Shown: positions 1-57,427 of the stretch, piece by piece
How the letters are laid out: each line of letters begins with the position of its first letter
How positions within the stretch are numbered: the stretch's first letter is position 1
Assembly: GCA_014859375.1 (NCBI GenBank)
Contig: JACUUH010000010.1
Location: 1 to 57,427, forward strand
Direction: 5' to 3'
DNA from: Gammaproteobacteria bacterium
GTDB lineage: Bacteria > Pseudomonadota > Gammaproteobacteria > Nitrosococcales > Methylophagaceae
DNA: 57,427 nucleotides
Notes under the pieces: generated by a model
What the model was told of the DNA's origin: nothing
Seen by the model: only the letters and a program-made list of their open reading frames with translations
The model's database searches: none
Position numbers and translations under genes: made by a program

Positions 1-52
1 GCCGCTAAAACAAAGGTGCTGGATGGCTGTGCTTATCCAGAACTGAGGTTAA

Positions 53-2710
53 TTAGGAACTTAGTTTATCTAAAGTAGAAATTAGTAATTCAAAATCAAT
101 AGGTTTAGTTAAATACTCATCAAATCCAACTTTAACACCATGTGCCACTTCTGTATTCATCGCATTGGCAGATAATGCAATGATCTTCATAGTATCTTTC
201 AGATTTTCTTGCTTAATTACTTCAAGCGCTTCAAAGCCAGACATTCCAGGCAAGTTAATATCCATCAAAACAATATTTGGCTGCTGTTGACGAATAACAT
301 CTAAGCCATCTTCTGCTGACATCGCTTCTAACAGTTGATATTGTGGATAGCGCTTTAATAACGCCCTAACCACCATAAGATTGGCTGGATTATCTTCAAC
401 ATATAAAACACTAATTGTTGACGGTGACGCAGCTAAACCGTCTTGCCCTTGTTCTGATGCTGTTACTGATTCTGCCATAGATTTCTCCAATTTATTTTCT
501 TCCAAGACGTTTAGCTCTATCCAAAATGTACTACCAACGTCTTTAACACTTTCAACACCAATATTACTGTTCATTAATTTGAGTAGCTCACTACTAATAA
601 CCAAACCGATGCCTGTTCCTTCAATAGTTTCGTTTACATTCAGGCGGTTAAACGGTTCAAATAGCTGTGACATCTGCTTTTCATCCATACCCAGCCCAGA
701 ATCCTGAATTGAAATACGGACCTTAGATTGTTGTTGCTGACTAACAAAAATAGCAACCGTACCGCCTTGTTTATTGTATTTAATAGCGTTGGATAACAGA
801 TTCAACATCACCTGTTTCAAGCGCAGTTGATCCGCCTCGACCCAGATAGTGCCATCACTGAAATATTCTGTGCTCAGCGTTAATGACATCGACTCCAGTT
901 GCGTTTGAACTAATGGCTTCAGGCTTTCTATAAATGCTTTTAACTCGATATGCTCTAATGATACCGTTACTTGTCCACTCTCAATACGTGCCAAATCGAG
1001 AATATCGTTAATCAAATTTAACAGATGTAAGCCAGCATTTTTAATCATCGTGACCGATTGAAGCTGATCTTGGTCTAATTCATCTAATTCCAAAATTTGC
1101 GAAAAACCGAGAATGGCATTAAGTGGTGTACGCAATTCGTGACTCATTTTAGATAGAAATTGACTTTTTGCTTGATTAGCTTGCTCAGCTTTGTTACTTG
1201 CTAATTCCGCAGCTTCTTTTGCTTTAATTAGCATCCGTTCGTTATTTACTTTTTCAGTAATATCACGAACTATCCCAATAAAATAACGTTGATTTTTGAC
1301 CGCCATCGGTGACACCGATATCTCAATTGAAAATAATGAACCGTCTTTTTTTCGCCCGTAAACTCCTTGGTGCAGATCAAAAAAGTCAAGCGCCTTTAAT
1401 TGACTATGTTTAATACGTTCTAAGTGCTGCTCTCTCCCTGCTTCAGGTAATAATATTCCTACTTCACAACCAATCAATTCTGCTTCAGTGTAACCAAACA
1501 ACTGACACAGCGCGGGGTTTACAATTTGAATAATAGATTTTTGATCGATCAGAATAACACCTTCAGCTGAATGGTTTACCATCGCATCACGTAACTGTAT
1601 TGCCGTCATCTGTTTCTGTGAAACATGTCGATACCACCATATGCTGACCGGCACGATGATAATGACAAACAGCACACTAAAGAAAGCACTAATTAGCATC
1701 GATTTAATCATCACAAAGGCGTCAGATTTATCTGTTTCGGTTATAAATCCCATTTGCAATTGGTCATCCCATTTCCATGCACCGATTACTTCTACACCAC
1801 GGTAATCGCGATAACCTTGTAGATCAATTCCTGACTGCTTTTGAACCAAGGATTGTGCCGCACGAGTTAAAGGTTGTTGCTGCAGATTATCTGGCAATAA
1901 AGCATCGGGCAACACTAAATTAACACCAGGATCACGTATCATTAAGCTGATCTCGGAATTGATCACGATTGAGTTTACCAGGCCAATATCCCTTAATTGT
2001 TCGGTAAATTTGCTCGGTGTTAACAACAAGCCATCTTGATTGATCGCATAGGTTTCACTGTTTAACCCAAGTAGATTATAGTGAAAAAAAGACGAAAAAA
2101 TCTGATCCGGACTTAACTTAAAATTCAAAATAGCCATTATGCTACCTAAGCCATCCTTGATAGGTACCATAATTCGTATTAAGAGCATATTAGGCTGCAT
2201 CTCTCCGCTTAGATCCTGGTTTAGATAATCAGCAATAAAAGGATGAGAAACAACGGTGGTGCCGGCAAGTAACTGTTGCAGTTGTGTACTATCTATTAAA
2301 ACCTTGCCTTGTTTTGCGGCGAGGCTATCTTTGCCGTTGAGTATAGTTTTGCCTTGTAGATCGAGAATCTTATAATCCACATAACCGCGATCATTTATTA
2401 TTTTATTGAATTTCTCTTGTAAGCTCGAGTCTGAGTTGCCTTGCTCATTGTCACTTACAAATTGCTCTGTTAGTATTTTTACATCGGCACGATTTGCCAG
2501 ATAATTAATCTCGGTCTTACGCTGATTCAATTGACTTTTGAATTGATAGATAGAATCATCCAGCGTCCGTTGCAAGTGTTGTTGTAGTTCTTGCACCCCT
2601 AGAGAATAAAGATATACCGCGACCGAACCTGCCGAAATAGCGGCAATAACAATAACGACTAAACCCACTGCCATAGGCGTTGCTACATATTTTTTAACCA
2701 TCTTTTTCAC
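53..2710 (-). CDS. Hybrid sensor histidine kinase (sensor-PAS-HisKA-HATPase-REC)
   Basis: An inner-membrane sensor kinase of 885 residues with a fused receiver. A transmembrane helix at about residues 13-35 is followed by a roughly 300-residue extracytoplasmic sensor region and a second helix at about 335-358. Then come a PAS domain (about 375-485), a HisKA box (SHELRTPLNAILGF, about 520) holding the phospho-acceptor His, an HATPase domain with N box (LLSNAIKYNK) and G boxes (DSGLGM, GTGIGL), and a C-terminal REC domain with the acceptor Asp in VLMDINLPG. The start is GTG at 2710, supported by GAGGA six bases upstream. No partner output protein lies beside it, so the signal and target are unknown. 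A decayed second kinase fragment sits directly upstream. Confidence 0.93.
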   Translation of the reverse strand: MKKMVKKYVATPMAVGLVVIVIAAISAGSVAVYLYSLGVQELQQHLQRTLDDSIYQFKSQLNQRKTEINYLANRADVKILTEQFVSDNEQGNSDSSLQEKFNKIINDRGYVDYKILDLQGKTILNGKDSLAAKQGKVLIDSTQLQQLLAGTTVVSHPFIADYLNQDLSGEMQPNMLLIRIMVPIKDGLGSIMAILNFKLSPDQIFSSFFHYNLLGLNSETYAINQDGLLLTPSKFTEQLRDIGLVNSIVINSEISLMIRDPGVNLVLPDALLPDNLQQQPLTRAAQSLVQKQSGIDLQGYRDYRGVEVIGAWKWDDQLQMGFITETDKSDAFVMIKSMLISAFFSVLFVIIIVPVSIWWYRHVSQKQMTAIQLRDAMVNHSAEGVILIDQKSIIQIVNPALCQLFGYTEAELIGCEVGILLPEAGREQHLERIKHSQLKALDFFDLHQGVYGRKKDGSLFSIEISVSPMAVKNQRYFIGIVRDITEKVNNERMLIKAKEAAELASNKAEQANQAKSQFLSKMSHELRTPLNAILGFSQILELDELDQDQLQSVTMIKNAGLHLLNLINDILDLARIESGQVTVSLEHIELKAFIESLKPLVQTQLESMSLTLSTEYFSDGTIWVEADQLRLKQVMLNLLSNAIKYNKQGGTVAIFVSQQQQSKVRISIQDSGLGMDEKQMSQLFEPFNRLNVNETIEGTGIGLVISSELLKLMNSNIGVESVKDVGSTFWIELNVLEENKLEKSMAESVTASEQGQDGLAASPSTISVLYVEDNPANLMVVRALLKRYPQYQLLEAMSAEDGLDVIRQQQPNIVLMDINLPGMSGFEALEVIKQENLKDTMKIIALSANAMNTEVAHGVKVGFDEYLTKPIDFELLISTLDKLSS

Positions 2711-2720
2711 CTATTTTCCT

Positions 2721-2752
2721 CTAGGGTATGTTCTGACTAGGGTCTGTTTATC
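2721..2752. repeat. Imperfect 16-bp tandem repeat in kinase leader
   Basis: Two adjacent 16-base units begin CTAGGGT and share TGTT at the same place (units at 2721-2736 and 2737-2752, 11 of 16 bases identical). They lie just upstream of the GTG start of the hybrid kinase, between it and the kinase relic. This may be a regulatory direct repeat or a scar of the rearrangement that broke the relic. Confidence 0.35.
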
Positions 2753-2771
2753 TTTCATAGTCGTTGAAACG

Positions 2772-3053
2772 CTAAAAAACCTTATGTTTTTGTTGGTGGC
2801 TAAATGCCGATGCCACTATCAATAATCGATATTCCAACATATTATGACTAGGAGCACATCCAATCTTAACGTAACCATCCGATTTATTATATTTGATTGC
2901 ATTTGAAATCACGTTTAGCAAACATTGTGCAATCACATCATCAACTTGTACGTTTACCAGCTTAAAATCATCATCGACCAACTCCACTTTAGATAATTCG
3001 AGCACGCCATTAATCAGTGCAAGTATGTCTTCAGCCGCTAGTGCTTTATTAGC
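2772..3053 (-). pseudogene. Relic of a sensor histidine kinase (HisKA/HATPase fragment)
   Basis: The minus-strand frame open from 3053 to 2772 encodes ILALINGVLELSKVEL, typical of the second HisKA helix, then within 30 residues VDDVIAQCLLNVISNAIKYN, the N box of an HATPase domain. About 40-50 residues that normally separate these are missing. Past the N box the homologous reading shifts: in the next frame the DNA reads IIDSGIGI, a G1 box, followed at once by a stop. Nothing downstream resembles the rest of a kinase. I read it as a dead fragment with an internal deletion and a frameshift. It resembles the intact kinase next door but is not a copy of it, so it is likely a separate decayed gene. 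Confidence 0.78.
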
Positions 3054-3075
3054 TTATCGAAGTAAAATCGATAAA

Positions 3076-4428
3076 TTAGTGTGGTTCCGGGCTTGCCACC
3101 GTTATTGCTTCAGGCGGTACTTCTAATTGTAATGATGCTAGTAGCTTACCCATGGTTTCGCTTAACCAATAACAAGCATAAAGCCGGTCATATTGGGCGT
3201 TAGTGAAATCAGACTGGGCGGTTAACACCTCGTTTTCGGTATCAAGTAAATCAAGCAATGTACGTTGACCAAGATTGAATTGTTGTTGGTAAGCATCACG
3301 TGTTTTTTCAGCTGATTTGGTTCTCAATTGTAAATACTGAAGTCGGTCCGTTTGTCTTTGTAGTTCATTCCACGCTAATCTGACGTCTTGTTCAATTTGA
3401 CGCTTAGCCAGGTTTGCTTGTTGTTTCGCTTGTTCACTTAAATAAGCTGTTTGATCAATATAAGCGCTATCAGCACCACCATTTAACAGGTTGTAGCGCA
3501 TACGAAACATGGCTTGAACATCGCTGTTATGACCATCACTACCATCAAGATCATTGTTGGCCGTTGTCGATAACTCTAAATCTACACGAGGGTGCATGGG
3601 TGCATAAGCACCTTGCTGCTGTGCAAGAGCCGCTTCATGTTGAGCAATCGCAGCACGTAAAGCCGGATGTTGATGATAAGCAATTTTAATTGCATCATCT
3701 AAGGTGGCTGGAGCGCTATTGCAACATTCTTCACCTGGTTTAACTAATGATTCTGGTTGTTCACCAACGACACGTAAAAACGTAGTTTTGGCATCCTCTA
3801 AGTTACCAATATTAGCATTATTATTTGCTTGAGCTAATGCAACTCGTCCGGTTGATTGATCGACATCGGCTTGATTGCCTACGCCACTTTCAGCACGCAA
3901 TGTAATTTGTGAAAAAATACGATCATGACTGACTAAATTAGCTTGAGTAAGTGTTAGCAATTCTTGTCTACGCAAGACATCAAGATAGACCCTGATGGCG
4001 TTAAGGCTAGTCGATTCTGCTGTGTCTGCTACTGAATAACCTGCTGATTCCGACAGCGATTCAGACTGATCAACCAAGTTCTTGGTTGCAAGGCCATCAT
4101 AAAGCATTTGTGTTGCAGTAATACCTGCTTCGCCACGTGTTAACCATTTTCTGTGGTCATTTGTCGCTCGCGTTGTTGGATTGTCGCTTCTTTCACGGCC
4201 CATCCCCAAATTCAAATCCACTTTAGGATAATAACCTGACTCAGCTTGTCTTATCGCTTGATCAGCACTTAATTTGCGATTACTTTCAGCCAAAATAAGT
4301 GGGTTGCTTTTTAAGGTTTTATCTACGACTTCAGTCAGTGTCTGCGCCATAACAGGCTGCGACATTGCAAAAATAGCACTCAAGATCGACGCAGATAGTG
4401 TCAGTTGTTGCGATATGCGGTTCATCAT
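3076..4428 (-). CDS. TolC family outer-membrane efflux/secretion protein
   Basis: Outer-membrane channel component of type I secretion or efflux systems. After a signal peptide (about residues 1-28, ending PVMAQ) the protein shows the two repeated TolC halves of long helices, with the typical phrases SESAGYSV, ELLTLTQANL and FNLGQRTLLDLLDTENEV near the C terminus. I start it at the ATG pair at 4428/4425 because GGAG lies 4-7 bases upstream; the longer open frame to 4461 would overlap the upstream gene. It sits 13 bases behind the OmpA-type lipoprotein gene, an arrangement seen with giant-adhesin type I secretion loci (LapE-like), but no adhesin, ABC transporter or membrane-fusion gene is in this window. 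It might alternatively serve the RND pump at 53-57 kb. Confidence 0.88.
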   Translation of the reverse strand: MMNRISQQLTLSASILSAIFAMSQPVMAQTLTEVVDKTLKSNPLILAESNRKLSADQAIRQAESGYYPKVDLNLGMGRERSDNPTTRATNDHRKWLTRGEAGITATQMLYDGLATKNLVDQSESLSESAGYSVADTAESTSLNAIRVYLDVLRRQELLTLTQANLVSHDRIFSQITLRAESGVGNQADVDQSTGRVALAQANNNANIGNLEDAKTTFLRVVGEQPESLVKPGEECCNSAPATLDDAIKIAYHQHPALRAAIAQHEAALAQQQGAYAPMHPRVDLELSTTANNDLDGSDGHNSDVQAMFRMRYNLLNGGADSAYIDQTAYLSEQAKQQANLAKRQIEQDVRLAWNELQRQTDRLQYLQLRTKSAEKTRDAYQQQFNLGQRTLLDLLDTENEVLTAQSDFTNAQYDRLYACYWLSETMGKLLASLQLEVPPEAITVASPEPH

Positions 4429-4441
4429 ATAACTCCGTCGG

Positions 4442-4990
4442 TCAGCGCAGGTTAATTTCAACGCGGCGATTTCTTACTTCAACCGTTTCATCAGGTGTTG
4501 CAACTAAAAGACGATATTCACCTTCTGACGATATTGAAATGATGTCTGCGGCAACACCAGCATTAACAAGATCTTGTTTAACCCGTTCTGCACGTCGACG
4601 AGACAGTGCGTCGTTGTAGGCATTGGTTGCGGATGTATCAGTGTGACCGCTAATCATGACTTCCGTTGGGTTACGGTTTAAAATTTCCTGATAAATATGT
4701 TGTGATTCTAATTCAGAATCGGCAGTAAATTCGACTTTATCTAATAAGAAATACAACTTGGCTGAAAAAGGTTCTGGTGCCGTATAAATTGGCGTGGGCT
4801 CAGTTAGAACAATCTCGGGTTTAGGGCAAATAGGTGTGTTACTAATGCTGACATCAATCGGAGCTTCAACAACTCGGCGTAATTCAGAAGTCTGTTTATC
4901 TGAACCCATACCTGTCTGTATTGAACTGCAAGCTGATAGCAATAACATAATAGCCGCCAACGGAACTGCTAAAGGTGATATAAAGTTCAT
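4442..4990 (-). CDS. OmpA family lipoprotein (peptidoglycan-binding)
   Basis: A 182-residue envelope protein. The N terminus is a lipoprotein signal with lipobox LSAC at about residues 18-21. After a linker, residues of about 75-182 form an OmpA C-terminal domain with the peptidoglycan-binding signature ISGHTDTSATNAYNDALSRRRAE. It would tether the outer membrane to the wall. The start is supported by GAGAAG 8 bases upstream. It is the first gene of a two-gene unit with the TolC-like protein; OmpA-like proteins often accompany TolC proteins in large-adhesin export loci, so a link to surface-protein export is inferred, not shown. Confidence 0.88.
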   Translation of the reverse strand: MNFISPLAVPLAAIMLLLSACSSIQTGMGSDKQTSELRRVVEAPIDVSISNTPICPKPEIVLTEPTPIYTAPEPFSAKLYFLLDKVEFTADSELESQHIYQEILNRNPTEVMISGHTDTSATNAYNDALSRRRAERVKQDLVNAGVAADIISISSEGEYRLLVATPDETVEVRNRRVEINLR

Positions 4991-5260
4991 GTTGGACTTC
5001 TCTCAAGAAAGGGGTGAGCAATGTGGGTACTGCAAAATAATCCATTCATTAAAATAGCTTTCTTAATTTCATTTATAGCGCTAACTTTGACCCAATTATT
5101 AAACCTATTTGTACCTAAGTCAAATTAAGTAATTATTTATTAACAAATGATTACAGCGATAATATCAAAAGTTTTACATATTCTTAATGGCGTGGAATAG
5201 TTGTTGGAAAAATGCATATTTCCAACTCAACCGATTTAGCATGATCACAGGAATTATTAG
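4991..5260. other. Divergent intergenic region
   Basis: AT-rich gap between the OmpA-type lipoprotein gene (minus) and the GGDEF relic (plus). It must hold the promoter of the OmpA/TolC unit, but I see no convincing -35/-10 pair. The only clear structure is the near-perfect 24-bp palindrome at 5203-5226. Confidence 0.5.
5203..5226. promoter_or_regulatory. 24-bp near-perfect palindrome (candidate operator)
   Basis: GTTGGAAA and TTTCCAAC face each other across an 8-base centre containing ATGCAT, so 22 of 24 positions are symmetric. There is no following T-run, so it looks like a protein-binding site and not a terminator. It lies about 210 bases upstream of the OmpA lipoprotein start and just before the GGDEF relic. 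Confidence 0.45.
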
Positions 5261-5461
5261 GCTCGATCTTGTATTGGAATTGCAGTGTTGCGTCAACATT
5301 GTTTCGATATGGCGTCATTAATGAACAAGGCAGATACTGCAATTTATCACGTTAAAAGTACGGCTAAACGCAAGCTGTCATTTGCGTGGCTAGATTCAGG
5401 TTTATTTTGTAGAATTAGCTTTTACAGCGAATGGTACTGTGAATTTGGAGAAATGGAATGA
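5261..5461 (+). pseudogene. Relic of a diguanylate cyclase (GGDEF C-terminal fragment)
   Basis: The plus-strand frame from 5261 (after a TAG) to a TGA at 5459-5461 begins CIGIAVL and continues FDMASLMNKADTAIYHVKS and TAKRKLSFA. This is the usual end of a GGDEF domain (SxGIA, then LxxxADxALYxAKxxGRN). The catalytic GGDEF segment and everything N-terminal are absent and no start codon or ribosome site precedes it. The last bases overlap the ATG of the Sel1-repeat gene (ATGA). It is a truncated remnant; if part of it is still transcribed it may carry that gene's ribosome-binding site. Confidence 0.75.
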
Positions 5462-6132
5462 AATTATTATTGCTAGGCTTTTTGTTGATTTATGCTTCAG
5501 TGTCACTGGCATGCTATAAAGAGGAATTGTCAGATCATGACAACTTTACCAACTGTAAATACCTTGCAGAAAAAGGCGATCAAAAAGCACAATATAACCT
5601 GGCCTTAATGTTTCGCACTGGCAAAGGCATAGACCAAGATCTTGTACAAGCCTTTACATGGTATAGACAAGCAGCTGAACAAGGTCATATCAAAGCACAA
5701 TATAATTTGGCATTGATGTATCAAACAGCCGCTGCTACAGATCGCGATATTGAGCAAGCCATAGAATGGTATCAACGAGCAGCAAGCGCGGATAATGATA
5801 AAGCTCAATTTAACCTAGGTCTTATTTTTCATAAAGGTGATGGTGTCGCTAGCAACTATGCTGCGGCATTCGATTGGTACACCAAAGCCGCCCAAAACGG
5901 TAATGCTAATGCACAATACAATTTAGCGGTTATGTATGATCAAGGTCTTGGTATTCAGCAAGATTATGCAATGGCTTATATGTTGTGGAAACTTGCCGCT
6001 GATAATGGTCATCAATTAGCTCAAATGAATCTCGATACACTGACCGAGATCATGACGCCAGAGCAATTGAAACTATCACAGACCCTGGCGGACAAGTGGA
6101 AGTCTGAAACTGCTTCTCAACAAGATAATTAA
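5458..6132 (+). CDS. Sel1-repeat (SLR/TPR-like) exported protein
   Basis: 224 residues with an N-terminal signal peptide (hydrophobic residues 2-18, then a Cys; SLAC is a poor lipobox, so lipoprotein status is doubtful). Residues of about 40-185 form four Sel1-type repeats of about 36 residues, each with AQYNLALMY or a close variant followed by AxxWYxxAA. Such solenoids mediate protein-protein contacts, often in envelope or signalling complexes; the partner is unknown. ATG at 5458 has GGAG seven bases upstream and overlaps the stop of the GGDEF relic. It may have been the partner of the lost signalling gene. Confidence 0.85.
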   Translation: MKLLLLGFLLIYASVSLACYKEELSDHDNFTNCKYLAEKGDQKAQYNLALMFRTGKGIDQDLVQAFTWYRQAAEQGHIKAQYNLALMYQTAAATDRDIEQAIEWYQRAASADNDKAQFNLGLIFHKGDGVASNYAAAFDWYTKAAQNGNANAQYNLAVMYDQGLGIQQDYAMAYMLWKLAADNGHQLAQMNLDTLTEIMTPEQLKLSQTLADKWKSETASQQDN

Positions 6133-6281
6133 CCCGAATACTGGATAAGAAAAAGCACTCAGCCGCCATAGTTAGCTTAACATTCTGATTACATTAGAGA
6201 ATTATAGTATTGCACTATCCCTTATCCAAGATTCAGATTAATTAAAGATACTCTTATGGCGAAGATGAATATAGCTCATCA

Positions 6282-7664
6282 TCAATAAAATTCATTGTCT
6301 TTACCGGTCTTTACCGGCCTCTTCCATCCATTAATCGTCCTTACCTCAGACTTAGTCAAGGTCAACGCATCAGCCGGCACCGTTTTACGAATCGTTGAAC
6401 CTGCCCCAATCGTCGCACCATCCTCAACCGTAACAGGCGCAACTAATTGGGTATCAGACCCTACAAACACGCGATCACCAATCGTCGTACGATGTTTATT
6501 GGCTCCATCATAGTTACAGGTGATAGTGCCTGCACCGATATTAACATCAGCACCCATATCAGTATCACCAATATAACTCAGGTGATTCACTTTTGAACCT
6601 AAACCGATGTTAGCGTTTTTGATTTCAACAAAGTTACCAACTTTAGCTTTAGCGGCTAATTTGGTGCCTGGACGTAAACGAGCAAAAGGGCCGACGGCAC
6701 AATGTGCACCTACTTCGGCATGTTCAATAATACTATTAGGCAGGATTTGAGCACCTTCGGCTATCGTGCTGTTGATAATGATGCAGTTAGCGCCAATCTC
6801 AACATTATCGGCAATGGTGTTATCGCCTTCAAAAATGACATTAATATCAATCGTAATATCTTGCCCAGCAATAATATTGCCGCGAATATCAACGCGAGCA
6901 GGATCACGAAAGGTCACGCCCGACAGCATTAACTCAGTGGCACGTTTTTGCTGATAATAACTTTCCAGCTCTGCTAATTGGACTCGGTTATTAACACCTG
7001 CCACTTCCATCTCATCGTCACAAATAACCGAGTTAATCTCAATGCCTTGCTCGACTGCTTGAGCAATCAGATCCGTCAGATAATATTCGCCTTGGGCATT
7101 GTTATTATCCAAACTGGCTAAAGCCTGACTCAACCACTGTGCTGGAATGCACATAATGCCAGTATTCACTTCGTTGATCAGTCTGATCCCAGCATCAGCA
7201 TCTTTTTCTTCAGTTATGCACAGCATATTGCCATCAAAATCTCGAACGATGCGACCGTAGCCTGTTGGATCTGGCAGTTCAGTCGTTAACACTTTGAGGC
7301 TAGTGTTATCACCTGATTCAATCAATGCTTGTAATGTATCAACTGTGATCATTGGTACATCACCATACAACACCAACACCTGTTCGGCTGTCTTGAAAAA
7401 GTCTTTAGCTTGCTCAACAGCATGGCCTGTGCCTTTTTGCTCGGTTTGCATAGCGATATTAATGCCTTGTGCTTCAAGATATGGCACAACTTGATCAGCA
7501 CCATTGCCACAGACTACCGCAAGTTGTGTTGGTTTTAATTTTAAAGCTGTATCAACCACATGTTGCAATAGCGGTTTGCCTGCTAATTTATGCATAACTT
7601 TGGCTTTAGCAGATTTCATTCGTGTGCCCTTGCCTGCGGCAAGAATAATGATGCTTAGTGACAT
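6282..7664 (-). CDS. glmU: Bifunctional N-acetylglucosamine-1-phosphate uridyltransferase / glucosamine-1-phosphate acetyltransferase
   Basis: Cytoplasmic enzyme making UDP-GlcNAc for peptidoglycan and LPS. It acetylates glucosamine-1-phosphate and then joins it to UTP. Residues 1-230 are the pyrophosphorylase domain (LAAGKGTRM at 8-16; VLYGDVPM). Residues of about 250-450 are a left-handed beta-helix of hexapeptide repeats, ending with the acetyl-CoA binding region (IGAGTITCNYDGANKH and GVGAT-like repeats). At 460 residues it is full length. It follows the atp operon, as in many gammaproteobacteria, but a strong terminator separates them. The gene ends in three tandem TGA codons. Confidence 0.97.
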   Translation of the reverse strand: MSLSIIILAAGKGTRMKSAKAKVMHKLAGKPLLQHVVDTALKLKPTQLAVVCGNGADQVVPYLEAQGINIAMQTEQKGTGHAVEQAKDFFKTAEQVLVLYGDVPMITVDTLQALIESGDNTSLKVLTTELPDPTGYGRIVRDFDGNMLCITEEKDADAGIRLINEVNTGIMCIPAQWLSQALASLDNNNAQGEYYLTDLIAQAVEQGIEINSVICDDEMEVAGVNNRVQLAELESYYQQKRATELMLSGVTFRDPARVDIRGNIIAGQDITIDINVIFEGDNTIADNVEIGANCIIINSTIAEGAQILPNSIIEHAEVGAHCAVGPFARLRPGTKLAAKAKVGNFVEIKNANIGLGSKVNHLSYIGDTDMGADVNIGAGTITCNYDGANKHRTTIGDRVFVGSDTQLVAPVTVEDGATIGAGSTIRKTVPADALTLTKSEVRTINGWKRPVKTGKDNEFY

Positions 7665-7717
7665 AGGGTGATTCCAGATAGGTGTGGAGATTAGCGATCT
7701 ATTCTACCAAAGATTAG

Positions 7718-7746
7718 ACAAAAAAAAGGCCGTCATAAAGACGGCC
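7718..7746 (-). terminator. Rho-independent terminator of the atp operon
   Basis: A 7-bp stem GGCCGTC/GACGGCC with a 5-base loop, followed on the minus strand by a run of T (A-run at 7718-7727 on the plus strand). It lies 27 bases after atpC. Confidence 0.93.
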
Positions 7747-7773
7747 CTTCCTAAGCGTGATTAAACAAGCAAC

Positions 7774-8196
7774 TTAGTGCTTACCTATTTTTCTCATACG
7801 TTCGATACTACGTAGTTGAGCCATCGCTTCAGCGAGTTTAACTTGAGCTTCTGCATAGTCCATTTTCGAATCACGATCTTTCAATGCACGTTCTGCATCA
7901 GCTTTAGCTTGTAATGCGGCTGCTTCATCAACATCATCAGCACGCATTGCAGTATCGGCCAAAATGGTAACAACATGGGGTTGCACTTCTAACATGCCGC
8001 CTGACACATAGAATTGCTCTTCCTTACCTTGTACCAATATACGAACCTCGCCCGGTTTAAGGCGTGTCAACATCGGTGTATGACGCGGATAAATACCGAC
8101 ATCACCCATTACTGCTGATGCAAACACCGCTTCAACCAATCCTGAATAGATGGCATTTTCAGCGCTTACGATATCGACATGGATAGTCATTGCCAT
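7774..8196 (-). CDS. atpC: ATP synthase F1 epsilon subunit
   Basis: 140-residue central-stalk subunit of F1Fo ATP synthase, which couples rotation and inhibits ATP hydrolysis. An N-terminal beta-sandwich ([32 protein letters not shown]) is followed by a C-terminal helical hairpin rich in Ala and charged residues (about 90-140). Start could be Met1 or Met3. Last gene of the atp operon, 17 bases behind atpD. Confidence 0.96.
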
Positions 8197-8213
8197 ACAT
8201 TACCCCTAAAAGC

Positions 8214-9617
<1,404 letters not shown>

Positions 9618-9638
9618 CTACAGCCCGTGTTATTTGCT

Positions 9639-10505
9639 TTATACCGCAGCGGCACCGGCAACAATTTCAGAAATTTCTTGGGTAATTGCAGCTTGGCGAG
9701 CCTTGTTGTAAACCAATTGCAAGTCATCAATAAGATCACCGGCATTATCTGATGCACTTTTCATCGCAACCATACGTGAAGCTTGTTCACAGGCAATGTT
9801 TTCAACAACACCTTGATAAACCAAAGATTCGATATAACGAACTAGCAAGTTATCCAACATTTCTTTAGCATCAGGCTCATAAATATAATCCCAGTGATGT
9901 GATAACTCTTTGCTTGGTTTTTCTGGTTTAGCCGGCAATAACTGCATAATCTTGTTTTCTTGAGTCATGGTATTCACAAACTCATTAAACACTAGGTACA
10001 AGCTATCAATTTGACCTTGTTCAAAGGCATCCAGCATCACTTTAACTGTACCGATTAATTCATGAGGATGCGGTGCATCACCCAACTGTACAGCTTGTCC
10101 CACAAGTCCTACTGGCAGACGACCAAAAAAGCTCGATGCTTTTTGACCGATTGTACAGACATCAACTTCCAAACCTTTATCAGCTTTTTGTTTGATATCA
10201 TTCAGTACAGTTTTGAACAAGTTATTGTTCAAGCCACCGCATAACCCACGATCAGACGAAACAATAATGTAACCAACACGTTTAGTTTCTTCTCTATCTT
10301 GTAAATACACATGTTTATATTCAGGATGAGCAAAAGCTAAATGTTGGATTACATTATGGATCTTGTCCGCATAAGGACGTGTTGCTGCCATGCGTTCTTG
10401 AGCTTTACGCATTTTACTCGCAGCAACCATCTCCATCGCGCGCGTAATTTTTTGCGTGTTTTTGATGCTTGCTATCTGAGTTCGTATCTCTTTGCCGCTA
10501 GCCAT
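9639..10505 (-). CDS. atpG: ATP synthase F1 gamma subunit
   Basis: 288-residue rotor shaft of F1. The N-terminal helix ([20 protein letters not shown]) and C-terminal helix ([15 protein letters not shown]) form the coiled coil inside the alpha/beta ring; the middle holds the Rossmann-like part with [12 protein letters not shown]. Normal length. Fourteen bases separate it from atpA. Confidence 0.97.
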
Positions 10506-10519
10506 GACTTATGCTCCGA

Positions 10520-12061
10520 TTACCAACTGCCGGTGGTTTTAAAGCTCTTAATCGCATCACTCATTGCGTTAGCGATATCGTCATTAAAGTCACCTTTTTC
10601 GTTAATTTTAGCCATTAAGTCAGCATGATTAGATTTCATGTTAGACAGTAACGCAGCTTCGAAAGAACCTACTTTATCAACTGCCACATCATCAATAAAA
10701 CCTTCGTTAGCTGCGAACAATGACACCGCCATTTCAGCAATTGATAAAGGCTGATATTGGCCTTGTTTCATCAATTCTGTTACGCGTTGACCACGTTGAA
10801 TTTGGCTACGAGTTGCTTCATCAAGATCAGAAGCAAATTGAGCAAACGCAGCAAGTTCACGATATTGAGCTAAATCCAGACGTGTGCCACCACCTAATTT
10901 CTTAATGATCTTGGTTTGAGCCGCACCACCCACACGTGATACCGACAAACCAGCATTGATCGCTGGACGAATGCCTGAGTTAAACAGATCCGTTTCCAAG
11001 AAAATTTGACCGTCAGTAATCGAAATTACGTTAGTTGGTACGAATGCAGATACGTCACCCGCTTGTGTTTCGATGATAGGTAATGCAGTTAACGAACCTG
11101 TTTTACCTTTAACTTCACCGTTAGTTGCTTTTTCAACATAATCAGCGCTTACACGTGATGCACGTTCTAATAAACGTGAGTGAATGTAGAAAACGTCACC
11201 AGGATAGGCTTCGCGACCAGGTGGACGACGTAACAACAATGATACTTGGCGATAAGCCCAAGCTTGTTTGGTTAAATCATCATAAATAATTAACGCATCT
11301 TCACCTTTATCACGGAAGTATTCACCCATTGAGCAACCGGCATAAGGTGCAATAAATTGAAGTGCCGCTGAATCAGAAGCAGAAGCCGCAACGATTATTG
11401 TATGAGCTAACGCACCGTGTTCTTCTAATTTACGCACTACGTTTGCAATAGAGGAGGCTTTTTGACCAATCGCAACATAGATACATTTAACGCCTGTACC
11501 TTTTTGGTTGATGATGGCATCGATTGCAATAGCAGTTTTACCTGTTTGACGGTCACCGATAATCAACTCACGTTGACCACGACCTACAGGGATCATCGCA
11601 TCAACTGATTTCAAACCTAGTTGTAAAGGTTGGTCAACTGATTGACGAGAGATAACGCCTGGCGCTACTTTCTCAATCGGTGCTGTACCTTGACTTACGA
11701 TGTCACCCTTACCATCAATTGGGTTACCTAAAGAGTCAACAACGCGACCCAATAGACCTTCGCCAACTGGTACTTCTAAAATACGACCCGTACATTTAAC
11801 ACTGTCACCTTCAGTGATGTGTTGGTATGGACCTAACACCACTGCACCGACGGTGTCGCGCTCTAAGTTTAACGCCATACCGTATGTGTTACCTGGGAAC
11901 TCTAGCATTTCCCCAGCCATTACATCGGCTAAACCATGTACACGTACGATACCATCGGTTACACCAACAACAGTACCTTCTGTGCGTGCTTCAGTTGCCC
12001 CATCAAAGCTTTCAATACGCTTTTTGATTAGGTCACTGATTTCTGCTGAATTCAGTTGCAT
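10520..12061 (-). CDS. atpA: ATP synthase F1 alpha subunit
   Basis: 513-residue non-catalytic nucleotide-binding subunit of the F1 head. It has the beta-barrel N terminus, P-loop GDRQTGKT at 169-176, and the conserved [17 protein letters not shown] stretch near 370. Full length, and in the standard order between atpH and atpG. Confidence 0.98.
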
Positions 12062-12085
12062 CTCTGTTTCCTCTAAAAACTGGTG

Positions 12086-12619
12086 CTAAATAATAGCTTG
12101 TGCCAGTCTGTTCAGTTTACCCAAGGCAGATCCATCAATAATCAGATCACCTGCGCGAATAATTGCCCCACCTAACAAGCTTTCATCAACACTGCTATTG
12201 AGCGTGACATCTCTACCAAAACGTTGTTTCAACGCTGTAGCGATTTTTTGTTCTTGTTCCGGTGTTAATGCTCGTGATGACGTTACATCTGCGACCATTG
12301 TTTGTTCTGCTTCTGCTCGTAATTGTTCAAAAAGTACGGCAATATCAGCCAAAATCATGAGACGATTCTTTTCAGCTAACAATGCTAGAAAGTTACGGCC
12401 TTCAACCGACAGTAACTCACCTGCAATATCAGCCAACAATGTGATTACTTGCTCATCACTGACCGCTGGGCTTGTAATTATGGACTGCATTTTGGGATCT
12501 GCTACACATAGCGACAACGTCGCCAGTAGATCAGACCAAGCTTTCAACTCGCTTTTTTCATGTGCAATTGCAAACACTGCATTTGCATAAGGACGAGCGA
12601 TAGTTATTGCTTCAGCCAT
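12086..12619 (-). CDS. atpH: ATP synthase F1 delta subunit
   Basis: 177-residue peripheral-stalk subunit joining F1 to the b subunits. The family phrases ARPYANAVFAIA at the N terminus and LLGGAIIRAGDLIIDGSALGKL near the C terminus are present. It lies between atpF and atpA with short gaps. Confidence 0.96.
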   Translation of the reverse strand: MAEAITIARPYANAVFAIAHEKSELKAWSDLLATLSLCVADPKMQSIITSPAVSDEQVITLLADIAGELLSVEGRNFLALLAEKNRLMILADIAVLFEQLRAEAEQTMVADVTSSRALTPEQEQKIATALKQRFGRDVTLNSSVDESLLGGAIIRAGDLIIDGSALGKLNRLAQAII

Positions 12620-12631
12620 CCGAAAGTTCCT

Positions 12632-13102
12632 CTAGATCCGGCTTACCAATTCTTCTAACAAATCGGTATGCGCTTTGTCATCAATTTCACGACCAAGAAT
12701 CTTAGCCGCACCAGCCAAAGCCACACTACCTACTTGTGATCTAAGCTCATCTTTTGCGCGATTTGCTTCTTGTTCAATTTCTGCTCTGGCAGAAGTCAAA
12801 ATACGATCACCTTCGACACGTGCACTATCTTTAGACTCATCCACAATTTCGTTACCACGACGTTGTGCTTGCGAAATAATTTCATTCGCTTGCTCTTTAG
12901 CTTCGTGAATAACTTGTTGTGCACGCTTCTCAGCCAATTCTTGTTCATGCTTGCCGCGTTCTGCAGCAGCCAAACCATCCGCAATTTTCTTTTTACGGTC
13001 ATCAAGGGCTTGCATAATCGGTGGCCACACATATTTCATGCAGAAGCCAATGAATAGCAAAAACGCGATTGCTTGACCGATTAAGGTTGCATTGATATTC
13101 AT
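12632..13102 (-). CDS. atpF: ATP synthase Fo b subunit
   Basis: 156-residue peripheral-stalk subunit. One N-terminal membrane helix (about residues 5-25) is followed by a long charged helix rich in Ala, Glu, Lys and Arg that forms the stator coiled coil. [18 protein letters not shown] is typical for gammaproteobacterial AtpF. Positioned between atpE and atpH. Confidence 0.96.
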
Positions 13103-13148
13103 GCCTATACCTCTTCTTTATCGCAATACTGTTTAAATGTAATGTCTA

Positions 13149-13391
<243 letters not shown>

Positions 13392-13439
13392 CTATCAATA
13401 ATCTAACTATAAAAAATAATCGTAAAACGTGTTCAAACT

Positions 13440-14725
<1,286 letters not shown>

Positions 14726-14762
14726 CTCTCGCCGGAATTATTTTGTGTATAGCAAACCACGC

Positions 14763-14792
14763 ATTATATAGACCTACCGATTGGTGGGTCAA
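14763..14792 (-). promoter_or_regulatory. Sigma-70-type promoter of the atp operon
   Basis: On the minus strand: TTGACC (plus-strand 14787-14792), an 18-base spacer, and a perfect TATAAT (14763-14768), about 38 bases before atpI. Only one base of the -35 box differs from consensus. Confidence 0.8.
14771..14790. promoter_or_regulatory. 20-bp dyad overlapping the atp promoter
   Basis: GACCTACC and GGTGGGTC face each other across GATT with 7 of 8 pairs matching. The dyad fills the spacer and part of the -35 box of the atp promoter, a position suited to a repressor. No T-run follows, so it is unlikely to terminate parAB transcripts. Confidence 0.4.
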
Positions 14793-14806
14793 TGGAATTT
14801 ATTGAT

Positions 14807-15667
14807 TTAAGTCAATCTTTTGGCCAGTTTTCGCAACCCTTCCAAATCATTATAGTCAATGACCAGTTTGCCTTTGCCATTTCTGCCGTGCTTAACAGTC
14901 ACTTTATCGCCTAACTTATCACTCATTTGTTTTTCAATTTTTTCAAGCTCTTCGATGACAGCTGTGAGCTTACTAGGCACTTCTTTTATTGGTTTTTGTA
15001 AGCGACGAATTAGGTGTTCCGTTTCACGAACCGATAAGCCTTTTTCTACGATCTGTTTAGCTGTATCTGATTGCAGTTCACCTTCTAGTGCCAACAGTGC
15101 TCTGGCGTGACCCATTTCCAGATCACAATTTTCAACTAGGCGTTTGACATCCTCATTTAAGTTTCTCAACCGTAATAAATTAGAGACCGCAGCGCGTGAT
15201 CGCCCAACCGCTTCGGCCGCTTCTTGATGGGTCATCGAAAATTCTTCACGCAAACGGAATAAGGCATTGGCCTCTTCCATCGGATTAAGATTTTCGCGCT
15301 GGATATTTTCAATCAGAGCCATTGCAATCGCACTCCGATCAGATACATCTCTGACTAAAGCAGGAATTAGCTCTAACTGGGCAATTTTGCAGGCACGCCA
15401 ACGACGTTCGCCCGCAATAATCTCATAGCGTCCATCGCTAACGGGTCGGACAACGATTGGTTGGACTAGGCCTTGCGCCCTAATAGAGTCGGCCAATTCA
15501 TCTAATGATTCTTGTGACATATCGACACGAGGCTGATATTTACCCGGCTGAATGATATCCAGAGGAAAATATTGCAAACTATCATCCAGGCTTGTGTCAT
15601 CATCATGATTCACATCTGATAACAATGCATCCAAGCCCCTACCCAAACCTCTTTTTTTGATAGCCAT
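14807..15667 (-). CDS. parB: Chromosome partitioning protein ParB
   Basis: 286-residue parS-binding CTPase for chromosome segregation. The N-terminal GLGRGLDALL motif contacts ParA. The ParB/Srx core carries GERRWRA near residue 88. The helix-turn-helix region (MTHQEAAEAVGRSRAAVSNLLRL, about 140-165) and a C-terminal dimerisation domain follow. It lies 12 bases behind parA. I did not find a convincing parS in the window. Confidence 0.96.
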   Translation of the reverse strand: MAIKKRGLGRGLDALLSDVNHDDDTSLDDSLQYFPLDIIQPGKYQPRVDMSQESLDELADSIRAQGLVQPIVVRPVSDGRYEIIAGERRWRACKIAQLELIPALVRDVSDRSAIAMALIENIQRENLNPMEEANALFRLREEFSMTHQEAAEAVGRSRAAVSNLLRLRNLNEDVKRLVENCDLEMGHARALLALEGELQSDTAKQIVEKGLSVRETEHLIRRLQKPIKEVPSKLTAVIEELEKIEKQMSDKLGDKVTVKHGRNGKGKLVIDYNDLEGLRKLAKRLT

Positions 15668-15679
15668 TCGTTTGCCTGT

Positions 15680-16459
15680 CTAGTTCGAATTAAGTATTTT
15701 TTCTCGGCGCATAAACTCACTTGCTAACGCCATATATGCTATTGAACCACGCGATGTCCGATCATAACTTATAACTGGTATACCATGACTAGGTGCTTCA
15801 GCCAAACGTACATTTCGTGGAATAATCGAGTGAAATATTTTTTTCTGAAAATGTGTAATTAATTGTCTTGAAACTTGATTTGCAAGATTATTACGTGCAT
15901 CAAACATGGTGCGAACCAAACCGCTAATCTCTAAAGCCGGATTTGCTCTTTGTTTGACGCGTTCTATTGTTTTCAGTAATGATGATAATCCTTCCAAAGC
16001 ATAATATTCACACTGAATAGGAATGATGACACCTTTAGAAGCAACTAAGGCATTAACGGTTAGCATGCTCAATGACGGTGGACAATCAATCAAAATGTAG
16101 TCGTATTTTTCTCGTGTTGACTCCAACGCTAGACGCAATCGATGTTCACGTAATTTCACTTCGAGTAACTCAACTTCAGCAGCGGTTAAATCAGCATTGG
16201 TGGGCATAACATCAAATGTTAAACCTTCCGGTCTGATGATAGCATCGGACGCTTTTACTGCTGTTGTAATAACGTCATAACTGCTAACGTCAAGGCTATC
16301 TTTATCAACGCCGCATCCAGTGCTGGCATTACCTTGTGGATCTAAATCAATTAACAATACTTTTTTTGAACTGTCAGCTAATGCTGCGGCTAGATTAACG
16401 CTAGTCGTTGTTTTACCTACGCCGCCTTTTTGATTTGTCACCGCAAAAATATTGCCCAT
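15680..16459 (-). CDS. parA: Chromosome partitioning ATPase ParA (Soj)
   Basis: 259-residue Walker-type ATPase that moves ParB-parS complexes over the nucleoid. Deviant Walker A KGGVGKTT is at about 11-18, and YDYILIDCPPSL is the Walker B region. The conserved order mnmG-rsmG-parA-parB supports a chromosomal and not a plasmid ParA. Confidence 0.97.
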   Translation of the reverse strand: MGNIFAVTNQKGGVGKTTTSVNLAAALADSSKKVLLIDLDPQGNASTGCGVDKDSLDVSSYDVITTAVKASDAIIRPEGLTFDVMPTNADLTAAEVELLEVKLREHRLRLALESTREKYDYILIDCPPSLSMLTVNALVASKGVIIPIQCEYYALEGLSSLLKTIERVKQRANPALEISGLVRTMFDARNNLANQVSRQLITHFQKKIFHSIIPRNVRLAEAPSHGIPVISYDRTSRGSIAYMALASEFMRREKILNSN

Positions 16460-16470
16460 TCCACTTAGCC

Positions 16471-17097
16471 TTAATTTTTAATCAACCTAACCAGATGACG
16501 CTCTGCTGAACAGTCCGGCACATTCAATTTTACAACATCCATTAACTTAAATTGATCGTTGATGGTGCTTAGCTCTTCGGTCGGATAGAGACCTTTCATC
16601 AATAATAAACAGCCTGCATCATCGCAATGTCTGCCTGTTAAATCAATAATGTCTTCAATAGTCGCAAAAGCACGTGCCGTAATCATTGCAAATTTCGGAA
16701 GTTGCGCTTGTTCAACACGCGCATGTACTACTGTTATGTTTGTTAGTGCTAACTCTGCTTTTGCCTGCTGTAAAAATCGTGTCTTCTTTGAGTTTGTATC
16801 TAACAAGGTTACAGCAATATCTGGTCGAACAATGGCTATTGGAATGCCCGGCAAACCTGCACCAGTACCTACATCAAGCAATGACTCGCCTGTTAGATAG
16901 GGCTCTATTGCCAAGCTATCTAATATATGTCGACTAATCATCTGATCGGCATCACGCACTGATGTCAGGTTATAGACCTTATTCCATTTCACCAGCAAAG
17001 CAACATAGGCTAGCAATTGGTGTAATTGCTCATCATTTAATGAAAGCGTTAGCGCCTTACACCCCTGATCTAACTGTTCAAGCAGTTTATTATCCAT
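16471..17097 (-). CDS. rsmG: 16S rRNA (guanine527-N7)-methyltransferase
   Basis: SAM-dependent methyltransferase of the 30S subunit, about 208 residues from ATG at 17097. The SAM motif LLDVGTGAGLPGIPIA and the NLTSVRD stretch identify it. An open frame extends upstream to a GTG at 17130 inside mnmG, but the ATG four bases after the mnmG stop is the better start. Neither has a strong ribosome site, so coupling to mnmG is likely. Confidence 0.95.
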   Translation of the reverse strand: MDNKLLEQLDQGCKALTLSLNDEQLHQLLAYVALLVKWNKVYNLTSVRDADQMISRHILDSLAIEPYLTGESLLDVGTGAGLPGIPIAIVRPDIAVTLLDTNSKKTRFLQQAKAELALTNITVVHARVEQAQLPKFAMITARAFATIEDIIDLTGRHCDDAGCLLLMKGLYPTEELSTINDQFKLMDVVKLNVPDCSAERHLVRLIKN

Positions 17098-17101
17098 ATA
17101 T

Positions 17102-18988
17102 TCAGCTTGCTTCGCGCTGGTTATCGCCACGTTTTAGATGAACCAAAAGCAAGGATACTGCGGCAGGCGTCACACCTGAAATACGTGCGGCTTGCCCCAA
17201 ACTGTTAGGTCGCGTTTGTTCTAGTTTTTCACGTACTTCATTTGATAAGCCACGTACATTTTTGTAATCCAAATCACTCGGTAATCGCGTTGTTTCATGT
17301 CTCAACAGCCGTTCAATTTCATTTTTTTGTCTATTGATATAGCCGGCATATTTGGTATGAATAGTCACTTGTTCAGCAACTTCATCTGCCACATTAAGCT
17401 CTTCACCCGCTAATGACAGCAGACTTTGATAATCAACATTTGGACGGCGTAATAAGTCTAAAGCAGAAGCAACTTTATTTAATGGTTCACCAAGTAATTG
17501 CTCAGCTAAGGTTTGATCCACTTTTTCAGGGACAAATTTCATTGCCTCTAACCGACTGGTTTCTTTTGCCACTGCCTCACGTTTTGCAGTAAACACGGCC
17601 CAGCGTTCATCATCGACAACACCAAGTTCTCGCCCTTTTTCAGTTAGACGCATATCGGCATTGTCTTCACGTAATAACAAGCGATATTCAGCACGGCTGG
17701 TAAACATACGATATGGCTCACGTGTGCCGGCGGTAATCAAATCATCGATCATGACACCGATATACGCCTGATCACGACGAGGGAACCACTGTTCCAAGCC
17801 TCGCGCTTGTAAACCTGCATTTAAACCAGCGATCAGGCCTTGTGCTGCCGCTTCTTCGTAGCCGGTTGTACCGTTAATTTGTCCTGCAAAGAACAAACCT
17901 GCCATGTGTTTAGTTTCGAGCCACGGCTGTAAATCACGTGGGTCAAAAAAGTCATATTCAATTGCATAACCTGGCCGCGTGATGTGTGCATTTTCCAGGC
18001 CTTTCATTGATCGAACAATGTCATATTGCACATCAAACGGCAAACTTGTTGAAATACCGTTAGGATAAACTTCACCGCAATCCAAGCCTTCTGGTTCTAA
18101 AAATATTTGATGTGATTGCCTGTCAGCAAATCGAACGACTTTATCTTCAATCGATGGACAGTAACGCGGACCAATACCTTCAATCTCACCACTGTACATG
18201 GGTGATCTGTCTAAATTATTTCGAATAACATCATGCGTTTTTTCATTGGTATGTGTGATGTAACACGAAATTTGTTCAGGATGATCGGAGCGCTTACCTA
18301 AAAATGAAAATACCGGTGTTGGTGTATCCCCCGGTTGTTCTGTTAAACCTGAAAAATCAATCGAATTTGTCGCTATGCGTGGTGGTGTACCTGTTTTTAA
18401 ACGATCAACTCGAAAAGGCAAAGCACGTAAGCGTTGAGACAATGCAATTGATGCGGGATCGCCAGCGCGTCCCCCTTGATGATTTTGTAATCCAATATGA
18501 ATCAAACCACCCAAGAAAGTACCAACCGTCAGCACCACTGTTTTGGCAGAAAAACGTAGGCCAGCTTGGGTTACAACGCCAACAACACGATCATTTTCAA
18601 CGACTAAATCATCCACAGTTTGTTGAAATAAATACAGATTTGGTTGTTTTTCTAAATAACTTCTTACAGCGGCTTTATAACGAACACGATCGGCTTGGGC
18701 ACGCGTTGCTCTAACCGCAGGCCCCTTACTCGCATTCAAAATACGAAATTGAATACCACCTCGATCTGCGGCTTGGGCCATGATACCGCCTAATGCATCG
18801 ATTTCTTTAACCAGATGGCCTTTTCCGATCCCACCAATCGCAGGATTACAACTCATTTGGCCCAACGTTTCGATATTTTGAGTTAGCAACATGGTCTTAA
18901 CGCCCTGCCGCGCAGAAGCTAATGCAGCCTCTGTTCCAGCATGACCACCGCCAACAACAATGACATCGTAATGATCTTGGTAACTCAT
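17102..18988 (-). CDS. mnmG: tRNA uridine-5-carboxymethylaminomethyl modification enzyme MnmG (GidA)
   Basis: 628-residue FAD protein that with MnmE modifies U34 of certain tRNAs. The FAD motif [12 protein letters not shown] is at about 11-22. [22 protein letters not shown] and [16 protein letters not shown] are family signatures. It heads the mnmG-rsmG-parA-parB series. In many gammaproteobacteria this gene adjoins the replication origin, but the 164-bp upstream gap shows no DnaA boxes. Confidence 0.98.
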
Positions 18989-19152
18989 AAAACACCAAAC
19001 AGCATAAAATTAATGACCGTGCATTTTAACATGCATGTCATAATATTGAGCCAAAATCTTTACCTTTCCGAGCATTCTTATGCAATCTAAGCTACTGAGC
19101 TCAAACATAATTCACTTATATGACCTTATACTGACTTTTAGGAAAAATTAGA

Positions 19153-19509
19153 ATGGAAAAAAACACCGGTATAAAGCGACTTTTTTATGCCACACTCTAT
19201 TCATGGCAGGGCTTTCGTTCTGCTTTAGCTAATGAATCCGCATTCCGACAAGAATTTGCAGCGACAATAGCCTTGGTCGCGTTGAGTTTTTATCTTGATG
19301 TAACTGGATTTGAACGTCTTGCGATGATAAGTAGTCTAGCTCTAATCCTAATCGTTGAACTATTGAACTCCGCGATTGAATGTGTTGTTGATCGAGTCAG
19401 TACAGATCGTCACACGCTATCTGGTCGCGCCAAAGACTATGGCTCGTTTGCTGTGTTAATAACGTTATTAGTAGCAATATCGACCTGGAGTTTGATACTG
19501 TTTAACTAG
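19153..19509 (+). CDS. dgkA: Diacylglycerol kinase
   Basis: 118-residue integral membrane enzyme that phosphorylates diacylglycerol for recycling during membrane-derived oligosaccharide or LPS modification. Three membrane helices and the signature [20 protein letters not shown] with its catalytic Glu are present, followed by [19 protein letters not shown] precedes the ATG. Its last 8 bases overlap the end of lgt on the other strand. Confidence 0.95.
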
Positions 19510-20275
19510 CGCGACGATATGCGATCACAACAATAATGATGCCTGCCAGCATCATAGGCAATGATAAAATTTGCCCCATCGTCAACCAATCAGACCAAAA
19601 GTAACCATACTGCTGATCGGGTACTCGAACAAACTCTATTAAAAATCGGAAAACAGCATAAGCTATTAGAAATAGGCCGGATATTGCACCGGCAGGTCTG
19701 GGGCGAGCTGAAAATATCCATAAGATTATAAATAAAGCCAGTCCCTCCAGACACGCTTGATATAGTTGAGAAGGATGTCGTGCTAATGGTCCGCCTGCCG
19801 GAAATACCATCGCCCATGGTACATCACTGACTTTGCCCCATAACTCACCATTAATAAAGTTACCAATTCGGCCAAAAAACAAGCCTAATGGTACTAATGG
19901 CGCGATAAAATCACTGATCTCAAAATAGGTTTTGCCAGTTTTACGACTAAACCACCCAAAAGCAAGCAGCACACCTATCAAACCCCCATGAAATGACATG
20001 CCGCCTTGCCACACTTTAACAATATTGAATGGGTTCGCGATAGTATTAGCCAAATCATAAAATAAGGCATAGCCTAATCTGCCACCAATGATTACACCAA
20101 TCGCACCATAGAACAACATATCTTCAACCTGAGTTGCCGTCCAGCCAAAACGCGTTGCACGGATTTTGCCCAGCCACCATGCTGCAATAAAACCAGACAA
20201 ATACATTAGGCCATACCAATGTACCTGGATCGGGCCTAACGACAACGCAACAGGATCAATTTGTGGATATAACAT
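19502..20275 (-). CDS. lgt: Prolipoprotein diacylglyceryl transferase
   Basis: 257-residue inner-membrane enzyme that adds diacylglycerol from phosphatidylglycerol to the lipobox Cys of prolipoproteins. Seven or so membrane segments, the [12 protein letters not shown] motif and the signature [13 protein letters not shown] are visible. Several lipoproteins in the window are its expected substrates. It converges on dgkA with an 8-base overlap. Confidence 0.97.
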
Positions 20276-20355
20276 TACGTAACCTGACTATTTTTAATGT
20301 CAGTAATCATATCAGCAAAATGTCACAAGGCCATTATTTCTATACTCATACTTTT

Positions 20356-20372
20356 CGCACAAATAAGGTGCA
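20356..20372 (+). promoter_or_regulatory. NtrC-type enhancer site 1
   Basis: CGCACA-N5-GGTGCA matches the NtrC palindrome TGCACC-N5-GGTGCA at 10 of 12 arm positions. It is centred about 130 bases upstream of the predicted start of the sigma-54 promoter and exactly 30 bases (about three helical turns) from site 2. Confidence 0.7.
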
Positions 20373-20385
20373 TACCACACCAAGC

Positions 20386-20402
20386 AGCACTTATTTTGTG
20401 CA
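20386..20402 (+). promoter_or_regulatory. NtrC-type enhancer site 2
   Basis: AGCACT-N5-TGTGCA keeps the GCAC/GTGC core at the right spacing (9 of 12 arm positions). It is centred about 100 bases upstream of the predicted transcription start, the usual place for a paired NtrC enhancer. Confidence 0.62.
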
Positions 20403-20467
20403 TCAAAACAACGTAAATCCCGACCAGAAATAACGTATCTATTTGTTTTTATTGTTAATTTAACGAA

Positions 20468-20483
20468 TGGCACACATTCTGCT
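20468..20483 (+). promoter_or_regulatory. Sigma-54 promoter of the TorF-glnK-amtB operon
   Basis: TGGCAC, five bases, then CTGCT. The invariant GG and GC are exactly 10 bases apart, and 14 of 16 positions match TGGCACG-N4-TTGCT. It lies about 94 bases upstream of the TorF-like porin start, with two NtrC-like sites at an enhancer distance. Predicted start of transcription is near 20494. Confidence 0.85.
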
Positions 20484-20576
20484 CTTACTGTTGCAGTCTG
20501 AATAAATAGTGTTGCAACGACGCAACATACATTCAAACGTTAATTTTGCATTCAACAAAATAGATGAGGGTTCAAA

Positions 20577-21284
20577 ATGAAATTGAAAAAATTATCAACC
20601 TTATACCTTACTGCAAGCACGTTATTCGCTGCTTCATCAGCCATGGCATGGGAAAGTGCTGATGGTGCATGGTCAACAAGTGCAAGCGTCGCTCTTAGTA
20701 CTGATTACATATGGCGTGGCGTTAGCCAAACTGATAACGAAGCAGCGATCTCTGGCAGTTTCGATATAGGTCATTCACGTGGTTTGTATGCTGGGGTTTG
20801 GGCTTCAAATGTTGATTTTGAAGCAACACCAGACAACGCGACGATTGAGGTAGATTACTATGCAGGCTTTGCAGGTGAGTTTGGTGGTTCAGGTGTCGGC
20901 TATGATATCGGGGCATTGTACTATGACTATCCAGATGCAGACTCAGCTGACTTTTTTGAGGTTTATGGCTCACTAAACTACAGCTTTATTACTGCCGGTA
21001 TTGCATATTCTGACGACGTCTTTGGTACTGACACAGACGCAACTTACTATACATTAGATGCGGGTTACGATATCGGAATGTTTAGCCTGGCAGCAGGTAT
21101 CGGCTACTATGATTTTGATGATGAAGTGGCTGCTGGTTTAGACAGTTACACCAGCTATCATGTTGGTGTGTCAACTGAACTCGCTGGTTTCGGTTTAGAT
21201 TTATCTTACTACGACGTCGATGATAACGCCATTTCAGATGCCTCGTCTGACAACATTGTATTCACACTCTCTAAATCAATGTAA
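20577..21284 (+). CDS. TorF family putative porin
   Basis: 235 residues: signal peptide (residues 1-24, cut after SAMA), then alternating aromatic and small residues typical of a beta-barrel, with the family opening SVALSTDYIWRGVSQTDNEAA and an aromatic-rich C terminus ending SLSKSM-like, as outer-membrane proteins do. It belongs to the TIGR02001/PF09694 group, whose substrate is not established. It leads glnK-amtB (55-base gap) behind a sigma-54/NtrC control region, so a role in letting ammonium, urea, amines or another nitrogen source cross the outer membrane is my inference. Confidence 0.85.
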   Translation: MKLKKLSTLYLTASTLFAASSAMAWESADGAWSTSASVALSTDYIWRGVSQTDNEAAISGSFDIGHSRGLYAGVWASNVDFEATPDNATIEVDYYAGFAGEFGGSGVGYDIGALYYDYPDADSADFFEVYGSLNYSFITAGIAYSDDVFGTDTDATYYTLDAGYDIGMFSLAAGIGYYDFDDEVAAGLDSYTSYHVGVSTELAGFGLDLSYYDVDDNAISDASSDNIVFTLSKSM

Positions 21285-21336
21285 TAGTGCTCGGCTAGCC
21301 TTTTTTTCCAGGGTGGGCCATTTTTTGAAGGAATAA

Positions 21337-21678
<342 letters not shown>

Positions 21679-21696
21679 GTTCTAGGAGTTAAAATA

Positions 21697-22968
21697 ATGG
21701 AAAATGAAATCTTCCAACTCCAATATGCCATGGATACCTTCTACTTCTTAGTAATGGGTGCATTGGTAATGTGGATGGCCGCGGGCTTCTCTATGTTAGA
21801 AGCAGGTCTTGTTCGTGCCAAAAATACGACTGAAATCTTAACCAAGAACGTGTTACTTTTTGCTGTAGCGTGTACAGCGTATCTCGTTGTTGGTTATGAC
21901 ATCATGTACGGCGGTGGTATTTTCTTAGATGGTATTGCCGATGTTGATGTTACAGCGACATTAGGTGATTTTGCTACTCGTGATGGTGGCTTTGAAGGTG
22001 GCTCAATTTATTCAACAGCGTCAGACTTCTTCTTCCAAGTTGTGTTTGTTGCAACCGCGATGTCTATCGTTTCAGGTGCAGTTGCTGAACGTATGAAGTT
22101 AATGTCATTTGTTGTTTTTGCTGTTGTTATGACTGCTTTCATCTACCCAATGGAAGGTGCATGGACATGGGGCGGTAACGCTGTCTTTGGCATGTACTCG
22201 TTAGGCGATGATTTTGGATTCCTAGATTTTGCTGGTTCAGGTATCGTTCACATGGCGGGTGCTTCTGCTGCCTTAGCTGGTGTGCTATTACTTGGTGCTC
22301 GTAAAGGCAAATATGGTCCTAACGGTGAAGTTCGCCCTATTCCTGGTGCAAACTTACCTATGGCGACATTAGGTACATTCATCTTATGGATGGGTTGGTT
22401 CGGCTTTAACGGTGGTTCAGTATTAAAACTAGGTGATATCGCAAGTGCAAACGCTGTTGCAATGGTATTTCTAAACACTAATGCTGCTGCGGCTGGTGGT
22501 GTAATTGCTGCATTAATTGCTGCTAAATTACTCTTCGGTAAAGCTGACTTAACTATGATTCTTAACGGTGCCTTAGCTGGTCTAGTTGCGATTACAGCAG
22601 GTCCTGATACGCCATCTGCATTGATGGCTACAATCATTGGTGCTGTCGGTGGTCTACTTGTTGTATTCTCAATCGTTACAATGGATAAATTCAAAATTGA
22701 TGATCCAGTTGGTGCGATTTCAGTACACGGTGTTGTTGGTCTATGGGGTTTATTAGCAGTACCATTAACAAACAGTGATGCAAGCTTCGTTGGTCAATTG
22801 GTCGGTGCTGCAACTATCTTTGTTTGGGTATTTGTAACTAGCTTCATCGTTTGGTATGTACTGAAATTAGTAATGGGTATCCGAGTTTCTGAAGAAGAAG
22901 AATACGAAGGTACTGATTTAAGTGAATGTGGCATGGAAGCATACCCAGAGTTTGTAAATCAAAACTAA
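21697..22968 (+). CDS. amtB: Ammonium transporter AmtB
   Basis: 423-residue inner-membrane ammonium channel with 11 predicted helices. The twin-His pore residues appear in GSGIVHMAGASAAL and ISVHGVVGLWGLL. The mature-like N terminus starts MENEIFQLQYAMDTFYFL without an obvious cleavable signal. It lies 18 bases after glnK with AGGAG before its ATG, and is followed by a strong terminator. Confidence 0.97.
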   Translation: MENEIFQLQYAMDTFYFLVMGALVMWMAAGFSMLEAGLVRAKNTTEILTKNVLLFAVACTAYLVVGYDIMYGGGIFLDGIADVDVTATLGDFATRDGGFEGGSIYSTASDFFFQVVFVATAMSIVSGAVAERMKLMSFVVFAVVMTAFIYPMEGAWTWGGNAVFGMYSLGDDFGFLDFAGSGIVHMAGASAALAGVLLLGARKGKYGPNGEVRPIPGANLPMATLGTFILWMGWFGFNGGSVLKLGDIASANAVAMVFLNTNAAAAGGVIAALIAAKLLFGKADLTMILNGALAGLVAITAGPDTPSALMATIIGAVGGLLVVFSIVTMDKFKIDDPVGAISVHGVVGLWGLLAVPLTNSDASFVGQLVGAATIFVWVFVTSFIVWYVLKLVMGIRVSEEEEYEGTDLSECGMEAYPEFVNQN

Positions 22969-22998
22969 GATTCACTTTTTAACTTGGCTTAACTAAAA

Positions 22999-23033
22999 AG
23001 GGCGGCTCGTTTTAAACGAACCGCCCTTTTTTT
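22999..23033 (+). terminator. Rho-independent terminator after amtB
   Basis: A 13-bp stem (GGGCGGCTCGTTT paired with AAACGAACCGCCC, one mismatch) with almost no loop is followed by a run of T. It ends the TorF-glnK-amtB operon; the A-run on the other side could let it work both ways. Confidence 0.93.
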
Positions 23034-23097
23034 ATCTTAAATCTGTAGTATTATCACTGCCGCACTCTTCTTATTATGAAATTACTAGGTTTGTTTT

Positions 23098-23568
23098 ATG
23101 GATAATACGCACTCTATTTCTACGGAGATCCTTACCTTCATCGTCCGTGTACTTGGATTAGTGATGTTGTTAGTCGGCCTTTATGTTGGTATCAAGGTTA
23201 TTCTGGAAGCATGGCATCTTTATGAACAACCACAACGCATCGAACGGTTTGCAACAGCGATTGAGCAAGGTTCGCATATTGATTCGCTATTAGCTTCACT
23301 TGCATCACCTGCCGCTAATCCAACACCACAGGAATCAGACATCGATCAACAAGACATTACACCTAAAACCATATCTCCAGAACATGCTAAACCAGATATT
23401 AGAATGACGTATTTCCTTGCCTGAGCTATCGTGATTTTATTATTGATGGTGATTGGAGGACTTGCTTCCAGCGCGATCAAAACCGGTGGACAACTTGCTC
23501 TCTATGATCTTCAAGTTAAACGCTTCGCCCAGCAATTACTTGATGAAGCACGTAAGGATCATAGCTAG
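23098..23568 (+). pseudogene. Membrane protein frame interrupted by one TGA codon
   Basis: The frame starts at ATG 23098, has a membrane helix at about residues 9-31 and a Pro/Thr-rich linker, and meets TGA at codon 109 (23422-23424). The same frame then runs on without another stop for 47 codons, opening with AIVILLLMVIGGLASSAI, a second membrane helix, and ending LLDEARKDHS before TAG at 23566-23568. The context TYFLA-stop-AIVIL suggests a former Trp (TGG). The product would be a two-helix membrane protein of about 156 residues of unknown function. It may be a fresh pseudogene, a read-through case or a sequencing error. It lies between amtB and hemE. Confidence 0.72.
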
Positions 23569-23667
23569 CTCAAACTCAACTTAATGTGGTTTTGTCATAT
23601 CATCAACAATAAAGCACTATTGATAAAGGAATTTAATAAAAACGGCAAAATTCCCAATACGCTTAAT

Positions 23668-23713
23668 ATCAAGCTAATTCGGACATTTTTATCCTGAGAA
23701 CAATTAGCTTGAT
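23668..23713. repeat. Perfect 12-bp inverted repeat downstream of hemE
   Basis: ATCAAGCTAATT and AATTAGCTTGAT are exact complements across 22 bases, which themselves contain a short GGA/TCC stem. It sits 8 bases after hemE in a convergent gap. There is no clean T-run on either side, so it is not a standard terminator; it may stabilise a 3' end or bind a protein. Confidence 0.6.
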
Positions 23714-23720
23714 CATTGAT

Positions 23721-24788
23721 TTATTGGTGGTATGGCTCACTTAATCGATGCACAGAGTCTACAAGACGTTTCATCTTTTCAGGATCGATAGTAGGATGAA
23801 TACCATGACCCAAGTTAAATACATGCCCAGTTGCTCCTTGACCAAAACTTGCTAAAACACTGGCCACTTCTTGCTCAACTCGATCTGCAGAAGCATACAA
23901 CACACACGGATCCATATTGCCTTGCAGGCTGACTTTATCTCCGACACGTTGCCTTGCTACTGCCAGATCAGTTGTCCAATCCAAACCTAGCGCATCAACA
24001 CCGGTTTGTGCCATCAACTCAAGCCACTGTCCGCCACCTTTTGTGAATAAGGTTACTGGGACTGTACGCCCCTCACTTTCACGGGTTAGACCTTCGACGA
24101 TGCGCTGCATATAAGCAAGCGAAAATTCATTGTAATTAGTCGTACTAAGTGTCCCACCCCAAGTATCAAACAACATAATTGCTTGAGCACCTGCGGCAAT
24201 TTGTGCATTCAAATAGGCTGTAACGGAATCAGCTAATACCGCAAGCAAAGCATGCATTTGCTCAGGCGCGTCAAACATCATTCCTTTAACTTTAGAAAAG
24301 TCTTTACTAGAGCCACCTTCAACCATATAACAGGCTAAAGTCCAAGGGCTACCACTAAAACCAATCAAAGGTACTTTGCCATCGATCTCACGTCGTGCGA
24401 GTCGAATTGCATCCATGACATAACCCAGATTATCTTCCATATCTGGAACGCTTAGTTTGGCAATATCGGAAGCGTTTTCAATTACTTTAGTAAAGGCCGG
24501 GCCTTCACCAGCAACAAAATGTAAACCTAAACCCATAGCATCAGGAATGGTTAAAATATCTGAAAAAATAATTGCGGCATCAAGATCAAATCGACGTAAT
24601 GGTTGCAAGGTCACTTCACATGCAAGTTCAGGTGTCGTGCACAAGGTCATAAAGTCGCCGGCTTTAGCCCGTACTTCACGATATTCTGGCAAATACCGTC
24701 CGGCTTGGCGCATCACCCAAACTGGAGTTTTATCAACCGGTTGGCGTAATAATGCTCTCAAATAGCGATCATTTTTTAATTCAGACAC
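23721..24788 (-). CDS. hemE: Uroporphyrinogen decarboxylase
   Basis: 355-residue cytosolic haem-pathway enzyme converting uroporphyrinogen III to coproporphyrinogen III. Family signatures [15 protein letters not shown] near the N terminus, [14 protein letters not shown] and [17 protein letters not shown] are intact. It lies downstream of gltD but behind a strong terminator, so it probably has its own promoter. Confidence 0.98.
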
Positions 24789-24824
24789 TGTTCTTCCTCG
24801 AATAAAACGACTTTATTATTGCAA

Positions 24825-24877
24825 ATATAAAAAAGGCTCTATCATACCTAAAAATGATCATAGGTATCATAAAGCCT
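24825..24877 (-). terminator. Rho-independent terminator of gltBD
   Basis: A long hairpin, AGGCTCTATCATACCTA paired with TAGGTATCATAAAGCCT (15 of 17 pairs), with about 10 bases of loop, is followed on the minus strand by a T-run (plus-strand A-run at 24829-24834). It ends gltBD transcripts 40 bases after gltD. Confidence 0.88.
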
Positions 24878-24885
24878 GATATTTT

Positions 24886-24899
24886 CTGATTTAGATCAG
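24886..24899. promoter_or_regulatory. TGAT-N4-ATCA dyad between gltD and hemE
   Basis: CTGAT-TTAG-ATCAG is a perfect dyad holding the TGAT-N4-ATCA core of FNR/Crp-type sites, though the outer base is C/G and not the T/A preferred by FNR. It lies about 100 bases upstream of hemE on the far side of the gltD terminator hairpin, so its meaning is unsure. Confidence 0.3.
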
Positions 24900-24916
24900 G
24901 TTTAAAGCCGAATTGT

Positions 24917-30839
<5,923 letters not shown>

Positions 30840-30943
30840 ATGGTTGTACCTTCGGATTACTGGTAGCGCCTGTCTCCTCATAACCAGTTTACATTGAGAA
30901 GCTCTACCTCAAAATAGTGAGGCGGCCAAAATATGGATTTAAC

Positions 30944-30973
30944 ATTATAGCGACTTAATCTATTCACCATCAA
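30944..30973 (-). promoter_or_regulatory. Sigma-70-type promoter of gltBD
   Basis: On the minus strand TTGATG (plus 30968-30973), an 18-base spacer and a perfect TATAAT (plus 30944-30949), about 105 bases upstream of the gltB start. No sigma-54 motif was seen here, so gltBD appears to be expressed from a housekeeping promoter. Confidence 0.72.
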
Positions 30974-31081
30974 TACACGCTCACCTGAGTTTAACATATT
31001 AAATTTCGGACAAATTTCCCTAAATTCAATTAAATAGATAAAATACGCTGTTATTTTCAAAAAATTCAATTGGATAACCTT

Positions 31082-31573
31082 ATGAAAAAACCTCTAATTG
31101 GTGTTGTCATGGGCAGCAACAGTGACTGGCCAATCATGCAAAAAGCGGTTGAACTGCTTGAGTTCTTTGGTGTACCTCATGAAGCAAAGGTTGTTTCAGC
31201 ACACCGCACACCAGACTTACTGACTGACTATGCGCTGACCGCCAAAAATAAAGGCTTAAGCTGCATCATTGCAGGAGCTGGTGGCGCAGCACATTTGCCA
31301 GGGATGCTGGCTGCAAATACAACAATACCCGTTTTAGGGGTTCCTGTGCCTTCACGTTATTTGCAAGGCCAAGATTCGCTTTTGTCGATTGTGCAAATGC
31401 CGAAAGGCGTTCCTGTCGCAACCTTCGCTATTGGTGAAGCTGGAGCCGCTAATGCAGCACTATTTGCTATTGCTCAACTTGCTATTAATGATAAAGATTT
31501 AGCCAATAAATTAGATATATTTAGGGCAGAACAACACCAAGCCGTGTTGGCGATGACCCTTCCTCCACAATAA
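31082..31573 (+). CDS. purE: N5-carboxyaminoimidazole ribonucleotide mutase
   Basis: 163 residues from ATG 31082; the frame also runs back to a TTG at 31070, but the ATG has GGA at a fitting distance and gives the usual start [17 protein letters not shown]. The SDWP and SAHRTP motifs and [11 protein letters not shown] bind the substrate. It acts after PurK in purine synthesis and lies 20 bases before purK. Confidence 0.96.
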
Positions 31574-31593
31574 ACATTGAAGATTACAGCACT

Positions 31594-32724
31594 ATGATTT
31601 TACCAGGCGCTACACTCGGTATGCTCGGCGGCGGACAATTAGGTCGCATGTTTACTACTGCAGCTCAAACTATGGGCTATAACGTTATTGTTCTAGATCC
31701 TGATAGCAACAGCCCTGCTGGCATTATTGCGGATCAGCATCTTTGTGCGAAGTATGATGATGAAGTAGCCTTATCCAAATTAGCTGATTTATGTGATGCG
31801 ATCACGACCGAGTTTGAAAATATTCCGGCATCAACATTAGCCTTCCTTGAAGCCAGAACGATTGTTCACCCTTCTTCAAAAGCATTAGCCTCAACCCAAA
31901 ATAGAATTATAGAAAAAGAATTTATTGCGTCACTGGGTATTGCGGTAGCGCCCTTCGCACCTATTCGTACTCATACCGATATTGATGCCATTAAAGACAA
32001 CTTTACATTCCCAGCCATCCTTAAATTGGCTAATTTTGGTTATGATGGCAAGGGGCAGGCAGTCTGCCAAACCATAGAGGATGTTTATCACGCATTTGAC
32101 CGCCTAGGTGCAGCAGAATGTGTACTTGAACAACGCATTAATCTTGATAAAGAAATATCAACCGTTCTAGCACGAAGCCAAGATGGCACTATCACCAACT
32201 TCCCCGTTGCCGAAAATATCCATGTTAATGGTATTTTGCATAGTACTACCGTGCCAAGCTCTGTCTCTGAAGCTTTAACTGATCAGGCTCTTGAAATGGC
32301 AGATACGATTGCTGCTGGTCTCAATTATGTCGGCACCATGGCGGTAGAATTCTTTATTTCCAAAGAAGGCGATGTTATCGCCAATGAAATCGCTCCTCGT
32401 CCACACAACTCGGGGCACTATACCCTCGATGCATGTGCAACATCACAATTTGAGCAACAAGTTAGAATGTTGTGTGGTCTACCGTCTGGCAACTGTAATC
32501 TCACTTCACCAGTCGTTATGATCAACTTATTAGGCGATGTTTGGGGTAAAACATCTCCTCATTGGCAACACCTTCTCGACAAGCCTAACGTTAAGCTTCA
32601 TCTCTATGGTAAAAAAGAAGCGCGAGTCGGTCGTAAAATGGGTCACTTTAATGTGCTCGCTGACAACACAAAAGAGGCGGCTGAGTTGGCACAAGCTATT
32701 TTTAACCAGTTACAGGCTGATTAG
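31594..32724 (+). CDS. purK: 5-(carboxyamino)imidazole ribonucleotide synthase
   Basis: 376-residue ATP-grasp enzyme that carboxylates AIR with bicarbonate and ATP. The N terminus LGMLGGGQLGRMF, the ATP-grasp lysine region (PAILKLANFGYDGKGQ) and EIAPRPHNSGHYT are family signatures. Operon partner of purE. Confidence 0.97.
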   Translation: MILPGATLGMLGGGQLGRMFTTAAQTMGYNVIVLDPDSNSPAGIIADQHLCAKYDDEVALSKLADLCDAITTEFENIPASTLAFLEARTIVHPSSKALASTQNRIIEKEFIASLGIAVAPFAPIRTHTDIDAIKDNFTFPAILKLANFGYDGKGQAVCQTIEDVYHAFDRLGAAECVLEQRINLDKEISTVLARSQDGTITNFPVAENIHVNGILHSTTVPSSVSEALTDQALEMADTIAAGLNYVGTMAVEFFISKEGDVIANEIAPRPHNSGHYTLDACATSQFEQQVRMLCGLPSGNCNLTSPVVMINLLGDVWGKTSPHWQHLLDKPNVKLHLYGKKEARVGRKMGHFNVLADNTKEAAELAQAIFNQLQAD

Positions 32725-32755
32725 CAATTAGCCGTCCAAGATTGAACAATACACC

Positions 32756-33208
32756 ATGAAAATATGGGTTGATGCCGATGCCTGTCCGAGCGTAATCAAA
32801 GATATTTTATTTCGGGCAGCGATACGAACTAAACTGACAATGACCTTGGTTGCCAATCATGCCATCAGAGTTCCACCATCAGAAAATATTCGTTTTATGC
32901 AGGTGTCACAAGGGTTTGATGTCGCAGATAATGAAATCGTACGACGTATAAACAATGGTGATTTAGTTATTACTGCCGATATACCATTAGCCGCAGAAGC
33001 CATAGAAAAAGGTGCCTTGGCATTAAACCCTCGTGGCGAGCTTTATACTGCAGATACAATTAAAGCCAAATTGACGATGAGAAATTTCATGGATACGCTT
33101 CGTTCTAGTGGCGTTCAAACTGGTGGCCCCTCAGCAATAAACCAAGCAGATCGACAAGCCTTTGCCAACCAACTGGACAAATTGCTCATGCAACGCGGAA
33201 TAATTTGA
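32756..33208 (+). CDS. YaiI/YqxD (UPF0178) family protein
   Basis: 150 residues, matching the UPF0178 group by [18 protein letters not shown] at the N terminus, [18 protein letters not shown] and TGGPSA. The Asp-rich DADACP and the TADIP motif suggest a PIN-like nuclease fold, but its function is not settled. It follows purK by 31 bases and may be read with it. Confidence 0.9.
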
Positions 33209-33285
33209 ACTAGGTCGCATCATCACCTAATTATCCTCATGCACTTTACGGTACACTGAACCCCACACCTTTTGGAAGACATGCC

Positions 33286-33792
33286 ATGAACCAATCACGC
33301 CAATGTAGCAACTTCAGATTCCTTATCTGGATAGGGCTTAGCCTAGTCTTAACAGCCTGTGATGGTGGCAGTACTAGCTCAGATACAACCGAACCGGCCA
33401 CCATTCCTGAAATCAACGCGGCCACTGTCGGTAGATTTTTATCAGATTTTAAGCAAGACTATGATGACAGTCTCAACACGCTACTGCAGCAATTTGAAAG
33501 CGCTCAAAAAATTGATGATGCATACAGCTTTGTTGATTTCCGCAACAATAAATGGACACCTGCTTATATCAACAACAAGAACTTCTATGCCGCTGTGTTT
33601 GAACATAATGAGAACTATTTAAAATCAAGTCCAATCGCCCCACTTTTTGATAGCTTTGACAGCCTAATCTACACTGGAATCAATTTGAAAAATGGATTGT
33701 TAAATAATGATAAAGGACTAATTGACCAAACACTTGCCGAAGCAAAAGCTGATCAAGAATTAGTCCATTCCATCGTGGCTGCAACCAAATAA
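33286..33792 (+). CDS. Unknown lipoprotein
   Basis: 168 residues. A signal peptide (about 11-24) ends in lipobox LTAC, with Asp right after the Cys, which in enteric bacteria favours retention at the inner membrane. A Ser/Thr/Glu linker leads to a helical domain with two conserved-looking patches (YSFVDFRNNKWTPAYINN and the C-terminal helix). I recognise no family. Its stop is one base from the topA stop on the opposite strand. Confidence 0.72.
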   Translation: MNQSRQCSNFRFLIWIGLSLVLTACDGGSTSSDTTEPATIPEINAATVGRFLSDFKQDYDDSLNTLLQQFESAQKIDDAYSFVDFRNNKWTPAYINNKNFYAAVFEHNENYLKSSPIAPLFDSFDSLIYTGINLKNGLLNNDKGLIDQTLAEAKADQELVHSIVAATK

Positions 33793-33793
33793 T

Positions 33794-36082
33794 CTAGTCT
33801 TCTTCAGTCGTTACTTTCTCTGTGTATCCGCAGCCTTTTTGGGGACAGACTTTTTCTGTGCCACGGCTTTTCGTTGTTTTAATAGTCAATATTGGCCAAT
33901 TGCATTCTGGACAGGGTTCATTGACGGGCTCATTCCACAACGCATAATCACAACTTGGATAATCTGAGCAGGAATAAAAGATTTTACCGCGACGTGATTT
34001 ACGGGTGAGTATTTCGCCTTTATTACACTGTGGGCAGGTCACACCAGTATTGGTAGGTTGCTCTAGTGATTCAATATGTTTACATTTTGGGTAACTGCTA
34101 CAGCCGATGAATTTGCCATATTTTCCGGTGCGGATCCATAAGTCCGACTCACATTTTGGACATTTACGATCTTGAACCACTTCAGGTTCATTTGTTGCTT
34201 CTTCACCATCAATATTGCGGGTGTAATCACATTCAGGATAAGCTGTACATCCAATAAAACGGCCGCTGCGACCCAACCGACTAGATAATTTTTTACCGCA
34301 TTTAGGGCAATCTTCATCTAATAATTCCTGAGTGACATCACTACGTTGAACTTCTTTGTCTTTAGTCTCAACCTGCTGTTTGAATGGTCCCCAAAAATTA
34401 TGAAGCAATGGTATCCATTCTTCTTCACCGCGAGCGACAGCATCCAGTTCATCTTCTAGTTTTGCGGTAAAACCATAATCAACATAGCGTGTAAAATGAT
34501 CAACTAAGAACTTGCCAACAACACGACCAACATCGGTTGGGTGGAAGCGTTTCTTTTCTAACTCAACATATTCGCGTTGTAACAAGGTAGAAATGATGCT
34601 TGCATAGGTCGAAGGACGACCAATATCATGTTCTTCTAGCGATCTCACCAAGCTAGCTTCACTATAGCGAGGTGGCGGCTCAGTAAAATGTTGTTCCGGA
34701 CGAATAGCAATTAGATCGATGACATCACCAACCTCCATTACCGGCAGAATACGCTCGTCTTTATCTGATTTTGCACTATCGTCCGTGCCTTCAAGATATA
34801 CACTCATAAAACCGGGGTTCACAACTGTCGAACCTGTAGCCCTAAACGTATTGCCAACACCACAGCCTAAATCAACAGCAACGGTATTCATGGTGGCATG
34901 AATCATTTGACATGCTACGGTTCGCTGCCAAATCAAGGTATAAAGTTTAAGCTGATCAGATGATAAATAGGCTTTTAATGACTCGGGCGTTCTTAATACA
35001 GAAGTAGGTCGAACCGCCTCATGCGCCTCTTGTGCATTTTTAGATTTTGTTTTGTATTGCTGCGGTTTAGATGGCAATGATTTTTGGCCATATTTTTCAA
35101 CGATATAACTGCGCAATTCTTCAACCGCTTCTGCAGCCAAGGTGACCGAATCGGTACGCATATAGGTAATCAAACCTACCGCGCCTTCACCCGTATCTGT
35201 ACCCTCATATAATTGCTGGGCAACACTCATGGTGCGCTGTGCACCAAAGCCTAATTTTCGTGATGCTTCCTGTTGTAATGTTGAGGTGGTAAACGGGGCC
35301 GCCGGATTACGTTTACGTTGTTTTTTATCAACTTTAGTGACTAATAATTTGCCATCAGCAGCTTTGGTCAGATTTGCTACAACGTCTGCTGATTGCTCAG
35401 CGTTATTAACGGTAAACTGTGCCAGTTTTTCGTTTTTATAATGCGTTAGTTTTGCATCAAACTTTTCTTGTTTTAGCGCTACATCTGCTTCGATAGTCCA
35501 ATATTCTTGTGGAACAAATGCTTCAATCTCTAGTTCACGCTCAACGATCATCCTCAACGCCGGGCTTTGAACGCGACCCGCAGATAGGCCTCGGCGAATT
35601 TTCTTCCACAACAAAGGTGATAATGTAAATCCAACCAGATAATCCAAGGCTCGGCGAGCTTGCTGGGCATTAACCATATCCATTGATAACTCACGAGGAT
35701 GGGCTACCGCATCATTAACTGCTTGTTTGGTAATTTCATGAAAAACAACACGGTGTGTTTCTTTATCTTTTAGCACACCACGTTTTTTTAACAGTTCAAA
35801 TAAGTGCCATGAAATGGCTTCTCCCTCACGATCCGGATCGGTTGCAAGATAGAGTATGTCAGCTTTCTTCATCGCTTTGGCGATGGCATCAACGTGTTTG
35901 CTATTTCGATCAATTATTTGATATTTCATTGCAAAATCATTGCTTGGATCAACAGCGCCTTCTTTCGGCAATAAGTCTCGTACATGCCCATATGATGCTA
36001 ATACCTCAACATCATTACCGAGATATTTCTTTATTGTTTTAGCCTTAGCTGGCGATTCTACAATGACTAATTTCTTGCCCAT
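33794..36082 (-). CDS. topA: DNA topoisomerase I
   Basis: 762-residue type IA topoisomerase relaxing negative supercoils. TOPRIM domain at the N terminus (VIVESPAKAKTI; DPDREGEAISWHL), active-site Tyr in GLITYMRTDSV near residue 300, and then four C-terminal zinc-ribbon modules starting CPKCGKKL, CPKCESDL, CPQCNKGE and CPECNWPI. The fourth lacks the usual PxC spacing but keeps four Cys. Slightly shorter than E. coli TopA. Confidence 0.97.
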   Translation of the reverse strand: MGKKLVIVESPAKAKTIKKYLGNDVEVLASYGHVRDLLPKEGAVDPSNDFAMKYQIIDRNSKHVDAIAKAMKKADILYLATDPDREGEAISWHLFELLKKRGVLKDKETHRVVFHEITKQAVNDAVAHPRELSMDMVNAQQARRALDYLVGFTLSPLLWKKIRRGLSAGRVQSPALRMIVERELEIEAFVPQEYWTIEADVALKQEKFDAKLTHYKNEKLAQFTVNNAEQSADVVANLTKAADGKLLVTKVDKKQRKRNPAAPFTTSTLQQEASRKLGFGAQRTMSVAQQLYEGTDTGEGAVGLITYMRTDSVTLAAEAVEELRSYIVEKYGQKSLPSKPQQYKTKSKNAQEAHEAVRPTSVLRTPESLKAYLSSDQLKLYTLIWQRTVACQMIHATMNTVAVDLGCGVGNTFRATGSTVVNPGFMSVYLEGTDDSAKSDKDERILPVMEVGDVIDLIAIRPEQHFTEPPPRYSEASLVRSLEEHDIGRPSTYASIISTLLQREYVELEKKRFHPTDVGRVVGKFLVDHFTRYVDYGFTAKLEDELDAVARGEEEWIPLLHNFWGPFKQQVETKDKEVQRSDVTQELLDEDCPKCGKKLSSRLGRSGRFIGCTAYPECDYTRNIDGEEATNEPEVVQDRKCPKCESDLWIRTGKYGKFIGCSSYPKCKHIESLEQPTNTGVTCPQCNKGEILTRKSRRGKIFYSCSDYPSCDYALWNEPVNEPCPECNWPILTIKTTKSRGTEKVCPQKGCGYTEKVTTEED

Positions 36083-36173
36083 ATATTTCCATACCTAAAC
36101 AGGTAGCAGTAAACAATACTGCCCGCTCTGTTAAAAGACAGTATCGAATTGTTTCTAATAAGTATCTAAATTT

Positions 36174-36647
36174 TTAGTGAATAACGGCTTCAAGATCTTC
36201 AAATACAAGATCTTCCATCCAAGCATAAGCAACTTCACGGCCTGGTTGATAAAATAACACCATCAATACAACCCATTTCAGTTGTTCAAGATCAATCTCG
36301 TCGGTCTCAAGAGCCATCACACGTTCAATCACTATCTCGCGCGTATCCTTATCAAGGACGCCGACTTGTTCTAAAAATAGCAAATAACCCCGACACGACA
36401 CATCCAAACGCTCTAATTCAGCTTCGGCATAAAATCGCATCGATAGTTCAAACGGTTCGGTTGATTCTTCATCAGCAACCACGGTCATGCTTTCTAACCA
36501 ATCGAATGCTTTATTTATTTCTAATTCGGGAAAACCAATACGTTCAAGTTCACTTTCTAAGGTGTCTTTGTCAGGTTTATTTGTGTCTTCAGTGTCGATG
36601 TAGTTCTCAAATAAATATAACAACACATCGAATACATTTTCTTTCAT
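36174..36647 (-). CDS. smg: Smg family protein (DUF494)
   Basis: 157-residue acidic protein with the family start MKENVFDVLLYLFENYID and the C-terminal EQLKWVVLMVLFYQPGREVAYAWMEDL. Smg lies next to dprA in many gammaproteobacteria, here 21 bases downstream of it. Function is unclear; no catalytic motif is visible. Confidence 0.93.
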   Translation of the reverse strand: MKENVFDVLLYLFENYIDTEDTNKPDKDTLESELERIGFPELEINKAFDWLESMTVVADEESTEPFELSMRFYAEAELERLDVSCRGYLLFLEQVGVLDKDTREIVIERVMALETDEIDLEQLKWVVLMVLFYQPGREVAYAWMEDLVFEDLEAVIH

Positions 36648-36668
36648 TACAATCCTCTAAGACCTTAT

Positions 36669-37787
36669 TTAGGTGCTCGTTCGAACGTAGCGTCCACCAG
36701 GCAACGATTCTACTCGACCTTGTAACTCTAGTAATAACAGCATGGAGGAAACAGCTTCAGCAGTCAATTCGCATTTTGCAATAAGTACATCGATTGCGAT
36801 CGGATCAAACCCTAAATATTCAAACAACTGCTCATAATCAGCATCACGCTCTTGTTGTTGATTTTGATCTGTAGGTTGATGTTCGATAGTGCTTGAAGTT
36901 AACTCGGCTAGTGCACCAAGCTCTTCAATAATATCGGTGGCAGTTTCTACTAATTTTGCACCTTCCCGAATTAATTTATGACACCCGCGAACCAGAGGGT
37001 TATGAATTGATCCCGGTATCGCAAATACTTCTCGTCCTTGCTCTAAAGCCATTCTGGCAGTAATTAAAGAACCACTTTGTAACGCAGCTTCAACCACCAA
37101 TGTACCTAATGATAAACCGCTAATCAGTCTGTTTCGTCGGGGGAAATTTTCAGCTCGCGGTGTCGTGCCTAATGGAAACTCAGACACGATAGCCCCTTGT
37201 TCAACAATATCATGTGCAAGTGTTTTATGTTTCGCCGGGTAAACTACGTCTAAACCTGTGCCAATAACAGCGAGTGTTTTACCGCCTGCTGATAAAGCAC
37301 CTTGATGCGCTGCAGCATCGATACCTGCCGCCAAACCACTGGTAATGACAACATCACCTTGGGCAAGATAACGAGAAAATTCATAGGCAGTATCACGACC
37401 AGATGCAGATGGATTGCGACTTCCTACAACTGCCAACTGCCAGTGAGATAATAAATCGGCATCACCCTCTACAAATAAAATACTGGGTGGATCTGATATT
37501 TGCTTTAGAAGTTCAGGATAACGAGCATCATAAATTGTGATGATATGTCTGTTAACAGCTTGCTCAAACCAGGCTAAATCGTGCTCAACCCTGTTCCAGT
37601 CAGGTTTTAATAACGCAGAACGGGTACGATCCGAAACCATTTTTGCTTGATGAACATTTGCAAAAACATTTTCGGGTTCACCAAACTGATTTAGCAGTCG
37701 TGCAAACGTGGCTGGCCCTATACCGGGTGTTCGATATAGGGCCAGCCAATATGCTAACGCTTTATTTTTTTGTGCAAACCGATCCAG
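36669..37787 (-). CDS. dprA: DNA-processing protein DprA (non-standard start)
   Basis: DprA loads RecA on incoming single-stranded DNA during natural transformation. The Rossmann core is intact (VVGSRNPSASGRDTAYEFSRYLA, SGLAAGIDAAAHQGAL, FPRRNRLISGLS), with a C-terminal winged-helix region. The first ATG in frame (37640) would remove the N-terminal helix-hairpin-helix domain, yet upstream in the same frame the DNA encodes AYWLALYRTPGIGPATFARL, clearly that domain. Between the preceding in-frame stop and this stretch there is no ATG, GTG or TTG. Candidates are CTG at 37787, seven bases after AGGA, or ATT at 37790, four bases after it. The gene starts just after the LysM gene stop, so coupled initiation is plausible. 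I chose CTG. Confidence 0.85.
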   Translation of the reverse strand: MDRFAQKNKALAYWLALYRTPGIGPATFARLLNQFGEPENVFANVHQAKMVSDRTRSALLKPDWNRVEHDLAWFEQAVNRHIITIYDARYPELLKQISDPPSILFVEGDADLLSHWQLAVVGSRNPSASGRDTAYEFSRYLAQGDVVITSGLAAGIDAAAHQGALSAGGKTLAVIGTGLDVVYPAKHKTLAHDIVEQGAIVSEFPLGTTPRAENFPRRNRLISGLSLGTLVVEAALQSGSLITARMALEQGREVFAIPGSIHNPLVRGCHKLIREGAKLVETATDIIEELGALAELTSSTIEHQPTDQNQQQERDADYEQLFEYLGFDPIAIDVLIAKCELTAEAVSSMLLLLELQGRVESLPGGRYVRTST

Positions 37788-37798
37788 AATACTATCCT

Positions 37799-38875
37799 TT
37801 ATTCTGCTGAACGAACCTTGTCATAAACATGAATGGCACGCGTTGCTTTCATAACAATCGCATAACTCACTTTGTCAAACACCTTAAACACCATCGCCAC
37901 ACCGGCATGTTCATCTGGCAGCACAACACTGGCGTTACGATCTTTACCTCGATTGTTTAGATTAAAATAATCCTCATCTTCACGACCTGACAAAACGGGA
38001 TCAATCACTTTTTGACCCGCCTGATACACCGATAGCACATGACCAGACTCTAAATTGTCACGCGCTCCACGATTCAACACGACAATCTGATATTGTCCAA
38101 CCTGTGAAACGCCATCATAAACAGAAATAATTGTTCCATTGACCTCGCTTTCGGGTGAACGAGGCAGAAAATTCATTTCATAATCATCTGCTACTACCGG
38201 TAACAAGCGATCTCCCACCAACACTTCTCGCGAAGACTCGCGAAGTTCAACTGTCGCTGGATCCGCCATCGCTATAACCATTGCATCGGCAGCGTAAATC
38301 GCTTCGTAACCTAAGACCTCTGCAGTATCAGGATCTTTATAGACTCCGCCTTGTCGAAATACACTGTAATGCTGGCCTTGTTGCTCATCAATACCACGAA
38401 CATATACCTTGTCACCTTTTCCAGAAATCAAGCGCTCTTCTGAAGTTGCAACAATATATGGAGCCAATTTCAATACATCTTCACCGACAACGCTTGGGCG
38501 ACTCAAGAAAGGTCTAATCGAATTGAGCGGTATAGTTGGGATTGCTTTTTCAAGCATTATCTCTCTTATTTCCGGAGACATTTTGTACGCAGTTGATCCT
38601 CGTGTCAGCTCGAGAACAGGCTTTCCATCACGATAAACCAGTGAAATAACATCACCGGGATAAATTAAATGCGGATTTTCAATCTGTGGATTGACATACC
38701 AAATATCTGGCCAATGCCAAGGAAATTTTAAAAACTTGGCTGAAATATCCCACAGCGTGTCACCTCGCACAACAACGTGTTGTTGTGGATGATCAGGGTT
38801 CAAAGCTATATCTGCCGCCAATACTGGTAGGCTAAAAACTAAGAATAAAGCACTAAAAAACAAACGACGCATCAT
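37799..38875 (-). CDS. LysM domain exported protein
   Basis: 358 residues with a signal peptide (about 1-20, ending VLAA). A LysM domain follows (HVVVRGDTLWDISAKFLKFPWHWPDIWYVNPQIENPHLIYPGDVI, about 33-80), giving peptidoglycan binding in the periplasm. The remainder (about 90-355) is a conserved region of unknown role, found in gammaproteobacterial proteins next to dprA. GAGGA lies seven bases before the ATG. Its stop lies 11 bases upstream of the putative dprA start, and the two are probably co-transcribed. Confidence 0.9.
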   Translation of the reverse strand: MMRRLFFSALFLVFSLPVLAADIALNPDHPQQHVVVRGDTLWDISAKFLKFPWHWPDIWYVNPQIENPHLIYPGDVISLVYRDGKPVLELTRGSTAYKMSPEIREIMLEKAIPTIPLNSIRPFLSRPSVVGEDVLKLAPYIVATSEERLISGKGDKVYVRGIDEQQGQHYSVFRQGGVYKDPDTAEVLGYEAIYAADAMVIAMADPATVELRESSREVLVGDRLLPVVADDYEMNFLPRSPESEVNGTIISVYDGVSQVGQYQIVVLNRGARDNLESGHVLSVYQAGQKVIDPVLSGREDEDYFNLNNRGKDRNASVVLPDEHAGVAMVFKVFDKVSYAIVMKATRAIHVYDKVRSAE

Positions 38876-38996
38876 CGACAGGTCCTCAATCGAAAAGCAA
38901 AATCAGGTCATAAATCAACCGCTATCCAAGCATAAGCGTAAACGCAATTAAAGGCTATCGCAAATATGGCATTAGTGCTCGTCCACATCGGGGTGC

Positions 38997-39010
38997 TTGA
39001 TATAGATCAA
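38997..39010 (+). promoter_or_regulatory. Perfect FNR/ANR-type box upstream of cytochrome c
   Basis: TTGAT-ATAG-ATCAA matches the FNR consensus TTGAT-N4-ATCAA at all ten positions. It lies about 100 bases before the cytochrome c gene in the divergent gap with the LysM-dprA unit. Activation or repression cannot be decided without the transcription start: a TATGTA at 39029 would put the box near -38, a TATAAA at 39018 near -26. Confidence 0.72.
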
Positions 39011-39102
39011 TTACCTCTATAAAAACTTTATGTAACACTTAAATCAGTGCTATATTCAACCTCAAAATACTCAGTTAACTTACATAGGATGGAGACACCA
39101 TA

Positions 39103-39417
39103 ATGAAAAACGTATTATTTCTCTTGATTAGTCTAGGGTTTATCTTATCTGGCAATGCGTCATTTGCTGGCGACATAGCTGCTGGCAAAGCCAAAGCAGC
39201 ATTGTGTGCTAGTTGCCATGGTGCAGATGGCATAGCGGTAATGCCTGCCTACCCTAATCTAGCAGGACAAAACGAAGCATATCTAGTATCAGCTCTAACA
39301 GCATACCGTAACAAAGATCGTAATGGTGGTATGGCTGCGATTATGCAAATGCAAGTCGCTAGCTTAAGTGATGACGATATCAATAATATTGCCGCATTTT
39401 ATGCTAGTTTAAAATAA
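39103..39417 (+). CDS. Small periplasmic cytochrome c (class I, c553/c4-like)
   Basis: 104 residues with a signal peptide (about 1-22, ending SFA) and one haem motif CASCH at about 35-39, in [19 protein letters not shown]. Later Met residues (MAAIMQMQV) supply the likely distal ligand. It would shuttle electrons in the periplasm. TAGGATGGAG precedes the start. It stands alone between two operons with its own terminator and an FNR-type box upstream. Confidence 0.93.
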
Positions 39418-39444
39418 CTTAGCGCTAACAGTGATAACGAAAAA

Positions 39445-39467
39445 AGCGACCATTGGTCGCTTTTTTT
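39445..39467 (+). terminator. Rho-independent terminator after cytochrome c
   Basis: Stem AGCGACC/GGTCGCT with a 3-base loop followed by seven T, 28 bases after the cytochrome stop. Confidence 0.92.
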
Positions 39468-39566
39468 ATCTATACCCGTGGTCATTAGATTTTCTGTTTT
39501 CTAGTGTCGATAACGGCTGTGATCGCAAGGCATATTAGTGACGTAATAGCCATTATATAACGCAGC

Positions 39567-39589
39567 TAGCACGGTCAGGATGCGTGCTA
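39567..39589. other. Hairpin in the gap upstream of def
   Basis: TAGCACG and CGTGCTA are perfect complements across nine bases, about 130 bases before def. No T-run follows. It could be a leader structure or an operator. Confidence 0.35.
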
Positions 39590-39716
39590 TAAGTCTGCAA
39601 ACTCATTGATCGCGGGTATTTAAAGTGTTCAAACACCATCAGCACCTTTACAATAGTCGCAACTTAACGACCTAAAAACGGTCTGATATCGTTGTAATAC
39701 AGAACTAGGTTTTCCG

Positions 39717-40220
39717 ATGGCTTTACGAGAAATTCTCCACTTTCCAGATCCCCGCTTACGCAAAAAAGCATTGCCTATCAGCGAGGTCACAGATGCTATT
39801 CGTCAACTTGCTGATGACATGCTAGAGACCATGTATGATGCCCCTGGCATTGGTTTGGCAGCTACACAAATAAACGTACAACAACGTATTTTAGTTATCG
39901 ATATTTCAGAAGATAAATCCGCACCTATGGTATTTATTAATCCTGAAATTATTGAAAAACAGGGTCAACGTGACCATGAAGAAGGCTGTCTGTCTGTACC
40001 GGAAGCCTATGAAATGGTTACACGTGCAGATACCGTGACCGTACGAGCACTTGACCGAGAAGGCAACCCATTTACGATCGAAGCGGATGAGCTTCTGGCC
40101 ACTTGTATACAACATGAAATAGATCATCTCGATGGCAAATTATTTGTTGACTACATCAGTAATTTAAAACGACAACGCATTAAAAAGCGCCTGGAAAAAC
40201 AACTCAAACAGAAGTCATAA
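39717..40220 (+). CDS. def: Peptide deformylase
   Basis: 167-residue metalloenzyme removing formyl groups from nascent proteins. All three signatures are present: GIGLAATQ (about 44-51), EGCLSVP (about 89-95) with the metal Cys, and QHEIDHLDG (about 132-140) with two metal His and the catalytic Glu. Seven bases separate it from fmt. Confidence 0.98.
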
Positions 40221-40227
40221 CTAAACC

Positions 40228-41157
40228 ATGAAGATTATTTTTGCCGGCACGCCGGAATTTGCCGCAGAAACACTTAAGGCTTTGTTAACAACAGAACATG
40301 AAATCTGTGCTGTCTACACTCAACCCGATCGACCTGCTGGACGAGGTCGAAAACTGACAGCAAGCCCAGTCAAACAATTAGCATTACGCCATGATCTGAG
40401 AGTTGAGCAACCTGTTAATTTCAAGTCTGACGAGGATCGACAAACCTTAGCTGATTTTCAGGCTGATTTAATGATTGTTGTTGCCTATGGCTTACTATTG
40501 CCCCAAAGCGTATTGGATATGCCTAACTATGGCTGTATCAATATTCACGCCTCATTGTTACCTCGCTGGCGAGGAGCAGCACCCATTCAACGTGCTTTAT
40601 TAGCCGGTGATAATCAAACAGGTATCTGCATTATGCAAATGGAGGCGGGCTTAGACACTGGGCCAGTATTATCACGCGCAACCTGCCCAATTCATGATGA
40701 CGATACTGCCACAACACTACATGACCGCCTAGCCGAACTTGGTGCCAACACCTTATTATCAACCTTGCCTAATCTTGTTGATTTACAACAGCATGCCGAA
40801 GTTCAAGATGATAGCCAGAGCTGTTATGCAGAAAAGCTTCGTAAACAAGAAGCAGTGATAGATTGGCAACAATCAGCACGACAGATTGCACGACAAATTC
40901 ATGCCTTTAACCCATGGCCAGTAGCCCAAACACTCTGGCGTGATGCTGTATTTCGAATTTGGTCTGCTCACGTAATCAGTGATCATTCTAGTGCCAAGCC
41001 AGGTGATATCATTGCCGTACAGCGTCAGGGTATTGATATTGCGACCAATGATGGTGTGTTACGAGTGACCGAAGTACAACTACCAGGTAAACGCGCCATG
41101 TCTGTTGTTGACTTTTTAAATGCTAATTCACCAGACATAGGCGAGCATCTTGGCTAA
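40228..41157 (+). CDS. fmt: Methionyl-tRNA formyltransferase
   Basis: 309-residue enzyme formylating initiator tRNA. The catalytic stretch GCINIHASLLPRWRGAAPIQRALLAGD (Asn, His and the later Asp) is near residue 107, and IIFAGTPEFAAETL is the N-terminal motif. Its end overlaps rsmB by 8 bases. Confidence 0.98.
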   Translation: MKIIFAGTPEFAAETLKALLTTEHEICAVYTQPDRPAGRGRKLTASPVKQLALRHDLRVEQPVNFKSDEDRQTLADFQADLMIVVAYGLLLPQSVLDMPNYGCINIHASLLPRWRGAAPIQRALLAGDNQTGICIMQMEAGLDTGPVLSRATCPIHDDDTATTLHDRLAELGANTLLSTLPNLVDLQQHAEVQDDSQSCYAEKLRKQEAVIDWQQSARQIARQIHAFNPWPVAQTLWRDAVFRIWSAHVISDHSSAKPGDIIAVQRQGIDIATNDGVLRVTEVQLPGKRAMSVVDFLNANSPDIGEHLG

Positions 41158-42454
41158 AAAACATTCTGCCCGTGCTAATGCCGCCCGCATCATTTCGGAT
41201 GTTATACACCAGCATCGCTCGCTAAACGGACTACTGGCAAACTCCTTACCACATTTAGCAGACAATGAACGTAGCTTATGTCAGCAACTCTGTTACGGTG
41301 TAATCCGCTGGCAACCACAACTTCAAGCCATTGCAGATCTGTTAGTAAAAAAACCGCTCAAAAACAAAGATGGCGATATTAATGCATTATTACTGTGCGG
41401 TTTATATCAATTACGCGCGATGCGCATTCCAGAACATGCAGCGCTATCTGAAACTGTCAATGCTGCTAAAACACTTGGAAAACAGTGGGCATCAGGCTTA
41501 ATTAATGCAAGTCTCAGACATTATCAGCGTGAAAAAGACGCGATTGACGCTCAGGCATTACAATCACCTTCATCCCTGTTTGCTCATCCAGATTGGTTGA
41601 TTAATCGTTTTCAACAAGATTGGCCAGAACAATGGCAATCACTATTGGATGCTAACAACCAGCAACCGCCAATGATCTTGCGTGTTAATCAACAATACTG
41701 TTCACGTAACCAATACCTTGATCGATTAGCTGGTGCAGAAATCACTGCTTCAGCTTTGCCTGATACCGCTCATGGCATCATATTGGCGTCTGCATGTGAC
41801 GTGTATTCTCTTCCTGGCTTTAACCAAGGTCATATTTCTATACAAGATGGTGCCGCACAACGTGTTATCGATTTGCTTGATATTAAAGCCCAGCAACGTA
41901 TTTTAGATGCTTGTGCCGCGCCTGGAGGCAAAACCTGTCATATCCTTGAAACTCAACCAGATAATGAGGTTGTGGCCATAGATATTGATCCTGATCGCCT
42001 TGTTCAAATTAAACAAAATACCGATCGTTTAGGATTAAAAGCACAGCTTATTGCCGCAGATGCTGCAGATACAACCTCATGGTGGGATGGAACAAAGTTT
42101 GATCGTATTCTGATTGATGCACCATGCTCAGGTACTGGCGTTATTAGACGTCACCCTGATATTAAATTGCTGCGCCGTCCAGACGATATTGCAAACTTAG
42201 CATTAAAACAACAACAGTTACTTGAAAGTTTATGGCCTTTGCTCAACACTAGCGGCTTATTAGTGTATACAACCTGCTCGGTTATTCAGCAGGAAAATGA
42301 GCAACAGATCATGAATTTTTTACAGAATCATCCTGAAGCACAAGAACATGTTGCTGACATTGCGCCAGCCACTCGTCGACAAGCGGGCTATCAACGCTTA
42401 CCTGGTGAAGACCAACTAGATGGCTTTTACTATGCCTGCCTTCGCCACCGCTAA
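41150..42454 (+). CDS. rsmB: 16S rRNA (cytosine967-C5)-methyltransferase
   Basis: 434 residues: an N-terminal NusB-like RNA-binding domain (about 1-140) and a C-terminal SAM methyltransferase. The SAM motif DACAAPGGKTCHILE is near residue 252; the catalytic Cys are in DAPCSGTGVIRRHPDI and TTCSV. The start is a TTG inside the end of fmt (GGCGAG upstream), fitting the series def-fmt-rsmB. Confidence 0.96.
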   Translation: MAKKHSARANAARIISDVIHQHRSLNGLLANSLPHLADNERSLCQQLCYGVIRWQPQLQAIADLLVKKPLKNKDGDINALLLCGLYQLRAMRIPEHAALSETVNAAKTLGKQWASGLINASLRHYQREKDAIDAQALQSPSSLFAHPDWLINRFQQDWPEQWQSLLDANNQQPPMILRVNQQYCSRNQYLDRLAGAEITASALPDTAHGIILASACDVYSLPGFNQGHISIQDGAAQRVIDLLDIKAQQRILDACAAPGGKTCHILETQPDNEVVAIDIDPDRLVQIKQNTDRLGLKAQLIAADAADTTSWWDGTKFDRILIDAPCSGTGVIRRHPDIKLLRRPDDIANLALKQQQLLESLWPLLNTSGLLVYTTCSVIQQENEQQIMNFLQNHPEAQEHVADIAPATRRQAGYQRLPGEDQLDGFYYACLRHR

Positions 42455-43007
42455 ACTCAATCTCATTTTACTCAGTCTGCTATTGCTGATTAGCACCAGC
42501 AGTGTTGCAGCAAAATTCAGTGTTGATAGTGCGGTTATCACTAAAATTGGTAATGGCTACTCCTTAGAGGCCGATATAAATTACTCACTCACACCACGCG
42601 TAAAAGAAGCGATTGCCAATGGCGTTCCAATTGTATTTGTACAGGAACTGGAAATTATTCAGGCCTTGCCATTGCTTGGACAATTTTGGCAATGGCAAAA
42701 CACCTTATGGTCGACCAGTCTGCGTTATGAATTGCGCTACCATGCGCTGACAAATCAATATGTTGTCAATGATCTCGACACCGATCATCATAGAAGCTTT
42801 ATTTCACTTGAGGCAGCATTAGATGCCTTAGGCACCATTGAAGCATTTACCCTGCCGCCAGAACATATGACCGATACCGATAATCTTCATATTTATTTAC
42901 GAACCAGCCTCGACCTGCTAGAGCTGCCAACGCCGATGCGACCAGGAGCATTACTCTCTTCCAAGTGGCAATTAGGTAGTCCCTGGACTGAAGCAACATG
43001 GCAATGA
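42420..43007 (+). CDS. DUF4390 exported protein
   Basis: 195 residues with an N-terminal signal peptide (to about residue 30, SSVAA) and a soluble part opening FSVDSAVITKIGNGYSLEADINYSLTPRVKEAIANGVPI, typical of DUF4390. Function unknown. It lies between rsmB (35-base overlap) and the ntrY-like kinase (ATGA overlap), the usual place of this family, which hints at a link with the kinase's signal. GAAG lies 9 bases before the ATG at 42420; ATG at 42432 is an alternative. Confidence 0.88.
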   Translation: MAFTMPAFATAKLNLILLSLLLLISTSSVAAKFSVDSAVITKIGNGYSLEADINYSLTPRVKEAIANGVPIVFVQELEIIQALPLLGQFWQWQNTLWSTSLRYELRYHALTNQYVVNDLDTDHHRSFISLEAALDALGTIEAFTLPPEHMTDTDNLHIYLRTSLDLLELPTPMRPGALLSSKWQLGSPWTEATWQ

Positions 43008-45163
43008 AACTGATTAAACGTTTAAGTTCGGGAACGACGCCTTATTTCTCACTTGCCGTTTTGCTGGTTGTATTAGCCTATTTACTGACGGCTGCAACCT
43101 CAGATAGCTCAAGACTAAATGACTTATTTTTAGTTATTTTTGGCTTGGGGCTCGTGATACTCATTCTATTGGCAGCTATTTTAGTAAGAAGCTTACACCG
43201 ACTTTACAAGGACTTTAAACAAAGAGAAGCAGGCTCACGCTTAACTGTTCGTTTAGTCAGCCTATTTGTTTTATTGATCTTAGTTTCAACAACCATTGTT
43301 TATAGTTTTTCAATTCATTTCCTGCATCGAGGCATCAACAGCTGGTTTGATGTCGAAATCGAACAGGCGCTTGACGATGCACTCGAATTAAGTCGCTCCT
43401 CTTTTGGTATCCGCATGAGAACTCTGTTACGTCAAACTCGGTTGATGTCAGGAGTCTTGAGTGAGCTGCCTGATAATGAGCTCAATCATGGATTACGTGA
43501 ACTTAATCAGCTCAGTGGTGCCATCGAAATGAGCATTTGGAACATGAATGGGCAACTGATCACATCAAGCATAGAAAATCCAACAATAATGGTACCCCAT
43601 CGGCCTGATGATGCCATTTTTAGACAACTGGAACAACAAGAAGACTACATTGGACTAGATCCTGGTGATAATGATGAGTTTCAGCTGAGAGCAGCGGTAC
43701 GTATCCCTAAAAAATCCTTGTTACAACAGGACAGAATACTTCATGTTATGTTTCCTGTTAACGAACGTCTCAGCACATTAGGTAAAACCGTTCAAGATGC
43801 CTATACAGATTACAAAGAGCTCAGTTATTTAAGAAAACCATTAATCACGATATTTACACTGACATTAAGCCTCATCGTTTTGTTAACCGTTTTAGCGTCT
43901 ATCTGGTTTGCAGTATGGATTTCAAGACGGATTGTCCATCCGCTTCAAGAACTGGCTGATGGTACCCAATCAGTTGCTTCAGGTAACTACAACACCCAAC
44001 TCACCACCTCTAACCATGATGAAATTGGCTTTTTAGTCCGCTCATTTAATCAAATGACCCAGCGCCTTACCCAAGAACGCAATGCCTCACAACGTAGTCA
44101 TCGCATGCTTGAGCAACAAACAAACTATCTGGGTGCTGTACTAGGAAGTTTATCAAGCGGTGTTATCACCTTAGATGACAGCTATCACTTAAAAACAGCC
44201 AATGTTGCCAGCAGCGCTATCCTGGATGTTAAGTTGCAACACTACCTCGAGTATTCGCTCACACACATTAGTGACAAGCATAAGCACTTAGAGATCTTTG
44301 TTGACATGATCCTGACGCAAATCAAACGTCATCAAAATTGGCAACAACAGCTTGAATTACACCCTAAAAAGCGACGTCAATCCTTAATGTGTAGAGGCAC
44401 ATTACTACCCAATGATGCGGGCTGGGTTATCGTATTTGATGACATTACAACCTTACTGCAAGCCCAACGAAATGCAGCATGGGGCGAAGTCGCAAGACGA
44501 CTTGCGCACGAAATCAAAAATCCACTGACCCCGATTCAACTGTCTGCAGAACGTCTACAGCATAAATATGGTGCGTTATTACCCGATGATCAAACCGATC
44601 TACTCAACAAATTAACCAACACCATCATTCAGCAAGTTGATGCCATGAAAGATATGGTTAATGATTTTTCTGATTATGCACGCAATCCAGGATTACAATT
44701 GGCAAAACACAATATTGCTAACATCATCAAAGAAGTGCTTGCTTTATACCAAAGCCATCCCAATCACTCTGTTTCTCTAAAACAAAACACAGATGAAATA
44801 GTGCTTAAAGTTGATAGTAACCGCTTAAGACAGGTACTCCACAACCTCTTAAAAAATGCCATTGAAGCCAGCGAAGAAGCAAATCTGCCCGTTACCATTG
44901 AAATTGAATTGTCACAGGTTCAACATAACCATAACAACTGGTTAGAACTGGCGGTATTCGATCATGGCCCTGGTATTCCAGACGAAATGCTGGCAAGGCT
45001 ATTTGAGCCTTATGCCACTAATAAGTTGAAAGGTACCGGACTTGGACTCGCCATCGTCAAAAAAATTATTGAAGAACACCATGGGTTGGTCTGGGCAGAA
45101 AACAGGAATGTTAACGGAGCCTGTATACTGATTCGGTTGCCATTGGAGGATCCCGATTTATGA
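43004..45163 (+). CDS. NtrY-like membrane sensor histidine kinase
   Basis: About 719 residues from the ATG overlapping the DUF4390 stop. Two N-terminal helices (about 14-32 and 40-62), a further helix (about 84-104), a periplasmic sensor region, a helix at about 280-308, a HAMP domain (about 309-360), a PAS-like region, a HisKA domain with the His in RRLAHEIKNPLTPIQLSAERL near residue 502, and an HATPase domain (NLLKNAIEAS, DHGPGIPDE, GTGLGLAIVKKI). The layout fits NtrY. The signal is unknown. It is followed by its response regulator with an ATGA overlap. Confidence 0.93.
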   Translation: MKLIKRLSSGTTPYFSLAVLLVVLAYLLTAATSDSSRLNDLFLVIFGLGLVILILLAAILVRSLHRLYKDFKQREAGSRLTVRLVSLFVLLILVSTTIVYSFSIHFLHRGINSWFDVEIEQALDDALELSRSSFGIRMRTLLRQTRLMSGVLSELPDNELNHGLRELNQLSGAIEMSIWNMNGQLITSSIENPTIMVPHRPDDAIFRQLEQQEDYIGLDPGDNDEFQLRAAVRIPKKSLLQQDRILHVMFPVNERLSTLGKTVQDAYTDYKELSYLRKPLITIFTLTLSLIVLLTVLASIWFAVWISRRIVHPLQELADGTQSVASGNYNTQLTTSNHDEIGFLVRSFNQMTQRLTQERNASQRSHRMLEQQTNYLGAVLGSLSSGVITLDDSYHLKTANVASSAILDVKLQHYLEYSLTHISDKHKHLEIFVDMILTQIKRHQNWQQQLELHPKKRRQSLMCRGTLLPNDAGWVIVFDDITTLLQAQRNAAWGEVARRLAHEIKNPLTPIQLSAERLQHKYGALLPDDQTDLLNKLTNTIIQQVDAMKDMVNDFSDYARNPGLQLAKHNIANIIKEVLALYQSHPNHSVSLKQNTDEIVLKVDSNRLRQVLHNLLKNAIEASEEANLPVTIEIELSQVQHNHNNWLELAVFDHGPGIPDEMLARLFEPYATNKLKGTGLGLAIVKKIIEEHHGLVWAENRNVNGACILIRLPLEDPDL

Positions 45164-46443
45164 GTAAAAGTGATACCCACATTTTAATTGTTGACGATGA
45201 ACCTGATATTCGTGATTTGATTAAGGACATCTTAGGCGATGAAGGTTATCAAGTATCAACAGCATCAGATGGTATGACCGCGCGTACCGCTGTAAACCAA
45301 CATCGTCCAAACCTCATTTTGCTTGATATTTGGATGCCAGACGTTGATGGCATCTCACTGCTACGTGAATTCATGGACTATGACTCACAATCAACCATTG
45401 TGATGATGTCTGGCCATGGCACCATTGAAACAGCTGTTGAAGCAACACGACTTGGTGCCGCAGATTTTATTGAAAAACCACTGTCTACCGCGAAATTACT
45501 GCGTGGGGTCGAAGTTGCGCTGGAAAACAAAGCAAAACAAATCGCTAAACACCAGTTTGAAGTTCAAGAACCTGTTGGAAAAAGCCAGCAAATAACGTTA
45601 TTACGTGAGCAGGCTGCCAGAGTCGCCAAGCACAATATGCCGATCTTACTAATCGGTGAAGGTGGTACAGGTAAACATTGCTTTGCACATTACCTGCATT
45701 CGCTTGGTCCGTATTCCAAAGGGAAATTCATTGAATTAACGGATGAAACATTTCCCCTAGACAGCCAAAAACTCATTTCGCTCGCTAATAATTGCTGCGT
45801 CTTTCTCAATGATATTTCTTTGCTCAGTGACAAAGCTCAAGCGCTATTGTCACATATGCTAGAAACCAAAAAACTGGAAAATTGCCAACTTATTTTTTCG
45901 ACACAACATTCGCTTGAACAGGCAGTCAGCAACAATAGTTTCCAAGAAGCGTTGTTATACCAAATCAACAGCATTAGTCTGGTTATTCCGCCATTACGAG
46001 AACATATTGAGGACATTCCTGAACTGGTTCACCACTTTGTTGACCAACATACAACTCAGGCACAGCTACCCTATCGCCATTTTACTGTTGCCGCACAAAA
46101 TCGGCTAAGAAACTATACCTGGCCAGGCAATGTGCTCGAACTCAAAAATATTGTTCAGCGCCTGTTGTTGTTAAGCGAAGACAATGAAATTGATGACGCT
46201 GATATCGATCTCACCCTACAATCTGCAAATCAAGATGCTAACGATGACAATGCTATCAATTATGATCTACCGCTACGTGAAGCAAGGGAACAGTTTGAAC
46301 GAATTTATTTACTGCATAAGCTTGAACATACAGATGGCAATGTTGGCAAAGCAGCCAAATTAGCCGGTATGGAGCGTACCCACCTTTATCGCAAACTACG
46401 CTCTTTAGGCATTGACACCAAACAAACTCAGGACAATTTATGA
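45160..46443 (+). CDS. NtrX-like response regulator with degenerate AAA+ domain
   Basis: 427 residues: REC domain with acceptor Asp56 (ILLDIWMPD), a central domain aligned with sigma-54 activator ATPases, and a C-terminal Fis-type helix-turn-helix (about 391-416, [21 protein letters not shown]). The central domain keeps a Walker A (GEGGTGKH, 166-173) but has lost the GAFTGA loop: only 45 residues lie between the Walker A Lys and the Walker B position, against about 64 in NtrC. The Walker B reads VFLNDI in place of FLDEI, and the arginine-finger region reads [10 protein letters not shown] in place of FREDLYYRLN. It probably binds DNA but cannot remodel sigma-54 polymerase. Overlaps ntrY and trkA by ATGA. 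Confidence 0.93.
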
Positions 46444-47813
46444 AAATTCTGATTCTCGGTGCAGGTCAAGTAGGCTCATCGGTAGCGGCAAGTCTTGCAC
46501 GTGAAGATAATGACATCACGGTGGTTGATACCAATAGTGATCTACTCATTGGATTACAAGATCATTATGATATTCGGACACTACAAGGTTTAGCATCGCA
46601 TCCAGACATTCTGGCTAAAGCAGGTGCTGAAGATGCCGATCTTGTTTTAGCCGTAACTGATAGCGATGAAACCAATATTGTAGCCTGCCAGATTTGCCAT
46701 AACCTGTATCACACACCAACCAAAATTGCTCGCATTCGTAGTCCTGAATATCTGGCTGTACCTGAATTATTCAATAATGATGCTATTGCTATCGATATGT
46801 TGATTAGTCCGGAACAAATTGTTACCGACTATATCGAACGGCTAATTAATCACCCTAACGCATTACAGGTACTCGATTTTGCTGATAAAAAAGTGCAGTT
46901 AGTAGCAGTGAAAGCGTTTCATGGTGGTCCACTTGTTGGTAAACCCATTAAAGATCTTCGTCACCATATGCCTAAAAAGGATACGCGTGTTGCCGCTATT
47001 TTTAGAAATGGTCACCCCATTTTTCCAAGAGCCGAAACCGTTATTGAAAATGATGATGAAGTCTTTTTTATTGCCGCCAGCGAGAACATTTTTTCAGTGA
47101 TGAGTCAACTGCGCCGTGTAGATAAACCCTATAAACGGATTATGCTTGCTGGTGGTGGTCTAATTGGTGCGCGACTGGCTAAAGCACTTGAACACAACTA
47201 CAACGTAAAGTTAATTGAAGTAAATGCCAAGCGTGCCGAATTTCTATCTGAAGAACTGTCAAATACAATCGTGCTGCACGGTGATGTTGCAAACGAGGAT
47301 ATACTGCGCGAAGAAGATATTGATAAAGTCGATTTATTCTGTGCCTTAACTAATGATGACGAAGCCAACATTCTATCGGCAATGTTGGCAAAACGTTTGG
47401 GCGCAAGAAAAGTATTATCACTCATCAACCGAGCTTCTTATGTTGATTTGATTGAAAGTAGTAACATTGACATTGCGATCTCGCCGCAACAAGCAACGAT
47501 TGGTAGCTTATTAGCTCATATTCGTCGTGGTGATATTGTAGCTGTTCACTCACTTCGTCGTGGTGCGGCTGAAGCATTGGAAGCAGTAGCGCATGGCGAT
47601 CGCGATTCATCGCTAGTCGTTGGACGACGTATAGATGAAATCAATTTACCACCAGGTACGACAATAGGTGCCATTGTGCGTGGCGATCAAGTCATTATCA
47701 CCCATCATGATACGGTGATCGAAGCCAACGACCATGTTATCTTGTTCTTAATCAATAAACGTCACATAGAGCAGGTCGAGCGTCTGTTCCAGGTTGGATT
47801 TAATTTCTTTTAA
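46440..47813 (+). CDS. trkA: Trk potassium uptake protein TrkA
   Basis: 457-residue cytoplasmic regulator of Trk potassium channels. Two RCK halves each start with a nucleotide-binding fold ([15 protein letters not shown] at residue 3; [17 protein letters not shown] at about 233) followed by a TrkA-C domain. It overlaps the ntrX-like gene by ATGA. The partner TrkH is not in the window. Confidence 0.97.
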
Positions 47814-47826
47814 TGTGCAATTGACG

Positions 47827-48384
47827 ATGGCATCATCACTGAAAAATCATTTCCTTATCGCTATGCCGTCACTTAACGACACGTTTTTTTATCATTCCGT
47901 GGTTTATCTGTGTGAGCATGATGACAAGGGTGCAATGGGACTGATTATTAACCGTCCTACTCAAATTAGCGTAGATGAGTTACTTACTCATATCAATATA
48001 GACTCGTCCGCTGCTCAGAATAAACACATACCTATTTTGTTTGGTGGACCTGTTGATAAAAGTCAGGGCATGGTCTTACATGATTCTGATTATAACTGGG
48101 ATGCCAGCCTAAAGATTGCAGACTCACTTTATCTAACAACCTCTACCGACATTTTAAAACAAATTGGCCATGGCATCGGCCCTGAAAATAGGTTGATTGC
48201 TCTGGGTTATGCTGGCTGGGATGCAGGTCAGTTGGAGCAAGAAATTAGCGATAATAGCTGGTTAACCGTTGAATCTGACCACAGCATTATTTTCAACACG
48301 CCTGCACATGAACGTTGGCAAGCAGCTGCAGCGCTACTTGGGGTTGATATTACCTTATTATCCTCAATTGCAGGGCATGCCTAA
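47827..48384 (+). CDS. YqgE/AlgH family protein (DUF179)
   Basis: About 185 residues from ATG 47827; an earlier in-frame ATG (47794) lies inside trkA. The signature SLKNHFLIAMPSLNDTFFYHSVVYLCEHDDKGAMGLIINRP is typical, with GGPV near the middle. Function is unsettled; AlgH affects alginate and virulence in Pseudomonas. Its stop overlaps the ruvX start by one base, the conserved yqgE-yqgF pair. Confidence 0.95.
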   Translation: MASSLKNHFLIAMPSLNDTFFYHSVVYLCEHDDKGAMGLIINRPTQISVDELLTHINIDSSAAQNKHIPILFGGPVDKSQGMVLHDSDYNWDASLKIADSLYLTTSTDILKQIGHGIGPENRLIALGYAGWDAGQLEQEISDNSWLTVESDHSIIFNTPAHERWQAAAALLGVDITLLSSIAGHA

Positions 48385-48800
48385 TGCAGGCAAAAACCAT
48401 TATTGGTTTTGACTATGGCCTCAAATATATCGGTGTTGCAGTGGGCCAACAATTAACCAATACTGCCAGCCCTCTCACCGTCATTAAAGCTAGAGATGGC
48501 ATTCCTAATTGGGATGAAATTAAAAACATACTCGATCAATGGCAACCACAACTGATTGTTGTGGGCTTGCCTTTAAACATGGATGGTACTGAGCAAGAAA
48601 TGACCGCTGCAGCAAAACGCTTTGGAAATAGACTTAATGGTCGCTTCCATATACCTGTTCAATGGCAAGATGAACGGCTAAGTACATACGAAGCACTTGA
48701 ACAATTAGGAATTCGTGACAAAATGCACGCTAATAAACGCGAAGATGTCGATCGCATCTCTGCACAACTTATCCTTCAATCATGGTTGAATCAACAATGA
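48384..48800 (+). CDS. ruvX: Holliday junction resolvase-like protein (YqgF)
   Basis: 138-residue RNase H-fold protein implicated in processing the 16S rRNA 5' end and in recombination. The N-terminal IIGFDYGLKYIGVAVGQ holds the first acidic residue, VVGLPLNMDGTEQ the next part and DERLSTYEA another. Overlaps its neighbours on both sides. Confidence 0.95.
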   Translation: MQAKTIIGFDYGLKYIGVAVGQQLTNTASPLTVIKARDGIPNWDEIKNILDQWQPQLIVVGLPLNMDGTEQEMTAAAKRFGNRLNGRFHIPVQWQDERLSTYEALEQLGIRDKMHANKREDVDRISAQLILQSWLNQQ

Positions 48801-49315
48801 CAACATCATTTACCCAAGCTGATATTGAAACCCTACTAGATACAATGGCAGACCAGATTAGGCTTAAGTTAGCAAATAAAAAACCATTGCTCGTGGGCAT
48901 TCATAGCGGTGGTGTCTGGGTGGCAAAAGAATTAGCAACACGTCTTGGCTCTGATTTTTTCGACGGTCCATTAGGCACGCTTAATATTGCCTATTATCGT
49001 GATGATTTCACTCGCATAGGCATGCATCCCCAAGTTACACCCTCTGACTTACCGTTCAGTGTCGATGATCGCAATTTGCTATTAGTCGATGATGTTTTGC
49101 AGAGTGGTCGAACTATTCGAGCCGCACTTAATGAAATCTTTGATTATGGTCGCCCCGCCAGCGTCACCCTTGCAACCCTAATTGAACGCAGTGGACGAGA
49201 GCTTCCGATCCAACCCGATATTATTGGTCAATCAGTTAGCCTAGACAAAAATCAGCATATTAAATTAACGAACTCTGATGGCCTGCAACTAGTAATCAAG
49301 TCAAGTGAGGCCTAA
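48797..49315 (+). CDS. pyrR: PyrR bifunctional regulator / uracil phosphoribosyltransferase
   Basis: 172 residues from the ATG overlapping the ruvX stop (ATGA); an in-frame ATG at 48782 lies inside ruvX. The PRPP motif [21 protein letters not shown] is near residue 95. In Gram-positives PyrR controls pyr mRNA attenuation; I see no attenuator here, so in this operon it may act on the promoter or only as an enzyme, as proposed in Pseudomonas. Confidence 0.95.
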
Positions 49316-49319
49316 GGAG

Positions 49320-50288
49320 ATGACCAATAATCAGCTAACAGCTAAAGGGCAACTTCGACACTTTCTGACCATTGAGGGTTTGAAAAAACCATTACTCACC
49401 GAAATTATGGATCGAGCCGAACAATTTTCTGGCATTTCGACACGCCATGTCAAAAAAGTGCCCCTGCTCCGCGGTAAAACTATCGTCAATCTGTTCTTTG
49501 AAAACAGTACCCGCACTAGGACCACTTTTGAGCTTGCTGCTAAACGTCTTTCTGCCGACGTGATGAACCTCAATATTAATACCTCAGCAACCTCTAAAGG
49601 TGAAAGCTTACTTGATACCCTGCACAACCTTGAGTCAATGCACACCGATATGTTTGTAGTGCGCCACAACCAAAGTGGCGCGGCAGAATTTATTGCGCAA
49701 CATGTTGCTCCCCATGTCAGCGTAATTAATGCAGGTGATGGTTGTCATGCCCATCCAACGCAAGCAATGCTCGATATGTTTACTATTCGTCGTCACAAAG
49801 GGCATTTTCCTAATTTACGCGTGGCTATCATTGGGGATATTTTGCACTCACGGGTTGCTCGCTCACAAATCCAGGCATTAAGTATTTTGGGTGTTGGTGA
49901 AATTCGCGTTATAGGTCCAAAAACCTTATTACCTAGCGATTGTGAAACCTTGGGCTTACATGTTTATCATGATTTGGAAAGCGGCCTAAAAGATGTCGAC
50001 GTAGTGATTACTTTACGATTACAACTAGAAAGAATGCAAGGTGCCTTGTTACCAAGTTCGCGAGAATATTTTGATTGTTTTGGTTTAACCGAAGAAAAAC
50101 TTAGTTTTGCCAAACCTGATGCCATTGTTATGCATCCCGGTCCGATCAATCGCGGTGTTGAAATTGCTTCTGCTGTTGCTGACGGGCCACAATCAGTCAT
50201 TTTAGAGCAAGTTACTCACGGCATAGCGGTGCGTATGGCCGTCATGTCAATGGCACTGGGTGCACAGTCAGAACTAAACGAGATTTAA
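49320..50288 (+). CDS. pyrB: Aspartate carbamoyltransferase catalytic subunit
   Basis: 322 residues from ATG 49320. It makes carbamoyl-aspartate, the first committed step of pyrimidine synthesis. [19 protein letters not shown] binds carbamoyl phosphate; [12 protein letters not shown] and [12 protein letters not shown] are intact. A GTG at 49305 is an alternative start; the AAGGAG next to the ATG is too close, so GAGG nine bases upstream is the likely ribosome site. Two bases separate it from pyrC'. Confidence 0.96.
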
Positions 50289-50290
50289 TT

Positions 50291-51568
50291 ATGAAACTAC
50301 GCATCGCTAATGGGCGAATAATCAACCCTGCCAGCCAAATGGATAGTCATCATGATATTTTTATTAGTGATGGCAAAATCATTGCTATTGCAGATGAGCT
50401 TGCTGACTTTGTTGCTGACCAAACGATCGACGCTAGCGGTCAAATTGTATGTCCGGGTTTAATCGACTTATGTGCTCGATTACGCGAGCCAGGCCAAGAA
50501 CATACTGCAACCATTGACAGTGAAACACGGGCAGCGGTCAAAGGCGGCATCACCTCATTATGCATTCCACCAGATACGGCACCAGTTATTGATACGCCAG
50601 CAGTTATCGAATTGATCGAAGATCGTGCCAAAAAAGCAGGACGAGCCATGGTCTACACTATCGGTGCCCTCACCCAAAATCTGCAAGGCGATTTATTAAG
50701 TGAAATGCTGGCGTTGAAAAAAGCCGGCTGCATCGGCATCAGTAATGGCATGCGCCCAATTAAAAATACCCTGATTCTACGCCGAGCAATGGAATATGCT
50801 GCTACGCTTGATTTGACCTTATTTATCAATGCATCCGATCCGTGGCTACAGGCACAAGGCTGTATTCACGAAGGTACAGTCAGCACACGACTAGGCTTAG
50901 GTGGCATACCCGAAGCTGCTGAAACCATTGCTATTGCTCGTGATCTACTACTGATTGAAAAGACGGGTGTTAGTGCACACTTCCATAATATATCTACTGG
51001 AAAAGGTGTTGATCTGATTCGTGATGCACAAAGAAAGGGCTTGCCAGTGACAGCTGATGTCAGCCCTCATCACCTCCACCTGAGTGAACATGATATAGGT
51101 AATTATGATAGTTTAAGTCATGTACTGCCACCACTTCGTAGCACCCGTGATCGAGAACAACTTCAACAAGGTTTACGTGATGGCGTTATTTCTGCGATCA
51201 GTTCTAACCATCAACCGCTTGATAACGATGCCAAGTTAGGGCCTTTTGCCGAGACAATACCCGGTATTTCTGGGCTTGAAACCTTACTGCCATTAACAAT
51301 GAAGTTAGTTGATGATGAAGAGTTAACGCTGATGCAAGCGATCGCAAGTTTGACTTGTCAGCCTGCTGATATTCTCGGCATTGATGCTGGTCATCTCAAA
51401 GTGGGTAGTGCTGCTGATTTATGTATTTTTGATCCTAATTCCCATTATGAATGTAAGCCAAATGCGTTTATCAGTGCCGGCAAGAACAGTCCTTTTGCAG
51501 GCTGGTTATTCCAAAATCAGGTTAGCCACACTATTTTTAATGGCAAAATAGTGTTTCGTCAGGAATAA
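50291..51568 (+). CDS. Dihydroorotase-like protein without metal ligands (PyrC')
   Basis: 425-residue amidohydrolase-fold protein clearly in the dihydroorotase family, but the metal-binding HxH of PGLIDLHVHLREPG reads Cys-Ala-Arg at residues 61-63 (PGLIDLCARLREPG), and the usual SDHAPH reads SNHQPL. It is therefore probably catalytically dead. In Pseudomonas such a protein (PyrC' or PyrX) is a structural part of the PyrB dodecamer. Its place right after pyrB supports the same role, and a separate active PyrC should exist elsewhere. Confidence 0.94.
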   Translation: MKLRIANGRIINPASQMDSHHDIFISDGKIIAIADELADFVADQTIDASGQIVCPGLIDLCARLREPGQEHTATIDSETRAAVKGGITSLCIPPDTAPVIDTPAVIELIEDRAKKAGRAMVYTIGALTQNLQGDLLSEMLALKKAGCIGISNGMRPIKNTLILRRAMEYAATLDLTLFINASDPWLQAQGCIHEGTVSTRLGLGGIPEAAETIAIARDLLLIEKTGVSAHFHNISTGKGVDLIRDAQRKGLPVTADVSPHHLHLSEHDIGNYDSLSHVLPPLRSTRDREQLQQGLRDGVISAISSNHQPLDNDAKLGPFAETIPGISGLETLLPLTMKLVDDEELTLMQAIASLTCQPADILGIDAGHLKVGSAADLCIFDPNSHYECKPNAFISAGKNSPFAGWLFQNQVSHTIFNGKIVFRQE

Positions 51569-51628
51569 AACAAGCAACAACACTGTCTAATTACACAATT
51601 TGATAGCTATCTATTGTGAGGAACCATT

Positions 51629-52096
51629 ATGAAATACCAACGCTTTTTGCTTGTACCCAGTTTATTACTCATCTCGTTACTAACAGGCTGTGCTAGTAAT
51701 TTACAGGGTGATAGTTACTCTCGTGACGATGCGAGACAGGTTCAATCAGTACAATATGGCACTGTAGAACAAACGCGATTAGTCGTAATTGAAGGCACTA
51801 AAACACCTATTGGAACGATTGCTGGCGGTGCAGTAGGCGGCATTGCTGGTAGTACCATTGGTGATGGCAAAGGAGCGGCCATTGCGACTGTAGTAGGTGC
51901 GGTAGCCGGTGGTCTTGCTGGTAGTGCAGTTGAAGAACAAGTAACTAAAAGCCAAGGTGTCGAGTTAGTGATACGTTTGAATAAAACCAATGAAACAATC
52001 TCGATCGTACAAAAACATGATCCAGCTCAGCCCTTCTATGCAGGCGATCGTGTTCGCTTGATGACCGTTAATGGTCAAACCCGAGCATCTAAATAA
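51629..52096 (+). CDS. Glycine-zipper outer-membrane lipoprotein (SlyB-like)
   Basis: 155 residues: lipoprotein signal with lipobox LTGC at about residue 18-21, a central glycine-zipper segment (GTIAGGAVGGIAGSTIGDGKGAAIATVVGAVAGGLAG, about 68-105, shown here by its Gly-x3-Gly pattern) that can insert in membranes, and a small C-terminal beta domain (ELVIRLNKTNETISIVQ, FYAGDRVRLM). Related to SlyB/PcpX-type envelope proteins. TGTGAGGAA precedes the ATG. Confidence 0.88.
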   Translation: MKYQRFLLVPSLLLISLLTGCASNLQGDSYSRDDARQVQSVQYGTVEQTRLVVIEGTKTPIGTIAGGAVGGIAGSTIGDGKGAAIATVVGAVAGGLAGSAVEEQVTKSQGVELVIRLNKTNETISIVQKHDPAQPFYAGDRVRLMTVNGQTRASK

Positions 52097-52114
52097 AAAC
52101 TATAAGGAATCAAC

Positions 52115-52294
52115 ATGACATCAGTTAAAAAACCGTTTGCCATTTTTCTTGCTTTGGCAGCAGTTCTATCTTTCACAGCTTGCTCTCCTGAAGTTGGCAC
52201 TGATGCTTGGTGTGCCAACATCAAAGAAAAACCAAAAGGTGACTGGTCAGTTAACGAAGCTGGAGATTTCACTAAACACTGCTTGTTAAAATAA
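52115..52294 (+). CDS. Small DUF3012 lipoprotein
   Basis: A 59-residue protein with AAGGA nine bases before its ATG. Lipobox FTAC at residues 20-23, then the compact DUF3012 motif PEVGTDAWCANIKEKPKGDW with a second and third Cys (AWC and KHC) near both ends of the mature domain, which could form a disulfide. DUF3012 proteins are common in marine gammaproteobacteria and have no known function. Two bases separate it from the HAD gene. Confidence 0.88.
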   Translation: MTSVKKPFAIFLALAAVLSFTACSPEVGTDAWCANIKEKPKGDWSVNEAGDFTKHCLLK

Positions 52295-52296
52295 GT

Positions 52297-53046
52297 ATGC
52301 CACATCGTCTTTATGCGCTGGATTTCGATGGTGTTATCTGTGATAGCGCTGTTGAAACTGGCATGGCAGGCTGGAAGGTTGCCAGTTCCTTATGGTCGGA
52401 TATGCCTGACACTATGCCTGAGCACATCTCAGAACTTTTTAAACAGGTTCGCCCAGTCATGGAAACAGGTTATGAAGCAATATTAATCGTTCGTATCCTG
52501 TTTGAAGGTGTTAGCGCACAACGATTATTAACTAATTTCTCTGATTCAATTTCACAGCTACTACGCCGTGATCAATTAGATAGTGATCAATTAAAACAAC
52601 AATTTGGCCAAACGCGCGATCACTGGATCAATGAAAACATAAATCAATGGATTGCGATGAATCCTTTGTTTAATGGCATCGCTGACAAACTTCAGCAGAT
52701 TGAACCAAGCCAGTGCTATATCATCACCACCAAACAAGAACGTTTTGTTCACCAGATCTTGCAAGCCAATTCTGTTTCGGTTCCAAAGCAACACGTCTAC
52801 GGGCTTGATCGCGGTTTAAGCAAACCACAGATTCTGGCTGACCTATTAGCCTCACATCCACAGCAATCCATTTTGTTCGTTGAAGATCGTCTTCCAACAT
52901 TAATCAATGCTATCAATGATGCTCGTTTAACTGATGTCCAACTGTATTTTGCAGATTGGGGTTATAACACCGAGCAGGACAAGAAAATCGCTGCCGCTAC
53001 CACTAAAATTAATACCTTATCACTTTCAGATATGATGACACTGTAA
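52297..53046 (+). CDS. HAD superfamily hydrolase
   Basis: 249 residues. Motif I is ALDFDGVICDS (nucleophile Asp near residue 9), motif II is in CYIITTKQERF, motif III the Lys of GLSKPQIL, and motif IV FVEDRLPTL with its acidic residue. A helical cap lies at about 20-110. This is a phosphatase-type HAD; the substrate cannot be told, though phosphoglycolate-phosphatase-like enzymes share the layout. Confidence 0.88.
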   Translation: MPHRLYALDFDGVICDSAVETGMAGWKVASSLWSDMPDTMPEHISELFKQVRPVMETGYEAILIVRILFEGVSAQRLLTNFSDSISQLLRRDQLDSDQLKQQFGQTRDHWINENINQWIAMNPLFNGIADKLQQIEPSQCYIITTKQERFVHQILQANSVSVPKQHVYGLDRGLSKPQILADLLASHPQQSILFVEDRLPTLINAINDARLTDVQLYFADWGYNTEQDKKIAAATTKINTLSLSDMMTL

Positions 53047-53173
53047 AACTATCCCTTGTTTACTTGGTCGAAATCATCAATAACATTATCTTCATTTGAG
53101 ACAATACAAACGTTATATAGACACGTTAGAATCTGAGCCATTACTTTCACTCTTTAGTACGAGCAGGTTAACC

Positions 53174-54229
53174 ATGCGTTTAATCACTTTATGTCTTGTC
53201 GGTCTTAGTCTGCTCGCTTGTAATCAACAAACGCCAACCGCGAACAATAAGCCTGAAAAACCACACTTGGTCGAAGTTATCACTGCACAAACAAAAACCA
53301 TCAGTATTCAACGCCAGCGCTCGGGTACATTAACAGCATTACGCAAAATTCAAATTTATAATCAGGAAGAAGGTCAAATCACAGCCTTACCTTTTTATGA
53401 AGGTGACAAAGTTACAAAAGGCGATATCGTTGCTAAATTGGATGATCGCTTGCTTCAGGCACAATTGGCTCGAGCTCAAGCAACCGTTCGCAAAGCAGAA
53501 AAAGATCTGTTAAGCATTAAAGGTTTATCTGAGAGAAAACTGATACCTCAGACTGAAATAACCCGCGTTGAAACTGAGTTGGCTGTTGCAAAAGCAGATC
53601 AACAAGCATTATTAACTCGCATTGATTACACCGTGATGCGCGCACCCGTCTCAGGCTTAATCAGTGAACGATTTAGCGAACAAGGCAATATTGCCGAGCG
53701 CTATACCCACTTAATGACGATCTCGGATCAGAGTGCCTTGATTACTAAACTTGATGTGTCTGAATTGCTGATTAATAAATTAAATGTTGGTGATAAAGTC
53801 TCAATGACTATTGATGCCTTAACCGAGTTAGAGCCGCTATCAGCCACTATTAGTCGAATATTCCCAACACTCGATCCAATCACTCGTACAGGAACGGTAG
53901 AAATAACACTTAATCCTGTACCTCATGGAGCTAAACCAGGACAACTGGCACGCGTGATCTTACGCACTCAGGAACAAGCACGTTTATTGATACCCTTTGC
54001 CGCTTTGCGTCGCTCAGGTGATGGTGATTATGTTTTTATTGTTGATGCGCAACAACATGCCCAAATAAGACCAGTCGTTACCGGACTTAAAATCGGTGAT
54101 GCCATTGAAATCTTAGATGGAATTAAAGATGGTGAGCAAGTAATCACTCGCGGCTATACCAATTTAAATAAAGATAAAGCTGTTACGGTAGTCACACCTT
54201 TTTCTAAACAAACAGCGTCGCAACTATAA
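53174..54229 (+). CDS. RND efflux periplasmic adaptor (lipoprotein)
   Basis: 351 residues from ATG 53174, chosen because AGG lies six bases upstream and the start gives a lipoprotein signal with lipobox LLAC; the frame runs open back to 53096. Lipoyl/barrel-sandwich halves flank a helical hairpin (QAQLARAQATVRKAEKDLLSI to VAKADQQALLTRIDYTV). RAPVSGLISERFSEQGNIAERYT is the typical HlyD-family motif. It links the inner-membrane pump to an outer-membrane channel. It ends 2 bases before the pump gene. Confidence 0.95.
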   Translation: MRLITLCLVGLSLLACNQQTPTANNKPEKPHLVEVITAQTKTISIQRQRSGTLTALRKIQIYNQEEGQITALPFYEGDKVTKGDIVAKLDDRLLQAQLARAQATVRKAEKDLLSIKGLSERKLIPQTEITRVETELAVAKADQQALLTRIDYTVMRAPVSGLISERFSEQGNIAERYTHLMTISDQSALITKLDVSELLINKLNVGDKVSMTIDALTELEPLSATISRIFPTLDPITRTGTVEITLNPVPHGAKPGQLARVILRTQEQARLLIPFAALRRSGDGDYVFIVDAQQHAQIRPVVTGLKIGDAIEILDGIKDGEQVITRGYTNLNKDKAVTVVTPFSKQTASQL

Positions 54230-54231
54230 CG

Positions 54232-57200
54232 ATGAAAATACCCCAACGTAATCTGGCAGCCTGGTCGATACATCACCCGATTGGTGTCTCAATGATTGCG
54301 CTGGCAGTCATTATATTGGGTCTGTTTACCTTAACACGGCTTGCGATCGATCTTTTGCCCCACATTATTTACCCAGAAGTGCGGGTTCGGATTAGTGATC
54401 CGGGCGTACCAGCGTCTGTTATGGAAGATAGTGTCACCCGCCAACTTGAAGAACAACTTGCTATCACCGAGGATCTGATCACTATCCAATCAAATACTGA
54501 ACGCGGGATTGCTACCGTTGATTTAGTGTTTGATTATGGTAAAGATATTGATATCGCACTACGTGATGCCAGTACACGACTTGATCGTGCCAAACGTTTT
54601 TTACCCGAACGTATTGAACCACCATTAATTTACAAATTAGATCCATCCCAAATTCCAGTTATCGAATTTGTGATTAGCTCTGATCTTCGTACCCCTGTAG
54701 AAATGCGAACATGGGTTGATGATGTATTACAGAAATGGTTTCTTAATCTTCCTGGGGTTGCCTCATCCGAAGTGGGTGGTGGCCTGATACGCGAAATTCA
54801 AGTTATCCCGGATCAGCGTCGTCTGGCGGCGATTGGTTTAAGTTATCAGGCAATTATCGATACATTGCAAACCTCCAATAAAGACGAAGCCATTGGTTTG
54901 TTACAAATGCGTAACAATGAAATCACTGGCAGACTCAATGGGCGATTAACATCTCTTGATGAAATAAGACAGTTACCTATTGCCTATAACAAAGGAAATA
55001 CCGTTTATTTAAGTGATGTTGCAGACATTGTCGATGCCCATTCTGACCAACGCATTAAAGTTCGTGCAGATGGTGTCAGCGGGGTTAAACTCTCGATCCA
55101 AAAACAACCAACCGCCAATACAACAGCTGTCGTCGATGTGGTTAAGCAAAGGTTGGCCTGGCTACATACTCAAAATATTCTACCCAAAGACATCACAATT
55201 ACCGCCATCGGTGATCAATCTATCTATATTGTTCAAGCGTTACAAAATGCCACTTTAGCGGCTATCAGTGGCGCATTGTTAGCTATGTCCGTGGTTTACC
55301 TGTTTCTTGGTAATTTACGTCGCACACTTATCATCGGTAGCGCTATTCCAATCGCTATCATGTTCACCTGTATATTGATGGGTTTGGGTGGTTTAACACT
55401 TAATGTAATGACCTTAGGTGGTCTGGCTTTAGGTGTCGGCATGCTGGTTGATAACACAATAGTTATGCTTGAAAACATCTCTCGTCATCAAAAAGATAAG
55501 CAATCTAATCTGGACGCCAGTACAGATGCTGCCAATGAAGTCAGTGGCGCTATTGTTGCAGCAACATCAACTAATTTATCAGCGGTGTTGCCTTTTCTAT
55601 TTATCGGAGGGCTAACCGGCTTATTATTTAGCGAATTAATCGTTACTATTTCAGCAGCTATTTTTGCTTCGTTAATTATTGCCTTAACCTTGGTCCCTGC
55701 TTTTGCAGCACGTGTAAGCAATCAACCCCACTCGGCTATTCGACAATTGATCGATGGTAGTATCGAACTTTTACAAACAGGCTATGCAAAACTAATTGGT
55801 TTTTTACTGGGTTATAGACTGCTGGTTATTGCGGCTTTTATACTTAGTTTGATTGTTGCCTATCCTGCATTTGTTAGTGGCAAACAAATTTTTCTACCAA
55901 AGCTGGATGATGGCAGAATCACTGTCAGAATCATTGCTGATTCAGGTATTTCGCTAGATGAGATGGATCAACGTACCCAGCTCATTGAACAGCTATTTGC
56001 ACAACAGCCAGAAGCCGCAACCGTCTATACCTTACTTGGTGGTTCAATAAGTGGTCGCTCACAACGTGAAACGCCAAGCCAAGGAACCATCGTCGTTCAG
56101 TTGAAACCGATGCTAGAACGAAATATAAGTAGTGGTGAATGGATAAATAACATGAACACACTCATCACTCAACAACAGCTTGCCGGCTTTGAAGTTCAAA
56201 TGTCACAACGTGGTATTAGGGGGATTCGAACTAATAATGGCGACGATGATATTAGTTTGCGACTACAAGGAGAGCATTATCAAACCCTGAAATCGCTGGC
56301 AAATGACATTACTGACAAAATGAAACGCATTCCAGGCCTGAGTAACGTCAGTCATTCTGCCGAAGAACAACAGTTTGAATTAGCGATTAGCTTAGATCGC
56401 GAACGTGCAGCATTGCTCGGTGTAAATTTACAAGATGTTAAACAAGCAACTCAAGTCGCATTAGAAGGTATCACAGTCAGTGATTTTATTGATGGCGATA
56501 AAACCTATGATATCCGGCTTCGCCTGGCACAATCGACCATGACTAATCCACAAGATCTGGAATCGATCATGTTATTTCCTGCTACCAAAAGCGCACCAGC
56601 AATCTATCTTGGTTCAGTCTGTACTATCGAGCTAATTGAATCTGCAAGCACCATTAAACGTGAAAACCAAATGCGCATTGTTGAAATGACGGCATCACTT
56701 ACTGAGGGCACAACGCTTGGCGAAGCTTTGGCTTCACTACAACAATTACGCCAACAAATCAGCCTGCCAGATGGCTATACCTTATATGATGGCGGCTCAC
56801 AAAAAGCACTAGAGGCACAACAACAATTAACCACTATCTTGTTATTGCTGGCATTGTTTTTAGTATTTGTCGTTATGGCGATTCAATATGAATCGCTGCT
56901 CAATCCACTCATCATTATTCTCAGCGTTCCCTTTGCCGCTATCGGTGTGGCATTAGCCATTGATTTTCTGGCATTGCCCTTATCGATGCCGGTTTGGTTA
57001 GGACTAATCATGTTGGTTGGTATCGTAGTCAATAACGCCATTTTATTAGTTGAATATATCGAACAAAACCGCCAGCAACACAATGACATTAATCACGCGA
57101 TCATCACAGCTGCACGACTTCGATTACGACCGATATTGATGACAACAATTAGTACTGTCGTTGGTATGATTCCACTGGCAATGGGCTGGGGTGATGGTGC

Positions 57201-57348
57201 AGAGATGCTACAACCGCTCGCTATAACTGTTGTATGGGGATTGAGTTTTTCACTGTTAGTGAGTCTTTTACTTGTACCTATTGTTTACCATTTATTTCAT
57301 TCAATACGGCTAAAAATTGGCAAACAAACTGAACCTTATCAGGCATAA
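54232..57348 (+). CDS. RND efflux transporter, inner-membrane pump
   Basis: 1038 residues with the classic plan: one N-terminal helix, a large periplasmic loop (about 35-335), helices 2-6, a second helix 7 and loop (about 555-865), and helices 8-12. The relay motif in helix 4 reads GVGMLVDNTIVMLENI, with one Asp where the AcrB group has two, a form seen in many less-studied members. Proton-driven export is expected; the substrate is unknown. There is no outer-membrane partner in the operon. Confidence 0.95.
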   Translation: MKIPQRNLAAWSIHHPIGVSMIALAVIILGLFTLTRLAIDLLPHIIYPEVRVRISDPGVPASVMEDSVTRQLEEQLAITEDLITIQSNTERGIATVDLVFDYGKDIDIALRDASTRLDRAKRFLPERIEPPLIYKLDPSQIPVIEFVISSDLRTPVEMRTWVDDVLQKWFLNLPGVASSEVGGGLIREIQVIPDQRRLAAIGLSYQAIIDTLQTSNKDEAIGLLQMRNNEITGRLNGRLTSLDEIRQLPIAYNKGNTVYLSDVADIVDAHSDQRIKVRADGVSGVKLSIQKQPTANTTAVVDVVKQRLAWLHTQNILPKDITITAIGDQSIYIVQALQNATLAAISGALLAMSVVYLFLGNLRRTLIIGSAIPIAIMFTCILMGLGGLTLNVMTLGGLALGVGMLVDNTIVMLENISRHQKDKQSNLDASTDAANEVSGAIVAATSTNLSAVLPFLFIGGLTGLLFSELIVTISAAIFASLIIALTLVPAFAARVSNQPHSAIRQLIDGSIELLQTGYAKLIGFLLGYRLLVIAAFILSLIVAYPAFVSGKQIFLPKLDDGRITVRIIADSGISLDEMDQRTQLIEQLFAQQPEAATVYTLLGGSISGRSQRETPSQGTIVVQLKPMLERNISSGEWINNMNTLITQQQLAGFEVQMSQRGIRGIRTNNGDDDISLRLQGEHYQTLKSLANDITDKMKRIPGLSNVSHSAEEQQFELAISLDRERAALLGVNLQDVKQATQVALEGITVSDFIDGDKTYDIRLRLAQSTMTNPQDLESIMLFPATKSAPAIYLGSVCTIELIESASTIKRENQMRIVEMTASLTEGTTLGEALASLQQLRQQISLPDGYTLYDGGSQKALEAQQQLTTILLLLALFLVFVVMAIQYESLLNPLIIILSVPFAAIGVALAIDFLALPLSMPVWLGLIMLVGIVVNNAILLVEYIEQNRQQHNDINHAIITAARLRLRPILMTTISTVVGMIPLAMGWGDGAEMLQPLAITVVWGLSFSLLVSLLLVPIVYHLFHSIRLKIGKQTEPYQA

Positions 57349-57413
57349 GTAGATAAGCTGAATACAGTTTACTTATTGGTATGAATTAAAGAAGAGAATG
57401 AACACAAGAAAAA

Positions 57414-57427
57414 TGGCGGAGCGGACG
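57414..57427 (-). tRNA. tRNA-Asp 3' end (partial, cut by window edge)
   Basis: The minus strand reads CGTCCGCTCCGCCA at the edge: an encoded CCA, discriminator G and acceptor strand CCGCTCC, which implies a 5' strand GGAGCGG. This fits tRNA-Asp, which starts GGAGCGG and uses G73. The anticodon lies outside the window, so the identity is inferred. Confidence 0.65.

Follow-up and report, generated by a model that had tools for sequence, protein, structure and literature searches.

A Methylophagaceae NtrX with a trimmed AAA+ core that keeps its Walker A motif, probably a sigma54-independent response regulator

Fernandez, in 2017, reportedly found that NtrX of Brucella abortus lacks the GAFTGA motif and binds nucleotide, with no ATPase activity. 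NtrX of Caulobacter is also described as lacking GAFTGA in the available part of its report (PMC10274813), and in beta-proteobacterial NtrX the whole AAA+ domain is reported to be missing; the latter is functional, and genetic evidence indicates that it requires phosphorylation in vitro (PMC13001219). The available part of PMC10274813 further gives Caulobacter and Rhodobacter capsulatus NtrC and Vibrio VspR as GAFTGA-less bEBPs acting at sigma70 promoters; there, Caulobacter NtrC needs conserved ATP-site residues and R. capsulatus NtrC needs ATP binding. In Sinorhizobium meliloti, as far as the accessible part of PMC9223101 goes, NtrX~P binds CAAN2-5TTG sites and acts there as a direct repressor or activator, expression being lowered by NtrX where the site overlaps the start site. 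Loss of the sigma54-activation parts in NtrX is ancient and widespread in this protein family and has been described before, and the present finding is a modest refinement of what is described for NtrX.

The window (the whole stretch of DNA analysed, 57,427 nucleotides) comes from a Methylophagaceae genome whose host is a relative of methanol-eating marine bacteria. It carries the following genes:
41150..42454, + strand: rsmB (NF008149, 2.4e-163)
42420..43007, + strand: DUF4390 gene, PlrP-type third component (PF14334, 5.5e-39)
42998..45163, + strand: ntrY, partner sensor kinase (HAMP-HisKA-HATPase), overlapping ntrX by 4 bases
45160..46443, + strand: ntrX, response regulator of 427 aa (REC, degenerate AAA+, Fis-type HTH)
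46440..47813, + strand: trkA (NF007032, 2.5e-224), overlapping ntrX by 4 bases

The 427 aa frame has the NtrYX-family layout, REC, AAA+ and Fis HTH with an NtrY partner, and the H-box HEIKNP and the G-boxes are readable in the ntrY translation. With rsmB and DUF4390 5' of the kinase, the locus has the beta/gamma-type NtrYX neighbourhood (PMC13001219). The DUF4390 gene was found in 54 of 57 Methylophagaceae genomes and is missing from the same three that have no NtrX ortholog, ntrX being carried by 54 genomes, in some as pieces. A first-pass annotation had read the frame at 45160-46443 as an NtrX-like regulator; its coordinates were exact, and domains and tree agree with it. NCBIfam NF051870 was the top-scoring of 114 models (311.2 bits), below its equivalog cut-off of 600 bits, which is a database threshold and not a biological trait. 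In the tree, 10 Methylophagaceae rows fell inside a 75-row fork of same-class NtrX (SH-aLRT 100; the class is that of the source genome, Gammaproteobacteria), and four bEBPs of the same genome were separate from this fork (support 99).

The domains and two of their functional elements are:
45178..45519, + strand: REC domain, residues 7-120 (PF00072, 1.7e-30)
45325-45327, + strand: phospho-acceptor D56, within REC
45574..45996, + strand: trimmed sigma54-interaction (AAA+) domain, residues 139-279 (PF14532 positions 1-138 of 138, 82.5 bits, 4.4e-23)
46273..46419, + strand: Fis-type HTH, residues 372-420 (PF02954, 1.1e-9)
46372-46398, + strand: recognition helix ERTHLYRKL, inside the HTH

The REC and Fis domains are intact, as first annotated: REC residues D12, D13, D56, S84 and K106 did not vary across 80 aligned sequences, and PF02954 recognised the HTH. 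The central domain matched the whole of PF14532 (Sigma54_activ_2), well over its gathering score of 25 bits, and this model scored better than PF00158, whose match was split in two pieces (2e-16). The protein therefore does not belong to the AAA+-less (PlrR-type) class, its AAA+ core being recognised and modelled. In the structure prediction the core folds, and the best PDB matches of the predicted fold were full-length Brucella NtrX (Z 28-30), in entries titled as with ATP, with ADP and without; superposing the core by itself on FleQ gave about 2 A across about 220 residues.

Within this core the following sites were located:
45655..45678, + strand: Walker A (P-loop) GEGGTGKH, residues 166-173, kept, with K172
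45769..45771, + strand: site, after K204, of the absent 20-residue NtrC-type L1/GAFTGA segment (K-to-D spacing)
45799..45816, + strand: Walker B position, VFLNDI for canonical LFLDEI, Asp-Glu pair lost
45877..45882, + strand: site, at residues 240/241, of the absent 10-residue pre-sensor I (L2) hairpin (D-to-R1 spacing)
45943..45963, + strand: arginine-finger stretch QEALLYQ, residues 262-268, both Arg being Gln
46135..46137, + strand: sensor II position, Leu326 in PGNVLEL, canonical Arg lost

Of the elements of a functional bEBP, only Walker A is present; GAFTGA, the Walker B Asp-Glu pair, the arginine fingers and the sensor II Arg are all missing, and on its sequence the protein is devoid of the sigma54 activation machinery. 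Alignment with a yardstick of seven NtrC-family proteins (five from the same genome, two from relatives) confirmed the losses that had been called at the outset, namely the GAFTGA loop, a Walker B reading FLNDI and an arginine finger replaced by Gln (canonical FREDLFHRL reads FQEALLYQI), as well as the retention of Walker A. The spacing from K172 to N217, at the Walker B position, had been counted as 45 residues and is in fact 44; the estimate of about 20 fewer than in NtrC holds against the 64 residues of six of the seven yardstick proteins. The sensor II change from Arg to Leu and the 10 residues missing at the pre-sensor I hairpin are additional to that annotation.

These features were compared across 38 Methylophagaceae NtrX, which are the distinct sequences among the collected loci and include proteins of Methylophaga thiooxydans DMS010, M. 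muralis Bur 1 and M. lonarensis MPL, and across 170 other same-class NtrX. The latter are better-scoring relatives of the window NtrX (57 named loci, 23 of 26 new loci and 90 of 92 fetched stretches, identical copies dropped), taken from the rows that the searches listed, with 28 of the 120 rows listed without a locus passed over, most of them closely related to others. Both shortened spacings were identical in 38/38 Methylophagaceae proteins: K-to-D was 44 in all of them vs 59 in 135/170 others, and D-to-R1 (Walker B to arginine finger) was 44 vs 54 in 151/170 others and in 7/7 yardstick proteins. The arginine-finger Arg was absent from all 38, as was the sensor II Arg, which is present in 143/170 others. 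GAFTGA, exact or with one mismatch, was found in 0/38 and 0/170 proteins, the nearest being two-mismatch stretches in 3/170.

The trimmed core is under constraint. The dN/dS of the AAA+ domain was 0.015-0.174 (22 of 23 pairs, those computable) and that of the HTH at most 0.034 in 23 pairs; the HTH had the lowest mean entropy among the tabulated regions (0.24 bits), and many residues of the Methylophagaceae AAA+ core are invariant. Since the deletions are shared by 38/38 proteins under purifying selection, decay or an assembly or sequencing error is rejected as their source. The first annotation had suggested a conserved new role and not simple decay. Conservation is borne out; novelty is not, because GAFTGA is absent from all 208 same-class NtrX examined, precedents are reported in Caulobacter (in the available part of that report) and beta-proteobacteria, and Pfam already has a family for the domain without its loops.

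Seven same-class NtrX-like proteins (from loci L279-L286, L284 not being counted in the group) are trimmed further, the P-loop Lys being gone in all seven. Six of them scored 120-156 bits with PF14532, above the window NtrX, and one lower, at 62 bits; an AU test of whether the trimmed domain of these seven and that of Methylophagaceae arose once gave p 0.565. A series thus runs from loss of GAFTGA in a full core, to loss of both loops and the hydrolysis residues, then of the P-loop, then, as reported by others, of the whole domain (PMC13001219), and it lets one ask what an AAA+ core does after its motor function is lost. The series could also be taken for plain decay towards AAA+-less NtrX, with a functionless core in the course of being lost. 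We consider this improbable, given the selection on the domain, its invariant residues and the spacings fixed in all 38 proteins. Moreover, no AAA+-less NtrX was seen among the best matches listed for a joined REC+HTH query of same-class genomes; these lay on frames of at least 440 aa, except one of 180 aa (G318).

The Methylophagaceae lineage is peculiar, at the level of sequence, in combining the loss of both loops and of the hydrolysis residues with retention of the P-loop Lys: this Lys is present in 38/38 Methylophagaceae proteins vs 114/170 other NtrX. The P-loop and the next helix form the most conserved tabulated AAA+ stretch in Methylophagaceae (mean entropy 0.54 bits vs 1.45 in other NtrX). 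With the Brucella NtrX entries titled as bound to ATP and to ADP, these observations would suit a nucleotide-gated NtrX, in which binding of ATP or ADP without hydrolysis would set the dimer or DNA-binding state and integrate phosphorylation with adenylate status. Such gating is rather improbable: the sensor II Arg is lost, Asn replaces the Walker B Asp in 29/38, the residue next to the P-loop Lys is His and not Glu in 36/38, the seven trimmed relatives dispense with the Lys, and P-loop conservation could be structural. In an extended form, the Methylophagaceae core would have lost its loops and its hydrolysis but would still bind adenine nucleotide, and would in this way gate a repressor or activator that is controlled by phosphorylation. 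It would then be an intermediate that has survived between NtrX lacking GAFTGA and NtrX in which the P-loop no longer works or the domain is absent. This is rather unlikely; if true, it would show in nature an AAA+ motor that has become a static ligand-binding scaffold.

Independence from sigma54 was also considered at the genome level. Besides rpoN, the genome of the window NtrX encodes four NtrC-family proteins that carry GAFTGA-type motifs, and rpoN is retained in 51/57 Methylophagaceae genomes. A sigma54-free Methylophagaceae member was sought as natural proof and this failed: of the six genomes without a Sigma54_DBD match, five are incomplete (55-89%) and the sixth, the complete 1.1 Mb genome G003, has no NtrX either. 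In the class, rpoN was present in 170 of 173 genomes with a full-length-type NtrX match (E<=1e-75; at least 173, as matches split in two fall under this limit, as in G117) vs 140/197 others; with the looser REC+HTH query it was present in 242 of 251 matching genomes vs 68/119 others. Genome reduction may explain this co-occurrence, which by itself gives no support for independence from sigma54. Three of the 173 genomes (G131, G216, G327) matched neither Sigma54_DBD nor Sigma54_CBD; G131 and G327 retain other bEBP-like matches, so only G216 is convincing as sigma54-free. This genome (98% complete) has an ntrY-ntrX-trkA locus, its NtrX lacks GAFTGA, and no further match of the window NtrX was found in it at E<=1e-20. 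With the REC+HTH query, nine of 251 genomes gave no Sigma54_DBD match (G091, G131, G139, G148, G216, G327, G339, G405, G407), six of them being candidates beyond the three above.

The presence of rpoN and of GAFTGA-bearing proteins in the host, and the tendency of NtrX and rpoN to co-occur, would suit an NtrX that still activates sigma54, via a different surface or in mixed oligomers with another bEBP. This is extremely improbable, as both sigma54-facing loops and the intersubunit arginine fingers are gone and G216 retains ntrYX without any sigma54 match. Proteins of this kind are readily labelled as regulators specific to sigma54 or to nitrogen assimilation, and the sigma54-activation elements are missing family-wide in Methylophagaceae.

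The window NtrX is most likely a DNA-binding regulator that is switched by phosphorylation and works without sigma54, its AAA+ part being a scaffold that does not hydrolyse ATP but may still bind nucleotide. It would be the regulator of a PlrP-NtrY-NtrX signalling set, in which the DUF4390 protein probably modulates NtrY and NtrY would phosphorylate or dephosphorylate D56. NtrX~P would then bind promoter DNA via the conserved HTH and control ordinary (sigma70-type) promoters through occlusion or recruitment, and neither sigma54 nor ATP hydrolysis would be needed; the core would serve as a folded scaffold for dimerisation and coupling, nucleotide still possibly being held by the P-loop. The phosphorylation-controlled DNA-binding role proposed in the first-pass annotation fits published NtrX, in the accessible part of PMC9223101. 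Candidate targets were searched with the CAAN2-5TTG consensus, which is that of the alpha-proteobacterial S. meliloti NtrX. The region before def (-300 to -1) showed no conserved site: matches occurred in 7 of 20 relatives, in scattered positions, and the window had one, at -119, a position common only to its 95% relative. Nor was a conserved site found in the ntrYX region (3 to 20 matches per 5.6 kb in 21 sequences, at most 9 per 6-base bin).

Among described systems, Brucella abortus NtrX (PDB 5m7n, 5m7o, 5m7p) is the best match in sequence and fold and shares the REC-AAA+-Fis layout; compared with it, the window NtrX lacks both loops and the Walker B, arginine-finger and sensor II residues. 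S. meliloti NtrX, in the available part of PMC9223101, is alpha-proteobacterial, unlike the window NtrX. Caulobacter and R. capsulatus NtrC and VspR are NtrC-family proteins that lack GAFTGA like the window NtrX, in what is available of PMC10274813, but are not NtrX themselves. Bordetella PlrR and beta NtrX share the rsmB-DUF4390-kinase-regulator-trkA neighbourhood; they are stated to have no AAA+ domain (PMC13001219), whereas the window NtrX keeps a core that is predicted to fold. Finally, the window NtrX aligns end to end with PF14532, the shorter sigma54-interaction domain of 138 positions, and retains the P-loop Lys that is missing in all seven PF14532 members of L279-L286.

The ntrX gene corresponds exactly to an open reading frame at the position where the first-pass annotation had placed it:

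45160-46443, forward strand: ntrX, 427 aa

The genes rsmB - DUF4390 - ntrY - ntrX - trkA follow one another with slight overlaps, in a draft genome of 2.35 Mb that is 96.7% complete (G000); according to excerpts of PMC13001219, this is the NtrYX arrangement of beta- and gamma-proteobacteria. An NtrX with 95% identity was found on a contig titled Gammaproteobacteria bacterium, and identity with NtrX on contigs titled Methylophaga or Methylophagaceae was 66-75%; the family is accordingly called Methylophagaceae here. In Pfam the protein matched REC, PF14532 (short sigma54-interaction domain) end to end, the AAA+ lid and HTH_8, and PF00158 in two pieces only. NtrX was the top NCBIfam model, at 311 bits, below the model's 600-bit cut-off.

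The names and roles of the AAA+ motifs (P-loop, GAFTGA, Walker B, arginine finger, sensor II, L2) are general knowledge, and the NtrC-family proteins of the same genome were used as the yardstick for them. This comparison confirmed every element of the earlier description: the P-loop was retained (GEGGTGKH), GAFTGA was absent, Walker B was VFLNDI instead of LFLDEI, and the arginine-finger stretch was FQEALLYQI instead of FREDLFHRL. Two losses were additional to that description: the sensor II Arg (PGNVLEL compared with PGNVREL), and a stretch of 10 residues that separates Walker B from the arginine finger in part and is the site of the pre-sensor I (L2) hairpin. The pre-sensor I insertion is the topic of PMC2745333, as excerpts of that paper indicate. 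The AAA+ core has lost the residues on which ATP hydrolysis usually depends, and it has no L1/L2 to offer to sigma54. It is best seen as a scaffold, and possibly binds nucleotide, because the P-loop is the part retained. The AlphaFold2 model had a mean pLDDT of 84.5; its pTM of 0.55 leaves the relative placement of the domains uncertain. Its top PDB matches were Brucella NtrX (Z 28-30), with an rmsd of about 18 A taken to reflect domain orientation; when superposed on FleQ, its AAA+ core fits to about 2 A across about 220 residues.

dN/dS in close pairs was 0.015-0.174 for AAA+ (22 computable of 23 pairs), 0-0.113 for REC and 0-0.034 for HTH (23 pairs). These low values in all three domains argue against decay, as the first-pass annotation had suggested. 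An NtrX ortholog (at least 65% identity, some in pieces) was present in 54 of the 57 family genomes, as was DUF4390; the genomes without one, G003, G011 and G056, were also those without the other. The best matches of the window protein had 30% identity in G011, which is only 77% complete, and 34% in G056. G003 is a reduced genome (1.1 Mb, 100% complete) with no match for Sigma54_DBD, Sigma54_activat (E<=1e-30), NtrX or DUF4390.

All 38 distinct Methylophagaceae NtrX examined had both spacings equal to 44 and the Walker A Lys, and none had the Arg fingers or the sensor II Arg. They were compared with 170 other NtrX of the same class, meaning GTDB Gammaproteobacteria, which includes the beta-proteobacteria. 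GAFTGA, exact or with one mismatch, was found in 0/170 (with two mismatches, in three); therefore, its absence is the usual state of the same-class NtrX examined. The Walker A Lys was present in 114/170, the Walker B Glu in 76, the first finger Arg in 151, the second in 23 and the sensor II Arg in 143, so the ATPase residues were lost in differing combinations by lineage. Only six had Lys, Asp-Glu, both Arg fingers and sensor II Arg together. In Sedimenticola/Thiodiazotropha-type NtrX (L075, L076, L080 and others) the pattern is opposite to that of Methylophagaceae, GSGR replacing the P-loop GxGK and the Walker B Asp-Glu being intact. Seven same-class proteins (L279-L283, L285, L286) were trimmed further and had also lost the P-loop Lys; PF14532 matched all seven, scoring 120-156 bits in six of them and 62 in L286, compared with 82.5 in the window protein. 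A test of a single origin for the trimming in these seven and in Methylophagaceae gave an AU p of 0.565. Among 28 additional aligned proteins, GAFTGA occurred in one (L300) and GAFAGA in one (L303), which makes an ancestor carrying GAFTGA plausible; both are NtrX-like proteins from one same-phylum family and may display the ancestral state.

G000 retains rpoN, and four of its proteins carry GAFTGA-type motifs. It also encodes a second GAFTGA-less regulator, distinct from the window NtrX: a 310-aa REC-less NtrC-family protein (L005:1480-2412; contig C56 near 60401) that retains Walker A, Asp-Glu and both Arg fingers. By sequence, the neighbouring genes presumably encode a TauE/SafE-type membrane protein and thymidylate synthase. 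Across the class, rpoN was present in 170 of the 173 genomes (a lower bound) with a full-length NtrX match, compared with 140/197 others, and in 242 of the 251 with a REC+HTH match, compared with 68/119 others. This co-occurrence does not by itself favour sigma54 independence. G216, a same-class genome (1.7 Mb, 98% complete), was the one clear exception among those looked at: its ntrY-ntrX-trkA locus (L263, contig C23) is open, and neither sigma54 domain was found in the genome. In its NtrX, GAFTGA and the P-loop Lys are both missing and HTH_8 was not recognised at E<=0.001; the window NtrX query had no other match in this genome at E<=1e-20. Three same-class single-contig genomes of 1.2-1.5 Mb (G148, G339, G405) had REC+HTH matches of 1e-37 to 1e-38, but neither Sigma54_DBD nor, at 1e-75, full-length NtrX was matched in them; they are candidates for having, in the absence of sigma54, an NtrX that is strongly reduced or AAA+-less. 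Pathogenic Neisseria are reported to have an rpoN that is frameshifted or lacks DNA-binding parts (excerpts of PMC6755734) and an NtrX that controls respiratory genes (excerpts of PMC12697260).

The window NtrX most likely works as published NtrX do. Phosphorylation of D56 would be set by NtrY and the DUF4390 protein; NtrX~P would contact DNA through its Fis-type HTH and, once bound, would repress or activate ordinary promoters. Such repression and activation are described for S. meliloti NtrX (excerpts of PMC9223101). A conserved operator for NtrX was looked for before def and in the ntrYX region and not found.

The trimmed domain is already in Pfam as PF14532, and a 2017 paper reportedly describes Brucella NtrX as having no GAFTGA and no ATPase activity. 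Excerpts of published work describe a Caulobacter NtrX without GAFTGA (PMC10274813), beta-proteobacterial NtrX without the AAA+ domain (PMC13001219) and, in a review, four classes of NtrX (PMC12697260). Among the best-scoring matches listed for the REC+HTH query, no AAA+-less form was seen. Given these precedents and PF14532, the window NtrX belongs to a known kind. In conclusion, it adds modestly to known NtrX variation: its kind is already described, and its combination of losses is its own.
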